From Comamonas sp. lk (lineage in GTDB: Bacteria > Pseudomonadota > Gammaproteobacteria > Burkholderiales > Burkholderiaceae_C): a stretch of DNA of 64,000 nucleotides. The position numbers and the translations under genes are program-made. Below the pieces are notes generated by a model. The model ran no database searches, was not told the origin of the DNA, and saw only the letters and a program-made list of their open reading frames with translations. The stretch is taken from positions 1 through 64,000 of the forward strand of contig CAMBNY010000001.1 of the NCBI GenBank assembly GCA_945869165.1, in the 5' to 3' direction. The stretch's first letter is position 1; each line of letters begins with the position of its first letter. This document shows positions 1 to 64,000 of this stretch, one piece after another.

Positions 1-221
1 TCTTCGCGCAAACGCGAGCGCAGCACAATCAGAACTACACCGGCTGCCACGGCAAACAAGCCGCACACCAACAGCGCCACATGGCCCTGGGCCCCCGCGT
101 CGCGGGCAAAGCCAGAAAGCACCGTGGACAGCAAGCCGCCGTAAATAAGTATCCAGATCACGCGCTCCAAGCGCAGTAAACGCACATCCGTGGTGCCGTT
201 GTATTTCTTAAAAAATGCCAT
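1..221 (-). CDS. small membrane protein, 3' end outside window
   Basis: A reading frame starts at an ATG that overlaps the stop of the upstream acyl-CoA dehydrogenase (TAATG) and runs off the left edge of the window. A ribosome site (GAGGAG) lies just upstream. The visible 73 residues begin MAFFKKYNGTTDVRLLRLE and then show two hydrophobic stretches separated by a short polar turn containing ARDAGAQG, followed by a basic end (LRSRLRE). This looks like a small two-helix inner-membrane protein. I do not recognise a family. The overlap with the dehydrogenase suggests translational coupling and a role alongside the beta-oxidation genes, but that is inference only. Confidence 0.6.
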   Translation of the reverse strand, partial: MAFFKKYNGTTDVRLLRLERVIWILIYGGLLSTVLSGFARDAGAQGHVALLVCGLFAVAAGVVLIVLRSRLRE

Positions 222-2074
222 TAAAAAGCCTCCTCAGGGAACGATGCACAGGTCATATCCCTGGATTGAACCACAGACAACCAGGCCCCGATTTTCGGCA
301 ATTCGTAGTGGAAGAAGAATTGGGCAGCACCCAGGCGCCCTTGGGTGGCCACGCCCTGCCCCTGCGGATCGGCCTCCAGCGCGGCGCAGGCCACATCCAG
401 CCAGATCCAGGCCAGCACCGTGTGGCCAAAGGCCTGCATATAGGGCACGGCGTTGGCCAGGGCCTCTGCGGGCACGCCGGTGGACCAGGCGGCGCGGGTA
501 GCCGCACCAACTTGTGCCAGGGCTTGCCCTAGTGCTGCGGCATGTTCGCCCAGCACCGCATGACTACCGGCTCGGGCCATGGTGGCCTGCATGCGGGTAG
601 CCAGCAATTGCATGCCTTTGCCGTTTTCCATCAGCACTTTGCGGCCCAGCAGGTCCAGGGCCTGAATGCCGTGCGTGCCTTCGTGGATCATATTGAGGCG
701 GTTGTCGCGCCAATACTGCTCCACCGGAAAATCGCGGGTATAGCCGTAACCGCCGTGCACCTGGATGGCTAAGGAATTGGCTTCCAAGCACCATTCGCTA
801 GGCCAGCTCTTGGCAATCGGGGTTAGCACTTCGAGCAACAGGCGCGCATCGTCTGCTGCTGCGGCTTCCGCCGTATGCTGTTCATCCACCAGCCGGGCGC
901 AGTACAGAGCCAGCGCCAAAGCGCCTTCGCCATAGGCTTTTTGGGCCAGGAGCATGCGCTTGATGTCGGTGTGCTCAATGATGCGCACCTGCGGCTGCGA
1001 GGCATCTTTGCCACCGGCGCCCATGGGCCGACCCTGGGGCCGGTTTTGCGCATAGTCCAGCGAAGCGTAATAACCGGCCAGCCCGAGCATGGTGGCGGCA
1101 ATACCCACACCAATACGCGCTTCGTTCATCATATGGAACATGCAGCGCAAACCCTCGCCGGGTTGGCCTACTAAATAGCCAATAGCACCCGCGCCCTTGC
1201 CGTCCAGCCCGGCGCTGCTGCCCACCGGAAACTTGCCCTCGCCGAAGTTCAGCAAGGTGTTGGTCGTACCGCGCCAGCCCAGCTTGTGGTTCAGTCCGGC
1301 CAAAGCCACGTCATTGCGTACCCCGGTTAATTCGCCTTGTGCATCAACTATTTTTTTAGGCACAATAAACAGCGAAATGCCGCGTGTGCCGGGCACCAGT
1401 TTGCCCTGCGCATCCGGGATTTTGGCCAGCACCAAATGGATGATGTTCTCGCTGAGCTCGTGCTCACCGCTGGAAATCCACATCTTGTTGCCTTTGAGGC
1501 GGTAGCGCGGGCCTAGCGCATCAGCCTGATAGCCATCGCCATCGGGCACGGCGCGGGTCACGATATCGGACAGGCTAGAGCCCGCTTGCGGCTCGCTCAA
1601 GCACATGGTCCCGGAAAAGCGGCCCGAAAACTCCTGCAGGGCAAACACCTTTTTTTGCGTCTCGGTACCGTGCACCATCAGCAAATTGGCGTTGCCCGTA
1701 GTGAGCATGCTGGTGCCAATACCGACCGAGGCACAGGCAAAAAATGCATTGGCGGCGGCCTCTACGCTGTAGGGCAGTTGCATGCCGCCGATGTCATAGT
1801 CCTGCGCTGCGCTGAGCATGCCCGATGCTGCGTAGGCGTCGGCAGCATCTTTACTGGCTTGCGGCAAGATCACCTTATCGCCATCAAAGCGCGGCTCTTC
1901 GATGTCCACCAAGCGGTTAAACGGCGCGTACTTCTCGCGCGCAATGCGTTCGCAGGTATCGAACACCGCGTCAAAAGTTTCGCGCGAATGGTCTGCAAAG
2001 CGCGCGCGACTGCTGAGCTGCTCTGTGCGCAACCAATCGTGCAATAAAAAATCGATGGTTGCGCGCAGCTTCAT
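221..2074 (-). CDS. acyl-CoA dehydrogenase (DmdC/FadE-like, with C-terminal extension)
   Basis: A 617-residue flavoprotein that oxidises acyl-CoA to trans-2-enoyl-CoA. At about 600 residues it belongs to the long acyl-CoA dehydrogenases with an extra C-terminal domain, the group that includes 3-methylmercaptopropionyl-CoA dehydrogenase. Visible signatures are the FAD/substrate loop CLSEPQAGSSLSD, the WRGTTNTLLNFGE segment, and the C-terminal IQVHGGYGYTRDFPVEQ block followed by MIHEGTHGIQALDLLGRK, whose Glu is in the usual catalytic-base neighbourhood. It sits 12 bp downstream of the thiolase gene and overlaps the next small gene, so it is part of one beta-oxidation operon. The chain length of its substrate cannot be read from sequence; the DmdC name used in databases for such proteins should not be taken as proof of DMSP metabolism. 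Confidence 0.93.
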   Translation of the reverse strand: MKLRATIDFLLHDWLRTEQLSSRARFADHSRETFDAVFDTCERIAREKYAPFNRLVDIEEPRFDGDKVILPQASKDAADAYAASGMLSAAQDYDIGGMQLPYSVEAAANAFFACASVGIGTSMLTTGNANLLMVHGTETQKKVFALQEFSGRFSGTMCLSEPQAGSSLSDIVTRAVPDGDGYQADALGPRYRLKGNKMWISSGEHELSENIIHLVLAKIPDAQGKLVPGTRGISLFIVPKKIVDAQGELTGVRNDVALAGLNHKLGWRGTTNTLLNFGEGKFPVGSSAGLDGKGAGAIGYLVGQPGEGLRCMFHMMNEARIGVGIAATMLGLAGYYASLDYAQNRPQGRPMGAGGKDASQPQVRIIEHTDIKRMLLAQKAYGEGALALALYCARLVDEQHTAEAAAADDARLLLEVLTPIAKSWPSEWCLEANSLAIQVHGGYGYTRDFPVEQYWRDNRLNMIHEGTHGIQALDLLGRKVLMENGKGMQLLATRMQATMARAGSHAVLGEHAAALGQALAQVGAATRAAWSTGVPAEALANAVPYMQAFGHTVLAWIWLDVACAALEADPQGQGVATQGRLGAAQFFFHYELPKIGAWLSVVQSRDMTCASFPEEAF

Positions 2075-2086
2075 AGCAAGCGTCCT

Positions 2087-3262
2087 TTACAAGACTTCGA
2101 AAATACCCGCTGCGCCCATGCCGCCGCCGATACACATGGTGACGCACACCCGCTTCGCACCACGGCGCTTGCCTTCGATCAAAGCGTGGCCGGTCAAACG
2201 CTGGCCGCTCATACCAAACGGATGACCCACCGCAATAGCGCCGCCATTGACGTTGAGCTTGTCCGCAGGAATGCCCAGCTTGTCGCGGCAGTACAGCACC
2301 TGCACAGCAAAGGCTTCGTTGAGTTCCCACAGGTCGATATCAGCCACCGTCAGTCCCAGGCGCTTGAGCACTTTAGGCACCGCGTACACCGGGCCAATGC
2401 CCATTTCGTCAGGCTCGCAACCAGCGACCGCAAAGCCCAGGAAACGGCCCAAAGGCTTCAGCCCTTTTTGCTCGGCTATTTTTTCGTGCATCACGACCAC
2501 CGCACCCGCGCCATCAGACAACTGGCTGGCGTTACCGGCCGAGACCAAGCCGCCAGGCAGTGCTGAACGCAAATCTTTAATGCCTTCGTAGGTGGTACCA
2601 GCGCGGATGCCTTCGTCATCGGACACCGTCACTTGCTTAGTCATCATACCCATCACTTTGTCGGCCACACCCATGGTGACTTTGATCGGAGCAATCTCGT
2701 CTTTGAACAGGCCTTTTTCCAAAGCGGCAGAGGCTTTTTGCTGGCTGGCAGCGCCATACTGGTCCATGGCTTCGCGGCTGATGTGGTAGCGCTTGGCCAC
2801 TTGCTCGGCGGTTTGCAACATCGCCCAATAGACCTCGGGTTTGTTTTTTTCCAGCCAGGGGTCGGCAAGCATATGTTTGTTCATTTCCTGCGCGGTGCAA
2901 GAAATCGCCTCTAGGCCACCGGCCACGTAAATATCACCTTCATTGGCCAAGATGCGCTGCGCCGCCGTCGCAATGGTCTGCAGGCCGGAGGAACAAAAAC
3001 GGTTGATCGTCATGCCCGAGACGCTGACCGGGCAACCGGCGCGCAATGCAATTTGGCGCGCGATATTGGCACCGGTGGCGCCTTCGGGCGTGCCGCAGCC
3101 CATGATGACGTCATCGACCTCACCGGCGTCGATACCAGCACGCTTGATCGCGTGTTCGACCACATGGCCGCCCATGGTGGCGCCATGGGTCATATTGAAT
3201 GCGCCTTTCCAGCTTTTGGTCAGGGGCGTGCGTGCGGTGGAAACTATTACTGCTGCAGTCAT
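2087..3262 (-). CDS. fadA: acetyl-CoA C-acyltransferase (thiolase)
   Basis: A 391-residue thiolase, the last step of beta-oxidation (3-ketoacyl-CoA + CoA to acyl-CoA + acetyl-CoA). The nucleophilic cysteine is in [10 protein letters not shown], the catalytic His is in [14 protein letters not shown], and the second Cys is in [13 protein letters not shown] near the C terminus; all are intact. The length is normal for the family. It lies 9 bp downstream of the hydratase/dehydrogenase gene and 12 bp before the acyl-CoA dehydrogenase, so the three steps of the cycle are co-transcribed. The degradative (FadA-type) rather than biosynthetic (PhaA-type) role is inferred from these neighbours. Confidence 0.93.
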
Positions 3263-3271
3263 GGTGGTTCC

Positions 3272-5371
3272 TTAATTAAATGTCTTGCCTTCGGCAGCCA
3301 GGCGCGCCAACAAGGGCGCGGGCTTCCAGAAATTGGCATCGTCCAGCGGGTTTTGGGCAAATCGGTGCATGGCTTGCACCACGTTGAAGAGGCCCACTTC
3401 GTCGGCATACAACATAGGGCCGCCACGGTAGGGAGGGAAGCCATAGCCAAAGATGTAGGCGATATCGATATCGCTGGCCTTGTTCGCAATGCCCTCTTCC
3501 AAAATATGCGCTGCTTCGTTGACCAACGCGAACACCAGGCGCTGCACGATTTCTTCGTCACTGATTTTGCGCGGCGTGATGCCATTAGCGGCGCGGTAGT
3601 CTTCGATCATCTTGACCACTTCGGCGTTGGGAATGGCGTCGCGTTTGCCCGGCTTGTAGTCGTACCAACCAGCGCCAGTTTTTTGACCGAAGCGGCCTTT
3701 CTCGCACAAGAGGTCGGCGGTTTTGCTGTACTTCATGGTGGCACGCTCCACCGCGCGGCGCTTGCGGATAGCCCAGCCGATGTCATTGCCGGCCAGATCG
3801 CCCATGCGGAAAGGACCCATGGCCATGCCAAATTTTTCCATGGCTTTGTCCACTTGCTGCGGCGTGCAACCTTCGTCCAGCAAAAAGCCACCCTGGCGGC
3901 CATACTGCTCGATCATGCGGTTACCGATGAAGCCATCGCACACGCCCGAGACCACTGCGGTTTTGCGGATCTTCTTGGCGACTGCCATGGAAGTAGCCAT
4001 CACGTCTTTAGCCGTCTTGGCGCCGCGCACCACTTCGAGCAGCTTCATCACATTGGCAGGGCTAAAGAAATGCAGTCCGACCACGTCTTGGGGGCGCTGG
4101 GTGAATTCGGCAATCTTGTTCACGTCCAAGGTGGAAGTGTTGGAGGCCAAAATAGCGCCGGGTTTCATCACGCGGTCCAGCTCTTTGAACACTTTTTCTT
4201 TCACGCCGATTTCTTCAAACACGGCTTCGATCGCCATGTCGGTGCCGCTGAGTTCGTCGTAGCTCAAGGTGGTGGACAAAAGCGCCATGCGCTGTTCGTA
4301 TTTGTCTTGCTTGAGCTTGCCTTTTTTGACCTGGGCTTCGTAGTTGCCGCGGATCGTGGCCACGCCCTTGTCCAGCGCTTCTTGTTTCATCTCCAGCATC
4401 TTGACGCTGATACCGGCATTCATGAAGTTCATGGCAATGCCGCCGCCCATGGTGCCTGCGCCAATGATGGCTACGCTCTTGATCTCGCGCTGTTGGACAC
4501 TGGAATCGATGTCTGGAATTTTGGAAGCTGCGCGCTCACCCAAGAACAAATGGCGCAGGGCGCGGCTCTCAGACGTCATCATGAGGTTGATGAAAATCTG
4601 GCGCTCGGTGGCCATACCTTCTTCAAACTTTTTGGTGGCTGCGGCTTCCACAGCCTCAATGCACTTGAGCGGGGCCGGGTAGTTTTTGGCCATAGCGCCC
4701 ACCATATTACGGGCGAACTGGAAATAGGCGTCGCCCAGCGGGTGCTTGCAAGGCAGATCACGCACCAGGGGCAGCGGACGCGTCGCTGCCACGGAGCGGG
4801 CAAATGCCAAGGCTTCTTCGGCCAGGCTTTCGGCGGACTTAGACAGTTTGTCGAACAATTTTTGGCCCGGCAACATGGCCAGCATTTCACTCTTGATCGC
4901 TTCGCCCGAGACCACCATGTTCAGGCCGGCTTCGACGCCGAGCACACGCGGCAGGCGTTGCGTGCCACCGGCGCCGGGCAGCAGGCCCAATTTCACTTCT
5001 GGCAATGCGATGCTGGCGCCCGGCGCGGCAATGCGGTAGTGACAACCCAGGGCAAGCTCCAAACCGCCGCCCATGGCCACTGAATGGATGGCAGCAATGA
5101 CGGGCTTGGTGGATTTTTCGAGAAGCAAAATAACGCTATTGAGGTTGGGCTCCATCATGGCTTTGGAGGAACCAAATTCGCGGATATCGGCGCCGCCCGA
5201 GAAGGCTTTGCCTGCGCCGGTGATGATGATGGCTTGCACCGCCGCATCAGCCAGTGCTTTGGCCATGCCATCTGCAATGCCGACCCGGGTGGAATGGCCC
5301 AGGCCGTTGACCGGGGGGTTGTCGAGCGTAATAAGAGCGATATCGCCCTGAACCTGGTAATGCGCTGTCAT
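3272..5371 (-). CDS. fadB: fused enoyl-CoA hydratase / 3-hydroxyacyl-CoA dehydrogenase
   Basis: Bifunctional beta-oxidation enzyme of 699 residues. The N-terminal crotonase domain shows the oxyanion-hole segments GKAFSGGADIREFG and VAMGGGLELALGCHYR and the acidic LGLLPGAGGTQR motif. The middle holds an NAD-binding fold (IIGAGTMGGGIAMNF) followed by the dehydrogenase active-site segment GLHFFSPANVMKLLEVV, and the C-terminal dehydrogenase domain ends with FGYGFPPYRGGP. The ATG at 5371 is chosen because it opens with the crotonase N terminus (MTAHYQVQGDIALITLDN) behind an AAGGAA ribosome site; the frame stays open further upstream but through the regulatory region. It is the first gene of the fadB-fadA-dehydrogenase run and is preceded by a palindromic operator candidate. 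Confidence 0.93.
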   Translation of the reverse strand: MTAHYQVQGDIALITLDNPPVNGLGHSTRVGIADGMAKALADAAVQAIIITGAGKAFSGGADIREFGSSKAMMEPNLNSVILLLEKSTKPVIAAIHSVAMGGGLELALGCHYRIAAPGASIALPEVKLGLLPGAGGTQRLPRVLGVEAGLNMVVSGEAIKSEMLAMLPGQKLFDKLSKSAESLAEEALAFARSVAATRPLPLVRDLPCKHPLGDAYFQFARNMVGAMAKNYPAPLKCIEAVEAAATKKFEEGMATERQIFINLMMTSESRALRHLFLGERAASKIPDIDSSVQQREIKSVAIIGAGTMGGGIAMNFMNAGISVKMLEMKQEALDKGVATIRGNYEAQVKKGKLKQDKYEQRMALLSTTLSYDELSGTDMAIEAVFEEIGVKEKVFKELDRVMKPGAILASNTSTLDVNKIAEFTQRPQDVVGLHFFSPANVMKLLEVVRGAKTAKDVMATSMAVAKKIRKTAVVSGVCDGFIGNRMIEQYGRQGGFLLDEGCTPQQVDKAMEKFGMAMGPFRMGDLAGNDIGWAIRKRRAVERATMKYSKTADLLCEKGRFGQKTGAGWYDYKPGKRDAIPNAEVVKMIEDYRAANGITPRKISDEEIVQRLVFALVNEAAHILEEGIANKASDIDIAYIFGYGFPPYRGGPMLYADEVGLFNVVQAMHRFAQNPLDDANFWKPAPLLARLAAEGKTFN

Positions 5372-5421
5372 GCTGGCTTTCCTTGTAACGATGCGGCAAT
5401 GGGGAGACGGAGAGACAAAAT

Positions 5422-5435
5422 AGAACGACCGTTCT
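5422..5435. promoter_or_regulatory. palindromic operator candidate (TetR/FadP-like)
   Basis: A perfect inverted repeat AGAACG-AC-CGTTCT lies about 50 bp upstream of the fadB-type start, in the only gap between this operon and livF. The ACGaCCGT core is typical of TetR-family operators, and fatty-acid TetR regulators of betaproteobacteria (FadP) are described as using sites of this kind. The palindrome is seen directly; the regulator is inferred and no TetR gene is present in the window. Confidence 0.5.
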
Positions 5436-5504
5436 TTTTTGTAAATTGTAGGGCTTTTTGCGTCTGGTGCCTCGCATTTTGTCCCAACTGAGACAAGGGC
5501 TTCG

Positions 5505-6200
5505 TCAGACCTCCAGCCACTCTTTACGCACTGCCGCGTTGGCTTGCAGGGCAGCGGGTGTTCCCTCAAACACCACGCTGCCATGGCCCATGACCAGGCA
5601 CCGATCGGAAATTTGCATGGCTATGGTCAGCTTTTGCTCGATGAGCAGCACCGACAAGCCGCGCGCGCGCAGGGCCTGCAAAAACCCGGCGACCAGTTCC
5701 ACGATCTTAGGCGCCAGGCCTTCGGTGGGTTCGTCGATGATGACCAGGTCCGGGTCGCCCATCAAGGTACGGCACAGGGTCAGCATCTGCTGCTCGCCAC
5801 CGGATAAGACGCCGGCCTCCACATCTGCGCGTTCGCGCAGGCGCGGGAACAAGGTATACATGTCCTCAAAAGTCCAGCGCGGGTTTTTGTGGCCGGATTT
5901 TTCGCCCAGCATCAGGTTTTGGTGCACCGTGAGGCGCGGAAAAATATCGCGGTTCTCAGGCACATAGCCCAACCCCAACTGTGCGATTTGGTAAGGCTTT
6001 TTACCCAGCAACTCATGGCCGTTCCACTGGACAGAGCCCTGTGCATCGACCAGACCCATGATGGCTTTGGCCGTCGTGGAGCGGCCCGAGCCATTTCGTC
6101 CCAGCAGAGCCAAAATTTCGCCCTCGCCCACCTGCAAATCCACGCCATGCAGCACATGGCTTTTACCGTAAAACGCGTTCAGGCCTTGTACGTGCAACAT
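5505..6200 (-). CDS. livF: ABC transporter ATP-binding protein, LivF type
   Basis: A 231-residue ATPase of a branched-chain amino-acid-type (HAAT) importer. The signature LSGGEQQMLTLCRTL and Walker B LVIIDEPTEGLAP are standard. The Walker A reads GRNGSGRST, so the usual invariant lysine is arginine here. The gene is last in livH-livM-livG-livF, 2 bp after livG. Substrates for such systems include branched-chain amino acids, amides, urea and hydrophobic carboxylates; the position next to acyl-CoA genes hints at a carboxylate, which is inference. Confidence 0.9.
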   Translation of the reverse strand: MLHVQGLNAFYGKSHVLHGVDLQVGEGEILALLGRNGSGRSTTAKAIMGLVDAQGSVQWNGHELLGKKPYQIAQLGLGYVPENRDIFPRLTVHQNLMLGEKSGHKNPRWTFEDMYTLFPRLRERADVEAGVLSGGEQQMLTLCRTLMGDPDLVIIDEPTEGLAPKIVELVAGFLQALRARGLSVLLIEQKLTIAMQISDRCLVMGHGSVVFEGTPAALQANAAVRKEWLEV

Positions 6201-6202
6201 AC

Positions 6203-7000
6203 TTATTCCCTACGCTGCGCTGCGTCGGCCTGGGCGTCGGCCACCGCCGAACCCAAATAGGCCTCTTGCACGCGCGGGTCTGCGCGCACTGCCTCGGGTG
6301 TGTCAAAGGCAATCACTTCGCCATAGACCAGCACGGCAATCTTGTCGGCCAGGCCAAAGACCACGCCCATATCGTGCTCCACCGTGAGCAAGGTTTTACC
6401 CTCGGTGGCTTCGCGGATCAGGGCCACGAAATGGCTGGTTTCGCTAGCGCTCATCCCAGCGGTCGGTTCGTCCAGCAAAATCACACTGGCGCCGCCGCCA
6501 ATGGTGATACCGACTTCCAAGGCCCGCTGCTCGGCATAGGTCAGGTCCATAGCCAGCACATCGCGTTTACGGGCCAGGCCGATGCGCTCCATCAGTGCCA
6601 GTGCGGCGGCATTGGCATCATGCATATCGGCCAGAAAATGCCAAAAGCTGTAGCCATAACCCAGGCTCCAAAGCACGCTACAACGCAGGTTTTCAAACAC
6701 GCTGAGCTTGGGAAAGATGTTAGTGATCTGAAAACTGCGCGACAGACCTAGGCGGTTGACCTCGAACGGCTTTTTGCCTTGTATCGCCTGCCCGTGCAAC
6801 AAAATGTCGCCGCCGCTCAAGGGCATACGCCCGCTGATCAGGTTAAAGAGTGTGGACTTGCCCGCGCCGTTAGGCCCGATGATCGCCACACGTTCGCCCG
6901 ACTGCACCACCAGATCGGTGCCGCGAATAATTTCTGTCTTGCCAAAGCTTTTGCGCACACCACGCAATTGCAGAGCCGGTGGCAGCGTAGAGCTTGTCAT
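6203..7000 (-). CDS. livG: ABC transporter ATP-binding protein, LivG type
   Basis: A 265-residue ATPase with a canonical Walker A (GPNGAGKSTLFNLISG), a Walker B ending in LLDEPTAGMSASE, and the H-loop in VEHDMGVVFGLADKI, as expected for LivG. The start at 7000 (MTSSTLPPALQLRGV) overlaps the livM stop as ATGA, which fixes it over longer upstream options that would run deep into livM. It pairs with LivF to form the ATPase dimer of the importer. Its intact Walker A contrasts with the altered one in LivF. Confidence 0.92.
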   Translation of the reverse strand: MTSSTLPPALQLRGVRKSFGKTEIIRGTDLVVQSGERVAIIGPNGAGKSTLFNLISGRMPLSGGDILLHGQAIQGKKPFEVNRLGLSRSFQITNIFPKLSVFENLRCSVLWSLGYGYSFWHFLADMHDANAAALALMERIGLARKRDVLAMDLTYAEQRALEVGITIGGGASVILLDEPTAGMSASETSHFVALIREATEGKTLLTVEHDMGVVFGLADKIAVLVYGEVIAFDTPEAVRADPRVQEAYLGSAVADAQADAAQRRE

Positions 7001-8286
7001 GGTGTAGCAGCGGCGCGCAAGCGCTCGTCCTCCATGCTTTGGTGCACCGCATTCCATTGCAGCGCAAAGCGGCGCCGTGACCATTCAAAAAATAGCATCC
7101 CGATAGCCAAGTACACCAGTAAGCCAGACCAATGCACGGCCGAGGATGTGTCCAAGCTCGTGCCTAAAAACCGCAGCATCGGACCCATCGCGGCATCGAG
7201 CTGGCGGTGGTACACCATTTCTACCAGCGCAGAAAAGCCCAGCGCACACACTGCGCCGCTCAGGGCCAAATATCCATAGACCGACGACAGGGCACCTAGC
7301 TTTCCGTGGCGGGCGACGCGCAGATTGAGCATGATCAGGCTAGCGAGACCGCCCGGCGCATACATCACCATCAGCATAAACACCGCGCCCAAATACAGCA
7401 GCCAGGCCTTGGTAATTTCGCTCAGCATGACAAAAGCCAGCACCATCAACACCGCGCCGAGTATGGGACCGAAGAAGAATGTGGCACCGCCTAAAAAGGT
7501 GAACAGCAGATAGCCGCCGGATCGGGCCGCACCCACGACCTCGGCATTGACAATTTCAAAATTCAAGGCGCCCAAGCCACCCGATATGCCGGCAAAAAAT
7601 CCGGCGATGATGAATGCGGTATAGCGGATGCGCTGCGGGTTGTAGCCAATAAATTCAACCCGTTCCGGGTTATCGCGCACCGCGTTAAGCAAGCGGCCTA
7701 GCGGGGTTTGGGTAAAGGCGTACATCAGCACCACGCAGACCAGGGTGTACAAGGCGATCAAGTAATAAACCTGCACGGCCGGGCCATACGTAATACCCAG
7801 CACCGGCGCGCCGACCACGCGGTTCCCCGACACGCCGCCCTCGCCACCGAAAAATTCGGGCACCATCAAGGACATGGCAAACACCAGCTCGGCCAAGCCC
7901 AGGGTAATCATGGCAAAGGTGGTGCCTGATTTACGCGTGGTCACATAGCCAAACAGCACCGCAAAGCCCATGCCCGCGAAACCGCCCACCAGGGGCACTA
8001 AGGACACCGGCAGCGCCGGGCTGGCCCCGGACCAGGCATTCAGCGCGTGGATGGCGACGAAGGAGCCCAGGCCGGTATAGACCGCATGGCCAAAACTGAG
8101 CATGCCGCCCTGCCCCAACAACATGTTGTAAGACAAACAGGCAATGATGGCGATGCCCATTTGCGACAGCATGGTGATGGACAAGCCGCTGTCAAAAATA
8201 CGCGGCATGACGAGCATGACCAAGGCAAAGGCCAGCCAGAGCCAGACGGAACCCCAGCGCGCGCCGGTATAGCTAGTGGCGCTCAT
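6997..8286 (-). CDS. livM: ABC transporter permease, LivM type
   Basis: A 429-residue polytopic inner-membrane protein. The conserved core YNMLLGQGGMLSFGHAVYTGLGSF and the later LNAVRDNPERVEFIGYNPQRIRYTAFIIAGFFAGISGGL block identify the LivM family of HAAT permeases. It is longer than typical LivM because of about 100 extra C-terminal residues, which contain two more hydrophobic stretches and a basic tail (EWSRRRFALQWNAVHQSM). It overlaps livH (ATGA) upstream and livG (ATGA) downstream, so translation of the three is probably coupled. Confidence 0.92.
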   Translation of the reverse strand: MSATSYTGARWGSVWLWLAFALVMLVMPRIFDSGLSITMLSQMGIAIIACLSYNMLLGQGGMLSFGHAVYTGLGSFVAIHALNAWSGASPALPVSLVPLVGGFAGMGFAVLFGYVTTRKSGTTFAMITLGLAELVFAMSLMVPEFFGGEGGVSGNRVVGAPVLGITYGPAVQVYYLIALYTLVCVVLMYAFTQTPLGRLLNAVRDNPERVEFIGYNPQRIRYTAFIIAGFFAGISGGLGALNFEIVNAEVVGAARSGGYLLFTFLGGATFFFGPILGAVLMVLAFVMLSEITKAWLLYLGAVFMLMVMYAPGGLASLIMLNLRVARHGKLGALSSVYGYLALSGAVCALGFSALVEMVYHRQLDAAMGPMLRFLGTSLDTSSAVHWSGLLVYLAIGMLFFEWSRRRFALQWNAVHQSMEDERLRAAATP

Positions 8287-9311
8287 CCCTCGCGGCTCCC
8301 CAAGAGGCCACGCGGGCGGAAAATCAAAATCAAGACCAACAACAAATACGGCAAGATCGGAGCGACCTGCGCAATCGTCAGCCGCGCCAGCGTGGTGCCC
8401 TGCCAGGACGGCGCCATGCCCAGCGAAGCCAACACGCTGCCCACCGAGTAGTCCAGTGAAACGGCAAAGGTTTGGACGATACCGATCAAGAGCGACGCGA
8501 TAAACGCGCCTGACAAAGAACCCAAACCGCCAACCACCACCACCACAAACACGATAGAGCCCACGGTGGCGGCCATCGCTGGCTCGGTCAGGAAAGTACT
8601 GCCGCCAATGACACCGGCCAAACCGGCCAGACCGGCACCGGCGCCAAACACCAGCATGAATACGCGCGGCACGTTATGCCCTAGAGACTCGACAGCATCT
8701 GGATGCGTCAGCGCCGCCTGGATGACCAAACCCACACGGGTGCGCGTCAGTAATAGCCATATAGACGCCAGCATGGTGATAGCCACCAGCATCATGAAAC
8801 CACGCGTCGCTGGAAAAGGCGAGCAGACGATGCGCAATGCGGCATCGGCAGTGCTGCAAAGTTCGGGCGCCACCGCACCCCCATGCAGACTCAGGCCGGC
8901 CACCGAATGATTCACCAAGGTAAATGCCGGACCTTGCAACAGCGCGGGCGGCGCAAAGTCCACGGCAATCCGGCCCCAGACCAGGTGCACCACTTCCAGC
9001 ACCACGTAGGTCAGGCCAAAAGTAATCAAAAGCTCGGGCACGTGGCCGAACTTGTGGACGCGACGCAAAAAATATCGCTCGAACGCAGCGCCTAGAGCGC
9101 CCACCACCAGGGGAGCTAGTACCAGGGCGGTCCAAAAACCAAGTAGCTGCGAAATGCTATAGCCGATATAGGCACCCAGCATATAAAAACTGGCGTGCGC
9201 GAAATTGAGCACCCCCATCATGCTAAAAATCAGGGTCAGGCCTGAACTGAGCATGAATAGCAAGAGACCGTAGCACAAGCCATTAAGGCTGGTTATTAGA
9301 AAAAACTCCAT
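8283..9311 (-). CDS. livH: ABC transporter permease, LivH type
   Basis: A 342-residue permease with the LivH hallmarks GLTLIFSMMGVLNFAHASFYMLGAY near the N terminus and GGLGSLSGAFIASLLIGIVQTF near the C terminus. The ATG at 9311 (MEFFLITSLNGLCYG) is preferred by family resemblance over an in-frame GTG four codons upstream; neither has a strong ribosome site. First gene of the transporter set. No periplasmic substrate-binding (LivK-type) gene is found next to it or elsewhere in the window, so the binding protein must be encoded elsewhere or the set is incomplete. Confidence 0.9.
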   Translation of the reverse strand: MEFFLITSLNGLCYGLLLFMLSSGLTLIFSMMGVLNFAHASFYMLGAYIGYSISQLLGFWTALVLAPLVVGALGAAFERYFLRRVHKFGHVPELLITFGLTYVVLEVVHLVWGRIAVDFAPPALLQGPAFTLVNHSVAGLSLHGGAVAPELCSTADAALRIVCSPFPATRGFMMLVAITMLASIWLLLTRTRVGLVIQAALTHPDAVESLGHNVPRVFMLVFGAGAGLAGLAGVIGGSTFLTEPAMAATVGSIVFVVVVVGGLGSLSGAFIASLLIGIVQTFAVSLDYSVGSVLASLGMAPSWQGTTLARLTIAQVAPILPYLLLVLILIFRPRGLLGSREG

Positions 9312-9527
9312 TGCAGGAAGCACACTTTGGACGCCACTCGGGCCACCTCGCCGAAAAAGTGCTATCTCCTTATAAGGTGTTACAAAGGCTCACCGAAAAC
9401 GGAACCGAGCACTAAAAGGGCTGGGTGCCTACCGAGCCAGCAAGCAAATGCCACACGCACCCTATGCCGCGCCCCATCGGGCCTGCGGCAGTCCGGGCGC
9501 ATTGCGGCTGCGCCATTCAATTAGGAC

Positions 9528-11156
9528 TTAGGCTGTGGGCAAGCTGTAATCTTTCAGCGTTTCGCGCAATTTGACTTTTTGCATTTTTCCGGTCGCACCC
9601 AGCGGGATGGCGTCAATGAAGATGACATCGTCAGGAATCTGCCATTTAGCGGTTTTACCGTCAAAAAACGCCAGTAATTCCTCTCGCGAAACCTCGGTCC
9701 CAGGCTTCTTCACGACCACTACCACCGGCCGCTCGTCCCACTTGGGGTGTTTCATACCAATGCAAGCCGCCATCGCCACTGCGGGGTGCGCCATGGCGAT
9801 GTTTTCCACGTCAATGGAGCTGATCCATTCGCCGCCGGACTTGATCACGTCCTTGCTGCGGTCGGTGATTTGCAAATAGCCGTCGGGGTCTATGGTGGCC
9901 ACGTCCCCGGTGGGGAACCAACCGTTGACCAGCGGCGAGCCGCCCTCACCCTTGAAATATTCGCGGATCACCCAGGGGCCTTTGACCAGCAAGTCGCCGT
10001 AGGCCTTGCCATCCCAGGGCAGTTCATCGCCTTGTTCGTCTACGATCTTCATATCCACGCCATAAATGCCACGGCCTTGTTTAATACGCACGGCCATTTT
10101 TTGGCTGGCGTCCATGTTCACGTGTTTGTTTTTGAGCGTGCAAACCGTGCCCAGCGGTGACATCTCGGTCATGCCCCAAGCGTGCAACACTTCTACGCCG
10201 TAGTCGTCATTGAATGCGGCAATCATGGCTGGCGGACAGGCAGAGCCACCAATCACGGTGCGCTTGAGCGTAGAAAAACGCAAGCCGCCCTGTTGCATAT
10301 GGCCGAGCATCATTTGCCACACGGTGGGCACCCCAGCGGCGAAAGTTACTTTTTCGGACTCAATCAAATCGAAAATGGATTTTCCATCCATGGCCGGGCC
10401 GGGGAAGACCATCTTGGCGCCGGTCATGGCGGCTGAATACGGCAGGCCCCAAGCATTGACATGGAACATGGGCACCACCGGGAGCACGCTGTCACGCGCG
10501 CTCATATTTAAGGCGTCGGGCATGGCGCCAGCCCAAGCGTGCAGGATGGTGGAACGGTGGCTATAGAGGGCGGCCTTGGGGTTGCCCGTGGTGCCGCTGG
10601 TGTAGCACATGCTCGATGCACTGTTTTCGTCAAACTCGGGCCAGGTGTATTTGGATGCTTGACTTCCCATCCAGGCTTCGTAGCTTTGCAGGCCGGGGAT
10701 GCCGCTATCGGCGGGCAGACTGGCCGCATCGCACAAGGCGATGAAATGCTTGATGGTGGTGCAACGCGCATGCACTGCTTTGACGATAGGCAAAAACGTC
10801 ATGTCAAAACATAAAACCTGGTCTTCGGAATGGTTGGCAATCCAGACAATCTGGTCCGGATGCAGGCGCGGATTGAGGGTATGGAGCACGCGCCCCGAGC
10901 CACTGACGCCGAAATACAGCTCCAAATGACGGTAACCATTCCAGGCCAGGGTGGCGACGCGGTCACCAAAGGCTAGCTTCATGGCGTCCAGCGCATTGGC
11001 TACCTGGCGGGAACGCCCGGCTATATCTTTGTAGGTGCAGCGGTGGATGTCCCCCTCCACGCGGCGGGAGACGATTTCCCCTTCCCCATGGTGGCGCTCG
11101 GCAAAATCAATCATGGAAGAAATCAGCAATGGCTGGCTTTGCATCAATCCGAGCAT
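9528..11156 (-). CDS. fatty-acid--CoA ligase (AMP-forming)
   Basis: ANL-superfamily adenylating enzyme that activates a carboxylic acid to its CoA thioester via an acyl-AMP. The P-loop-like motif is [20 protein letters not shown], the A5 region [13 protein letters not shown], the hinge/A8 region [19 protein letters not shown], and the catalytic lysine lies in [15 protein letters not shown]. It resembles medium/long-chain ligases of the AlkK/FadD group. The start at 11156 ([23 protein letters not shown]) is 8 bp from a GGAG site; an ATG two codons earlier is too close to it. It lies on the same strand upstream of the livHMGF genes, across a 216-bp gap with no clear signal, and diverges from selO. 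The exact substrate is unknown. Confidence 0.9.
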
Positions 11157-11276
11157 CAACATATCTCCAAAAAAATCCGCCCCAAATGGGCGAGCGCGCA
11201 TATTAACTGCACGGCATAAGAGGGCCGAAAAGCACTTCACTTAAGGCATCCAGCGACTTTCGCGGAAAATACGGGC

Positions 11277-12779
11277 ATGACCGACCCCTTCACCCCTGCG
11301 GCAGTCGCCCCCCCATCCCCCGCCGATCTGGCGCTTGCATCGCTGCCTTGGCAACAGCGTTTTGCCCATTTGGGCCCGGATTTTGTGGCGCCCATCGCGC
11401 CTGCCCCCCTGCCCGAGCCTTATTGGGTTGGGCAAAGCGGCGCCCTAGCCCAATCGCTAGGTCTGCCGCCCGGCTGGGCTACCGCCGTCTCCGCACTGCA
11501 GGCCCTGACCGGCAACCAATTACTCCCCGGCAGCGCCATGCATGCTAGCGTGTACAGCGGCCACCAATTTGGCGTCTGGGCCGGTCAGTTGGGTGACGGG
11601 CGCGCCTGCTTGCTGGGTGAACTGGCCGGGCAAGAAATACAACTCAAAGGCGCAGGCCCCACGCCTTTTTCGCGCCGGGGCGATGGACGCGCGGTATTGC
11701 GCAGCGCGATCCGCGAATTTTTATGTAGCGAAGCCATGCACGGTCTAGGCATCCCCACCACGCGGGCTTTGTGCGTTACCGGCTCGGATGCCACCATCTG
11801 GCGCGAAACTGCGGAGACTGCGGCAGTGGTCACACGGGTTGCGCCCAGCTTTATCCGCTTCGGGCATTTCGAGCATTTCAGCAAGCGAGAACAAATCCCC
11901 CAATTGCAAGCGCTCGCCGACTTTGTGATCGACCATTACTATCCACAATGCCGGGAGGACGCAGGCGCTAATCCTTACTTATCTTTGCTGGGGGAAGTCA
12001 GCCGCAAGACCGCCGAAATGGTGGCGCATTGGCAATCCGTGGGCTTTTGCCATGGCGTTATGAATAGCGACAACATGAGCATCCTGGGCCTGACGCTGGA
12101 CTACGGCCCCTTCCAGTTTTTAGACGCTTTTGCACCCGGCCATATTTGCAACCATTCAGATACGGAAGGGCGCTACGCTTTTTCGGAGCAGCCCAATATG
12201 GCGTACTGGAATCTGTATTGCCTGACCGACGCCTTGATGCCACTGATAGGCGACGAGGACGCGGCTACCGAAGCCGTGGACACGTACCGCGCGCACTTCC
12301 AAGCAGCCAGCCAGTTGTGTCTGGCGAAAAAAATGGGCCTGCACCAAGCCGACCCCCGGCAAAAAGCCCTGACCGATATGCTGCTACCCATGCTGGCGGC
12401 GGACCAGGTGGACTACACGATTTTCTGGCGCCGTCTGAGCCACTGGGCGGCTCGCATGGACGATGAGGACTTCGCCGTCATGGATTTGTTTGTGAATCGC
12501 CAGCAAATGCAAACCTGGCAGTACGCTTTTGAGTCCATGCACAAAGGCATGGGCACGACCGATGTATCAGCCCGTATGCTGCGCGCGAACCCCAAGTTTG
12601 TGTTGCGCAACTATATGGCGCAGGAAGCGATTGCTGCCGCTCAGGCAAAGAACTTTTCGGTGCTGGCGCAATTACAAACCGTGTTGGAAAGCCCGTTTGA
12701 TGAACACCCCGCACAGGAGCGATGGTCTGGCTTTGCCCCGGACTGGGCTGCCGCTATTTCCGTGAGCTGCAGTTCCTGA
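11277..12779 (+). CDS. selO: protein adenylyltransferase SelO (YdiU family)
   Basis: A 500-residue pseudokinase-fold enzyme that AMPylates proteins and is linked to redox homeostasis. Diagnostic segments are [57 protein letters not shown] and the metal/nucleotide-binding stretch [21 protein letters not shown]. The C terminus ends VSCSS, the conserved cysteine position that is selenocysteine in eukaryotic homologues. The next gene, msrB, also handles oxidative damage. A 7-bp stem (AGCTGCA/TGCAGCT) straddles the stop codon but has no T-run, so it is unlikely to terminate transcription. Confidence 0.95.
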
Positions 12780-12816
12780 TGCAGCTACGCTTGACCCGCA
12801 TTACCAAGGTATTTTT

Positions 12817-13218
12817 ATGATCCACAAAACCGACGACGAATGGCGCGCTTTGCTAAGCGCCAAAGGCGCCGAGCCCTTGGCCTTTGCCGTGACGCGCCAA
12901 GAGTCCACCGAGCGCGCCTTCACGGGCCGCTGGGCGGACAACCACCAAAAAGGCATTTACAGCTGCATTTGCTGTGGCAAAGCGCTTTTTTCCTCTGAAA
13001 CGAAATACGAATCAGGCAGCGGTTGGCCCAGCTATTTCCAGCCCTTAAGCCCCGACGCGGTAGGCACCAAAGAAGACGGCATGTTGTGGATGAAACGCAC
13101 CGAAGTGCATTGCGCCGATTGCCACGCCCACCTGGGCCATGTGTTTAACGACGGACCGGCACCTACCGGGCTGCGCTACTGCATGAACTCGGCTTCACTG
13201 GACTTCACACCCGAATGA
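12817..13218 (+). CDS. msrB: peptide-methionine (R)-S-oxide reductase
   Basis: A 133-residue reductase that repairs methionine-R-sulfoxide in proteins. It has both zinc CxxC pairs (CICC near residue 48 and CADC near residue 95), the substrate loop [11 protein letters not shown], and the catalytic cysteine in [11 protein letters not shown]. Full length for a free-standing MsrB. Its stop overlaps the start of yciB (ATGA), and selO is 37 bp upstream, so it is probably transcribed as part of selO-msrB-yciB-bolA. Confidence 0.96.
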
Positions 13219-13793
13219 AAACCCTATTTGACCTGTTTCCGGTGCTGCTGTTTTTCGGCGCCTACAAGCTTTATGATATTTACGTGGCCACCGCCGTGAT
13301 GATGGCGGCAACGGTACTCCAATCGGCTTATACCTTCTGGCGTGAACGCAGCCTGCCTTTGATGCAAAAAGTCACGCTGATTATGGTGCTGGGTTTTGGT
13401 GCGGTCACTTTAGGCTTGCACGACGAGCGTTTTATCAAATGGAAACCAACGGTTTTCTACACCTGCCTGGCGGTAGGGCTGGCGATTGCGGTTTGGGCTT
13501 TGCGTAAGAACTTTTTGCGTGCTTTGCTAGGCAGCCAGCTGGAGCTACCCGATACGATCTGGCAGCGTCTAAACGTGGCTTGGATTGCCTATTGCGCTTT
13601 CATGGCGGCACTTAACGCCTATGTGGTTGTGAACTACAGCACCGAAGAATGGGTCAACTTCAAACTGTGGGGCTACGTCTTCCCATTAGTCTTCATCATC
13701 GGCCAAGGTTTGTATATTGCGCCACACATGAAGTTGGTAGAAGAGCCCGAGCAGGCGCCGCTGTCGCCGGATGACGCGGGGAATAAGCCATGA
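13215..13793 (+). CDS. yciB: inner-membrane septation protein YciB (IspZ)
   Basis: A 192-residue protein with about five hydrophobic helices, starting [30 protein letters not shown], the typical N terminus of the YciB/intracellular septation protein A family. The [23 protein letters not shown] segment near the C terminus is also conserved. Family members are linked to septation and envelope maintenance. Both ends overlap neighbours as ATGA: the msrB stop and the bolA start. The conserved yciB-bolA-parvulin order supports the assignment. Confidence 0.94.
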
Positions 13794-14071
13794 ACCAAGC
13801 ATTGCAGATCACCGCGCACAACCTAGAGTCCCGCCTTCGCGAGCGCTTGCAACCCTTGCGGCTAACCGTAATCGACGAAAGCCACCAGCACGCAGGCCAC
13901 ATCGGGGCCAACGACAGCGGCTTTGGCACGCACTTTCGGGTGCGCATTGCATCACCTTTATTTACCGGCAAAACACGGGTCGCCTGCCACCGTCTTGTGT
14001 ATGATGCCGCGCAGGATTTCATCGACCAGGGCTTGCATGCCCTGGCCATCGAGATCGATACCGCAAGCTGA
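13790..14071 (+). CDS. BolA family protein
   Basis: A 93-residue BolA-fold protein. The family core is visible as [41 protein letters not shown] and the [28 protein letters not shown] segment with its invariant His. BolA proteins act with monothiol glutaredoxins in Fe-S cluster and redox handling, or as morphology/stress regulators. It overlaps yciB and precedes the PpiC-type foldase, an order common in betaproteobacteria. Confidence 0.93.
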
Positions 14072-14164
14072 CTCCAGCCATCCAACACCTTTTCCAAGTA
14101 CCCGCCTTTTTCCTAAACAGCGACAATACACGCTTAGTTTTTCCCTAGCCCACAAGGATCTCGA

Positions 14165-14947
14165 ATGAAATTTCAAGTTTGGACCGCTACGGCGGCAGCC
14201 CTCCTGGCCCTGGTTGCCGCCCCCACCCTGGCGCAAAACATTGCCCTCGTTAACGGCAAACCAGTGCCCACCGCCCGCGTGGAAGCCCTGGCCCAGCAAG
14301 TAGCCCGCTCCGGCCGCCCTGTCACGCCGGACATGCAAGGCCAGCTCAAAGAAGAAGTCATCGCCCGCGAAGTATTTAGCCAAGCCGCGCAAGCCATGGG
14401 CTTGGACGCTTCTGACGAATTCAAAGCCCAGATGGAGGAAGTGAAGCAATCCATCCTGATCCGCGCCCTGTTCGCTGCCCACCAGGCCAAAAACCCTGTC
14501 AGCGAAGCCGACATGAAGGCCGAATACGACCGCTACGTAGCAATGAACGCCGGTAAAGAATACAAAGCCCGCCACATTCTGGTGGAAAAAGAAGACCAGG
14601 CGAAGGTCTTGCTGTCGCAGTTGAAAAAAGGCGCTAAATTTGAAGAATTGGCGAAAAAATCATCCAAAGACCCAGGCTCTGGTGCCAAGGGCGGCGAACT
14701 CGACTGGGCCAACCCCGCCAGCTACGTGAAAGAGTTTGCCGATGCCTTAGCGGCCCTGGGCAAAGGAAAGACCACAGAAGCCCCGGTGAAAAGCCAATTC
14801 GGATTTCACATCATTCGCCTCGATGACGTGCGCGAAGCCACTATGCCAAAGTTTGATGAAGTCAAACCCCAAATCTCGCAACACCTGACCCAGCAAAGCC
14901 TGGCCAAGTACCAGGAAGAACTGCGAAGCAAAGCCAAGATTGAGTAA
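14165..14947 (+). CDS. periplasmic peptidyl-prolyl isomerase, parvulin type
   Basis: A 260-residue protein beginning with a signal peptide (MKFQVWTATAAALLALVAAPTLAQ, cleavage after TLAQ or nearby). Residues of about 35-120 form an N-terminal helical SurA/PrsA-like chaperone part. The parvulin domain follows from about residue 138, with YKARHILVEKEDQAKVLL, GSGAKGGELDW and the C-terminal SQFGFHIIRLDDVRE. It should assist folding of exported and outer-membrane proteins. An AAGGATCTCG ribosome site precedes the ATG. A strong terminator follows immediately. Confidence 0.94.
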   Translation: MKFQVWTATAAALLALVAAPTLAQNIALVNGKPVPTARVEALAQQVARSGRPVTPDMQGQLKEEVIAREVFSQAAQAMGLDASDEFKAQMEEVKQSILIRALFAAHQAKNPVSEADMKAEYDRYVAMNAGKEYKARHILVEKEDQAKVLLSQLKKGAKFEELAKKSSKDPGSGAKGGELDWANPASYVKEFADALAALGKGKTTEAPVKSQFGFHIIRLDDVREATMPKFDEVKPQISQHLTQQSLAKYQEELRSKAKIE

Positions 14948-14971
14948 ACGGCTTTACAAGCCCTCATAAAC

Positions 14972-14996
14972 AACGCGGCATAGGCCGCGTTTTTTT
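14972..14996 (+). terminator. rho-independent terminator after parvulin gene
   Basis: Perfect 8-bp stem AACGCGGC/GCCGCGTT with a 4-base loop, followed by a run of seven T residues, 25 bp after the stop codon. It would end the selO-to-parvulin transcription unit. Confidence 0.9.
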
Positions 14997-15062
14997 ATGC
15001 ACGCTGCTTGCGCGAGCTGCGGTATCGTGACTTGTTTCAATTTGGATTGCAGGCCTGATGGT

Positions 15063-15797
15063 TCAAGCCCGCTGCCACAACCACAGCGCGCCCAGCATCA
15101 CAGGCTGGTGGAGCATGTAGTAGCTCAGGCTCCAGCGGCCCAAAAAGGCCAAAGGTCGCAGCGCAGAGACTTCGGCTTGGTACATAGCATGCGCGGTAGG
15201 TCGGTTTAAGACCCAATGCATCGCGGCCATGCCCCACAGCATTACGCCTAGCCAGGGGACTAAGGGTACATAGTCTTCGGTAATCGGCTTGGTGTTGATC
15301 AGGCCCAACCAGTTAAGTGACTTGTCGTTGAGCGCGTTGTCCCACCAGCCGACGTTCATCGCCCAGGGCGCCAGCCATTGCAGAGCTATTAGTGCGCCGC
15401 CCGGCAGCCACAACCAAGGCCCACGCGGCCCCACAAATCGAGTGATAAGCAACATCACCGCCATGCCGTGCAATACACCAAAGTAAATAAAGCTGCGCGG
15501 AAACATTAGGTACGAACCTGCGCTCACCAATAAAGCGCATCCTGCAATGTGCAGCCAGCGGTAGCCAAAGCGCCGCCAGCTTTGCGCTTGCGCCAATGCA
15601 ATGGCTTGGCCCGCGCCCGCACAGAGCAAAAACAGGCTGAGGATGCAGGTGCGCTGCAAAGTCCAGCACGGGTCTTGGTAAAAATTGGCTAGCAGCAAAC
15701 CGGCGTTGGACAAGTCAAAGCAAAAATGAAATACCGTCATCCACACCATGGCAAAGCCGCGCAACGCGTCCACACATTGATAACGCGCAGTATGCAT
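15063..15797 (-). CDS. DUF1624 / heparan-alpha-glucosaminide acetyltransferase-like membrane protein
   Basis: A 244-residue polytopic membrane protein. The N terminus RYQCVDALRGFAMVWMTVFHFCFDLSN is the hallmark of the DUF1624 (HGSNAT catalytic domain-like) group of the acyltransferase superfamily, with DALRGFAM and the FHFCFDL motif intact. About seven hydrophobic segments follow, ending in GRWSLSYYMLHQPVMLGALWLW, where the Tyr/His/Gln pattern is also typical. Likely transfers an acyl group to a sugar or glycan at the inner membrane, but the acceptor is unknown. It stands alone between purL and the convergent parvulin gene. Confidence 0.85.
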   Translation of the reverse strand: MHTARYQCVDALRGFAMVWMTVFHFCFDLSNAGLLLANFYQDPCWTLQRTCILSLFLLCAGAGQAIALAQAQSWRRFGYRWLHIAGCALLVSAGSYLMFPRSFIYFGVLHGMAVMLLITRFVGPRGPWLWLPGGALIALQWLAPWAMNVGWWDNALNDKSLNWLGLINTKPITEDYVPLVPWLGVMLWGMAAMHWVLNRPTAHAMYQAEVSALRPLAFLGRWSLSYYMLHQPVMLGALWLWQRA

Positions 15798-15876
15798 GGC
15801 GCTATGCCTTATTTAAGCGGGCACTGGCCGCGCATTCCTGCGCGCCAAACCACGGCAAACAAGCTGGTATGAAGCG

Positions 15877-18800
15877 TCAGCCCAGCCATTGGCGTGCGTT
15901 GTGCCACAAATGCATCCAGGGGCTGCGCGCGCTGATGTCCAGCGCGGTCCAGCTGCTTTGGACATTGCGAAAGACGCGCTCGGGGTGCGGCATCATGGCG
16001 GTGAAGCGACCGTCCGCAGTTGTGACCGCAGTCAAGCCTGCGGGGCTGCCATTGGGATTGAAAGGATAGGCTTCGGTGCCCTGCCCCGCGTTATCGACAA
16101 AGCGCATGGCGCGTAGCGCTTTAGTGGCATCACCCCGCTGGGAAAAGTTGGCGAAACCTTCGCCGTGGGCAACGGCGATAGGCAAACGCGCACCCGCCAT
16201 GCCTTGGAAAAACAGCGAGGGCGAGTCCAGCACTTCCACCATAGACAGGCGTGCTTCAAAACGTTCGCTTTGGTTGGTGCTAAAGCGCGGCCAGTGGGCT
16301 GCGCCGGGGATGATGTCGGCCAGCTCGGCAAACATTTGGCAGCCGTTGCACACGCCCAATCCAAAAGTATCTTGCCGCGCGAAAAATGCGCTGAACTGGT
16401 CCGCAAGGCGGTTGTTGAAAGTAATCGAACGCGCCCAGCCAATACCTGCTCCCAAGGTGTCGCCGTAGCTGAATCCGCCACAGGCCACCAGCCCCGCAAA
16501 GTCGCGCAGATCGGCGCGGCCGGTTTGTAAGTCGCTCATGTGCACGTCAAAGGCGTCAAAGCCGGCCTCGGTAAACGCGTAGGCCATTTCAATGTGCGAA
16601 TTCACGCCCTGCTCGCGTAGCACCGCCACGCGCGGCTTGCGCGACAGCAGGGCGGGTGCCGTGGGCACGGGCTCGGGGGACAGTCCCGGCGGTAACACCA
16701 CGTGCATGCCAGGATCGCTTGGTGCGCAAAAAGATGCATGTTCGGCATCGGCGCATGCTGGGTTGTCGCGCAAGCGGCAAATTTTCCAGCTCACGCTGTC
16801 CCAGACCTGGGCCAGATCGTGCAAAGGCGCAGTAAAAACTGCCTTGGCGTCACGCCAAATTTCTAAGGTCGGCGCATCAGCGCCCTGGGCCGGGCGCGTC
16901 TTGCCAATGACATGGCTGTGCTTGGACAGGCCATGGGTGCGCAGCACCGCCATCACTGCGTCGCGGTCCGCAGCACGCACTTGCAAGACCACGCCTAGTT
17001 CTTCGTTAAACAGCGCTTTAAGCGTTAGCTCTTCACGGAGCGCGCCCACCTGGTTTGCCCAGTTTTTGCTGTCGCCCACGTCCATGCGGCTGTCGCTCAC
17101 GCCGTCGCCTTCGATGACCAGCATGTCCACATTCAGCGCCACGCCCACGCGGCCCGCAAACGCCATCTCGGCCACGCAGGCCAGCAAGCCGCCGTCGCTG
17201 CGGTCGTGGTAGGCCAGTATTTTTTGCTCAGCGCGCAGTGCGTTAACCGCCTGTACCAGGGCAACCAAATCGTGCGCATCGTCCAGGTCCGGCACCTGAT
17301 GGCCCATCTGTTCCATAGTCTGCGCCAGGATGCCAGCACCCATGCGGTTTTTACCGCGCCCCAGGTCGATCAGTACCAGCAGCGCATCGTCCACCGGCTG
17401 CAATTGCGGCGTCAGCGTGGGCCGCACATCGGCGATGCTGGCAAAGGCCGAAACAATCAGCGACACCGGCGAGCTGACTTTCTTCGCGATGCCATCTTCG
17501 TCCTTCCATTGCGTGCGCATGGACAGCGAATCTTTACCTACCGGAATCGAGATGCCTAGTGCGGGGCACAGTTCCATACCTACAGCCTGCACCGTGACAT
17601 AAAGCGCCGCATCTTCACCGGCATCACCGCAGGCGGCCATCCAGTTGGCAGACAGTTTGACGCGCGGCAGTTCAATGGGTGCGGCCAGCAAATTAGTAAT
17701 CGCCTCGGCAATCGCCATGCGGCCCGAAGCCGGGGCGTCGATCACCGCCAGCGGCGTGCGCTCGCCCATGGACATGGCTTCGCCGGCAAAGCCTTTGAAG
17801 TCGGCCAACGTCACCGCGCAATCGGCCACCGGCACCTGCCAGGGCCCAACCATTTGGTCGCGGTGGCTCAATCCGCCCACGGTGCGGTCGCCAATCGTCA
17901 CCAAAAACCGCTTGGAAGCCACCGTGGGGTGCGACAACACCGCCGTCACGGCGCTTTGCAAAGTGGCGCCGCTTAAGTCCAAAGGCGCAAAGTCGCGGCG
18001 CAGGGTTTGCACATCGCGGTGCATCTTGGGCGGCTTGCCCAGCAACACGTCCATCGGCATATCCACCGGCGACGGAGCACCTGCATCGGCCACGACGAGC
18101 TGGCGGTCTTCGGTCGCCACGCCCACCACCGCAAATGGGCAGCGCTCGCGCTCGCAAACAGCAGTAAACAGGGGCAAGGAATCAGGGGCAATCGCCATGA
18201 CATAGCGCTCCTGGCTTTCATTGCACCAAATTTCTTTGGGTGCCATGCCCGACTCTTCTAGCGGCACAGCGCGTAAATTGAAGCGGGCGCCCCGGCCCGC
18301 ATCATTGCTGAGCTCGGGAAAGGCATTGGACAGGCCTCCAGCACCCACATCGTGGATCGCCAATATCGGGTTGGCATCCGCGCCCATCAACCAACATTGG
18401 TTGATGACCTCTTGCGCACGGCGCTGGATTTCGGGATTGCCGCGCTGCACGGAATCAAAGTCCAGCTCTGCCGCATTGGCGCCCGTCGCCATGGAACTGG
18501 CGGCACTGCCGCCCATGCCGATACGCATGCCGGGCCCGCCTAGTTGCACGAGCAAGCTGCCAGCAGGGAATAATTCTTTATGCGTTTGGGCTGCATCGAT
18601 CACGCCCAGGCCCCCGGCGATCATGATGGGCTTGTGGTAACCGCGCTGCACCGTGTCTTGGGCGCTTTGGGCGCTTTGTTCGAACTCGCGGAAATAACCC
18701 AGCAAATTGGGGCGCCCAAATTCATTGTTAAACGCGGCTCCGCCTAAAGGACCTTCGATCATGATTTGCAATGGGCTGGCGATATGCGCCGGTTTGCCAT

Positions 18801-19887
18801 AGCCGCCCTGCCCGTCCCAGCGCAAGGTGGATACGGTAAACCCGCTAAGCCCAGCTTTGGGCTTGGAGCCGCGCCCGGTGGCGCCCTCGTCGCGGATCTC
18901 GCCGCCCGCGCCGGTAGAGGCGCCGGGGAATGGCGAAATAGCCGTCGGGTGGTTGTGCGTTTCTACCTTCATAAGTATGTGTTGCAAGGCCTCGGTTTTG
19001 ATGTACGGCGGCGACTGCTGTGCGCCCTGGGCTGAGGCTGGCCGGGGTGCAAAGCGCTCGATGGCAGCACCTTCCATCACCGAGGCATTGTCCGAGTAGG
19101 CCACCAACATATGCTGCGGATGCGTCTTGTGCGTATGGCGGATCATGCCGAACATGCTGCTGGCCTGCGCCACACCATCGATGCTGAAATCGGCGTTGAA
19201 AATTTTGTGGCGGCAGTGCTCGCTATTGGCCTGCGCAAACATCATGAGTTCCACATCCGTGGGGTTGCGATGCAATCGGACAAAGGCTTGGTGCAGGTAG
19301 TCGATTTCGTCCTCGGCCAGGGCCAGGCCAAATTGCACATTGGCCTGCACCAAAGCAGCACGCCCGCCGCCCAACACATCGCAATAGTCCATGGGCGTGG
19401 CTGCTAAGGCTTGGAATAAGCGCGCGACCTGGGCACGCTCGCGCCATATGCTTTCGGTCATGCGGTCCTGCAGGCAGGCGGCGACAGCTTGTAATTGCGC
19501 TTCGTTCAAGCTGCCCGATTGACCGAGCCAGGATTTGACATGTACGCGGTATTCGACCGCGCGCTCAATACGACGAACGGGGAAACCACAGTTGTGGGCA
19601 ATGTCGGTGGCTTTGGACGCCCAGGGCGACAAGGTGCCCAGCCGGGGCGACACCAGCAAGACCTCGCCGCCTGGCCGCTTGGACGCGGGTTCGCCATAGG
19701 TCAGCAAGGCGCCTAAGCGCTCTTGCAGGGCGGGTTCGGGCGCGCTATCGGTGGCCACCCAATGGACATAACGGGCGTCAATCGCGCTGATTTTGTTGTG
19801 AACTTGCTGTAATTGCGCCAGTAATTGCTGGCTGCGAAAAGGGCTAAGGGCGTTGCCGCCTTCGAATGTGCTGGTGTGGAGCGTCAC
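15877..19887 (-). CDS. purL: phosphoribosylformylglycinamidine synthase (large type)
   Basis: A 1336-residue single-chain FGAM synthase: FGAR + glutamine + ATP to FGAM in purine synthesis. The ATP-binding/synthase half shows [53 protein letters not shown] and a second AIR-synthase-type repeat. The C-terminal glutaminase domain has [18 protein letters not shown] with the nucleophilic Cys and the final PHPERVFR. The GTG at 19887 (reading [17 protein letters not shown] after the start) is chosen from the conserved family N terminus; an in-frame TTG lies ten codons upstream. No truncation or internal stop is seen. Confidence 0.95.
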
Positions 19888-20064
19888 GGTGCAAGGCCGG
19901 CTGGAGGGAATAGGCAATTTTAACGGGGCCTCCTCCCTGCTCCCTGCTCAGGGCGGCTGGAGAAACGTCGAACCGGACGCCGCCACAGGCGAGATACCTG
20001 CCGGCGCGCAATGCGAACCTACAATCTTTTGAACTAAACCGGGCCGATTCAGGGAGGAAAAGCC

Positions 20065-20931
20065 ATGCGCATTAGCAAATTTTCGGCGCATTACGCCGCG
20101 CTTATTTTTACGCTGGCATGGGCACTGCTGCTCAGTGCTTGCGCCAGCATGCCGCAGGGCAAACCTGACCAAGGCACCCCAGTCGCGAGTTTGCAAGCGC
20201 AACTGGACCAAGCCCAAGAGGCGCTTGCGAAAACCGCCGGGTCCGAGCGCACACTGGTATTCGTGGGCGCCGCACTGAACTCTCAGTCCACGGCTTTTCA
20301 AAGCGATGTTCTGGCCGTGCAAAAACGCCTGGTCGGATTTGACATGCCCATGCAAAGTCTCATTGTGAGCAATCCGCCTGCAGACCTGGCGGCCCGTTTC
20401 CCAGCGGCCACGCAGCAAAACTTGAGCGAAGTTTTCTCACGGGTAGGTGCCTGGTCCGACAAATATCCGATCACGGTGGTCGTGCTGATGAGCAGCCACG
20501 GCAACTTGGACCAACTGGCAATTGAGATCGCCGGTCAGGCCTATCCACCTATCCGATCTGCGACCTTAAACGCCTGGTTGCGCCGCATCAATCCAGCTAC
20601 GCCCACCGTGGTACTTTTATCCGCTTGCTATTCAGGCTCTTTTGTACCCGCGCTGGCCGATGGCTACCGGATGCTGCTCACAGCCAGCGCGGCCGACCGC
20701 AGCTCCTTCGGATGCAGCCCAAAATCAACCAACACCTGGTTCATCGAAAGCCTATTGGAGCAAGGCTTAAAGCCGGAGCTTAGTTGGAGCGAAGCCTTTG
20801 AACGCACATCCCAGCGCGTCGCGGCGAAGGAACAAGCATTGAAGCTCCTCCCTTCGCTACCGCAGGCCAGCATTCCAAAAGCTTGGGCAAATGCCCCGCT
20901 GGCCGACTGGCTGCGTGGCATCAAACCCTAG
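20065..20931 (+). CDS. peptidase C13 family (caspase-fold) lipoprotein
   Basis: A 288-residue protein with a lipoprotein signal: hydrophobic helix then lipobox LLSAC, making Cys26 the lipidated residue. The body matches the C13/legumain-like group of clan CD peptidases: the catalytic His is in LMSSHGN (about His145) and the catalytic Cys in [14 protein letters not shown] (about Cys188), followed by [14 protein letters not shown], which is typical of the bacterial members. A strong ribosome site (AGGGAGGAAAAGCC) precedes the ATG. It would be anchored in the envelope and face the periplasm. Substrate and role are unknown. It diverges from purL across a 177-bp gap and precedes ilvD. Confidence 0.85.
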
Positions 20932-20993
20932 CTGCGGCCCGGCTGGCGGAGCGCCAAGTAAACTGGGGTTTTCAACGCTTTGCCAACCGTGCC

Positions 20994-22697
20994 ATGACTG
21001 ACAAAACTATCCCCATCCTGCCCATCAACCGCCGCAGCGCCAATATCACCGAAGGCAAATCGCGCGCGCCCAACCGGTCCATGTACTACGCCATGGGCTA
21101 CGAAGAAACCGACTTCAAGAAACCCATGGTCGGCGTCGCCAACGGACACAGCACGATTACCCCCTGCAACAGCGGCTTACAAAAATTGGCCGATGCGGCG
21201 ATTGCCGGGATCGAAGAGGCCGGCGGCAATGCCCAGGTGTTTGGCACGCCCACTATCTCGGACGGCATGGCCATGGGCACCGAGGGCATGAAATACAGCC
21301 TGGTCAGCCGCGAAGTGATTTCCGATTGCATCGAAACCTGTGTACAGGGCCAGTGGATGGACGGCGTGGTGGTGATTGGCGGTTGTGACAAAAACATGCC
21401 TGGCGGCTTGATGGGCATGCTGCGCGCCAACGTACCGGCGATCTATGTCTATGGCGGCACGATTTTGCCCGGCAGCTACAAAGGCCAAGACCTCAATATC
21501 GTCAGCGTGTTTGAGGCCGTGGGCCAGAACGCCGCCGGCAATCTAAGCGACTTTGATCTGCACGAAATCGAGCAGCGCGCCATCCCAGGCCCTGGCTCTT
21601 GCGGTGGCATGTACACGGCCAACACCATGTCCAGCGCCTTCGAGGCCCTGGGCATCTCGTTGATCTACTCCAGCACCATGGCCAACCCGCATGACGAAAA
21701 GCTCAATTCGGCTAAAGCGTCTGCCAAGGTGCTTATTGAAGCCATCAAAAAAGACATTAAGCCGCGCGATATCGTGACGCGCAAATCTATCGAAAACGCG
21801 GTTGCCGTCATCATGGCCACCGGCGGCTCCACCAATGCAGTGCTGCACTTCTTAGCCATCGCGCATGCCGCCGAAGTGGAATGGACCATCGAGGACTTTG
21901 AGCGCGTGCGCGTCAAAACGCCGGTCCTGTGCGACCTCAAACCCAGCGGCAAATACCTGGCCGTGGACTTGCACCGCGCGGGCGGTATTCCGCAAGTGAT
22001 GAAAACCTTGCTGGTAGCTGGTTTACTACACGGCGACTGTCTCACGATTACCGGCCAAACCATCGCCGAAGTGCTCGCAGACATCCCCGATGCGCCGCGC
22101 GCCGACCAGGACGTGATCCGGCCGATCAGCAATCCGATGTACGCCCAAGGCCACCTCGCGATTCTGAAGGGCAATCTCTCGCCTGAGGGCTGCGTGGCCA
22201 AAATCACCGGCTTGAAAAAGCCCGTGATGACCGGCCCGGCCCGCGTGTTTGACGACGAGCAATCGGCGCTCAAAGCGATTCTGGCCGGCAAGATCGTGGC
22301 TGGCGACGTGATGGTTTTGCGTTACCTCGGCCCCAAAGGCGGCCCCGGCATGCCCGAAATGCTGGCGCCCACCGGCGCGCTGATTGGCGCGGGACTCGGT
22401 GAGAGCGTGGGCCTGATAACCGATGGGCGCTTCTCCGGCGGCACCTGGGGCATGGTGGTCGGTCATGTGGCACCCGAAGCGGCAGTGGGCGGTACCATTG
22501 CTTTCATTCATGAAGGCGACTCCATCACTATCGACTCGCATGCTTTGTTGCTACAACTGAACGTGCCGGACCAAGAAATCGCCAAACGCCGCGCTGCCTG
22601 GACAGCCCCTGCACCGCGCTACACCCGTGGCGTGCAAGCGAAGTTCGCTTTCAATGCATCCACGGCCAGCAAAGGTGCGGTGCTAGACGACTACTAA
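20994..22697 (+). CDS. ilvD: dihydroxy-acid dehydratase
   Basis: A 567-residue Fe-S enzyme that converts 2,3-dihydroxy-isovalerate and -methylvalerate to the 2-keto acids for valine and isoleucine. Family segments include [79 protein letters not shown] and the C-terminal [12 protein letters not shown]-like block (here [23 protein letters not shown]). The cluster cysteines in PCN, GGCDK and [12 protein letters not shown] are present. The start at 20994 ([21 protein letters not shown]) is the conserved one. It is separated from the ilvBNC operon by about 18 kb. Confidence 0.96.
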
Positions 22698-22777
22698 TAT
22701 GATTGCGCAGGTCGTGCGCTACTGAATTTCCTAGCCCATAGCGGGCGATCATCCAAAAAAGTATATGAGAAAGCACA

Positions 22778-24124
22778 ATGACTTCGTTGAATAAAATTAT
22801 GCTGGCCGCCGTGCTAGCCCTGCTTGGCGCAGCTGGTTTAGCAGTTCCTTGGTATTCATCCCGGACGCTGGATACCGAGCTAAAAACATTTGCCGATGGT
22901 GCGCGTTCGGGCGATCTTGTAGTGCACAAGCTCGCCCACCAAGCCGGATTGTTCAAGTCCTCTGGGACGATCGAGTTCCGATTACGCGACAGCTGTGAAG
23001 CGGATGCCCAACAAGACCCCGCAAGTTTCTCGGTAGAGTACACCGTTAGTCACTTGCCTTCGACCCGAGGCCTGATGCAATTTGATTGGGCTTTGCTTCC
23101 TCAAGGCGAAACCTTGGCGACGATCGAGGAAGTAATTGGCCACGGCAACAAGCTCAGCGGTACCGGGGCTTTGGGTTATAGCGGCCTGGTCACTATGAAC
23201 ATGGACTTACCGGAGCTGAACTTCTCCGACAACGGTGTGATGTTCCAAATCACCCCGTCCAAGGGGTCGCTGACAGCCGACAAAACAGCTACCCAATTTG
23301 TTTGGAGTCTCAATCGTTTTGTGGCGCGCGGCAAAGGCGAGGCATTGGACATGAAAGGACTGAGTCTGAACATGGATCTAAAAGACCGCACCTTAGGAAC
23401 TGGCACCATTTCTTTAGGGGTCGAGAGCATTAGCACCTCCTCAATCTCACTAGAAGGTCTGTTGATTCGCAGTGAAAGTTCCGAGATCAACGATCGGCTG
23501 AGCTCCAAGCTTAGCGAATCAATCAAAGTTTTGAAATTCATGGACCAGTCAATGAATGACCTAGAGCTTGAGGCCAGTGTTGCTGGCCTGCATGCACCCA
23601 GCGTGCGGTCCTTGCTGGAAATCGGCAAGGCCAGTTGTGGGTTTAGCAATATGACGGCAGACGAATCGCAAAAGGTGCGTAAAGCCGTGGGGACCTTGCT
23701 CGCCACCGGGATGTCTATCGGCATCCCGACGGTCAAGGGCAGCGGGCCAGACGGAAAGGTCAGCGCCAACCTGATGGTGGAACTACTTCCCTCCAAGGAC
23801 GGAACGATTGCATTGGAAAAATACCTGCGCTCTTCCGGTCAACTCGTGGTGACGGGTAACTTACTGAACCCTGGTCAAATCAACATGGCGCTTTCCACCG
23901 GTTATGCCGAAAAAATTCCTGACGGTGTAAAGGCTGCCTACAACTACCAGGACGGCCTGCTCAAAATCAGCGACAAGACTCTGGACGCTGGATTGGTAAA
24001 GACCGTACTGGCCCAGGCAGACAGAGCCATTGAGAACTTTTTGCACCCCCGAGCTGCCCCGGCCATAACAGAAACCGAAGAAGAGATAGAAGACCCTGAC
24101 GCTGACGCTCCAGCGCCCCAATAG
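22778..24124 (+). CDS. DUF945 (YdgA-like) family protein
   Basis: A 448-residue protein with one N-terminal hydrophobic helix (IMLAAVLALLGAAGLAVPWYSS) acting as a signal anchor, followed by a long beta-rich periplasmic-type domain. The repeated hydrophobic/polar strands, the FKSSGTIEFRLRDSC region and the C-terminal GYAEKIPDGVKAAYNYQDGLLKISDKTL fit the DUF945/YdgA family of gammaproteobacteria and betaproteobacteria. The C terminus is acidic (ETEEEIEDPDADAPAPQ). Function is not established for the family. It is convergent with xseA. Confidence 0.75.
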   Translation: MTSLNKIMLAAVLALLGAAGLAVPWYSSRTLDTELKTFADGARSGDLVVHKLAHQAGLFKSSGTIEFRLRDSCEADAQQDPASFSVEYTVSHLPSTRGLMQFDWALLPQGETLATIEEVIGHGNKLSGTGALGYSGLVTMNMDLPELNFSDNGVMFQITPSKGSLTADKTATQFVWSLNRFVARGKGEALDMKGLSLNMDLKDRTLGTGTISLGVESISTSSISLEGLLIRSESSEINDRLSSKLSESIKVLKFMDQSMNDLELEASVAGLHAPSVRSLLEIGKASCGFSNMTADESQKVRKAVGTLLATGMSIGIPTVKGSGPDGKVSANLMVELLPSKDGTIALEKYLRSSGQLVVTGNLLNPGQINMALSTGYAEKIPDGVKAAYNYQDGLLKISDKTLDAGLVKTVLAQADRAIENFLHPRAAPAITETEEEIEDPDADAPAPQ

Positions 24125-24185
24125 TTCGCTGCGAGCCTACCCTGGGCGGATGCAAAAGCGGCCAAAGGGGGGCAAGGTCAGGCGC

Positions 24186-25550
24186 CTAACTCTGAGGTCT
24201 GCGCTGCACCATTTGAACCTGCATTTGCGCAGTGCCATCGGATAGTCGGGCTAGCACCTGCTGGCCGGTTTGCATGTGCGCGGTGCCCATGAGGGGCCTG
24301 CCCGCATCATCTTCTAGCCAAGCGTAACCGCGTCCCAAGACCAGTTGCGGGTCCAATGCGCCCAGGCGCACACCCAGCTGGGCTAAGCGGCTGCGCTCAC
24401 CTTGCGCGCTTTGGTGTGCGGCGTTGCGCAGGGCGGCCTGACCAGCTAGCAAGCGCGTTTTCTGGGCCTGCAGGTGCTGCCCTGGCGCATACGTCATGCG
24501 CTGCCCTGCCGCCGCCAAGCGCAGTTGCAAGCGGCTGACTAGTGCCGCCGGTCGCCCTGCGCGGCTGGCGACCTGGTCCAGCCGCTGGGACTCGCGGTCC
24601 AGCTTACGCAACACCGCGCTTTGAAGACGCAGTTGCAGGTGCCCGGCAGCGTCGAGTAATTGCTCCAAGGGCATGGCACACAGCTCAGCGGCGGCCGTCG
24701 GCGTAGGCGCGCGCAGGTCGGCGACGAAATCGGCGATCGTGAAATCCGTTTCGTGTCCGATACCGGTGATCACCGGTACCGGGCTTTTCGCCAGCACCCG
24801 CGCCAGGGCCTCGTCGTTGAAGGACCACAAGTCTTCCATGGCGCCGCCACCGCGCACCAGCAAAATCACATCGATTGGCACCGCGGCTGAACCGGTACCA
24901 GCACTCGCACTTAGACCCGCATCTGAATGGACTTCTTGGAACGGTGCTGTCAGTGCATACAAGGATTGCAAAGCTTCTATCAGCTCTGCCGCCGCATTGG
25001 CCCCCTGCACACTGGCCGGCGCCAGCAGCACTGGAATATGCGGCACGCGTCTTTGCAGTGCGCTCACCACATCGTGCAAAGCGGCCGCTCCCAGCGATGT
25101 CACCACGCCGATGCAGCGCACATGCGTAGGCAATGCTTTTTTGCGCTCGGGCTGAAACATACCCTCGGCATCCAAGCGCGCTTTGAGCAGCACAAACTGT
25201 TCAAACAAATTACCTTCGCCTGCCAGCGCCATGGCTTCGACCACCAGTTGCAGTTCACCGCGCGGTTCGTACACGCCTAGTCGACCAGAGACCTCCACCC
25301 GTTGGCCCTCGCGCGGTACAAAGGACAGGCCCGATGCAGCGCGCTTGAACATGGCGCAGCGCAATTGCCCGCTGCTGTCCTTGAGCGAAAAATAGCAGTG
25401 CCCGCTGGCTGCGCGCACAAACCCACTGATTTCGCCAGCCACCCGCACCGGGTTAAAGCGTGCATCTAAGACGTCGGCAATTGCGTGGCACAAAGCGCCA
25501 ACCGACCAGACCTGAGGCACGGCCCGGCGCACGGGCAAGACTTCTGACAT
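24186..25550 (-). CDS. xseA: exodeoxyribonuclease VII large subunit
   Basis: A 454-residue nuclease subunit. The N-terminal OB-fold is seen in RVAGEISGFVRAASGHCYFSLKDSSGQLRC; the catalytic region contains IGVVTSLGAAALHDVVSAL, LVRGGGAMEDLWSFNDEALARVLAKSPVPVITGIGHETDFTIADFVADLRAPTPTAAAE, including the conserved GHETD; a coiled-coil-rich stretch then leads to the short C-terminal domain VLGRGYAWLEDDAGRPL. With XseB (not in the window) it degrades single-stranded DNA. A serine/alanine-rich insertion (SDAGLSASAGTGSAAVP) precedes the VILLVRGGG strand. Confidence 0.95.
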   Translation of the reverse strand: MSEVLPVRRAVPQVWSVGALCHAIADVLDARFNPVRVAGEISGFVRAASGHCYFSLKDSSGQLRCAMFKRAASGLSFVPREGQRVEVSGRLGVYEPRGELQLVVEAMALAGEGNLFEQFVLLKARLDAEGMFQPERKKALPTHVRCIGVVTSLGAAALHDVVSALQRRVPHIPVLLAPASVQGANAAAELIEALQSLYALTAPFQEVHSDAGLSASAGTGSAAVPIDVILLVRGGGAMEDLWSFNDEALARVLAKSPVPVITGIGHETDFTIADFVADLRAPTPTAAAELCAMPLEQLLDAAGHLQLRLQSAVLRKLDRESQRLDQVASRAGRPAALVSRLQLRLAAAGQRMTYAPGQHLQAQKTRLLAGQAALRNAAHQSAQGERSRLAQLGVRLGALDPQLVLGRGYAWLEDDAGRPLMGTAHMQTGQQVLARLSDGTAQMQVQMVQRRPQS

Positions 25551-25637
25551 AAATGAATTTTGGTGTTTTCAGGTGCCCGCAAGGGGAGCGAATAGGAAAT
25601 TTGAGGACTTTAAATACTATATTTGATAATAATCACA

Positions 25638-25656
25638 GATAATGATATTTATACAA
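25638..25656. promoter_or_regulatory. Fur-box-like site upstream of exbB
   Basis: GATAATGATATTTATACAA matches the classical 19-bp Fur consensus in about 14 positions, and another GATAAT hexamer lies 13 bp upstream (25625-25630). The whole block is distinctly AT-rich within the 125-bp gap between xseA and exbB. It ends about 20 bp before the exbB start, where a bound repressor would block transcription. The match is read by eye; binding is inferred. Confidence 0.5.
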
Positions 25657-25675
25657 ACTTAAGCAGGGGGATCCC

Positions 25676-26302
25676 GTGTTTTCCATGATACTAGCCGCAG
25701 GCTGGCCGATTTGGCCCTTAATTGCCAGTTCCATACTCGCCTTAGCCATCGTGATCGAACGCTACCTTAGCTTGACCGACGCCAAAATTGCCCCCGCCGG
25801 CCTGACGAAGGCAGTGATCGATAACCTGTCCGATGGCCTGCCGCCCCAGGACTCGATAGTCCAGCTAGAACGCAACTCCCTGCTCGGCAAAGTGCTGGCC
25901 AGCGCCCTGCAGACCCGATCGCAGGACGCCACGGCCGATGAAGCCGATCTCCGCGTTGCCGTCTACCAGGCGGGCCGTCTCGCCGCACAAACCCTGGAGC
26001 TGCGCCTGACTACCTTGGCTACCATCGCTTCGGCTGCGCCCTTGATGGGCTTGCTTGGTACCGTGGTCGGGCTGATCGAGATATTCGGCGCGCAGTCACC
26101 AGGCTCGGTTGGTGGCAACCCGGCGCAATTGGCGCAAGGTATCTCCATAGCGCTGTACAACACGGCCTTTGGTCTGATCGTGGCGATCCCTGCGCTCGTG
26201 TTCTGGCGATATTTCCGTGCGCGTGCCGATGCCTATTTGCTGCAATTGGAAAGCAGCGCGGATCACTTGATGCGCCGCATGCGCGCCATGGACGCACCAT
26301 GA
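25676..26302 (+). CDS. exbB: biopolymer transporter ExbB (MotA/TolQ/ExbB family)
   Basis: A 208-residue inner-membrane proton-channel subunit. Three hydrophobic segments are seen: residues about 5-25 (AGWPIWPLIASSILALAIVIER), about 115-140 (LATIASAAPLMGLLGTVVGLIEIF) and about 160-180 (GISIALYNTAFGLIVAIPALVFWRY). The APLMGLLGTVVG and NTAFGLIVAIPA motifs are diagnostic. The GTG at 25676 follows a clear AGGGGG ribosome site with 5-bp spacing. It overlaps exbD as ATGA. ExbB-ExbD energises TonB-dependent uptake, for example of ferric siderophores; no tonB gene is present here. Confidence 0.93.
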   Translation: MFSMILAAGWPIWPLIASSILALAIVIERYLSLTDAKIAPAGLTKAVIDNLSDGLPPQDSIVQLERNSLLGKVLASALQTRSQDATADEADLRVAVYQAGRLAAQTLELRLTTLATIASAAPLMGLLGTVVGLIEIFGAQSPGSVGGNPAQLAQGISIALYNTAFGLIVAIPALVFWRYFRARADAYLLQLESSADHLMRRMRAMDAP

Positions 26303-26772
26303 GCGGCGGCTTTCATTTGCCAAGCACCAGCGCTGGACAGAGCTTGGAGTTCAAAACGCGCCAGCAAAGCGAGCCGGAAATCAACCTGATTCCTTTTATC
26401 GATGTCTTGCTGGTTATTCTTATTTTTCTATTATTAACAACCACATATAGCCAAAACCTCCAGTTACGCATTAATTTGCCAGTCGCCCAGGCAGATAAAG
26501 ATCAGGCACCCAATCCGCCTTTGCGCATCACCGTCACTGCCAACGGCAACTACGCCCTGCAAGGTAAACTGATCTCCGACCATACTGCGGCCGCGCTGTC
26601 CGAGGCGCTGCTGGCCCAAATTCGTGGAGACAGCCAACCCGTGCTCATCATCAGCGCCGACGCCCTCAGCAGCCACCAATCTGTCATCACGGCGGTGGAC
26701 GCCGCACGCATGGCCGGTATCAGCCACATCACTTTTGCGCTGCAAGCGCCCCAAGGCGCGCCGCTGCGCTGA
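26299..26772 (+). CDS. exbD: biopolymer transporter ExbD/TolR
   Basis: A 157-residue protein with one membrane helix near residues 35-55, where the conserved motif PEINLIPFIDVLLVILIFLLL holds the functional Asp (FIDV). The rest is a periplasmic domain ending MAGISHITFALQ, as in ExbD/TolR. It partners with ExbB. The four-base overlap with exbB and the short 4-bp gap to lpxK show one transcription unit. Confidence 0.93.
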   Translation: MSGGFHLPSTSAGQSLEFKTRQQSEPEINLIPFIDVLLVILIFLLLTTTYSQNLQLRINLPVAQADKDQAPNPPLRITVTANGNYALQGKLISDHTAAALSEALLAQIRGDSQPVLIISADALSSHQSVITAVDAARMAGISHITFALQAPQGAPLR

Positions 26773-26776
26773 TGCC

Positions 26777-27820
26777 ATGCGCAGCCTGGCAACGCAGCTA
26801 TTGCTCCGTGTCTGGCAAGGGCGATCCTTATGGATCTGGCCACTGCTACCCATCTCCTGGCTCTATGGGCTGATCTTGGGTTTGCGCCGCGCCGTGTATG
26901 CGCTAGGCTGGCGGCCTATCGAACGACCTGCTGTTTGCGTTATCGTAGTGGGCAATGTAGTGGCTGGTGGCGGCGGCAAAACGCCCACGGTGCTCTCGGT
27001 GGTAGCGTATTTGAGGGCACAGGGTTGGGCCCTTGGCATCATTTCTAAAGGTTATGGCCGCAGCGACGGCACTACGGTGGAAGTCGTGGCCAGCGCCCCG
27101 GTCCACGCTGTGGGGGACGAAGCCCTGCTGCTGTGCCAGCGCAGTGGCGTACCGGTGTTTGTCGGTCCGAGTCGCAGGCAGAGCCTGCATGCACTTCTAG
27201 TCGCCTATCCGCAGACATGTATCGTGGTCTGCGACGACGGCTTGCAGGACTACAGCCTGTACCGCGATGTCGAAATTTGCATGATGCACGAGGACGGCCC
27301 GGGCAATGGCCACCTCCTTCCGGCTGGCCCACTGCGCGAACCCTGGCCGCGCCGGGCGCTCGACAGCTTGGGTGTGAGCGACGCGCAGCTGCTCATCGTC
27401 AACAGTGGCCTGGCCCTACCCGGCCAATTTGCCACCCGCCGACGCCTAGGCCCCATAGCCAGACGGCCTGACGGTAGCAGCTGTACCCTAAGCAGCCTGC
27501 AAGCCGACCCGGCGTTAAAGGCTGTGGCTGGCATTGCCCGACCTGCGCGATTTTTTGCCATGTTGCAAGAGGCCGGCTTGGCGCTGGCGGCCCAAGAAGC
27601 ACTGCCCGACCATACGGACTTTGCAGGCCGGGATCGCGCTTCCTTGGGTGCTTACACCTTGCTGTGTACCGAAAAAGACGCCGCAAAATTGTGGGCAATT
27701 GCGCCTGACGCTTGGGCGGTCCCTTTGGAACAAAGCTTGGACGATGGCTTTTATGCTGCGCTGGACGCGCGTATCGCAGCGGCATGGGCTGGACGTTTAT
27801 CATCGCCGCATGGACACTAA
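26777..27820 (+). CDS. lpxK: tetraacyldisaccharide 4'-kinase
   Basis: A 347-residue membrane-associated kinase that phosphorylates the lipid A precursor at the 4' position. The P-loop is [14 protein letters not shown], followed by [11 protein letters not shown], the [15 protein letters not shown] block and [11 protein letters not shown]. An N-terminal hydrophobic helix ([23 protein letters not shown]) is typical. The ATG at 26777 ([13 protein letters not shown]) is 4 bp after the exbD stop. Its last codons overlap trm112 by 11 bp. Confidence 0.95.
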
Positions 27821-27992
27821 ATTATTGGCCTTGCTGGTCTGCCCGGTAACCAAAGGCCCGCTGCAATGGCATGCCGACACCCAGGAATTGTGGTCGCGCA
27901 GCGCCCGCTTGGCCTACGCGGTGCGCGACGGCATTCCCATTCTTTTGGAAAACGAAGCACGCACCCTGAGTGACGCTGAATTGGGCCTCTAG
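27810..27992 (+). CDS. Trm112 family protein
   Basis: A 60-residue protein starting [18 protein letters not shown]. The CPVTKGPL and [17 protein letters not shown] motifs are those of the Trm112/YcaR family, small proteins that in eukaryotes and archaea activate methyltransferases and that in proteobacteria lie between lpxK and kdsB. One conserved Cys is retained, but the C-terminal zinc cysteines are absent, as is usual for the bacterial group. It overlaps lpxK by 11 bp and is 5 bp before kdsB. Confidence 0.9.
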
Positions 27993-27997
27993 CCGCC

Positions 27998-28768
27998 ATG
28001 GGCACCACTGTCCTGATTCCGGCCCGCCTGGCATCGAGCCGATTGCCTGAAAAGCCACTTGCCGATTTGGGCGGCGTGCCCATGGTGGTGCGTGTGGCCC
28101 AACGTGTAGGCCAGGCCTTACCAGCGGACACTCGGGTGGTCGTGGCCTGCGACAGTCAGCGCATCGTGACTGCTTGCGAGGCTTTCGGCGTCCGGGCATT
28201 GCTTACCCGCAGCGACCATGCCACGGGCAGCGACCGCCTCGCCGAGGCCTGCGAAGTGATGGCGCTGCCAGATGACGAAATTGTGGTCAATGTGCAAGGG
28301 GATGAACCCCTTATCGACACCAGGCTGGTGGCGGCGGTGGCCGCATTGCTTAAACAATACCCACGGGCCAGCATGGGCACGGCGGCGCATGCAATTGATC
28401 AAGGTGCTGATTTTTACGACCCCAACGTGGTCAAAGTCGTATGCGATGCAGCCGGCATGGCCATGTACTTCAGCCGGGCACCCATTGCCTGGTGGCGCGA
28501 CCGTCCGGCAGACGCGCCGGCCGCCTTGCCGCAACCCGCGCCCTTGCGCCACATTGGGATTTATTCCTACCGCGCTGGGTTTTTACGCAGTTTTCCCAGT
28601 TTGGCCCAGGCCCCCATGGAAGTAAGTGAAGCGCTGGAGCAATTGCGTGCGCTGTGGCATGGACACAAAATCGCGGTCTACGTCAGCGCCATCATTCCAG
28701 GGCCAGGCGTGGATACACCGCAGGACTTGGAGCGTGTGCGGGCGCTTTTTGCCAAGGGATTCAACTAA
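27998..28768 (+). CDS. kdsB: 3-deoxy-manno-octulosonate cytidylyltransferase
   Basis: A 256-residue enzyme that activates Kdo as CMP-Kdo for lipopolysaccharide core synthesis. Signature segments are [32 protein letters not shown] at the N terminus, [24 protein letters not shown] and the C-terminal [15 protein letters not shown] and [14 protein letters not shown]. It works in the same lipid A/LPS pathway as lpxK three genes upstream. A 246-bp gap without recognisable genes separates it from adk. Confidence 0.96.
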
Positions 28769-28999
28769 TCATCCTGTGTATTGCCGGGCGAGTACGCTAC
28801 GGTTCGGGTGTGCAGATGCTACTTAGGCGCCCGTTGGTAAAGCCCCAAGGGTAATTTACAAGCTACTGCTCCGGCCCCTAGCCTTTGGCAGCGGTCACGA
28901 TGTAAGTCAATTTAAGGTTGACGCGTGCTATTCTCCAAGCTAGACCCTATAAAGCAGCCGCGCTACATCCTATATGGCCCGGCGATTAAGAGACACTGA

Positions 29000-29671
<672 letters not shown>

Positions 29672-29691
29672 GCCTGCCATCTGCAGACACA

Positions 29692-29719
29692 AAAAAAGGA
29701 TGCGCATGCATCCTTTTTT
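29692..29719. terminator. bidirectional rho-independent terminator between adk and acs
   Basis: Perfect 12-bp inverted repeat AAAAAAGGATGC/GCATCCTTTTTT with a GCAT loop. It gives a stem with a T-run on either strand, so it can serve both adk (plus) and acs (minus), which converge here. Confidence 0.9.
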
Positions 29720-29774
29720 GTTTCAGGCATAAGCCGGAACGACCGGACTAGACTCCTAAACAGCACTGGGCCTA

Positions 29775-31772
29775 TCAATAGGCCTGCCCCAACTGGTCCA
29801 GAATCGCCGGATTTTCCAGCGTCGAAACATCCTGCGTAATCGTTTCGCCCTTGGCCAGCGAGCGCAGCAGGCGGCGCATGATTTTTCCGGAGCGCGTTTT
29901 GGGCAGGTTCTCGCCAAAGCGGATGTCTTTGGGTTTTGCAATCGGGCCAATTTCTTTGGCCACCCAGTCGCGCAATTCTTTGGCGATGACTTTGGCCTCC
30001 TCGGGGCTGGGGCGCGAGCGCTTCAGCACCACAAAAGCGCAGATGGCTTCGCCCGTCAGATCATCCGGACGGCCCACTACAGCGGCTTCAGCGACCAAAT
30101 CGGTTTTGGATACCAGGGCCGATTCAATTTCCATGGTGCCCATGCGGTGGCCGGACACGTTGAGTACATCGTCAATGCGCCCGGTGATGCGGAAGTAGCC
30201 GCGGTCAGCGCTGCGCACCGCGCCATCGCCCGCCAGATACAACTTGCCGCCCATCTCTTCGGGGAAATAGCTTTTCTTGAAACGCTCCGGGTCGTTCCAG
30301 ATGGTTCGGATCATGGAGGGCCAAGGACGCGTTACCACCAATATGCCCCCAGTACCGTTTGGAATGGGTTTACCCACTTCATCGACGATGGCGGCCATGA
30401 TGCCGGGCAAGGGCAAGGTACAGCTGCCGGGCACCAGTGGCGTGGCGCCGGGCAGTGGCGTCATCATGTGGCCGCCGGTTTCGGTTTGCCAGAAGGTATC
30501 AACGATGGGGCACTTCTCATGGCCCACATGGCGGTAGTACCACATCCAGGCCTCGGGGTTGATGGGTTCGCCCACAGAACCGAGGATGCGCAAGCTGCTC
30601 AGATCAGATCGGTCCGGATGCACCGCCGCGTCACTTTCGGCGGCCTTGATGAGTGAACGAATGGCCGTGGGCGCGGTGTAAAAAATAGTGCACTTGTGGC
30701 GCTCGATCATTTGCCAGAACCGACCGGCATTAGGGAAAGTGGGAACGCCTTCAAAAATGATTTGCGTCGCACCTGCCGCCAAGGGGCCGTAGGCCACGTA
30801 GGTGTGGCCGGTAATCCAGCCGATGTCAGCGGTACACCAAAACACATCGTCGGCGCGCAGATCAAAGGTCCAGTCCATGGTCAGCTTGGCCCACAGCAGG
30901 TAGCCTCCGGTGGAATGTTGCACGCCTTTGGGTTTACCGGTGGAGCCCGAGGTGTACAAAATAAACAGCGGATGCTCGGCGCCCACTGCCACCGGCGCGC
31001 AGACACTGCTTTGTCCGGTCAACGCTTCAGCAAAGGTTTTGTCGCGGCCAGCCACCATATTGCAGGCGGTGGCTGTGCGCTGGTAGACAAACACGGTTTT
31101 GATTGAATCGCAGCCACCCATGGACAGGCCCTCGTCCACAATCGCTTTGAGGGGCAGTTCTTTACCGCCGCGCATTTGGTAGTTGGCGGTAATGACGGCA
31201 ACCGCGCCGGCGTCGATGATGCGTTCTTGCAAGGCCTTGGCGGAAAAGCCGCCAAAGACCACGCTGTGTGTGGCACCGATGCGGGCGCAAGCTTGCATGG
31301 CGATCACGCCTTCGAGCGTCATGGGCATATAGACCAACACGCGGTCGCCTTTTTGGATGCCTGCGGCTTTGAGCGCATTAGCAAACTGGCTAACGCGCGC
31401 TAGCAATTCTTTGTAAGTCGTTTTGGTAACCGCGCCGTCGTCGGCTTCAAAAATCACAGCGGTTTTGTTTTCTACCGGCGTGCCCATGTGGCGGTCCAGG
31501 CAATTGGCCGAGGCATTGAGTTCGCCGTCGTCAAACCATTGGTAAAACGGCGCGTTGGATTCGTCCAACACCCGGTTGAAAGGCTTAGTCCAACTCAGGT
31601 TGTCGCGCGCCAACTGGGCCCAAAAACCCTGGTAGTCTTTTTCGGCGGCATCGCACAAGGCTTGGTAGGCTGACATACCGGCAATCCGGGCGCCTTTTTG
31701 GCTCGCCTCACTGGGATGAAAAACCCGGTTTTCAACCAGTACGGACTCGATAGTGGATGTCGACGAACTCAT
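29775..31772 (-). CDS. acs: acetyl-CoA synthetase
   Basis: A 665-residue AMP-forming enzyme converting acetate to acetyl-CoA. The P-loop-like motif [19 protein letters not shown], the WWQTETG-equivalent [16 protein letters not shown], the hinge [21 protein letters not shown] and the C-terminal [13 protein letters not shown] with the acetylation-regulated lysine are all present. The start at 31772 ([15 protein letters not shown]) has an AAGGAGA ribosome site; the frame extends upstream only through an inverted-repeat element. Likely monocistronic. Confidence 0.96.
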
Positions 31773-32093
31773 AAAACCTGTCTCCTTGTAGTATTCGAAA
31801 AACTGACGCAATCTTCGGCGGCAGCACTTACATTGCACTGACTTCAGGAAGCTCTGCATAAATCCTAAACCGTCATTGCGAGCGCAGCGAAGCAATCCAT
31901 TTTGGCTTGCGCATCTTGCACTTAGGGATCGCCGCGTCGCTGCGCTCCTCGCGATGAAGGACTTATGCAGACCTTCCTTCAGGCCCAAAGGCCTCGAATT
32001 TTGACGCCAAACGGGCCCTCGGGCAAGCTGGCGCCAGAACGGCCCTCAGAAAGCCAGACGCTAAACTCAGCGCCTATTTGCCAGCCTGACACC
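31773..32093. other. acs-fumarase intergenic region
   Basis: This 321-bp stretch between the divergent acs and fumarase genes must hold promoters for both. Most of its middle is occupied by a 131-bp inverted-repeat element. Open frames cross it from both sides, but they begin in or run through the element and show no gene-like features. Confidence 0.7.
31847..31977. mobile_element. MITE-like palindromic element with target duplication
   Basis: A 131-bp non-coding element bounded by 19-bp terminal inverted repeats, GGAAGCTCTGCATAAATCC on the left and its complement with two mismatches on the right (31959-31977). Inside them is a second inverted repeat with CATTGCGAGCGCAGCGA/AGCAATCC on the left (31874-31898) and an imperfect, slightly longer partner on the right (31926-31956). 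The element is flanked on both sides by TTCA (31843-31846 and 31978-31981), as expected for a target-site duplication. The inner core is of the widespread CATTGCGAG...GCAATCC repeat type. No transposase is nearby, so it would move in trans. Confidence 0.75.
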
Positions 32094-33644
32094 ATGACCA
32101 CTATTACCCAAAACGACCTCGTTGAATCGGTGGCGGCTGCCCTGCAGTACATCAGCTACTACCACCCTGCGGACTACATCGCCCACCTGGCCCGCGCCTA
32201 CGAACACGAGCAAAGCCCAGCGGCTAAAGACGCTATCGCCCAGATCCTGACCAATAGCAAAATGAGCGCGACCGGTCATCGCCCGATTTGCCAGGACACC
32301 GGTATCGTCAATGTCTTCTTAAAAGTGGGCATGGACGTGCGTTTTGTAGGCTTTAGCGGGTCTGTGGACGATGCCGTGAACCAAGGCGTACGCCAAGGTT
32401 ATCTGCACCCAGACAACACCTTGCGTGCCAGCGTGGTAGCCGACCCCCAATTTGCGCGCATCAACACCAAGGACAACACGCCCGCCGTCATCTTTACCGA
32501 ACTGGTGCCCGGCAATACCGTGGAAGTGACGGTCGCGGCCAAAGGCGGCGGCTCGGAGAATAAAAGCAAGCTGGTCATGCTCAACCCCGGCGACTCGGTG
32601 GTGGACTGGGTGCTCAAAACCGTGCCGACCATGGGTGCGGGCTGGTGCCCGCCGGGCATGCTGGGCATAGGCATTGGCGGCACGGCAGAAAAAGCCATGC
32701 TCATGGCCAAAGAAAGCCTGATGGACGACCTTGATATGTATGCCTTGCAAGCCAAATCGTCATCGGGCCAGGCGCTGACGCAAACCGAGGAATTGCGCCT
32801 GGAGCTGTACGACAAGGTCAACGCGCTGGGCATTGGCGCCCAGGGCTTGGGCGGGCTGACCACGGTGCTGGACGTCAAAATCAAGCTTTACCCCACGCAC
32901 GCGGCCAGCAAGCCGGTGGCCATGATTCCTAACTGCGCCGCCACGCGCCACGCGCACTTTGTGCTGGACGGCAGCGGGCCAGCCTATTTAACGCCACCGC
33001 CCTTGGATTTGTGGCCATCGGTCGACTGGAGGCCCGATTACGTGAAGAGCACCCGCGTCGATCTCAACACGCTGACGCCTGCGCAAGTGGCGGCCTGGAA
33101 GCCAGGTCAGACGCTCTTGCTCAACGGAAAAATGCTCACTGGCCGCGATGCGGCCCACAAGCGCATCCAGGGAATGCTGGCCAAGGGCGAGGCGCTGCCG
33201 GTGGATTTCACCAGCCGGGTGATTTACTACGTAGGACCTGTCGACCCGGTAAAAGGCGAAGCGGTGGGCCCGGCCGGTCCGACCACAGCCACGCGCATGG
33301 ACGGATTTACCGAAATGATGCTGGCCCAAACCGGCCTGATCGCCATGGTGGGCAAGGCCGAACGCGGACCGGTGGCCATCGAAGCCATCAAAAAACACCA
33401 AAGTGCGTACTTGATGGCCGTCGGCGGTGCGGCCTATCTGGTGAGCAAAGCCATCAAGCACGCCAAAGTCGTGGCCTTTGCCGACCTGGGTATGGAGGCG
33501 ATTTACGAGTTTGATGTCGTAGACATGCCGGTGACCGTGGCCGTAGATGCTGGCGGCACCAGTGCACACATTACGGGTCCTGCCTTGTGGCAACAAAAAA
33601 TCGCCAGCGGCGAATTCAAAACCATTGCCGTGCAAGCGGCCTGA
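32094..33644 (+). CDS. fumarate hydratase, class I (iron-sulfur)
   Basis: A 516-residue [4Fe-4S] fumarase of the FumA/FumB type, interconverting fumarate and malate. The three cluster cysteines are recognisable in ICQDTGIVNVF, GWCPPGMLGIGIGG and PNCAATRHAHFVLDG. The C-terminal domain holds GPTTATRMDGFTEMMLAQTG and DLGMEAIYEFDVVDMPVTVAVD. The ATG at 32094 (MTTITQNDLVESVAAALQY) is the family start; upstream in-frame codons lie in the MITE-like element. murI follows 7 bp after the stop. Confidence 0.95.
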   Translation: MTTITQNDLVESVAAALQYISYYHPADYIAHLARAYEHEQSPAAKDAIAQILTNSKMSATGHRPICQDTGIVNVFLKVGMDVRFVGFSGSVDDAVNQGVRQGYLHPDNTLRASVVADPQFARINTKDNTPAVIFTELVPGNTVEVTVAAKGGGSENKSKLVMLNPGDSVVDWVLKTVPTMGAGWCPPGMLGIGIGGTAEKAMLMAKESLMDDLDMYALQAKSSSGQALTQTEELRLELYDKVNALGIGAQGLGGLTTVLDVKIKLYPTHAASKPVAMIPNCAATRHAHFVLDGSGPAYLTPPPLDLWPSVDWRPDYVKSTRVDLNTLTPAQVAAWKPGQTLLLNGKMLTGRDAAHKRIQGMLAKGEALPVDFTSRVIYYVGPVDPVKGEAVGPAGPTTATRMDGFTEMMLAQTGLIAMVGKAERGPVAIEAIKKHQSAYLMAVGGAAYLVSKAIKHAKVVAFADLGMEAIYEFDVVDMPVTVAVDAGGTSAHITGPALWQQKIASGEFKTIAVQAA

Positions 33645-33651
33645 AGCACTG

Positions 33652-34503
33652 ATGACATCTTCCGTCACTGCAATAGGCCCCATTGGGGTTTTTGACAGCG
33701 GCATCGGTGGCTTGAGCGTGCTGGGGGCATTGCGCAAAGAGCTACCCCATGAACAATTCGTCTACGTCGCCGATGCCGGCCATGCCCCCTATGGTGAGCG
33801 CGATTCTGCGCATGTCCTTAGGCGCTCGCAGGTATTGGCCGACTATCTTTATAGTACGCACCAGGTCAAGGCCTTGGTGCTTGCCTGCAACACGGCCACA
33901 GCCGCGGCGGTGGCCAGCCTGCGCCAACAGTACGTCAATTTGCCCATCGTCGGCATAGAACCCGCGCTCAAGCCCGCAGCAGCCCAAAGCGGCAGCGGCG
34001 TGGTCGCGGTAATGGCTACGCGCAGCACACTGGAGAGCGAAAAGTTTCAGGCCTTGCTCGCTGCGCAAGCGCCATCGGTGCGGTATTTATTGCAGGCTTG
34101 TGACGGTTTGGCAACGGCTATTGAACAGTCGGACCGGTTGGAGATTGAAGCCCTTTGCCAGCGCTATGTGCAATCTTTACGCCAAGCTCAGGACGGCGGG
34201 GCCCGCATTGACACCGTCGTGCTGGGCTGCACGCACTATGCGCTTGCGGTGGACGTTTTATCCAAGGCATGGGGACCCGGTGTGGCGCTTCTGGAAGCGG
34301 GTGAGCCCGTAGCCCGGCGCACGCGTCAAGTATTGAAGGAGGCTGGCAAATTGCAGGAACGCAAGGCGCATGATGCGCCCCATGACAGCGCCACCGATTC
34401 GCTTTTTTACACCACGGGCGATCCCGCGGCACTAGATCAGGCGCTTAAAGATTGGCTGCTCAAGCCGATGTCACATCAAGCCACAAAGCTGCAATTACCC
34501 TAA
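33652..34503 (+). CDS. murI: glutamate racemase
   Basis: A 283-residue racemase making D-glutamate for peptidoglycan. [16 protein letters not shown] and [13 protein letters not shown] mark the N-terminal lobe; the two catalytic cysteines are in [15 protein letters not shown] and [13 protein letters not shown]. The start at 33652 is 7 bp after the fumarase stop, so the two are likely co-transcribed although functionally unrelated. The convergent tRNA-Arg gene begins 17 bp after the stop. Confidence 0.95.
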
Positions 34504-34520
34504 GATAATGACCATGTATT

Positions 34521-34597
34521 TGGCCTGTCCGACAGGAATCGAACCTGTGACCTACAGCTTAGAAGGCTGTTGCTCTATCCAACTGAGCTACGGACAG
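34521..34597 (-). tRNA. tRNA-Arg (anticodon TCT)
   Basis: A 77-nt cloverleaf on the minus strand. The acceptor stem is CTGTCCG/CGGACAG with discriminator G and an encoded CCA; the D arm is GCTCAGTTGGATAGAGC; the anticodon stem-loop ACAGC-CTTCTAA-GCTGT gives TCT; the T arm is ACAGG-TTCGATT-CCTGT. It decodes AGA. It lies between murI and tRNA-Pro and could be co-transcribed with the latter. Confidence 0.97.
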
Positions 34598-34654
34598 AAA
34601 AGCATGCGCGCTTCGAAAACGAAAAAGCCAAAGACAAGGCTTTGGCATGTACAG

Positions 34655-34731
<77 letters not shown>

Positions 34732-34806
34732 ACGCCTGCATTCTAACCGGCAGTGCTATCGGCACATTTACGGCCAACTATGCGCTACAACAAAGTCCGC
34801 GAAACG

Positions 34807-35550
34807 ATGAGCACGCCAGACCTCACGTGGATGTTGCCGGGCGACCCCTTTCCGCCCTTGAGCAGGACCTGGGGCCTCGACAGCGATGCGCCGGGCTTGT
34901 TAGCCGCCGGAGGTGCATTGGATGTGGAAACGCTGCAAGCAGCCTATGCGCGCGGAATTTTTCCTTGGTACAACCCACAGCAACCGACGCTATGGTGGAG
35001 CCCGGACCCGCGCATGGTGCTCCATACGCAGGATTTCCGCATCCACCCCTCTCTGAAAAAAACACTACGCCGCTTCCAACAGGACAAGGCTTGTGAAATC
35101 CGTATCGACAGTAACTTTGCATCGGTCATACGCCAATGCGCGCAGGCGCCGCGACAGGGTCAAAACGGCACCTGGATCGTTCCCGCGATGGTCGATGCCT
35201 ATATCGACTTTCACCACGCCGGTTATGCCCATAGCGTGGAAACCTGGGTGAAAGGCGAGATGGTGGCCGGGTTGTACTTTGTTGCCATGGGACGGGCCGT
35301 TTTTGGCGAATCTATGTTCACCCGTATTACCGACGGTTCAAAAATCGCCCTCGCCGCGCTGGTCGCCCTATGCAGGGCCCACGAGGTCCCCCAGTTGGAC
35401 TGCCAGCAGGTGACCACCCACCTGGCTCGACTCGGCGCGCGCCCGGTGCAACGTGCGCAGTTCCTTGGTACCATGCAACTGGCCAGGGCCCAAATGCCGG
35501 TTCCTTGGGAGTTTTCCCCCGAAAGTTGGAAGCATTTGCAACTGGCCTAA
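34807..35550 (+). CDS. aat: leucyl/phenylalanyl-tRNA--protein transferase
   Basis: A 247-residue transferase that adds Leu or Phe from tRNA to proteins starting with Lys or Arg, marking them for ClpS-ClpAP. Diagnostic segments are [72 protein letters not shown] and [20 protein letters not shown]. The start at 34807 ([17 protein letters not shown]) is chosen by homology; the ribosome site is weak. The next gene, 13 bp downstream, encodes the complementary N-degron transferase. Confidence 0.95.
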
Positions 35551-35563
35551 TGACCTAAGCGTT

Positions 35564-36322
35564 ATGACCCATCTCCACGATCTGCCACTGCAGACGCTCC
35601 AGTTTTATTCCACTGCGCCGTATGAGTGCAGTTACCTTGACGGGCGTCAGGCCCGATCGCAGGTGGCGACGCCCAGCCATTTGATCGATAACAGCACGTA
35701 TTCCGGGTTGGTAGAGAGCGGGTTTCGGCGTAGTGGCATGTTCACCTACCGCCCCTATTGCGACGGATGCCAAGCCTGTGTACCGCTTCGCGTGCCGGTG
35801 GCGCAATTTAAGCCAAGTCGCAGCCAGCGTCGCGCCCTCGCACGACATGCCAATTTGCAAGTACGGGTGCAGCGTTTAGGTTTTTTGCAGGAACACTATG
35901 CGCTTTATTTACGCTACCAGCACAGCCGCCACGCTGGCGGTGGCATGGAAGAGGACAGTGTCAGCCAATACACCCAGTTTTTGCTTCAGAGCCGCGTCAA
36001 CTCCCGCCTTGTTGAGTTCCGAGAGCCGGGGCTTGGGGATGCGCCCAGTGTATTGAAAATGGTATCGATATTGGATGTGTTGGACGATGGCATTTCCGCG
36101 GTCTATACCTTTTACGAGCCCCAAGCAGATGCTAGTTTTGGCACTTACAACGTAATGTGGCAATTACAACAAGCCAAATCGTTGGGCCTGTCCTTTTTAT
36201 ACTTGGGCTACTGGATTGAGCAAAGTCAAAAAATGAATTACAAAATGCGCTTCGCGCCGTCGCAAATTTTGGTGGATGGGCGTTGGCAGGATAGCAGTCC
36301 TCGTCTCAACTCAAAATCGTGA
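35564..36322 (+). CDS. bpt: aspartate/glutamate leucyltransferase (arginyltransferase-like)
   Basis: A 252-residue Bpt/ATE-family enzyme that adds Leu to proteins starting with Asp or Glu. It begins [34 protein letters not shown], has the [26 protein letters not shown] motif with its cysteines, the [20 protein letters not shown] region, and the C-terminal [23 protein letters not shown] block. Together with aat it covers both branches of the bacterial N-degron pathway. Confidence 0.94.
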
Positions 36323-36387
36323 AATTCCCCGGAATTCGCAATAGGTCCGTTCGATAGCGCAAAATCAGGCGTTCCAGACACCTGCTT

Positions 36388-37167
36388 ATGACCAAACAAG
36401 ACTCCAACAGCCCATCGTCACCTTCGGTTCAAGTGATCGAGCGCATGTTCACACTCATTGACGTTTTAGCTTCTCGGGAGGAAGCTATGACACTCAAAGA
36501 AATCAGTGACCGCGCGGGCTTGCATCCCTCGACCGCGCACCGAATCCTCAATGACCTGGTGTTAGGCCGCTTTGCGGACCGCCCCCAGGCGGGCAGTTAT
36601 CGCCTAGGCATGCGTCTGCTCGAATTAGGCAATCTGGTAAAGGGTCGGCTCAATGTTCGCGATGCAGCGCTGGCACCGATGCGCGAGTTGCATAAATTGA
36701 CCCAGCAACCCGTCAACTTGAGTATGCGCCAAGGCGACGAAATTATTTATGTAGAACGTGCATTTAGCGAACGATCGGGTATGCAAGTTGTGCGCGCGAT
36801 AGGTGGACGCGCGCCGCTGCATTTGACGTCAGTAGGCAAACTGTTTTTGGCTGCCGATGACCCGCAACGTATTCGCAACTACGCCACACGCACGGGACTG
36901 CAGGGACACACCAAAAACAGCATTACCGACTTGCCTACCCTGGAACGCGAATTATCACGGGTGCGCCAATATGGCCAAGCCAGCGATAACGAGGAGTTAG
37001 AGTTGGGCGTACGCTGTATGGCGGCGGGCATTTACGACGACCAGAACAAGCTTATCGCAGGATTGTCAATTTCCTCGCCCTCCAGTCGGATGGAAGACGG
37101 CTGGATGCCGCGTCTCAAGGAAACCGCGCAGGAAATTTCTAAAACACTCGGTTTTAGTGGACGGTGA
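36388..37167 (+). CDS. IclR family transcriptional regulator
   Basis: A 259-residue regulator. The N-terminal winged helix-turn-helix is seen in VIERMFTLIDVLASREEAMTLKEISDRAGLHPSTAHRILNDL (about residues 15-55), followed by the linker LLELGNLVKGRL and an effector-binding domain with APLHLTSVGKLFLA and GVRCMAAGIYDDQNKLIAGLSIS. The ligand is unknown: neighbours (bpt, a D,D-peptidase) are not obvious targets. It is convergent with the peptidase gene, with a 53-bp gap. Confidence 0.93.
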   Translation: MTKQDSNSPSSPSVQVIERMFTLIDVLASREEAMTLKEISDRAGLHPSTAHRILNDLVLGRFADRPQAGSYRLGMRLLELGNLVKGRLNVRDAALAPMRELHKLTQQPVNLSMRQGDEIIYVERAFSERSGMQVVRAIGGRAPLHLTSVGKLFLAADDPQRIRNYATRTGLQGHTKNSITDLPTLERELSRVRQYGQASDNEELELGVRCMAAGIYDDQNKLIAGLSISSPSSRMEDGWMPRLKETAQEISKTLGFSGR

Positions 37168-37220
37168 ACCGGCTTGTTTCGGGCCTCTTGCCGACAGCGG
37201 TGCTCGTTCCCTGCCGATTC

Positions 37221-38345
37221 TTACTGGATCAAACTCTGACCCGACCGATCCAGCGTGGCAACCGGGGACAAACGCGGGCTCACCACAGGGCTTGACTCGA
37301 CCCACCGCCGAACGCGTTCAGCGTCCGCAATACGGCTGAATTTCCCAGCAGAATCTAAAAACACCATAATTATTTTTCGACCAGCCACCTTGGCCTGCAT
37401 CACCAAACATTGCCCAGCTTCCGATATATAGCCGGTCTTTTGGAGGCCAATATCCCAATCCGGGTTCTTAACGAGTCGGTTGGTATTGTTGAATTGCAGC
37501 GTGCGACGACCCACTTCCACTTGGTAGCCAGGAGATGTCGAAAACGCCCGCAAGGTGGGGTCCGCATACGCATAGTTGACCAAGGTAGCCAGGTCTTTAG
37601 CACTCGATTGATTACGACTGGACAGACCCGTCGGTTCGGCGTAGCTGGTAGCACTCATACCCAATTCAGCTGCTTTGGTGTTCATCAATGCTACAAAACG
37701 ACTGATGCCGCCAGGGAAAGTACGGCCTAAGGCATGCGCCGCACGGTTTTCACTGGCCATAAGTGCTAGATGTAACAACTCAGCACGGCTCAATGTGGTT
37801 CCTACGATAAGCCGTGAGCGGCTCCCTTTTTCCATATCTACATCGTCCTGACTGATGGTGATAAGGTCATCCATAGGCAGGCGTGCCTCACTGATCAGTA
37901 CGCCCGTCATAAGTTTGGTGATCGACGCGATCGGCAGCACCGCCAGTTCATTTTTGTGTAACAGAACCTCTTTCGTATCCTGATCAATCACAAAGGCCAC
38001 ACTGGATTTAAGTGCCAGGGCGTCAGGCGCCGATTGCAGTCCGGCGATATCACCAAACGAGGGGCGCTTACGCGCAGCTACGATGTTGGGCTTGGACTTG
38101 GACTTGGACTTGGACTTGGACTTGAACTTGGACTTGGCTTTAGATTTGACAGCTATCTTTTGGCCGGCGCGGGCTTTAACTTGTTTGCTTTTGGCTTGTT
38201 GTCGTACGGGGTCAACCTTTGAGCCGCGCGAGGCATCCTGAGCGGAAAATACTGACCCAAAGGTCAATAAAGACGCAATAAGCGTTATTTTTAGTAAAAA
38301 TTGAAGAGCCAAAGTGCTGCGAGTCCGTATTAAAACTTGCGTCAC
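37221..38345 (-). CDS. D-alanyl-D-alanine endopeptidase/carboxypeptidase (S11, PBP7-like)
   Basis: A 374-residue penicillin-binding protein. An N-terminal hydrophobic helix (LALQFLLKITLIASLLTFGSVFS) acts as the export signal. A strongly basic Lys/Ser-rich linker follows at about residues 48-90, encoded in part by a hexanucleotide tandem repeat. The catalytic domain has SxxK in PIASITKLMTG, SxN in MASENRAAHALGR and KTG in GLQKTGYISEAG, all intact. It should cleave D,D bonds in peptidoglycan. The basic linker may bind anionic polymers; that is inference. Confidence 0.92.
   Translation of the reverse strand: MTQVLIRTRSTLALQFLLKITLIASLLTFGSVFSAQDASRGSKVDPVRQQAKSKQVKARAGQKIAVKSKAKSKFKSKSKSKSKSKPNIVAARKRPSFGDIAGLQSAPDALALKSSVAFVIDQDTKEVLLHKNELAVLPIASITKLMTGVLISEARLPMDDLITISQDDVDMEKGSRSRLIVGTTLSRAELLHLALMASENRAAHALGRTFPGGISRFVALMNTKAAELGMSATSYAEPTGLSSRNQSSAKDLATLVNYAYADPTLRAFSTSPGYQVEVGRRTLQFNNTNRLVKNPDWDIGLQKTGYISEAGQCLVMQAKVAGRKIIMVFLDSAGKFSRIADAERVRRWVESSPVVSPRLSPVATLDRSGQSLIQ
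38091..38138. repeat. hexanucleotide tandem repeat within PBP gene
   Basis: Eight consecutive copies of CTTGGA (copies six and eight differ by one base), which on the coding strand give alternating Lys-Ser dipeptides. A change in copy number keeps the frame and would lengthen or shorten the basic linker. Confidence 0.9.
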
Positions 38346-38444
38346 GCATAAAGCGCAACGAACAAAAGCCGCAGTTTAATCAAAAAACAAAATAAATCAA
38401 GCACTTGGGCGAGAAACATCAAGCAAAATCATGTAAACCGGGGC

Positions 38445-39983
38445 TCACCCCTGTGCTGCAACCCGATCGGCCTTGCTTTGTAACTTGTTTAGCGCGCTCA
38501 GATACGCTTTTGCGGAGGCCACCACGATATCCGGATCGGCGCCCGTTCCGTTTACGACGCGGCCACTGTTTTGCAAACGCACGGTGACTTCACCTTGGCT
38601 CTCCGTAGACCCACTGATGGCATTTACAGAATAAAGCACCATTTCAGCGCCGCTCTTCACATGCGATTCGATTGCTTTTAGCGACGCATCGACCGGGCCA
38701 TTGCCATCCGAGGTGGCACTAACTTCGATTCCTGCGACAACAAACACGATCGAGGCCTGGGGACGCTCGCCAGTTTCACTGTGTTGAGACAGTGAAACAA
38801 AGGCAAATTGCTCTTGCGCCTGGGACACGCTCTCGTCACTCACCAATGCCAGGATGTCCTCATCAAATATCTCGGATTTGCGATCTGCCAACTCTTTGAA
38901 ACGCGCAAACGCAGCATTGATTTCGGTCTCGCTATCAAGTTGAACACCCAGCTCCAACAAGCGCTGCTTAAAAGCATTGCGGCCACTGAGTTTGCCCAGC
39001 ACAATTTTGTTGGCGCTCCAACCCACATCCTCTGCGCGCATGATTTCATATGTGTCGCGTGCCTTGAGCACGCCATCCTGATGAATACCGGAGGCGTGCG
39101 CAAACGCATTGGCGCCGACCACGGCTTTGTTGGGTTGCACCACAAAGCCGGTCGTCTGGCTGACCATGCGGCTCGCTGCCAGGATATGGCGGGTATCTAT
39201 ACCCATGTCCAAGCCGAAATAGTCACGACGGGTTTTCACCGCCATCACTACCTCTTCGAGGCTGCAATTGCCAGCCCGCTCGCCCAGGCCGTTGATAGTG
39301 CACTCTACCTGGCGCGCGCCCCCAATCTTGACGCCGGCCAATGAATTGGCCACGGCCATGCCCAAATCGTTGTGGCAATGCACCGACCAAATCGCTTTGT
39401 CCGAGTTGGGAATGCGCTCGCGCAGTGAACGGATGAATTCACCGTACAACTCAGGGATAGCGTAGCCCACGGTATCGGGCACATTGATGGTAGAGGCTCC
39501 CTCGTTGATCACGGCCTCGATCACCCGGCATAAAAAATCAGGGTCGCTGCGGTAACCGTCCTCCGGGCTAAATTCCACGTCGCTTACAAGATTGCGGGCA
39601 AAACGAACCGCCAGCTGCGCCTGGGCATAGACCTCATCAGGCGTCATGCGCAGCTTTTTTTCCATATGCAGCGCTGAAGTTGCGATAAAGGTGTGTATGC
39701 GTGAGCGGCGAGCGCCTTTGAGCGCCTCGGCTGCACGCGCTATATCACGATCATTGGCGCGCGCCAGCGAACACACCGTCGAGTCTTTGATGTTGTTGGC
39801 CACCAATTGCACGGCGTCAAAATCTCCGTTAGAACTGGCGGCAAAACCGGCCTCGATCACGTCCACCTTGAGTCGCTCCAACTGGCGGGCGATACGCAGC
39901 TTTTCGTCGCGCGTCATGGAGGCACCCGGCGATTGCTCGCCATCGCGCAAGGTGGTGTCGAAAATAATGAGTTGGTCAGACAT
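38445..39983 (-). CDS. leuA: 2-isopropylmalate synthase
   Basis: A 512-residue enzyme for the first committed step of leucine synthesis (2-ketoisovalerate + acetyl-CoA). The N-terminal [27 protein letters not shown], the [19 protein letters not shown] metal-binding segment and [18 protein letters not shown] define the TIM barrel. The C-terminal LeuA allosteric domain (about residues 390-505) is present, so leucine feedback is expected. It lies 54 bp downstream of pssA on the same strand and is the last gene of the ilvBNC-pssA-leuA run. Confidence 0.96.
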
Positions 39984-40037
39984 ACGAGGCCTCCAAAAAC
40001 TGCTTGTCTAAGACCGACACGGTCATGCCAAGCCTAA

Positions 40038-40853
40038 TTATTTGTGCATGCCGCGTTCATCGGGTTCGTCGGTCGACGTACTGATCACACTGACCGGAAC
40101 ACCCCGGAACCGGCGCACGCAATACACCACGTAGCCACTGAACCCGTACACCACAAAAATGCCCAGCATCACCGTAGGCGGATCGATATTGATGATGGCG
40201 ATCCCCAGCGCAATCAGCACGATCACAGCGAATGGCACGCTTTGCTTCATGCTGACGTCTTTGAAGCTGTAGAAGGGCACATTGGTTACCATGGTCAAAC
40301 CGGCGTACAAGACCCAGGCAAACATAAACCAGGCCATCGAGGCAGGTGCAGTCCCTCGATCAGTACACCACCAGATAAACCCGGCAACCAGGGCTGCTGC
40401 GGCTGGGGACGGAAGCCCTTGGAAATAGCGCTTATCTACCACATGGGTGTTCACATTAAAACGCGCCAGGCGCAAGGCGGCGCAGGAGCAATACACAAAA
40501 GCGGCAAACCAACCCCATTTGCCTAGATCTTTGAGCACCCATTCGTAGGACACCAAGGCCGGCGCAGCACCGAAAGACACCATATCCGACAAGGAATCCA
40601 TTTGCTCGCCGAACGCGCTTTGGGTGTTGGTCATGCGGGCAACACGCCCGTCTAGGCTGTCAAGCACCATGGCACAAAAAATACCGATGGCGGACTGGTC
40701 GAAATGTCCTTGCATGGCCATGACCACTGCGTAAAAGCCGCCGAACAAAGCAGCCAATGTAAATAAATTAGGAAGGATGTAAATGCCTTTGCGCCGCTTG
40801 CGCACAAAAACGGGCCCGTCGCTTTCAGCCTGCGTCTGTGTGTTTTCGTCCAT
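40038..40853 (-). CDS. pssA: CDP-diacylglycerol--serine O-phosphatidyltransferase
   Basis: A 271-residue integral membrane enzyme making phosphatidylserine, the precursor of phosphatidylethanolamine. The CDP-alcohol phosphatidyltransferase motif is complete: DSLDGRVARM, then FGEQMDSLSDMVSFG. About seven hydrophobic segments follow. The N terminus (KRRKGIYILPNLFTLAALFGGFYA) is typical of the type II-like family in betaproteobacteria. It is embedded between ilvC and leuA. Confidence 0.94.
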   Translation of the reverse strand: MDENTQTQAESDGPVFVRKRRKGIYILPNLFTLAALFGGFYAVVMAMQGHFDQSAIGIFCAMVLDSLDGRVARMTNTQSAFGEQMDSLSDMVSFGAAPALVSYEWVLKDLGKWGWFAAFVYCSCAALRLARFNVNTHVVDKRYFQGLPSPAAAALVAGFIWWCTDRGTAPASMAWFMFAWVLYAGLTMVTNVPFYSFKDVSMKQSVPFAVIVLIALGIAIINIDPPTVMLGIFVVYGFSGYVVYCVRRFRGVPVSVISTSTDEPDERGMHK

Positions 40854-40963
40854 GCAATGATCCCGTTTGATTCAGTTGTTGCGTACGGCCAAGCCCCACC
40901 CTCAGCCGCATAACAAGTGCAGTGTACGCTGAGCAAGGCCGTGGGTACCACCCTTTTGAAATG

Positions 40964-40989
40964 CCAAAGGCCACCGAAGTGGCCTTTGG
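40964..40989 (-). terminator. stable UUCG hairpin after ilvC
   Basis: A perfect 11-bp inverted repeat, CCAAAGGCCAC/GTGGCCTTTGG, with a TTCG loop when read on the minus strand, 31 bp after the ilvC stop. The C-UUCG-G closing makes a very stable hairpin. Only a weak T-rich stretch follows (CATTTC), so it may be a partial terminator or a processing/stability element between ilvC and pssA-leuA. Confidence 0.6.
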
Positions 40990-41019
40990 ACGCAGTCCCT
41001 ATCCCCGCAAAGGAATAGT

Positions 41020-42072
<1,053 letters not shown>

Positions 42073-42135
42073 TTACAAAACCAATTCAGCTAGCCCGCTG
42101 TTTGCATCAGGATACCCACAGCGGCGCGCCTTCAA

Positions 42136-42627
42136 TTACACGCGCAATACCCGCTCACCGCGTCCGATACCGCTGGCACCGGTGCGCACCGTCTCCAAAA
42201 TCGCGTCCGTCTCGATAGCCTGCAAGAACGCATCGTTTTTGGCCTGGTCACCCGTCAGCTCGATGGTGTAGCTTTTGTCTGTCACGTCGATCACACGACC
42301 CCGGAAAATGTCGGCCATACGCTTCATTTCCTCGCGCTCTTTGCCCACCGCGCGCACCTTGACGATCATGAGTTCACGCTCGATGTAAGCACCTTCTGTC
42401 AAATCCACCACCTTGACCACCTCAATCAGGCGGTTCAAATGTTTGGTAATTTGCTCAATCACATCGTCCGAGCCATTGGTCTGCAAAGTCATGCGCGACA
42501 GGCTGGGGTCTTCGGTGGGCGCCACCGTGAGGGATTCGATGTTGTAACCACGGGCGGAAAACAAGCCGACCACGCGCGACAAGGCGCCGGGTTCGTTTTC
42601 CAGCAAAACAGCGATGATATGTTTCAT
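42136..42627 (-). CDS. ilvN: acetolactate synthase small (regulatory) subunit
   Basis: A 163-residue regulatory subunit. The N-terminal ACT domain reads MKHIIAVLLENEPGALSRVVGLFSARGYNIESLTVAPTEDPSLSRMT, with the ENEPGALSRV valine-binding loop. The C-terminal ALS_ss domain includes REREEMKRMADIFRG-like sequence and SYTIELTGDQAKNDAFLQAI. The start at 42627 is the conserved MKHIIAV; the frame extends upstream without support. It confers valine feedback on IlvB, encoded 108 bp upstream. Confidence 0.96.
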   Translation of the reverse strand: MKHIIAVLLENEPGALSRVVGLFSARGYNIESLTVAPTEDPSLSRMTLQTNGSDDVIEQITKHLNRLIEVVKVVDLTEGAYIERELMIVKVRAVGKEREEMKRMADIFRGRVIDVTDKSYTIELTGDQAKNDAFLQAIETDAILETVRTGASGIGRGERVLRV

Positions 42628-42735
42628 AGATACAAGACGCCTCTTTTCACCGCCCTCCCCTAGGCGCGGTAACGCCCAGGCTTGGCAAGCAATAGATTTG
42701 TCAGTCAATAGTTAATTTAATGCAGTCCTTGCCGC

Positions 42736-44523
42736 TTACAGATCTTCCGAGCCCAGCAGCATTTCGGTAATGCCCTTGCCAGCTTGCACCATAGGGAAGA
42801 CGTTTTCGGTCGGGTCAGTCCGGAAATCCATAAACACCGTGCGATCTTTGAGGCGACGCGCCTCGCGCAAAGCAGGCTCTACGTCCTCAGGCCGCTCAAT
42901 CAACATCCCCACGTGGCCGTAAGCTTCCGCAAGTTTCACGAAATTGGGAAGCGCGTCCATATAGCTATGGCTGTAGCGGCCTTCATATTCCACTTCTTGC
43001 CATTGGCGCACCATGCCCAAATAACGGTTGTTCAAAGAAATCACTTTGATAGGCGTGTTGTATTGCAAACAGGTTGACAGCTCTTGGATACACATCTGCA
43101 CCGAACCTTCACCCGTGATACAAAACACCTCGCTCTCGGGTTTAGCCAGCTTGATACCCATCGCGTAAGGAATCCCCACGCCCATGGTGCCCAGACCGCC
43201 TGAGTTAATCCAGCGGCGGGGCTGGTCAAAGCGGTAGTACTGTGCGGCCCACATCTGGTGCTGCCCGACGTCGGACGTGATGTAGGTATCCCCATCCTTG
43301 GTCATATTCCATAGGGTTTCCACCACGAACTGGGGCTTGATCACATCGCCTTTGCCGTGGTCGTACTTCAGGCACTGGCGCGCGCGCCAGCCTTCAATCG
43401 TGTCCCACCAGGCGCCCAGCGCGTTAGTGTCCGGCTTGATGGTGCTTTCCTTGATCATCGCGATCAGTTCGTTCAACACTTCCTTGACATCCCCTACGAT
43501 GGGGATGTCCACCTTCACACGTTTGGAAATACTGGACGGATCGATATCAATATGGATGATCTTGCGCTCGTTTTGCGCGAAATGCTTGGGGTTGCCGATC
43601 ACGCGGTCGTCAAAGCGCGCACCCACGGCCAACAAGACATCGCAGTTTTGCATGGCGTTATTGGCTTCAATCGTGCCGTGCATGCCCAGCATGCCTAGGA
43701 ACTTGCGGTCCGATGCCGGATAAGCGCCCAAACCCATTAAGGTGTTGGTGCACGGGTAGCCCAGCATATCCACCAAGGTCCGCAATTCTGCCGAGGCATT
43801 ACTCAGCAAAACACCGCCGCCGGTATAAATATAGGGGCGCTTGGCCGCCAGCAAAAGCTGCAAAGCTTTGCGGATCTGCCCGCCGTGACCCTTGCGCACC
43901 GGGTTATACGAGCGCATTTCTACGCTGCTGGGGTAGCCTTTGTAAGGGACTTTCTTGAAGGATACGTCCTTGGGAATATCGACCACCACGGGGCCAGGGC
44001 GGCCGCTGCGCGCGATATGGAAGGCTTTTTTCATGATGTCCGCCATGTCGCGGGCATCTTTCACCAAAAAATTGTGCTTCACGATAGGCCGTGTGATGCC
44101 CACGGTATCGCACTCCTGGAAAGCGTCCAAACCAATCGCATGGGTCGGCACCTGGCCGGTGATGATCACCATGGGAATGCTATCCATGTACGCGGTAGCG
44201 ATGCCGGTCACCGCATTGGTCACGCCGGGCCCAGAGGTCACCAGGGCCACGCCGACCTCGCCGGTCGCACGCGCATAGCCGTCAGCGGCGTGCACAGCGG
44301 CCTGTTCGTGGCGCACCAGCACATGCTGAATCGTGTCTTGCTTATAAAAAGCGTCGTAAATGTGGAGAACAGCGCCTCCGGGGTAGCCCCAGATGTACTG
44401 AACATTTTCGGCTTGGAGGGCCTTAATCAAAATCTCAGCGCCACGCAATTCGGGGACGCTAGCGGATTTGGAGGTTGCCGATACAGCAGCTGCGGAGGCC
44501 AACTCGGCCTTGGAAATTTCCAT
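42736..44523 (-). CDS. ilvB: acetolactate synthase large (catalytic) subunit
   Basis: A 595-residue ThDP- and FAD-dependent enzyme. The N-terminal ThDP domain has IWGYPGGAVLHIYDA and the catalytic Glu in VLVRHEQAAVHAADGYARATG; the FAD region has AVGARFDDRVIGN; the C-terminal ThDP motif runs from ITGEGSVQMCIQEL to ISLNNRYLGMVRQ. The motif starts GEG rather than the more common GDG; Glu can fill the metal-binding position and this variant is, to my knowledge, common in Burkholderiales. First gene of the ilvBNC-pssA-leuA operon. The roughly 290-bp upstream region is shared with the divergent sigma factor gene and shows no convincing leader peptide or attenuator. Confidence 0.96.
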   Translation of the reverse strand: MEISKAELASAAAVSATSKSASVPELRGAEILIKALQAENVQYIWGYPGGAVLHIYDAFYKQDTIQHVLVRHEQAAVHAADGYARATGEVGVALVTSGPGVTNAVTGIATAYMDSIPMVIITGQVPTHAIGLDAFQECDTVGITRPIVKHNFLVKDARDMADIMKKAFHIARSGRPGPVVVDIPKDVSFKKVPYKGYPSSVEMRSYNPVRKGHGGQIRKALQLLLAAKRPYIYTGGGVLLSNASAELRTLVDMLGYPCTNTLMGLGAYPASDRKFLGMLGMHGTIEANNAMQNCDVLLAVGARFDDRVIGNPKHFAQNERKIIHIDIDPSSISKRVKVDIPIVGDVKEVLNELIAMIKESTIKPDTNALGAWWDTIEGWRARQCLKYDHGKGDVIKPQFVVETLWNMTKDGDTYITSDVGQHQMWAAQYYRFDQPRRWINSGGLGTMGVGIPYAMGIKLAKPESEVFCITGEGSVQMCIQELSTCLQYNTPIKVISLNNRYLGMVRQWQEVEYEGRYSHSYMDALPNFVKLAEAYGHVGMLIERPEDVEPALREARRLKDRTVFMDFRTDPTENVFPMVQAGKGITEMLLGSEDL

Positions 44524-44814
44524 GATGAACCTTTGCGAATTTCTCTAACGAAACACCTTGGGTGCCCCTTCGTAAACACTTTTGGTGCCTCGTCGGGACT
44601 TAAGATTTTGGCCATGGGCGCATTGAATGCTGCGCCGCACCAGAACCCGTTTGCTTTTTGAACTAAAGAAGCATTATGGCATCAATTCCGATCACAGCCG
44701 CCGCGTTGCGCCTTGCAGCAGTGCGCCAGTGCGATAATTTATGCACACTTATGAGACCTAGCCGCACACCCTTGAACGCGAAAACGCCCCTTCGCCGTGC
44801 GCCCCGGAGGCGGT

Positions 44815-45381
44815 TTGGCAACTGAACGCGAACTCGACGCGTTCTTGCGCGGCGTGGAAAAGCGCGCCTTTAAGCGGACTTACTACCACGTACGCAACGA
44901 AGAGTCCGCTCTGGACATTGTGCAAGACAGCATGATGAAACTGGCCGAGCACTACGGGCACAAGACGCCCGAGGAACTACCCATGCTGTTCCAGCGCATT
45001 CTCAGCAACGCCACCCTAGACTGGTTCCGCCGACAGAAAACCCGCAACGCCTTGTTCACGCCCTTGGGCGATTTCGACAGCCCCGAGGCCCAGGGCGATT
45101 TTGACGTTTTGGAGGCTTTGCTGGCGAACTCTGATAATCCGCAGCAGGAAAGCAGTCAGTCCCGGGCCGAGCGGGCCCAAACTTTGCATGCAATTGAGCT
45201 GGAAATTCAGAATTTGCCAGCGCGTCAACGGGAAGCCTTCCTGATGCGTTACTGGGAGGAGCTGGATCTGGCAGAAACCGCCTCTGCCATGGGTTGTTCC
45301 CAGGGTAGCGTCAAGACGCACTGTTCGCGGGCGGTGAGTGCATTGGCTAAAGCTTTACGATTGAAAGGGATCGATCCATGA
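44815..45381 (+). CDS. ECF-type RNA polymerase sigma factor
   Basis: A 188-residue sigma-70-family protein with region 2 (KRAFKRTYYHVRNEESALDIVQDSMMKLAEHYG to RILSNATLDWFRRQKTRN) and region 4 (LPARQREAFLMRYWEELDLAETASAMGCSQGSVKTHCSRAVSAL) joined by an acidic linker; regions 1 and 3 are absent, as in ECF factors. The start is taken as the TTG at 44815, giving (M)ATERELDAFLRGVEKRAF, 4 bp from GGAGG; a GTG six codons upstream is also in frame but lacks a ribosome site. Its stop overlaps the next start as ATGA. Target promoters are unknown. Confidence 0.9.
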   Translation: MATERELDAFLRGVEKRAFKRTYYHVRNEESALDIVQDSMMKLAEHYGHKTPEELPMLFQRILSNATLDWFRRQKTRNALFTPLGDFDSPEAQGDFDVLEALLANSDNPQQESSQSRAERAQTLHAIELEIQNLPARQREAFLMRYWEELDLAETASAMGCSQGSVKTHCSRAVSALAKALRLKGIDP

Positions 45382-45812
45382 ACATTTCGTCAGAGCCAAC
45401 GGGCACCGTTAGCCAAACCGAGGCGCGCTTTGGAGCCCGAATCGCGGCCCGCCTGGACGAAGGGTCCCGGGACCTACCCCACAACATTTCCGAACGCCTG
45501 CGTGCGGGCCGGATGCGGGCGCTGGCAGGCCGCCGGGTTACAGAAATCCAGCTCCAACCCGTGCTGGCCGGCACCCGCAGTAATTCCGCTTCCCTGGGTG
45601 GGCACACGCCCGGCTTTTGGACCCGCGCCTCGGCATTGCTACCGCTGCTGGCCCTAGTGCTGGGCTTGATAGCAATTGGTGCAATGCAAGACCAGGAGCG
45701 CGCGTTCGAATTGGCGGAAGTTGATGCCGATTTGCTAACGGCTGATTTGCCGCCTACCGCCTTCACCGATGCCGGCTTTTTGCAATATCTGAAAAAAGCA
45801 GCGCAGGAATAG
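45378..45812 (+). CDS. DUF3619 family protein (possible anti-sigma factor)
   Basis: A 144-residue protein. The N-terminal half is soluble and Arg-rich (ARFGARIAARLDEGSRDLPHNISERLRAGRMRALAGRR). One hydrophobic segment is at about residues 84-104 (SALLPLLALVLGLIAIGAM), followed by an acidic C-terminal tail (AEVDADLLTADLPPTAFTD). I recognise the DUF3619 family of betaproteobacteria. The topology, cytoplasmic helix-rich N terminus plus one membrane helix, and the ATGA overlap with the sigma factor gene are those of an anti-sigma factor, but no known anti-sigma motif (such as HxxxCxxC) is seen. Confidence 0.8.
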   Translation: MNISSEPTGTVSQTEARFGARIAARLDEGSRDLPHNISERLRAGRMRALAGRRVTEIQLQPVLAGTRSNSASLGGHTPGFWTRASALLPLLALVLGLIAIGAMQDQERAFELAEVDADLLTADLPPTAFTDAGFLQYLKKAAQE

Positions 45813-45833
45813 AATCGGGGGACTGCCGTCTCC

Positions 45834-46463
45834 ATGCTCCTCTACTACAAACTCGCTACCCCGATGCGCCCATGGCTCTGCGCCTGTGCGCTGCTATTGC
45901 TCTGTTGCACTAGCAACGCTCAAAACACGTCCAATGGCCCGCCAGCGACCAGCGCCGCTGCCGCAGAAGGAGAGCCGCGATGGGAGCAGTTAAGTACGGC
46001 TGAGCAGCAGTCGCTTCAGCCCCTGGCTTCGATCTGGCGCAGCCTTTCGCAAGGTCACCGCCGTAAATGGCTGGCCCTCGCCAAAAATTACCCTGCCATG
46101 AGCGAAGCCGACAGGGAAAAACTGCAAAAGAGGATGGCCGAATGGGCCGCCTTAAAGCCCAAAGAGCGCGAATTGGCCCGCTTGAATTTTGCGCAGACCA
46201 AGAAGCTGCCGCCCGAAGCGCGCTCGGCCAACTGGGAGGCCTACCAAGCATTGCCCGAGGAGGAGCGACGTGCCTTGCTGGACACGGCACCTAAAAAACC
46301 AAGCGGTGCCGCCATCGCATCAAAACCTGTTGCGCCCAGTAAATTGGCAGAGGTACCCGTGACGCGTAAATCACCTGAGCCGGTCAAAGCCTCCTCCAAT
46401 GCACGCCCGGCTATAGACCGCTACACATTGCTCCCTCTAAAGGACAGTCCGGCGTCAAACTAA
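45834..46463 (+). CDS. DUF3106 family exported protein
   Basis: A 209-residue protein with a signal peptide (MRPWLCACALLLLCCTSNAQ when started at the internal ATG at 45864; the ATG at 45834 adds ten residues). The mature part is charged and helical: EPRWEQLSTAEQQSLQPLASIWRSL, RRKWLALAKNYPAMSEADREKLQKRMAEWAALKPKERELARLNF, then a Pro/Ala/Lys-rich tail. The repeated L-P/K-x-E-R/E-R pattern matches DUF3106, a periplasmic domain of unknown function. Third gene of the sigma factor cassette, 21 bp after the DUF3619 gene. Confidence 0.8.
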   Translation: MLLYYKLATPMRPWLCACALLLLCCTSNAQNTSNGPPATSAAAAEGEPRWEQLSTAEQQSLQPLASIWRSLSQGHRRKWLALAKNYPAMSEADREKLQKRMAEWAALKPKERELARLNFAQTKKLPPEARSANWEAYQALPEEERRALLDTAPKKPSGAAIASKPVAPSKLAEVPVTRKSPEPVKASSNARPAIDRYTLLPLKDSPASN

Positions 46464-46574
46464 AGGGTGCTTTGCGCCTGGTGGAATTGCGATGGCTTAT
46501 TGAAAGCACCCATACAGCACAGTCGGCACGCACACCGACCACTACCCCGGCACCAGACACACCCAATCTACCGT

Positions 46575-47111
46575 ATGTTTCTAGTAAGTACCTCGGAAAG
46601 TTTTGAATACCAAACGCCTGGTGTTTGGAGACGCATGGCTTGTTGGCTTTACGAAGGCATGCTGTTATTCGGGGTGGTTTTTATCGCGGGTTACCTGTTC
46701 GGGACGCTAACGCAAACACGCAATGCCATGGACAACCGGACGGCGCTCCAGGTGTTTATATTTTTGGCCCTGAGCGCCTATTTCGTCATTTTCTGGACGC
46801 GTGGCCAAACACTGGCGATGAAAACTTGGCATATCCGGTTGGTCGATACCCGAGGCGCCTTGGTCACGTGGCAAAGGGCCTTGTTGCGCTATGTGCTCAG
46901 CTGGGTGTGGGTACTTCCGCCTTTAGCTTTGGCTTGGGCCGGTGAACTGCCTGCGGGCGCCCAAGCGTTGGCATTTTTGATCTGGGTGGCCGCCTGGGCC
47001 GGAAGCTGCGGACTGGCGCCGCAAAGGCAGTTCTGGCAAGATGTCGTGGCGGGCACGCGGCTGGTTCATTACAAACCGGCCGAGCCCGCGGCCAAGATCG
47101 CAAGCACCTAA
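46575..47111 (+). CDS. RDD family membrane protein
   Basis: A 178-residue membrane protein. GVWRRMACWLYEGMLLFGVVFIAGYLFG, the second helix FIFLALSAYFVIFWTRGQTLAMKTWHIRLVDTRG and two further helices fit the RDD family (here the first Arg is in WRRM). The start is uncertain: the ATG at 46575 (MFLVSTSESFEYQTPG) fits the family length, while an in-frame GTG at 46467 would add 36 unconvincing residues. RDD proteins are small transport or accessory membrane proteins; the function of this branch is unknown. Last gene of the sigma cassette, convergent with glnB. Confidence 0.85.
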   Translation: MFLVSTSESFEYQTPGVWRRMACWLYEGMLLFGVVFIAGYLFGTLTQTRNAMDNRTALQVFIFLALSAYFVIFWTRGQTLAMKTWHIRLVDTRGALVTWQRALLRYVLSWVWVLPPLALAWAGELPAGAQALAFLIWVAAWAGSCGLAPQRQFWQDVVAGTRLVHYKPAEPAAKIAST

Positions 47112-47133
47112 GCCAGGCCCCAAGCGCGGCGCA

Positions 47134-47487
<354 letters not shown>

Positions 47488-47500
47488 TTAATCTTGCGCT

Positions 47501-49201
47501 TCAGGCCCGAAACCTGTTGGTAATAGGATAACGCCAATCCTTGCCGAAACTGCGGTGGCTGACTCGAATTCCAGGGGGTGCCTGGCGACGCTTGTACTCG
47601 TTGATCTGAATTAGCCGGGTGACGCGCTCCACGTCAGCGGCGCTATAACCGGCCGCCATGATCTCGACGATGCTCTGGTCGTTTTCCATGTAGCGTTCGA
47701 TGATGGCATCTAGCACCTCGTAAGGTGGCAGGCTGTCTTGGTCGGTCTGGTCGGGCCGCAGCTCGGCGCTGGGGGGCCTGGTGATGATGCGCTCTGGAAT
47801 CGGCTCTTGGCCCGTGCCATAGGGGTCATGCTGATTGCGCCAGCGCGCCATGGCGAAAACCTTCATCTTGGGCAAGTCTTTGATTACAGCAAACCCACCG
47901 GCCATATCGCCATACAGGGTGCAATAGCCGGTAGCCATTTCGGACTTGTTGCCGGTGGTCAGCACCATGGAGCCGAATTTATTGCTCAAGGCCATCAGGA
48001 GCGTTCCGCGTATGCGGGCCTGGATGTTTTCTTCGGTGCTGTCTTCTGTGCGCCCAGCAAATTCACCGGCCAGTGAGGCCTTGAAAGCGTCAAACTCCGG
48101 ACGTATCGAAATCTCGTTATAGCGCACACCCATGCGCCGCGCCATTTCGCTGGCATCCACCCAGCTGATGTCGGCGGTGTAGGGAGAGGGCATCATCACG
48201 GCACGCACCCTATCAGCACCCAGCGCATCCACCGCAATTGCCAGCACCAATGCAGAATCAATACCGCCCGATAGGCCTAGCAATACGCCGGGAAATCGGT
48301 TTTTCCCCACGTAATCGCGCACCCCTAAAACCAATGCGTCCCACAAATCGGCTTCTTCGCAGCGCTGCGGCTCGATGGCGGCGGCCCATCTAGCCAACTT
48401 ATCGCCCGGGCTGCCAGCCGCTGAATCGCCGTCTTCCAGCGAACATTCAAACAGGGCCTCCTGAAAACTGGCTGCGCGGCCCTGCACCTGGCCCTGCGCA
48501 TCCAACACGAAGGAGCGCCCCTCAAACACCAGTTCATCCTGCCCGCCCACCAGATGCGCATAAACCAAAGGCAAGCCGGTGGCGCGGCAACGCTCAGCCA
48601 TGACTTGCTCGCGCTGATAGCCCTTGCCCAAATGAAAAGGCGAGGCATTGATCACCGCCAGCAACTCTGCACCCGCCGCCTTGGCCGCATGGGCCGGGCC
48701 TTCAAACCATGCGTCTTCACAAATCAGCAGGCCCACACGCACTGGCGAGTGCGCCGGACCTGCCTCGAACACACAAGTCTGGCTACCGGGCGCAAAGTAG
48801 CGCCGCTCGTCAAACACTTGGTAATTGGGCAGTTCTTGCTTGGCATAGGTGGCTAGCACCTGGCCTTCGCGCAGCACGCTGGCACAGTTAAAGCGCTGGG
48901 TAATAGAGACTGCCGTGCCGCGCTGGTCGCCGCCTTGCGGGTGGCCGACCACCACGCACATGTCCGCAAGACCCGCTAACTGCGCAGCCAGCCATTTCAG
49001 GGCATCATCACAGGCCTGCATAAATGCGGGGCGTAAATACAGGTCTTCGGCGGCGTAGCCGCACAGCGACAATTCGGGCGTCAGCAGCAGCCGGGCGCCT
49101 TGTGCATGGGCCTGGTGCGCCGCGTCGAGTATTTTTTGCGCGTTGCCGCTCAGGTCACCTACGATGAAATTAAGTTGGGCAACGCAAATTTTGAGAGTCA
49201 T
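47501..49201 (-). CDS. nadE: glutamine-dependent NAD+ synthetase
   Basis: A 566-residue two-domain enzyme making NAD+ from deamido-NAD+. The N-terminal nitrilase-type glutaminase has Glu in LLLTPELSLCGY, Lys in AKQELPNYQVFDERRYF and the nucleophilic Cys in VGLLICEDAWFEG. The C-terminal synthetase domain holds the PP-loop GLSGGIDSALVLAIAVDALG, LTTGNKSEMATGYCTLYGDMAGGFA and ends with RFRA. The start at 49201 (MTLKICVAQLNFIVGDLSGN) is the conserved one. Confidence 0.95.
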   Translation of the reverse strand: MTLKICVAQLNFIVGDLSGNAQKILDAAHQAHAQGARLLLTPELSLCGYAAEDLYLRPAFMQACDDALKWLAAQLAGLADMCVVVGHPQGGDQRGTAVSITQRFNCASVLREGQVLATYAKQELPNYQVFDERRYFAPGSQTCVFEAGPAHSPVRVGLLICEDAWFEGPAHAAKAAGAELLAVINASPFHLGKGYQREQVMAERCRATGLPLVYAHLVGGQDELVFEGRSFVLDAQGQVQGRAASFQEALFECSLEDGDSAAGSPGDKLARWAAAIEPQRCEEADLWDALVLGVRDYVGKNRFPGVLLGLSGGIDSALVLAIAVDALGADRVRAVMMPSPYTADISWVDASEMARRMGVRYNEISIRPEFDAFKASLAGEFAGRTEDSTEENIQARIRGTLLMALSNKFGSMVLTTGNKSEMATGYCTLYGDMAGGFAVIKDLPKMKVFAMARWRNQHDPYGTGQEPIPERIITRPPSAELRPDQTDQDSLPPYEVLDAIIERYMENDQSIVEIMAAGYSAADVERVTRLIQINEYKRRQAPPGIRVSHRSFGKDWRYPITNRFRA

Positions 49202-49274
49202 GTACGAATGCTTATGAAAACAGTGGCGCAGTGTGCGCCATCGGGCGCCTTCCCAGCCTGTGTCGGGAGGCTGC

Positions 49275-50462
49275 ATGGGGCTTAATGATTATGTCACCCG
49301 TGTACACGACTCGGTCTGCGCCATCGATGCCGCACTATGGGACGGCTTGCTGGCCGAGCACCCCGACGCCAGCCCCTTTATGCGCCACGCCTATCTGGCG
49401 GCCCTGGAGCAAAGCGCCAGCGCTTGCCCGGCCACCGGTTGGAGGCCGGTTTGCATCAGCCTAGAGCGGGACGGCGCCCTACATGGCGCCTGCATGCTCT
49501 ACGAAAAAGACCATTCCTATGGCGAATACGTGTTTGACTGGGCCTGGGCCAATGCCTACCAGCAACACGGACTGGCTTACTACCCCAAGGCCACGGTGGC
49601 AGTGCCCTTCACGCCCGTGCCGGGCGCCCGCCTGCTGGCGCGCGATGCTGCTGCCCGGCAGGCGCTGATAGGCGCCTTGATCGCCTACAGCAGGGACCGG
49701 GAGATGTCCTCGCTGCACCTGTTATTTTTATCGCCGCATGATGCCCAAGCATGCGCGGACAGCGGCCTTATGCTGCGCCACACCGTGCAATTTCACTGGA
49801 CCAACACCACCCCCGGATTTGCTGATTTCGACGCCTTCCTGGCCAGCCTGTCGCAAGATAAGCGTAAAAAAATCCGCCAAGAGCGGCGCAAAGTGGCTGA
49901 CGCAGGTGTTCAATTTCGCTGGACCAAAGGGCGCGATATCAGCGATGCCGAGTGGGATTTTTTTTACCGCTGCTACGAGCGCACCTACCTAGAACACGGC
50001 AATGCACCCTACCTGAGCCGCGCATTTTTTACCGCCATGCAGCGTGATATGCCGGAGAACTGGTTGCTGTTTGTAGCGGAGCGCGCGGGCCGCCCTATCG
50101 CGAGTAGCTTGATAGCATTAAGCAGCGCCGCCGATGACTCCGCGCCGCGCGTCGCCTACGGACGCTACTGGGGCGCGCTGGAGCGTGTGGATTGCCTACA
50201 CTTTGAGGCCTGCTATTACCAGCCACTGCAATGGTGCATAGATCAAAGCTACGCGCGCTTTGAAGGTGGCGCGCAAGGCGAGCACAAAATGGCCCGTGCC
50301 CTGTTGCCGGTCAAAACAAGTAGCGCGCACTGGCTGGCCCACCCCGCGTTTGCCGACGCAGTAGCCCGTTTTTTAGAGCGCGAAGGCGAAGGCATAGACC
50401 AATACCTGGAGAACCTGCAGCAACGCTCGCCCTTTAAAGGCATGGCCGCCGAACCTCAATAA
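49275..50462 (+). CDS. GNAT-fold acyltransferase, COG3146/DUF482 family
   Basis: A 395-residue protein of the PF04339-type family annotated as peptidoglycan biosynthesis/recognition or GNAT N-acetyltransferase. Family blocks are HPDASPFMRHAYLAALEQS, YEKDHSYGEYVFDWAWANAYQQHG, YYPKATVAVPFTPVPGARLL, SLHLLFLS, the basic LASLSQDKRKKIRQERRKV segment and the C-terminal FEGGAQGEHKMARALLPV. The resemblance to FemX-like aminoacyl transferases suggests a role in modifying a peptide or cell-wall unit, but the substrate is unknown. The ATG at 49275 has a GGGAGG ribosome site 4 bp upstream. Diverges from nadE. Confidence 0.85.
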   Translation: MGLNDYVTRVHDSVCAIDAALWDGLLAEHPDASPFMRHAYLAALEQSASACPATGWRPVCISLERDGALHGACMLYEKDHSYGEYVFDWAWANAYQQHGLAYYPKATVAVPFTPVPGARLLARDAAARQALIGALIAYSRDREMSSLHLLFLSPHDAQACADSGLMLRHTVQFHWTNTTPGFADFDAFLASLSQDKRKKIRQERRKVADAGVQFRWTKGRDISDAEWDFFYRCYERTYLEHGNAPYLSRAFFTAMQRDMPENWLLFVAERAGRPIASSLIALSSAADDSAPRVAYGRYWGALERVDCLHFEACYYQPLQWCIDQSYARFEGGAQGEHKMARALLPVKTSSAHWLAHPAFADAVARFLEREGEGIDQYLENLQQRSPFKGMAAEPQ

Positions 50463-50529
50463 GGCTTAGCGCTTCAAGGCGCAGCGACCGCCGCGTCCTG
50501 AATTGACAATCGATTGATCAAGCTTGGCT

Positions 50530-51069
50530 TTACGCAGCCTGCTCTTTTTGGTAATTGGCAATGCCTTCGGAAATTTCCTGATGCGCTGCCTCTGGGCCTT
50601 CCCAGCCCAAAATCTTGACCCATTTACCCTCTTCCAAATCTTTATAGTGCTCAAAGAAATGGGCAATCGTTTTGAGGCGCAGCGGGTTGAGGTCCGCAGG
50701 CTTTTGCCATTGGGTGTAGAGCGACAAAATTTTATCGATGGGCACCGCCAACACCTTACCGTCCATGCCTGCTTCGTCTTCCATTTTTAGGATGCCGATA
50801 GCGCGGCAGGGTACGACTACGCCGGGGATCAAAGGCACTGGGGTGATGACCAACACATCGACCGGATCACCATCGCCGGAGATGGTCTTGGGAACGTAGC
50901 CGTAGTTGGTCGGATAGTGCATGGCGGTGCTCATGAAACGGTCTACGAAGATCGCGCCGGTTTCCTTATTGACTTCGTATTTCACCGGGTCCGCGTTCAT
51001 CGGGATTTCGATGATCACGTTGAATTCTTTCGGTGCGTTTTTTCCGGGGGTGACTTTGTCAAGGGACAT
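50530..51069 (-). CDS. ppa: soluble inorganic pyrophosphatase (family I)
   Basis: A 179-residue cytoplasmic pyrophosphatase. The metal-binding motif [11 protein letters not shown], the preceding NYGYVPKTI and the later [10 protein letters not shown]-type segment (here [18 protein letters not shown]) are intact. It is transcribed divergently from the membrane pyrophosphatase gene, sharing a 233-bp control region with a palindrome. The two enzymes both remove PPi; only the membrane form saves the energy as a proton gradient. Confidence 0.96.
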
Positions 51070-51096
51070 AAATAGCTCGTGAGGTGGTTAGAAGTG

Positions 51097-51118
51097 AATA
51101 CCGATCAATATCAGTATT
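51097..51118. promoter_or_regulatory. palindrome between ppa and hppA
   Basis: A 22-bp near-perfect palindrome: left part AATACcGAT and right part ATCaGTATT around a CAAT centre. It begins 28 bp upstream of the ppa start and lies about 185 bp before hppA, in a locally AT-rich stretch. The size fits an operator for a dimeric regulator. The palindrome is seen; regulation is inferred. Confidence 0.45.
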
Positions 51119-51302
51119 AACCCTGATTTTACTGACTTGGCCCTTGCGAAGCTCCGTATTGCTGACTTTTGCGGCTACAGTTGCGGGAGTTGGCCAATCG
51201 GCTCTCCGACTATCGCAGGTTGTGAGCACGAGGAAGCAACGCAGCGGGAGTACCGCCAGCGTTACTCCTTTGTTCGCGAAACTTGCTAGTTTGGAGATTT
51301 AT

Positions 51303-53381
51303 ATGACAGGTAACTCAGCGCTGATTCTTGCGCTTGTCTGTGGTTTGATTGCCGTGATTTACGGTGTGTGGGCCCGCAGCTGGATTCTTTCCCAGGACGC
51401 AGGTAATGCCCGCATGCAAGAAATTGCCGCAGCGATTCAAACTGGTGCGTCTGCATACTTGGCACGGCAATACAAAACCATCGCTATGGTCGGCGTGGTA
51501 CTGGCTATTCTTATTGCGGTGGTGCTAGACCCACTGAGCGCGGGTGGTTTTGTGCTCGGCGCGGTGCTCTCAGGTGCTTGCGGCTTTATCGGCATGAATG
51601 TGTCGGTGCGCGCCAATGTGCGTACCGCACAAGCCGCCACGCGGGGAATTGGCCCGGCACTCGATGTCGCCTTTCGCGGCGGTGCGATAACCGGCATGCT
51701 GGTCGTGGGACTCGGTCTCTTGGGCGTGACCAGTTTTTACTGGTACCTGACCGCAGGCAGCGTGCCTGCGGACGGTAAAGCACTGGCTGCCATGCTCAAT
51801 CCGCTGATAGGTTTTGCCTTCGGTTCATCTTTGATTTCTATCTTCGCCCGTCTGGGCGGCGGCATTTTCACCAAAGGTGCGGACGTGGGCGCGGACCTGG
51901 TGGGCAAGGTCGAGGCTGGTATTCCGGAAGATGACCCACGCAACCCTGCCGTGATTGCGGACAACGTGGGCGACAACGTGGGCGATTGCGCCGGTATGGC
52001 CGCTGACTTGTTCGAAACCTATGCGGTGACCCTGATCGCCACTATGGTGTTGGGCGCATTGCTCGCGGGTACCGCTGGCCCCAATATGGTGCTCTACCCG
52101 CTGGTACTGGGCGGCGTGTCGATCGTGGCATCCATCATCGGTTGCTTCTTTGTCAAAGCCAGCCCTGGCATGACCAATGTGATGCCTGCGCTGTACAAAG
52201 GCTTGGCCGTCGCGGGCGTGCTGTCTTTAGTGGCGTTTTACTTTGTCACCCAGTCGATGTTCCCCGCCCCGGTGGCATTGCCCGATGGCAAGGCTTTGAG
52301 CGCCAGCGGACTCTTCGGCGCCTGCGCTATCGGCCTGATTTTGACCGGCGCGCTGGTCTGGATCACCGAGTACTACACCGGCACCCAGTACGCGCCAGTG
52401 CAGCATATTGCGCAAGCATCAACCACCGGCCACGGCACCAACATCATTGCCGGCTTGGGCGTGTCCATGCGGTCTACGGCTTGGCCCGTGTTGTTTGTAT
52501 GCGCGGCGATTTACAGCGCCTTTGACCTGGGCGGCTTATACGGCATTGCCATCGCGGCCACCTCCATGCTGAGCATGGCAGGTATCGTGGTCGCCTTGGA
52601 CGCCTATGGCCCCATCACCGACAACGCCGGCGGCATTGCCGAAATGGCTGAACTCCCTGCCAGCGTGCGCGACATCACCGACCCGCTGGACGCGGTGGGT
52701 AACACCACCAAGGCGGTGACCAAAGGCTACGCCATCGGTTCTGCCGGTCTGGCTGCGTTGGTGCTATTTGCTGACTACACCCACAAGCTCGAAGGCCTGG
52801 GCGCGCACATCAAGTTCGATTTGAGTGACCCGAACGTCATCATCGGCTTATTCATCGGCGGCTTGATTCCTTACTTGTTCGCTGCGATGGCGATGGAGGC
52901 CGTGGGCCGTGCAGCCGGTGCGGTGGTGGTGGAAGTGCGCCGCCAGTTCAAGGAAATCAAAGGCATCATGGACGGTACCGGCAAGCCCGAGTACGACACC
53001 GCGGTGGACATGTTGACCACAGCGGCCATCAAAGAAATGATGATCCCCAGCTTGTTGCCCGTGGTGGCTCCCATCGTGGTCGGCTTGGTCCTCGGCCCTG
53101 CGGCCTTGGGCGGCTTGCTCATGGGCACCATCGTCACCGGTTTGTTCGTGGCTATTTCCATGTGTACCGGCGGCGGTGCCTGGGACAACGCCAAGAAATA
53201 CATCGAAGACGGACACCACGGCGGCAAAGGTTCTGACACGCATAAAGCGGCTGTGACCGGCGACACCGTGGGCGACCCCTACAAAGACACGGCGGGTCCT
53301 GCGGTCAACCCCTTGATCAAGATCATCAACATCGTGGCGCTGCTGATAGTGCCCGTGATGATGAAGATCCACGGCGGCTGA
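51303..53381 (+). CDS. hppA: membrane-bound proton-pumping pyrophosphatase, K+-independent type
   Basis: A 692-residue protein with about 16 membrane helices that couples PPi hydrolysis to proton export. The substrate motif [54 protein letters not shown] is complete, as are [16 protein letters not shown] and the C-terminal [14 protein letters not shown] and [22 protein letters not shown]. The selector region reads [10 protein letters not shown]: Lys in place of the Ala of K+-dependent enzymes, which marks the K+-independent class. The ATG at 51303 follows a GGAGA site; the frame is open further upstream but without family similarity. Confidence 0.96.
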
Positions 53382-53430
53382 GTTTTCGAAGCCTGACAGC
53401 ACCGCCAACCGGCCCTTTATATGGGCCTAA

Positions 53431-53468
53431 AAATCCCGCAAGCCATCTGGTTTGCGGGATTTTTTTTT
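53431..53468 (+). terminator. rho-independent terminator after hppA
   Basis: Perfect 11-bp stem AAATCCCGCAA/TTGCGGGATTT with a 10-base loop, ending in a run of nine T residues, 50 bp after the hppA stop. Confidence 0.93.
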
Positions 53469-53537
53469 AGCCACCATTGCACCAGGTGTAATATTCGCCA
53501 GTCTGCAAGTTAAATACCGTTGGAAGTTTTAGCACTT

Positions 53538-54161
53538 GTGAAAATACTCATCGTAGATGACCATGCGCTGGTCCGAGAGGGCTTGGGCCAGGTTCTAGCG
53601 GGCATGTATCCGCGACTGCAATTGCTGCATGCGGGCACAGGCGCTAATGCCATTGACATGCTCCTGCCCCACAGGGACATTAACCTAGTGCTGCTGGACT
53701 ACCACCTACCAGATATGAATGGCCTCGAGGTGCTGCGGCAAATGGGTCGCATCCAGCCTTCGCTTGTAGTGCTCATGATCTCGGGGAGCACCACGCTGCA
53801 ATTGATCCAAATGGCGCTCAAAGACGGGGCCGCCGGTTTCGTGACCAAGACGGGCAACACCGATGACCTGCTAGATGCAATCAACCAAGTGTTGGGGGGA
53901 GAAATATATATTCCCCACGAGTTGCGGCCCTTGGTCAACGCGGGAAAAGCGGCGAAAGTTCAAGCCTTGTCCAGGCGGCAAGAAGCGGTTTTAAGGGGCC
54001 TCCTAGACGGCCATACCAACCGGGAAATTGCCGGCAAATTATTGGTGTCAGAGGAAACCGTCAAAACACATGTCAGCGCCATCTTGCGCTACTTTGATGC
54101 CGACAACCGGACCCAGGCCGTAAGGGCGGCTGCCAGTTACGCGTTCCGCGTCGGGGAATAA
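53538..54161 (+). CDS. response regulator, NarL/FixJ (LuxR) family
   Basis: A 207-residue regulator. The receiver domain has the acidic pair in KILIVDDHALVREGL, the phosphoacceptor Asp in LVLLDYHLPDMNG, Ser/Thr in LMISGST and Lys in GFVTKTG. The LuxR-type DNA-binding domain is LSRRQEAVLRGLLDGHTNREIAGKLLVSEETVKTHVSAIL. The GTG at 53538 gives the standard receiver N terminus with a GGAAG site about 10 bp upstream; a TTG six codons earlier is less likely. The histidine kinase gene converges on it 12 bp downstream, so they are probably a pair. Target genes unknown. Confidence 0.92.
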   Translation: MKILIVDDHALVREGLGQVLAGMYPRLQLLHAGTGANAIDMLLPHRDINLVLLDYHLPDMNGLEVLRQMGRIQPSLVVLMISGSTTLQLIQMALKDGAAGFVTKTGNTDDLLDAINQVLGGEIYIPHELRPLVNAGKAAKVQALSRRQEAVLRGLLDGHTNREIAGKLLVSEETVKTHVSAILRYFDADNRTQAVRAAASYAFRVGE

Positions 54162-54173
54162 TCCACGCGAAAA

Positions 54174-55478
54174 TTAATTCAAACCTGATCGGCGTAACCA
54201 AGCCCGCAATTGCCCGGGCTGCAATGGATGAGCCAGCACCACCGTTGCAGATGCGGCGCCAGTGGCTGACACATCCGCGTCAGCACCCACATGAATAAGG
54301 CATGCAGGAATCTCTGCGCCAAACCGTTTTCTCCATGCGGCTACAGTTTCCAGCGCCAGGGCAGGGTCGTCTGCCTGCCAGGCACTTACGATGGCTTGAG
54401 GCGATTCACTTGGCTCGCCGCTGAGCGAATCCGCAGCGAGAGCGTTAAAGCCCCAAGACTGCAACCAGCCACGCACCAATTGAGCCCGATCCTTATCCGC
54501 ATCGATGAATGCAATCGGAACACGTTGCGGCCCCAGCGGTGCTAAGCTCGTCGGCGTAGTCTCTGCAGGCGCACCAGGTGACGGCAGCAGCGGCAACACC
54601 ACGGAAAATTTGCTACCCCGGCCCAAAGCCGACCGAATACGCACCGCACTGCCCAACATATGGGCGTTACGTGAAGCGATATACAAACCCAGAGATGGCC
54701 GCAAAGGACCGGCCTGGCCCATGGCAGGCCGCTGCCCGAAGGGCTCAAAAACCTTGCTGTGATCGCGCTGCGCGATACCAGGACCACTATCGCTCACATC
54801 CAAACGCAGTTGCCTACCCCCGTCCACCACGCGGGCGCTCAGCAGGACCGTGCCCTGATGCGTAAAGCGCACCGCGTTGTGTGCCAAAGCCAACACAATC
54901 CGCTCTAAAAGCGCGGCGTCACTAAGCACGTGGTACTGTCCGCAACGCACCGCCCAGCGCAAGCCCTTAGCCTGGACCTTTGCCGCTAGCTGCTCTTGCA
55001 CCCGCTTAAATAGCGCATGTATGGGTACATGCGCCATAACTGGCTTGATCTCACCGGCATCGATTTGCGCCACCTCCATCAAGCCCTCCAACAAGCGGCT
55101 CAAGTCGCGCATCGAGGAGTCCAGGTAATCCTGCAGCGCAGGGTCAACGCCCTGCGGATTCTGTCGGCGCAAGCGGTCTAAAAATAAGGCGAGCGCCTGG
55201 GCAGGTTGGCATAAATCATGGGTCGCTGCAGCCCAAAATGCGGCGCGCTCGCGCAGCAAATCCGGAGGTTCGTCCCTTGGCAGGGGCGCCAAGCGTGTGC
55301 GCAGCACATCCTCTAGCGTGATCTTTTGGGGTGGGGAATTTGCCAGGGCCTCCCCCTTGCCATCGGCGCCCACCGAAGAAACGAAACCCTGGCCGGGCGC
55401 AGCAACCCGGTTGGGTTTAGCCCACCAGGATTTCCAAGCACCGGCAAGGATGCCAATCAGTTTCCTCAGATCGCTCAT
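54174..55478 (-). CDS. soluble sensor histidine kinase with degenerate receiver domain
   Basis: A 434-residue kinase without membrane helices. The phosphoacceptor His is about residue 87 in AAATHDLCQPAQAL, of the HDLxQP subgroup. The ATPase domain has the N box around Asn201 (LALAHNAVRFTHQG), the G1 box VSDSGPGIAQRD and the G2-like PSLGLYIASRNAHMLG. Residues about 319-430 look like a receiver domain (PIAFIDADKDRAQLVRGWLQSWGF) but the expected phosphoacceptor position reads Ala (AIVSAWQADD) and the conserved Lys-Pro is His-Pro (LAHPLQPGQLRAWL). It faces the response regulator gene tail to tail and diverges from moaA. Confidence 0.85.
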   Translation of the reverse strand: MSDLRKLIGILAGAWKSWWAKPNRVAAPGQGFVSSVGADGKGEALANSPPQKITLEDVLRTRLAPLPRDEPPDLLRERAAFWAAATHDLCQPAQALALFLDRLRRQNPQGVDPALQDYLDSSMRDLSRLLEGLMEVAQIDAGEIKPVMAHVPIHALFKRVQEQLAAKVQAKGLRWAVRCGQYHVLSDAALLERIVLALAHNAVRFTHQGTVLLSARVVDGGRQLRLDVSDSGPGIAQRDHSKVFEPFGQRPAMGQAGPLRPSLGLYIASRNAHMLGSAVRIRSALGRGSKFSVVLPLLPSPGAPAETTPTSLAPLGPQRVPIAFIDADKDRAQLVRGWLQSWGFNALAADSLSGEPSESPQAIVSAWQADDPALALETVAAWRKRFGAEIPACLIHVGADADVSATGAASATVVLAHPLQPGQLRAWLRRSGLN

Positions 55479-55625
55479 CGCCCTGGTGCCACCAACTCCA
55501 ATACCGCACCGCTTACATCCGAAGGATATGCGTTGCAGGCTGTGCAGAGTTTTAGGAAAATCATAGAACGACAATAATAATCCCAGCCAAATACGGCCTG
55601 AACCCACAGGCTGCACAATAGGCCC

Positions 55626-56783
55626 ATGCGTAACTCCAGCCCCAGCCGTACCATTCCACTGCACGACCTGCGACAGCAAGCATTGCCGCTACCAAAGGCA
55701 AGCACAGGTGCTGCTTCCGATGCGCGCAGCCCGCTAATCGACACCTTGGGCCGCCCCTTGCGGGATCTGCGCATCAGCGTAACGGACCGCTGTAATTTCC
55801 GCTGCAGCTATTGCATGCCCAAAGAAGTATTTGACAAAGATTACGTCTACCTGCCGCAGACCTCTTTGCTGTCCTTCGAGGAAATCGTGAGGGTTGCGCG
55901 GCAATTTGTCGGCTTGGGTGTGCAAAAAATTCGCCTGACGGGTGGTGAGCCGCTACTGCGTAAAAACCTGGAGCTTTTGATTGAACAGCTGGCCCGCTTG
56001 CGCACGCCAGATGGCCAGCCCTTGGACATAACCCTGACCACCAACGGCTCCTTGCTGGCGCGCAAAGCGCGCGCTCTGCGCGATGCCGGCTTGCAGCGGG
56101 TCACAGTCAGCCTCGATGGCCTCAACGATAGCGTTTTCCGACAAATGAACGATGTGGACTTTCCCGTGTCGGAGGTTCTGGAGGGCATTGCCGCTGCGCA
56201 GCAGGCTGGCTTGGGGCCTATAAAAGTAAATATGGTCGTCAAGCGCGGTACCAATGACCATGAAATTCTCCCGATGGCCCGGCATTTTCGCGGCACAGGC
56301 ATCGTGCTGCGTTTTATTGAGTACATGGACGTGGGTGCCACCAATGGCTGGCGCATGGATGAAGTGATGCCCTCGGCGCAGGTGATTGAGCAACTGCGCA
56401 GCGCCTACCCGCTGGTGGCGCTCGAGCCCTGCGCCCCGGGCGAGACCGCCCAGCGCTGGGCCTACGCGGATAGCCATGGCCATGCGGATCCACAGGCGGG
56501 GGAAATTGGTGTCATCAGCAGCGTCACCCAAGCTTTTTGCGGCGACTGTAATCGTGCTCGCTTGTCCACCGAGGGCCAGTTGTACTTGTGCCTGTTCGCG
56601 CATCAGGGCTACGACTTGCGCAGCATCGTGCGCGCCAGCGAAGAGGATGGGGCTTTGCAACAAGCCATCACCAGCATCTGGCAGGCCAGGAGCGACCGCT
56701 ATTCACTGCTGCGGGCCACCCAAGCTGCGGATAGTTCGCCCCAGGGCGCTAGGCGCGTGGAAATGAGTTACATAGGCGGCTAG
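55626..56783 (+). CDS. moaA: GTP 3',8-cyclase (molybdenum cofactor)
   Basis: A 385-residue radical SAM enzyme for the first step of molybdopterin synthesis. The N-terminal cluster motif is [16 protein letters not shown], the [15 protein letters not shown] segment binds SAM, and the C-terminal cluster cysteines lie in [21 protein letters not shown]. It ends YIGG, the required Gly-Gly. An N-terminal extension of about 40 residues precedes the core. It is 15 bp upstream of moeA. Confidence 0.96.
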
Positions 56784-56798
56784 GACGCTCAAGGCGCT

Positions 56799-58100
56799 AT
56801 GAAATCGCTCGCGCAGATTGCCCAAGCCCTAGAGGGTTACGACCCGGACGCCCTTAGCGCGAACACGGTAAACGCTTTTTTAGCGGACATGGTGCCACTA
56901 CCAGTCCAAACCCAATCTCTCGACTTAATGCATGCCCTGCGCCGTGTATTGGCAGACGATGTAGTCAGCCCGATCGACGTTCCGGCCCATGACAACTCAG
57001 CCATGGATGGCTATGCCTTTGACGCAAGTGCGCTCGATGCCAACCAAGCCCTGCAATTGCGAGTAGTCGGTACCGCCTTGGCCGGCAAAAGCTATGTGGG
57101 CACTGTGTCTGCGGGGCAATGCCTAAAAATTATGACGGGCGCCATCGTCCCGGCCCCCTTAGATACCGTCGCGCCCCAAGAGCTCGTGCAAATTCACGGG
57201 CAAGACATCGTGATCCCTCCCGGTCTGCTTCGAGCCGGTGACAACCGCCGCTTTCGGGGCGAGGATGTGCCGCGGGGCAGCGTCGCGCTCACTGCGGGCA
57301 CGGTACTCAGCCCGGCCTGCATCGGCTTGCTTGCCAGTCTGGGCCTGGGCACGGTGCAGGTCTATCGGAAACTGCGCGTGGCCTACTTTTCCACCGGCGA
57401 CGAAATCCTCAGCCTGGGCGATGCACCCCGCGAAGGCGCGGTTTACGATAGCAACCGCTTCACCATCTGGGGTCTGCTGCAAAGCATGGGCATTGAATGC
57501 GTAGATTTGGGGGTGGTGCGCGACGACCCGGTAGCCCTAAAAAGCGCGTTTCGTCAGGCCGCTCAGGAGGCCGATGCCATCGTGACCAGCGGCGGCGTCA
57601 GCGTCGGTGAGGCCGATCACACCAAAGCCATGATGCGCGAACTCGCCCATGGCGACGCGCCGGGCCACGGTGGAGTAGCCTTTTGGCGCATTGCCATGCG
57701 TCCTGGCCGCCCCATGGCCGTTGGCCGCATCGGTCAGATTCCTTTGTTCGGCCTGCCGGGCAACCCGGTCGCCGTCATGGTGACATTTTTGGCCTTTGTG
57801 CGTCCAGCGCTTTGGCGCATGATGGGTGCGCGCGCAGACGACCCACAAGTGGACAGCCCCATGCTGCAAGCGCGCAGCAGCGAGGCAATTCGCAAGAAGC
57901 CGGGGCGCACGGAGTACCAGCGCGCCATCGTTTCGCGCGCCGCAGACGGTACGCTCGCCGTGCGGACCACGGGCCAGCAAGGCTCGGGAGTGCTTAGCTC
58001 GATGGTGCAGGCCAATGGCCTGATGGTCTTACCGCACGCGCAAGGCCATGTTGCTATAGGCGATACGGTCGAGGTGATGATGTTTGCAGGCGTGCTCTGA
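56799..58100 (+). CDS. moeA: molybdopterin molybdenumtransferase
   Basis: A 433-residue enzyme that inserts molybdate into adenylated molybdopterin. Conserved blocks are VPAHDNSAMDGYAF, IMTGAIVPAPLDTVAPQE, NRRFRGEDVPRGSVALTAG, YFSTGDEILSLGDAPREGAVYDSNRF, ITSGGVSVGEADHTK (here VTSGGVSVGEADHTKAM) and LFGLPGNPVAVMVTFLAF. Full length with all four domains. Convergent with rnhA, with one base between the two stop codons. Confidence 0.95.
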   Translation: MKSLAQIAQALEGYDPDALSANTVNAFLADMVPLPVQTQSLDLMHALRRVLADDVVSPIDVPAHDNSAMDGYAFDASALDANQALQLRVVGTALAGKSYVGTVSAGQCLKIMTGAIVPAPLDTVAPQELVQIHGQDIVIPPGLLRAGDNRRFRGEDVPRGSVALTAGTVLSPACIGLLASLGLGTVQVYRKLRVAYFSTGDEILSLGDAPREGAVYDSNRFTIWGLLQSMGIECVDLGVVRDDPVALKSAFRQAAQEADAIVTSGGVSVGEADHTKAMMRELAHGDAPGHGGVAFWRIAMRPGRPMAVGRIGQIPLFGLPGNPVAVMVTFLAFVRPALWRMMGARADDPQVDSPMLQARSSEAIRKKPGRTEYQRAIVSRAADGTLAVRTTGQQGSGVLSSMVQANGLMVLPHAQGHVAIGDTVEVMMFAGVL

Positions 58101-58101
58101 G

Positions 58102-58548
58102 CTAGCGGCCCAACTGCTCCACGCCCCGGTTAGCCAAAGCGTCGGCGCGCTCGTTGCCCGGGTCGCCGGCGTGGCCCCTGACCCACCGCCACTCAATGCG
58201 ATGCTCGCTTTGGTGTACCAAGGCATCCAATCTTTGCCATAAATCCACGTTCTTCACCGGTTGCTTTGCCGCCGTGCGCCAGCCCTTGGCTTTCCACCCT
58301 TGCAGCCACTCGGTCATGCCCTTGAGCACATACTGACTGTCCACATGCAAGACTACATGGCAGGGCCGCTTGAGCGCCAAGAGCGCCTCAATAACCGCCA
58401 TCATCTCCATGCGGTTATTGGTGGTTTCGGCCTCGCCGCCACAAAGTTCTTTTTCTACCCCATCCTCGGCGCGCAAAAGGGCGCCCCAACCGCCCGGGCC
58501 CGGATTGCCTTTGCAAGCCCCGTCTGTGTAAATTACGACCTTGTTCAA
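58102..58548 (-). CDS. rnhA: ribonuclease HI
   Basis: A 148-residue nuclease that removes RNA from RNA-DNA hybrids. The catalytic acids are in [18 protein letters not shown] (Asp), [15 protein letters not shown] (Glu), [13 protein letters not shown] (Asp) and [12 protein letters not shown] (Asp); the basic handle [21 protein letters not shown] is present. Its start overlaps the upstream methyltransferase stop as ATGA, an order common in proteobacteria. Confidence 0.96.
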
Positions 58549-59477
58549 TACCTATGCTCCTTGTGCAATACGTCCTGGTTGCTTTGGCTGGCCGGCACCT
58601 GTCTGGGCACACGCGAACGTGCCGGCTTCCAAAGCGAGCCCAGCATGCGCACGCCGCGCACGCGTTTGACGGCGACCACTAAATAGCTGGAGCCGAAAAT
58701 CGGCCACCAGCGCGGCCCCAGGCGCTCCATCCAGGCAAAGCGCTGCAGCCAAGAGGGGCTGGAAACCGCCGGGACATAGCAGCCAAAGCGCACAATTTCT
58801 ACCTCGAAATCTAAGAGGCGCAGCCAATCACGCAAGCGCCAATAGCCAATATATTCCCCGGCTACCGGCAAATAGCCCTGACCCGGCCAGCGCCCACCGG
58901 TCAGGCTTTCCCATAAGCGCGAGCGCGCCTGGCGCAGTGCCCACAAACCCACCGGGTTGAAGCCGCAAATCAAGACCCGGCCTTGGGGTACCAATACGCG
59001 CTCGACCTCGCGCAAGGTGGCATGGGCATCCATACTGAGTTCCAAGCTATGTGGCATCAACACCAGGTCCAGACTGGCAGCGGAAAAAGGCAAGGCGGAG
59101 AAATCAGTGACCAGCGCAATCGAGAGCCCGGGTTGGGGCTGGGCTCCTTGGCCCGGTGTCGCTGGCTGCGCAGTCGCTTCACCGAAGGGCATAGGATGGG
59201 CTATTGGCGCAACGTCGGTTTGTGTAGCACTGCATGCCGGCGGGGTTGAGGGAACCCCCAGCCCCGGCAATTCCTCTGGCAGCTCTTGCACGGCCAGCCA
59301 GCGATGCGGCATGCGGTTATGCGCCAAGCCTTGCAATTGAGGCATTCCCAGTTGCAAAGCATGAAAGCCAAACATATCCGCCACCATTGCATCGGCTTGG
59401 CCTTGCTCCCAAGCCAGCATATAACGCCCAGCATCCGTTTGGAGCCAATCGTGCAAATCTATAATCTGGTCGCTCAT
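58545..59477 (-). CDS. class I SAM-dependent methyltransferase-like protein
   Basis: A 310-residue protein encoded next to rnhA, as in many proteobacteria. The recognisable core is [59 protein letters not shown], a methyltransferase motif II/III region. The glycine-rich SAM motif I is not clear; its place is taken by [14 protein letters not shown] Pro/Ala/Gln-rich insertion of about 45 residues (about residues 72-120) separates the two parts. The C terminus holds [20 protein letters not shown]. It may methylate a protein or metabolite, or be inactive; function unknown. Confidence 0.8.
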
Positions 59478-59639
59478 GACATTGTTTTCGCTACCTACTC
59501 TACTCCCACTGACTTTTTTGGATATTCCAAGGCCGTTTGGCCCCTCGGAAACCCGCCTTTCGTGTGCCTGTAGACGCCACTGTGTTGTAGTGCGCTGCTA
59601 AGGTCGGCGCATTCTAGTCAGACCCCATTGCCCTACACC

Positions 59640-61094
59640 ATGTACCCCAACAAGCTTCGCGCATTGCTTGCGCTCATTGGCCTCCTGCTCTCAGGCGGGG
59701 CAAACGTGGCGTCCGCGACAGAAGTTCCTGCCAACCTGCAACCGCTGGACGTACAGGAAAGCAAAATGCTGCAAGTGGCACCGACAGCAACCACGGCCGA
59801 TTTGTGGGAACGCATACGCCTTGGCTACGGTATGCCCAATCTAGAGACCAACTTGGTGCGCGACCGCGAGCAGTGGTACAGCAACCGTCCCGACTACATC
59901 TTTCGCATGACAGAGCGATCGCGCAAATACCTCTTTCATATCGTGGAAGAGCTGGAAATGCGCAATATGCCTACCGAGCTTGCTTTGCTGCCATTCGTGG
60001 AGAGCGCCTTTAACCCGCAGGCTGTCTCCAGTGCCAAGGCGGCAGGGATGTGGCAATTCATGCCCGCTACCGGTAAAAGCTTCGAGTTAAAGCAGAACGT
60101 GTTTCGGGATGACCGGCGCGACGTACTGGCCTCAACCCGCGCTGCGCTGGACTATCTGCAAAGACTCTACAACATGTTTGGGGACTGGCACTTAGCCCTG
60201 GCAGCCTACAACTGGGGCGAAGGCAGCGTTAGCCGTGCCATCGCCAAAAACCAGCGACTGGGCCTGCCCACCAAATACACAGACCTGGGCATGCCACAAG
60301 AAACGCAGTATTACGTGCCCAAGCTGCAAGCGATTAAAAACATAGTCGGTCATCCGGAGAATTTCTCGGCTCAATTGCCTGACATCGGCAATCATCCTTA
60401 TTTCAAAACCATCAGCATCGTCAAAGATATCGACGTGGCCATGGCAGTCAAGCTCTCTGGCGTACCGTTGGATGATTTCAAATCGCTAAACCCCTCCGTC
60501 AACAAGCCTGTGATCATGGCAGCAGGCACGCCACAAATTTTGCTGCCTTGGGACAATGCCGATGTTTTTGAAAAAAACCTCCAGGAATTCAAAGGCCCAC
60601 GCTTAGCCAGTTGGTCCGTGTGGGTGGCCCCTTACACCGTGCGTATTGCAGATGCTGCCAAGCAAGTGAACATGAGCGAAGCGGAATTACGCCAGGTGAA
60701 CAACATACCCCCAGGCATGCTGATCAAAGCGGGCTCCACGCTGCTGGTGCCCCGCGCCGCGCACTCACAAAAAGATGTAAGCGAGTCGGTAGCCGACAGA
60801 GGGCAGGTGACGCTCACACCGGAAATGATCAGTGTGCGCAAGTCCATACGGGCGGGTAAGGCCGACACCGTGACGACATTGGCCAAGCGATTTAAGGTAA
60901 GCCCCGCTAATCTGGCCCAGTGGAATAAAGTGGCGGCCAATGCCAAATTCAAGCCGGGGCAGGCGCTGGTGATCTTTGTGAACGTGCCGGCGGGCTCGGC
61001 CAGAAAAATCAAGAACAAGGCGCCTAGGACTGCGGCCAAGCCGGCGCCCAAATCCACAAGCAAAAAGCAGGTTGGCCATCAGAAGAAAAAATGA
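59640..61094 (+). CDS. membrane-bound lytic transglycosylase with LysM domains (MltD-like)
   Basis: A 484-residue peptidoglycan lyase. It begins with a signal peptide (KLRALLALIGLLLSGGANVASA). The SLT catalytic domain (about residues 85-250) contains ELALLPFVESAFNPQAVSSAKAAGMWQFMPATGK with the catalytic Glu in VES, then DWHLALAAYNWGEGSV and YVPKLQAIKNI. Two LysM-type segments follow, around WVAPYTVRIADAAKQVNMSEAEL and IRAGKADTVTTLAKRFKVSPANLAQWN, and a Lys-rich C-terminal tail. The ATG at 59640 is preferred to a TTG four codons upstream. Unlike typical E. coli MltD there is no lipobox Cys. Confidence 0.92.
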   Translation: MYPNKLRALLALIGLLLSGGANVASATEVPANLQPLDVQESKMLQVAPTATTADLWERIRLGYGMPNLETNLVRDREQWYSNRPDYIFRMTERSRKYLFHIVEELEMRNMPTELALLPFVESAFNPQAVSSAKAAGMWQFMPATGKSFELKQNVFRDDRRDVLASTRAALDYLQRLYNMFGDWHLALAAYNWGEGSVSRAIAKNQRLGLPTKYTDLGMPQETQYYVPKLQAIKNIVGHPENFSAQLPDIGNHPYFKTISIVKDIDVAMAVKLSGVPLDDFKSLNPSVNKPVIMAAGTPQILLPWDNADVFEKNLQEFKGPRLASWSVWVAPYTVRIADAAKQVNMSEAELRQVNNIPPGMLIKAGSTLLVPRAAHSQKDVSESVADRGQVTLTPEMISVRKSIRAGKADTVTTLAKRFKVSPANLAQWNKVAANAKFKPGQALVIFVNVPAGSARKIKNKAPRTAAKPAPKSTSKKQVGHQKKK

Positions 61095-61117
61095 ATCCTC
61101 GCTGCGCCTACCGTGTT

Positions 61118-61537
61118 TCAAGCGGGCGACGAACCAGAAAAAAGTATCGCAATATTTGTGGCCAGCGCCAAGGACCAAGCCAGGCTGCGCGCATTGGCCT
61201 GGTCGGTGATATACAGACCCACATACACGACACGCAAAATCACATAAACAGCGGCCAGCGTATCCAAACGTGCCGCGTCGGCCCCAGCGTGCTGCGCCAG
61301 CGCCACAGCGCCGATAAAAAACGGCAGCGCTTCGAAACAATTGGACTGCGCTGCATTGGCGCGGGCGCGCCAGCCGCTTTGGCCTGCCAGCCACTGGCGT
61401 GGCATACCGTTGTCATAGCCCCCTTCGCTAACAGGCTTGCCAAAGCCATTGGACTTGGCCATCCCAGCGCAGAGTATGGGCATGATGGCTGCCAGCAAAA
61501 CGCACCAATAAACCACGGAAAAAACAGAACCCGTCAT
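61118..61537 (-). CDS. MAPEG family membrane protein
   Basis: A 139-residue protein with four hydrophobic helices. The ARANAAQSNCFEALPFFIGAVALAQHAG segment, with its Arg-Ala-x-x-Ala/Asn-x-x-E-x-x-P pattern, is the MAPEG signature (membrane-associated proteins in eicosanoid and glutathione metabolism). The start at 61537 (MTGSVFSVVYWCVLLAAIMPIL) has a GGGGAG ribosome site. Bacterial members often act on glutathione conjugates, but the role here is unknown. Convergent with the transglycosylase gene. Confidence 0.88.
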   Translation of the reverse strand: MTGSVFSVVYWCVLLAAIMPILCAGMAKSNGFGKPVSEGGYDNGMPRQWLAGQSGWRARANAAQSNCFEALPFFIGAVALAQHAGADAARLDTLAAVYVILRVVYVGLYITDQANARSLAWSLALATNIAILFSGSSPA

Positions 61538-61571
61538 ACAACTCCCCTCGCTATTGAAAACCACCTAAAAC

Positions 61572-62162
61572 TTACCGCCGGTCCACCAAGGCATGCGCAA
61601 TCGTGCCAAGATCTACGTATTCGAGTTCACTACCCACCGGCACACCGCGCGCCAGGCGCGTCGGGTTCAGGCCCTTGGCGCGCAGACCTTGGGCGATCAC
61701 ATGCGCCGTGGCCTCGCCCTCGGCTGTAAAGTTAGTCGCCAAAATCACCTCGCGCACGATGCCGTCACAGGCGCGGATAAACAATTTATCCAAGCCCAAT
61801 TCATGCGGCCCAATACCGTCGAGCGGGCTGAGCTTGCCCATCAACACGAAGTAAAGCCCGTGATAAGCCCCAGTGCGCTCCATAGCGGCCTGATCGGCGG
61901 GCGTCTCTAACACGCACAGTTGGGTGTGGTCGCGACGGCTATCCAAGCAAGTGGCGCACACCAGGTCCTGGGTAAAGGTGTGGCAGCGTTCGCAATGGCG
62001 CACATTCTCACTGGCCTCTTGCAAAGCGCGCGCAAGTGCTTGGGCGCCAGGGCGGTCGCGTTGCAATAAATGAAAAGCCATACGCTGCGCGGATTTGATA
62101 CCGACGCCGGGCAGGCGCCGCAAGGCCTGAATTAATGCGTCCAGTGCGTGCGCGTCAGACAT
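61572..62162 (-). CDS. recR: recombination mediator protein RecR
   Basis: A 196-residue RecFOR pathway protein. The N-terminal helix-hairpin-helix is [20 protein letters not shown]; the zinc finger cysteines are in [18 protein letters not shown]; the Toprim domain has [46 protein letters not shown] and ends at [22 protein letters not shown]. It follows ybaB by 34 bp in the dnaX-ybaB-recR operon. Confidence 0.96.
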
Positions 62163-62196
62163 CGCGCCATGCTCTTGCTTGCAAAATAATCACGCT

Positions 62197-62523
62197 TTAA
62201 AACGGAAGCTTCATGCCAGGTGGCAAACCGGCGGTGATCTTGGCCATTTTTTGGGCCGAGGTTTCTTCGGCCACGCGCAAGGCTGCGTTAAAAGCCGCGG
62301 CCACCAGGTCTTCCAACATGTCTTTGTCGTCGGCCAGCAGACTGGGATCGATCGTAATGCGTTTGACCTCATGCTTGCAGGTCATGGTGACTTTCACCAG
62401 ACCCGAGCCGGACTCACCACTCACTTCGATATGGCCCAACTCGTCTTGGGCTTTTTTCACGTTGTCTTGCATGGCCTGGGCCTGTTTCATCAGGCCGGCA
62501 AGTTGTCCTTTATTGAACATCAA
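62197..62523 (-). CDS. YbaB/EbfC family nucleoid-associated protein
   Basis: A 108-residue dimeric DNA-binding protein. [33 protein letters not shown], then [25 protein letters not shown] and [18 protein letters not shown] are the full YbaB pattern. Located between dnaX and recR, as nearly everywhere in proteobacteria. The upstream gap to dnaX is 62 bp. Confidence 0.95.
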
Positions 62524-62585
62524 AAATTCCTTATAGGTGTACTGTAAAAACGGGAAGTGTCATTCCATCGACCAATGCTAATGCA

Positions 62586-64000
62586 CTACAAAGGCCGGAT
62601 GCTACCGGGAACAATTTTCGCGCCAAAGTCGCGCACCCAGCTTTGGACCCATGGGTTATTTTGGATGATGGTCTCGGCAGCCTGTTGGCGTTCTGCACTG
62701 GCGCTGGCATTGCGGCGTGATGGGCTGTCGACAACCCGCCCCACCTCGACCGTCAAAACCACCGCATGCCCTGTATCCTGCAAGGCTTGGGCTAAGCGGT
62801 CCCGGCTGCCAGCTTGGTTAAGTGATTCACTCTCGACGCGCAAGATCCAATGGCCATCGTCGCGTCCGATGAGCTGTGATTGCAAGGCTAATTCGCGCGT
62901 CAGCGCGTTAATTGCCTGCGCCTGCACCAACGCCTGTACGGTCTGGTGCCAAAAATCACCATGCTCCGTCTCACTAAAGCCTGGTTTAGGGGCCGCCCTA
63001 GGCTGGTCAAGTCGACTCTCTTGTTGCACGCGCATCGGCACACCTACCACACGGTGCAAAGGCGCAGCATCAGGTGGCACACCCACTTGGGGACGCTGTG
63101 AATTGCCCGCGCTACCCTGCGCTTGCGGGTGAAGTGGGGCTCCATCGTTCAAGTCAAGGTTATGCACCGACAAGATCTGGCCAGGTGGAACTTCAGGCTC
63201 CACTGGGGCAACTGCAAGCTGGCCTTGGGCCAGCGGCTTGGGCAAGGCCGTCTGCAAGGGCGCCTCTTGGTGTTGAACCGAGGGCGCGACGGGATTAAAA
63301 GCGGCGTGCGACGCCGATTTCAGAGTTTTTTTTTCCACTGCAGGATCGGCGGCCTTCGCGGGCGCTGACATCGCTTGGTCTGCGGGCTTGAAAGCCAGTA
63401 AACGCAGCAACACCATCGTCAAGGCGGCGTATTCATCGGGGGCCAGACCCAAGTCGCCGCGCCCATGCAGGCATATGCTGTACAGCAATTGGGTTTCGTC
63501 GGCAGGAAGCGTTGAAGACAGACGCAAGATATCGCACTCTTCAGGGTCCACGCCATCGGAAAGATCCGTGCCCTCGCCCATCGACTGGTGCACCGCCATA
63601 CGATGCAACACGCTGGCCATTTCCTCAAGGGCCGAGGCGGCACTGAGTCCCTGCACACGCAAACTGTCCACGGTTTCCACCACGGCGCGACCATCGGCAC
63701 GCGCGAGCGCGTCGATGAGTGAAAACACATAGGAGCGGTCCACACTGCCTAGCATCTGACGCACTGCCGCCTCGGAAACTTGTCCTGCACCAAAAGCAAT
63801 TGCCTGGTCTGTCAGGCTCAAAGCATCGCGCATGGAACCGCGCGCGCCGCGCGCCAGCAGGCGCAGCGCAGCTGTATCCGCAGCCACCGTTTCCTCGGCC
63901 AAGACATGCTGCAAATGTTCAAAAATAGTTTGCGGCGGCATCGGCCGCAAATTAAATTGCAAACAGCGTGAAAGCACAGTGACGGGCACTTTTTGCGGAT
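62586..64000 (-). CDS. dnaX: DNA polymerase III subunits gamma/tau, 5' end outside window
   Basis: The C-terminal 470 complete codons of dnaX, open through the right edge. The visible part starts in the ATPase domain with PQKVPVTVLSRCLQFNLRPMP (sensor 1/arginine-finger SRC motif), continues through LARGARGSMRDALSLTDQAIAFG (sensor 2) and domain III, and enters a Pro/Gln/Ala-rich linker at about visible residue 215. Domain V-like sequence lies near the C terminus (FWHQTVQALVQAQAINALTRELALQSQLI). An A9 tract at visible residues 222-224 (GAA AAA AAA ACT) could allow frame slippage to a shorter gamma form. Confidence 0.95.
   Translation of the reverse strand, partial: PQKVPVTVLSRCLQFNLRPMPPQTIFEHLQHVLAEETVAADTAALRLLARGARGSMRDALSLTDQAIAFGAGQVSEAAVRQMLGSVDRSYVFSLIDALARADGRAVVETVDSLRVQGLSAASALEEMASVLHRMAVHQSMGEGTDLSDGVDPEECDILRLSSTLPADETQLLYSICLHGRGDLGLAPDEYAALTMVLLRLLAFKPADQAMSAPAKAADPAVEKKTLKSASHAAFNPVAPSVQHQEAPLQTALPKPLAQGQLAVAPVEPEVPPGQILSVHNLDLNDGAPLHPQAQGSAGNSQRPQVGVPPDAAPLHRVVGVPMRVQQESRLDQPRAAPKPGFSETEHGDFWHQTVQALVQAQAINALTRELALQSQLIGRDDGHWILRVESESLNQAGSRDRLAQALQDTGHAVVLTVEVGRVVDSPSRRNASASAERQQAAETIIQNNPWVQSWVRDFGAKIVPGSIRPL
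63295..63334 (-). promoter_or_regulatory. candidate programmed frameshift/slippage site in dnaX
   Basis: On the coding (minus) strand, nine A residues (63326-63334) read as GAA AAA AAA ACT in frame. Nine bases later a perfect 6-bp GC-rich hairpin follows, CGGCGT-CGC-ACGCCG (63302-63316). The -1 frame, or one extra A, meets TAA at 63295-63297; the +1 frame, or one lost A, meets TGA at 63320-63322. The site lies just after domain III, where the gamma form would end. dnaX slippage is established in E. coli (ribosomal) and Thermus (A9, transcriptional); it is inferred here. Confidence 0.65.

Follow-up and report, generated by a model that had tools for sequence, protein, structure and literature searches.

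In the dnaX gene of Thermus thermophilus, according to the relevant passages of PMC1088944, PMC5009743 and PMC3711429, tau is encoded in one ORF that carries nine sense-strand A's and has near stops in both non-zero frames. E. coli dnaX uses a -1 ribosomal shift on A AAA AAG, with an upstream Shine-Dalgarno-like stimulator and a hairpin, and in two-ORF dnaX genes with A7-A10 tracts (Chlorobium and others; Antonov et al. 2013) slippage has been predicted, both as described in the pertinent part of PMC3711429. According to a review passage (PMC3290774), most other bacteria have kept no frameshift signal in their dnaX and perhaps produce no gamma. Surveys of disrupted ORFs overlook sites at which a product is shortened: one such survey omitted them as hard to predict (in the passage concerned of PMC1088944), and missing them is named as a drawback of the approach in a section of PMC4066793.

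Here we describe a dnaX site of Comamonas sp. lk that lies in the window, by which we mean the whole 64,000-nt stretch of DNA that was analysed. Judging from the comparisons below, this single gene very probably gives rise to a long and a short clamp-loader protein by RNA polymerase stutter at an A9 tract. The site shares with its Thermus counterpart the nine A's, the single tau ORF and the close stops in both shifted frames, but it belongs to the Betaproteobacteria, where it occurs across Comamonadaceae, slippage is here predicted from sequence, and the tract lies 61% along the ORF rather than at seven-eighths (the Thermus value as given in part of PMC1088944). With E. coli it has in common the gene, the expected shortened gamma, an A-rich slippery site and an early -1 stop; it differs in its A AAA AAA heptamer, the lack of upstream pairing, an unconserved hairpin and a conserved +1 stop, and the E. 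coli type is matched better by the Polaromonas-type loci described below than by the site in the window. The two-ORF genes likewise have a poly-A tract in dnaX, but they need recoding to make tau, whereas in the window dnaX tau comes from the zero frame and gamma would be made by recoding. While the kind of site is already known, its occurrence throughout a family and a switch within that family appear unreported among the matches listed in the open-access literature, which include no paper on dnaX recoding in Comamonadaceae.

The dnaX gene and its A9 tract

The dnaX ORF has 636 codons and runs beyond the window end to about contig position 64496 (Table 1). It encodes tau in one open frame, with Pfam matches to the ATPase and lid parts at residues 24-238, to domain III (PF12169) at residues 240-369 and to the alpha-binding domain V (PF12170) at residues 510-632; the A9 tract, corresponding to residues 388-391, falls in the linker between domains III and V. 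Downstream on the same strand, two ORFs at window positions 61572-62523 resemble what we take to be ybaB and recR.

Table 1. Features of the dnaX recoding site, in window coordinates
Feature	Position	Strand	Remarks
dnaX (tau ORF), 3' part	62586..64000	-	Pfam PF13177, PF22608, PF12169, PF12170
A9 slippage tract (candidate), T9 on the + strand	63326..63334	-	Phase G/AA AAA AAA A/CT, common to 142 of 215 distinct loci
TGA, +1 frame	63320..63322	-	1 codon past tract; +1 stop so placed in 116 of 142 A9 loci
TAA, -1 frame	63295..63297	-	10 codons past tract; -1 stop within 10 codons in 136 of 142 A9 loci
Downstream hairpin, role doubtful	63296..63322	-	Core 63302-63316; not conserved

The codons at the site read GTG GAA AAA AAA ACT CTG. 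They contain the heptamer A AAA AAA in frame; the E. coli heptamer A AAA AAG is absent, the next base being A. The sequence-only reading of this DNA had pointed to tandem in-frame AAA Lys codons within an A9, to a downstream hairpin and to stops in both alternative frames, and the observation of an A9 site in dnaX with flanking stops and hairpin is confirmed at the positions given in Table 1.

Tracts of this length are few in the 2.64-Mb, 84%-complete assembly, which has five A9 sites with both strands counted. We take the other four to be one that follows a terminator-like inverted repeat, two that precede apparent gene starts and one at the start of ftsY; by ORF reading, dnaX and the ftsY start are the only coding-looking sites among the five. 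Sixteen other genomes of the family have between 2 and 18 A9 matches each (overlapping windows counted). The ftsY start, which encodes MFSFFKKK, has its A9 at L064:1501-1509 (G000:C5:42531-42539). Within the same genus this tract ranges from below A6 to A9 and is A9 in 4 of 13 readable starts (16 loci); not being conserved in the genus, it looks incidental and can thus be used as a control for dnaX.

Conservation across Comamonadaceae

The comparison covered 226 dnaX loci from the window's order and named relatives, taken from 110 of 199 matching family genomes, from the best 80 of 591 named loci (a sample biased to close relatives) and from other families of the order; removal of identical domain sequences left 215 loci, and a further 46 from other families were kept outside this set. 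Site class was scored between codons +190 and +245 only, and L025 (A9 at +355) and L030 (A10 at +269) are therefore classed as having none, as is L113, which has N's in its tract. So scored, the 215 distinct loci comprise 142 with A9, two with A10, one with A8, eight with A AAA AAG and 62 with none. Since the loci are related, the A9 counts do not represent independent events; on the domain tree the A9/A10 label requires eight changes.

Whether close relatives break up the A tract by synonymous changes had been singled out as a check, and they do not: all 24 loci coded as the window's genus retain A9, with the phase unchanged. The same-genus search took in 24 other genomes, two of which (G008 and G010) gave no match; in 23 same-genus loci the +1 stop comes after one codon in 21, and the -1 stop after 3-10 codons in all 23. 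Beyond the genus, other family members outside named records (n=107) include 78 loci with A9, two with A10, four with A AAA AAG and 23 with none, and named Comamonadaceae (39 distinct loci) include 30 with A9, four with A AAA AAG and five with none. A9 is found in loci named Rhodoferax (6 of 7), Acidovorax, Variovorax, Hydrogenophaga, Limnohabitans, Ramlibacter, Diaphorobacter, Pseudacidovorax, Pseudorhodoferax and Comamonas (1 of 2). The tract-free named Comamonadaceae loci include L198 (named Comamonas) and L211 (named Rhodoferax), the latter a contig-end ORF that has no Lys-Lys at the site either. No A9 occurs in the 10 named Sphaerotilaceae loci, and among 15 loci of other families of the order 14 have no tract and one has A8; genera without the tract include Roseateles, Rubrivivax, Ideonella, Lampropedia, Allofranklinella, Burkholderia, Nitrosomonas and Oxalicibacterium. 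Relatives that have no tract must either produce gamma by another route or lack it.

Phase variation by replication slippage was considered and rejected: among the 215 rows the site shows only A9 (142), A10 (2) and A8 (1), the lone A8 sits in another family and in another phase, and no run at the site is longer than A10.

Several observations stand beside this pattern. In the 46 extra loci, a run of at least eight A's after codon +150 is present in eight, with both stops within limits only in L278. Sporadic A9 or A10 tracts are seen in dnaX of other families of the order (L242, L025/L250, L274, L278, L282 and L030); in L278 and L030 both shifted frames soon run into a stop, and independent origins of slippage are possible. 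The A10 variants L082 and L102 read GAA AAA AAA AAG, combining a long tract with the heptamer A AAA AAG, and have near stops in both frames. Three MAG records, titled Akkermansia muciniphila (L200), Cytophagales (L202) and Bordetella parapertussis (L225), carry a dnaX that groups with Comamonadaceae or Sphaerotilaceae rows and are probably mislabelled bins.

Flanking stops and synonymous codons

Around the tract of the 142 A9 loci, a -1 stop lies within 10 codons in 136 and a +1 stop within three codons in 131, as against 22% and 6% of control positions in the same genes. The +1 stop stands exactly one codon past the tract in 116 of the 142, compared with 1.5% of control positions, and both stops fall within these limits in 125, compared with 1.2% of 11,421 control positions in the same genes; the exceptions are 11 loci whose +1 stop is more than three codons off and six whose -1 stop is more than 10 codons off. 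The tract together with its two stops goes far beyond what chance would give, which is not true of the hairpin by itself. When amino acids were kept fixed and codons redrawn from each gene's usage in 300 runs, both stops were obtained in at most 29 loci (125 observed), the -1 stop within 10 codons in at most 45 (136 observed) and the +1 stop at exactly one codon in at most 95 (116 observed).

Where the codon for the Leu past the tract is CTN, it yields a +1 stop in 115 of 118 loci: the base after CTG is A in 98 of 101 cases, the base after CTA is A or G in 17 of 17, and CTC or CTT is used in 0 of 118, although these two make up 26% of CTN codons elsewhere in the same ORFs (1,941 of 7,394). This preference, together with the absence of CTC and CTT, indicates that the +1 stop is held at the synonymous level. 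Because the A9 class is defined by its tract, the codons of the tract are by themselves no evidence; what counts as evidence is the stops, the +1 signature and the tally across the genus.

Structure downstream of the tract

The 6-bp hairpin that the sequence-only reading placed 9 nt past the tract exists, with perfect pairs and a 3-nt loop, and its stem is even longer: five extra pairs beyond one mismatch bring it to 11 bp and -11.2 kcal/mol. Its folding z is -2.77 on a 36-nt stretch but only -0.34 on 61 nt that include the tract and flanks. The window's own tree clade has five rows; folding is strong in L001, L002 and L012, weak in L013 (-6.6) and of a different kind in L154 (-15.9), and the consensus fold of the five reaches -5.3 kcal/mol with an unfavourable covariation term.

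Measured against dinucleotide shuffles, the A9 set has a folding z of -0.30 to -0.43 at offsets 3-15, as compared with -0.05 to -0.26 at offsets 45-120 and about -0.48 upstream; downstream structure near the tract exceeds shuffles marginally. Raw mean folding energy is strongest just past the tract (-17.6 kcal/mol at +10, about -13 beyond +75), where GC content likewise peaks, and windows folding at -12 or better number 97-100 of 142 at offsets 9-15 versus 58-74 at offsets 45-120. As a conserved stimulator the hairpin was rejected as a family trait, close relatives being without it, and in the window it is probably incidental or a lineage accessory. Thus, of the expectation that relatives would keep tract, hairpin and stops in a varying linker, the part concerning the A9 and its flanking stops stood and the part concerning the hairpin did not. 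A downstream hairpin would in any case still be untranscribed while the polymerase sits on the tract, and so could not help slippage.

Loci with A AAA AAG

Eight loci (L057, L068, L131, L132, L185, L189, L201 and L207) carry A AAA AAG at codons about +213 to +224; they comprise Polaromonas, a lineage with L131, L132 and L201, and L207. Upstream Shine-Dalgarno-like pairing is strong in all eight (-6.8 to -12.2 kcal/mol), the -1 stop follows 1-3 codons on, and the distance to the +1 stop is 4-140 codons, two of the eight having it at 4 or 5. These loci have in common an upstream G-rich block and a GCCGYCG motif at fixed spacing, for which shared descent, transfer or a shared signal are possible explanations, and some show possible inverted repeats immediately before the heptamer.

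On the domain tree the A AAA AAG loci are nested in the part that holds the A9 loci, many forks being weak. The protein tree requires three changes for A AAA AAG, and a DNA tree built on 89 of the 215 rows (the eight A AAA AAG loci, a sample of A9/A10 and part of the rest) does not reject a single A AAA AAG clade (p-AU 0.603), so that anything from one to three switches is possible. On this comparison, which concerns eight related loci, a small sample possibly of one origin, the A AAA AAG class appears to have exchanged slippage for ribosomal shifting within the family, a direction that the nesting suggests.

Mechanism and alternative readings

We posit that the A9 tract is likely a programmed transcriptional-slippage site of the kind known from Thermus thermophilus dnaX. 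RNA polymerase copying the T9 template would slip and produce mRNAs with 9, 10, 11, 8 and other numbers of A's. Those with 9 (or 9 plus or minus 3n) would be translated into tau, of 633 aa should translation begin at Met4 of the ORF, and the others would run into the TGA one codon on or the TAA ten codons on, giving a gamma-like protein of about 388 or 397 aa that ends past clamp-loader domain III and is without the polymerase-binding C-terminus. The predicted C-termini of the short forms are EKKL in the +1 frame and EKKNSEIGVARRF in the -1 frame. A gamma-like short form cut after domain III, as the sequence-only reading had proposed, is strongly supported as a prediction by the conservation of tract length, phase and both stops in a linker that varies. 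We infer, within this proposal, slippage itself as well as the ratio and the function of the products.

One feature that separates the candidate mechanisms is the +1 stop. Conserved one codon past the tract, it is useful only if the +1 frame is also entered, as by loss of one base or gain of two in transcription, while a -1 ribosomal shift needs only the heptamer and the -1 stop; the comparison favours polymerase slippage. It is unlikely that gamma arises in the E. coli manner, with ribosomes making a programmed -1 shift on A AAA AAA under stimulation from the hairpin. The in-frame heptamer, the hairpin at 9 nt and the -1 stop ten codons on would all suit such a shift, as would the strong hairpins in three of the five rows of the window's clade and a mean folding energy that in the A9 set is strongest directly after the tract. 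Yet those five rows share no common hairpin, folding z near the tract goes little beyond that at other places, and the upstream pairing is missing: anti-Shine-Dalgarno pairing of -6 kcal/mol or better is found in 14 of 144 A9/A10 loci, like controls (9.6%), and the best at the window's site is -3.3 kcal/mol. Nine rather than seven A's and the conserved +1 stop would also go unexplained, and the A AAA AAG relatives have a more distant +1 stop and do show the upstream pairing. The earlier remark that the site shows traits of both mechanisms holds only in a formal sense. Slippage is marked by the A9 and the +1 stop; the hairpin, the single additional trait of a ribosomal shift, is unconserved even in the window's own clade, and the Shine-Dalgarno-like pairing is absent. 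Since A AAA AAA is itself a -1 slippery heptamer, some ribosomal shifting at A9 is possible, and the hairpins of L001, L002 and L012 are placed such that they could help, and might give an accessory ribosomal share in the window's lineage. We nevertheless regard as quite improbable a dual arrangement in which the base level comes from polymerase slippage and ribosomes shift on the tract as well, aided by the hairpin in the window's lineage: the sequence requirements of each mechanism are present, but the hairpin is no family trait, and the comparison contains nothing that needs it.

There is scarcely any prospect that the tract simply follows from a need of tau for a conserved linker peptide, Ala-Glu-Lys-Lys-Thr-Leu. 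The peptide is well conserved in the A9 set (Lys-Lys in 142, Glu in 140, Thr or Ser in 142 and Leu in 118 of 142), but stops in both frames exceed what the amino acids permit in the codon-redraw simulation, Lys is AAA in only 36% and Glu GAA in 41% of cases elsewhere in these ORFs, and none of the 71 rows without A9 or A10 has [EQ]KK[TS] in other codons at the site. By the simulation and the absent alternative codons, protein-level constraint was rejected as the cause of the tract. The content of tRNA-Lys, suggested in connection with slippage in Thermus (a passage of PMC5009743), was likewise rejected as a reason for slippage: in a pattern-based search, with ARAGORN run on six short stretches, anticodons CTT and TTT were both found in G007, whose dnaX has A9, and in G221, whose dnaX has A AAA AAG, so tRNA-Lys does not separate the two classes; in the incomplete G000 only TTT was found.

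Significance

Here, outside both the enterics and Thermus, most of a bacterial family keeps a dnaX signature under strong apparent selection, and that signature uses a tract that is rare in these genomes. Two putative mechanisms, on A9 and on A AAA AAG, occur inside one family, where they can be compared side by side. We lean toward the reading that most Comamonadaceae slip on a fixed A9, that at least one nested lineage, Polaromonas and its allies, has rebuilt an E. coli-type shift, and that selection holds the gamma output. In this rebuilding, A AAA AAG would have been gained along with the upstream pairing, and the +1 stop, no longer needed, would have moved away. If this is true, selection acts on the output of gamma and not on the level of gene expression that produces it, and a switch of mechanism would be visible inside one bacterial family.
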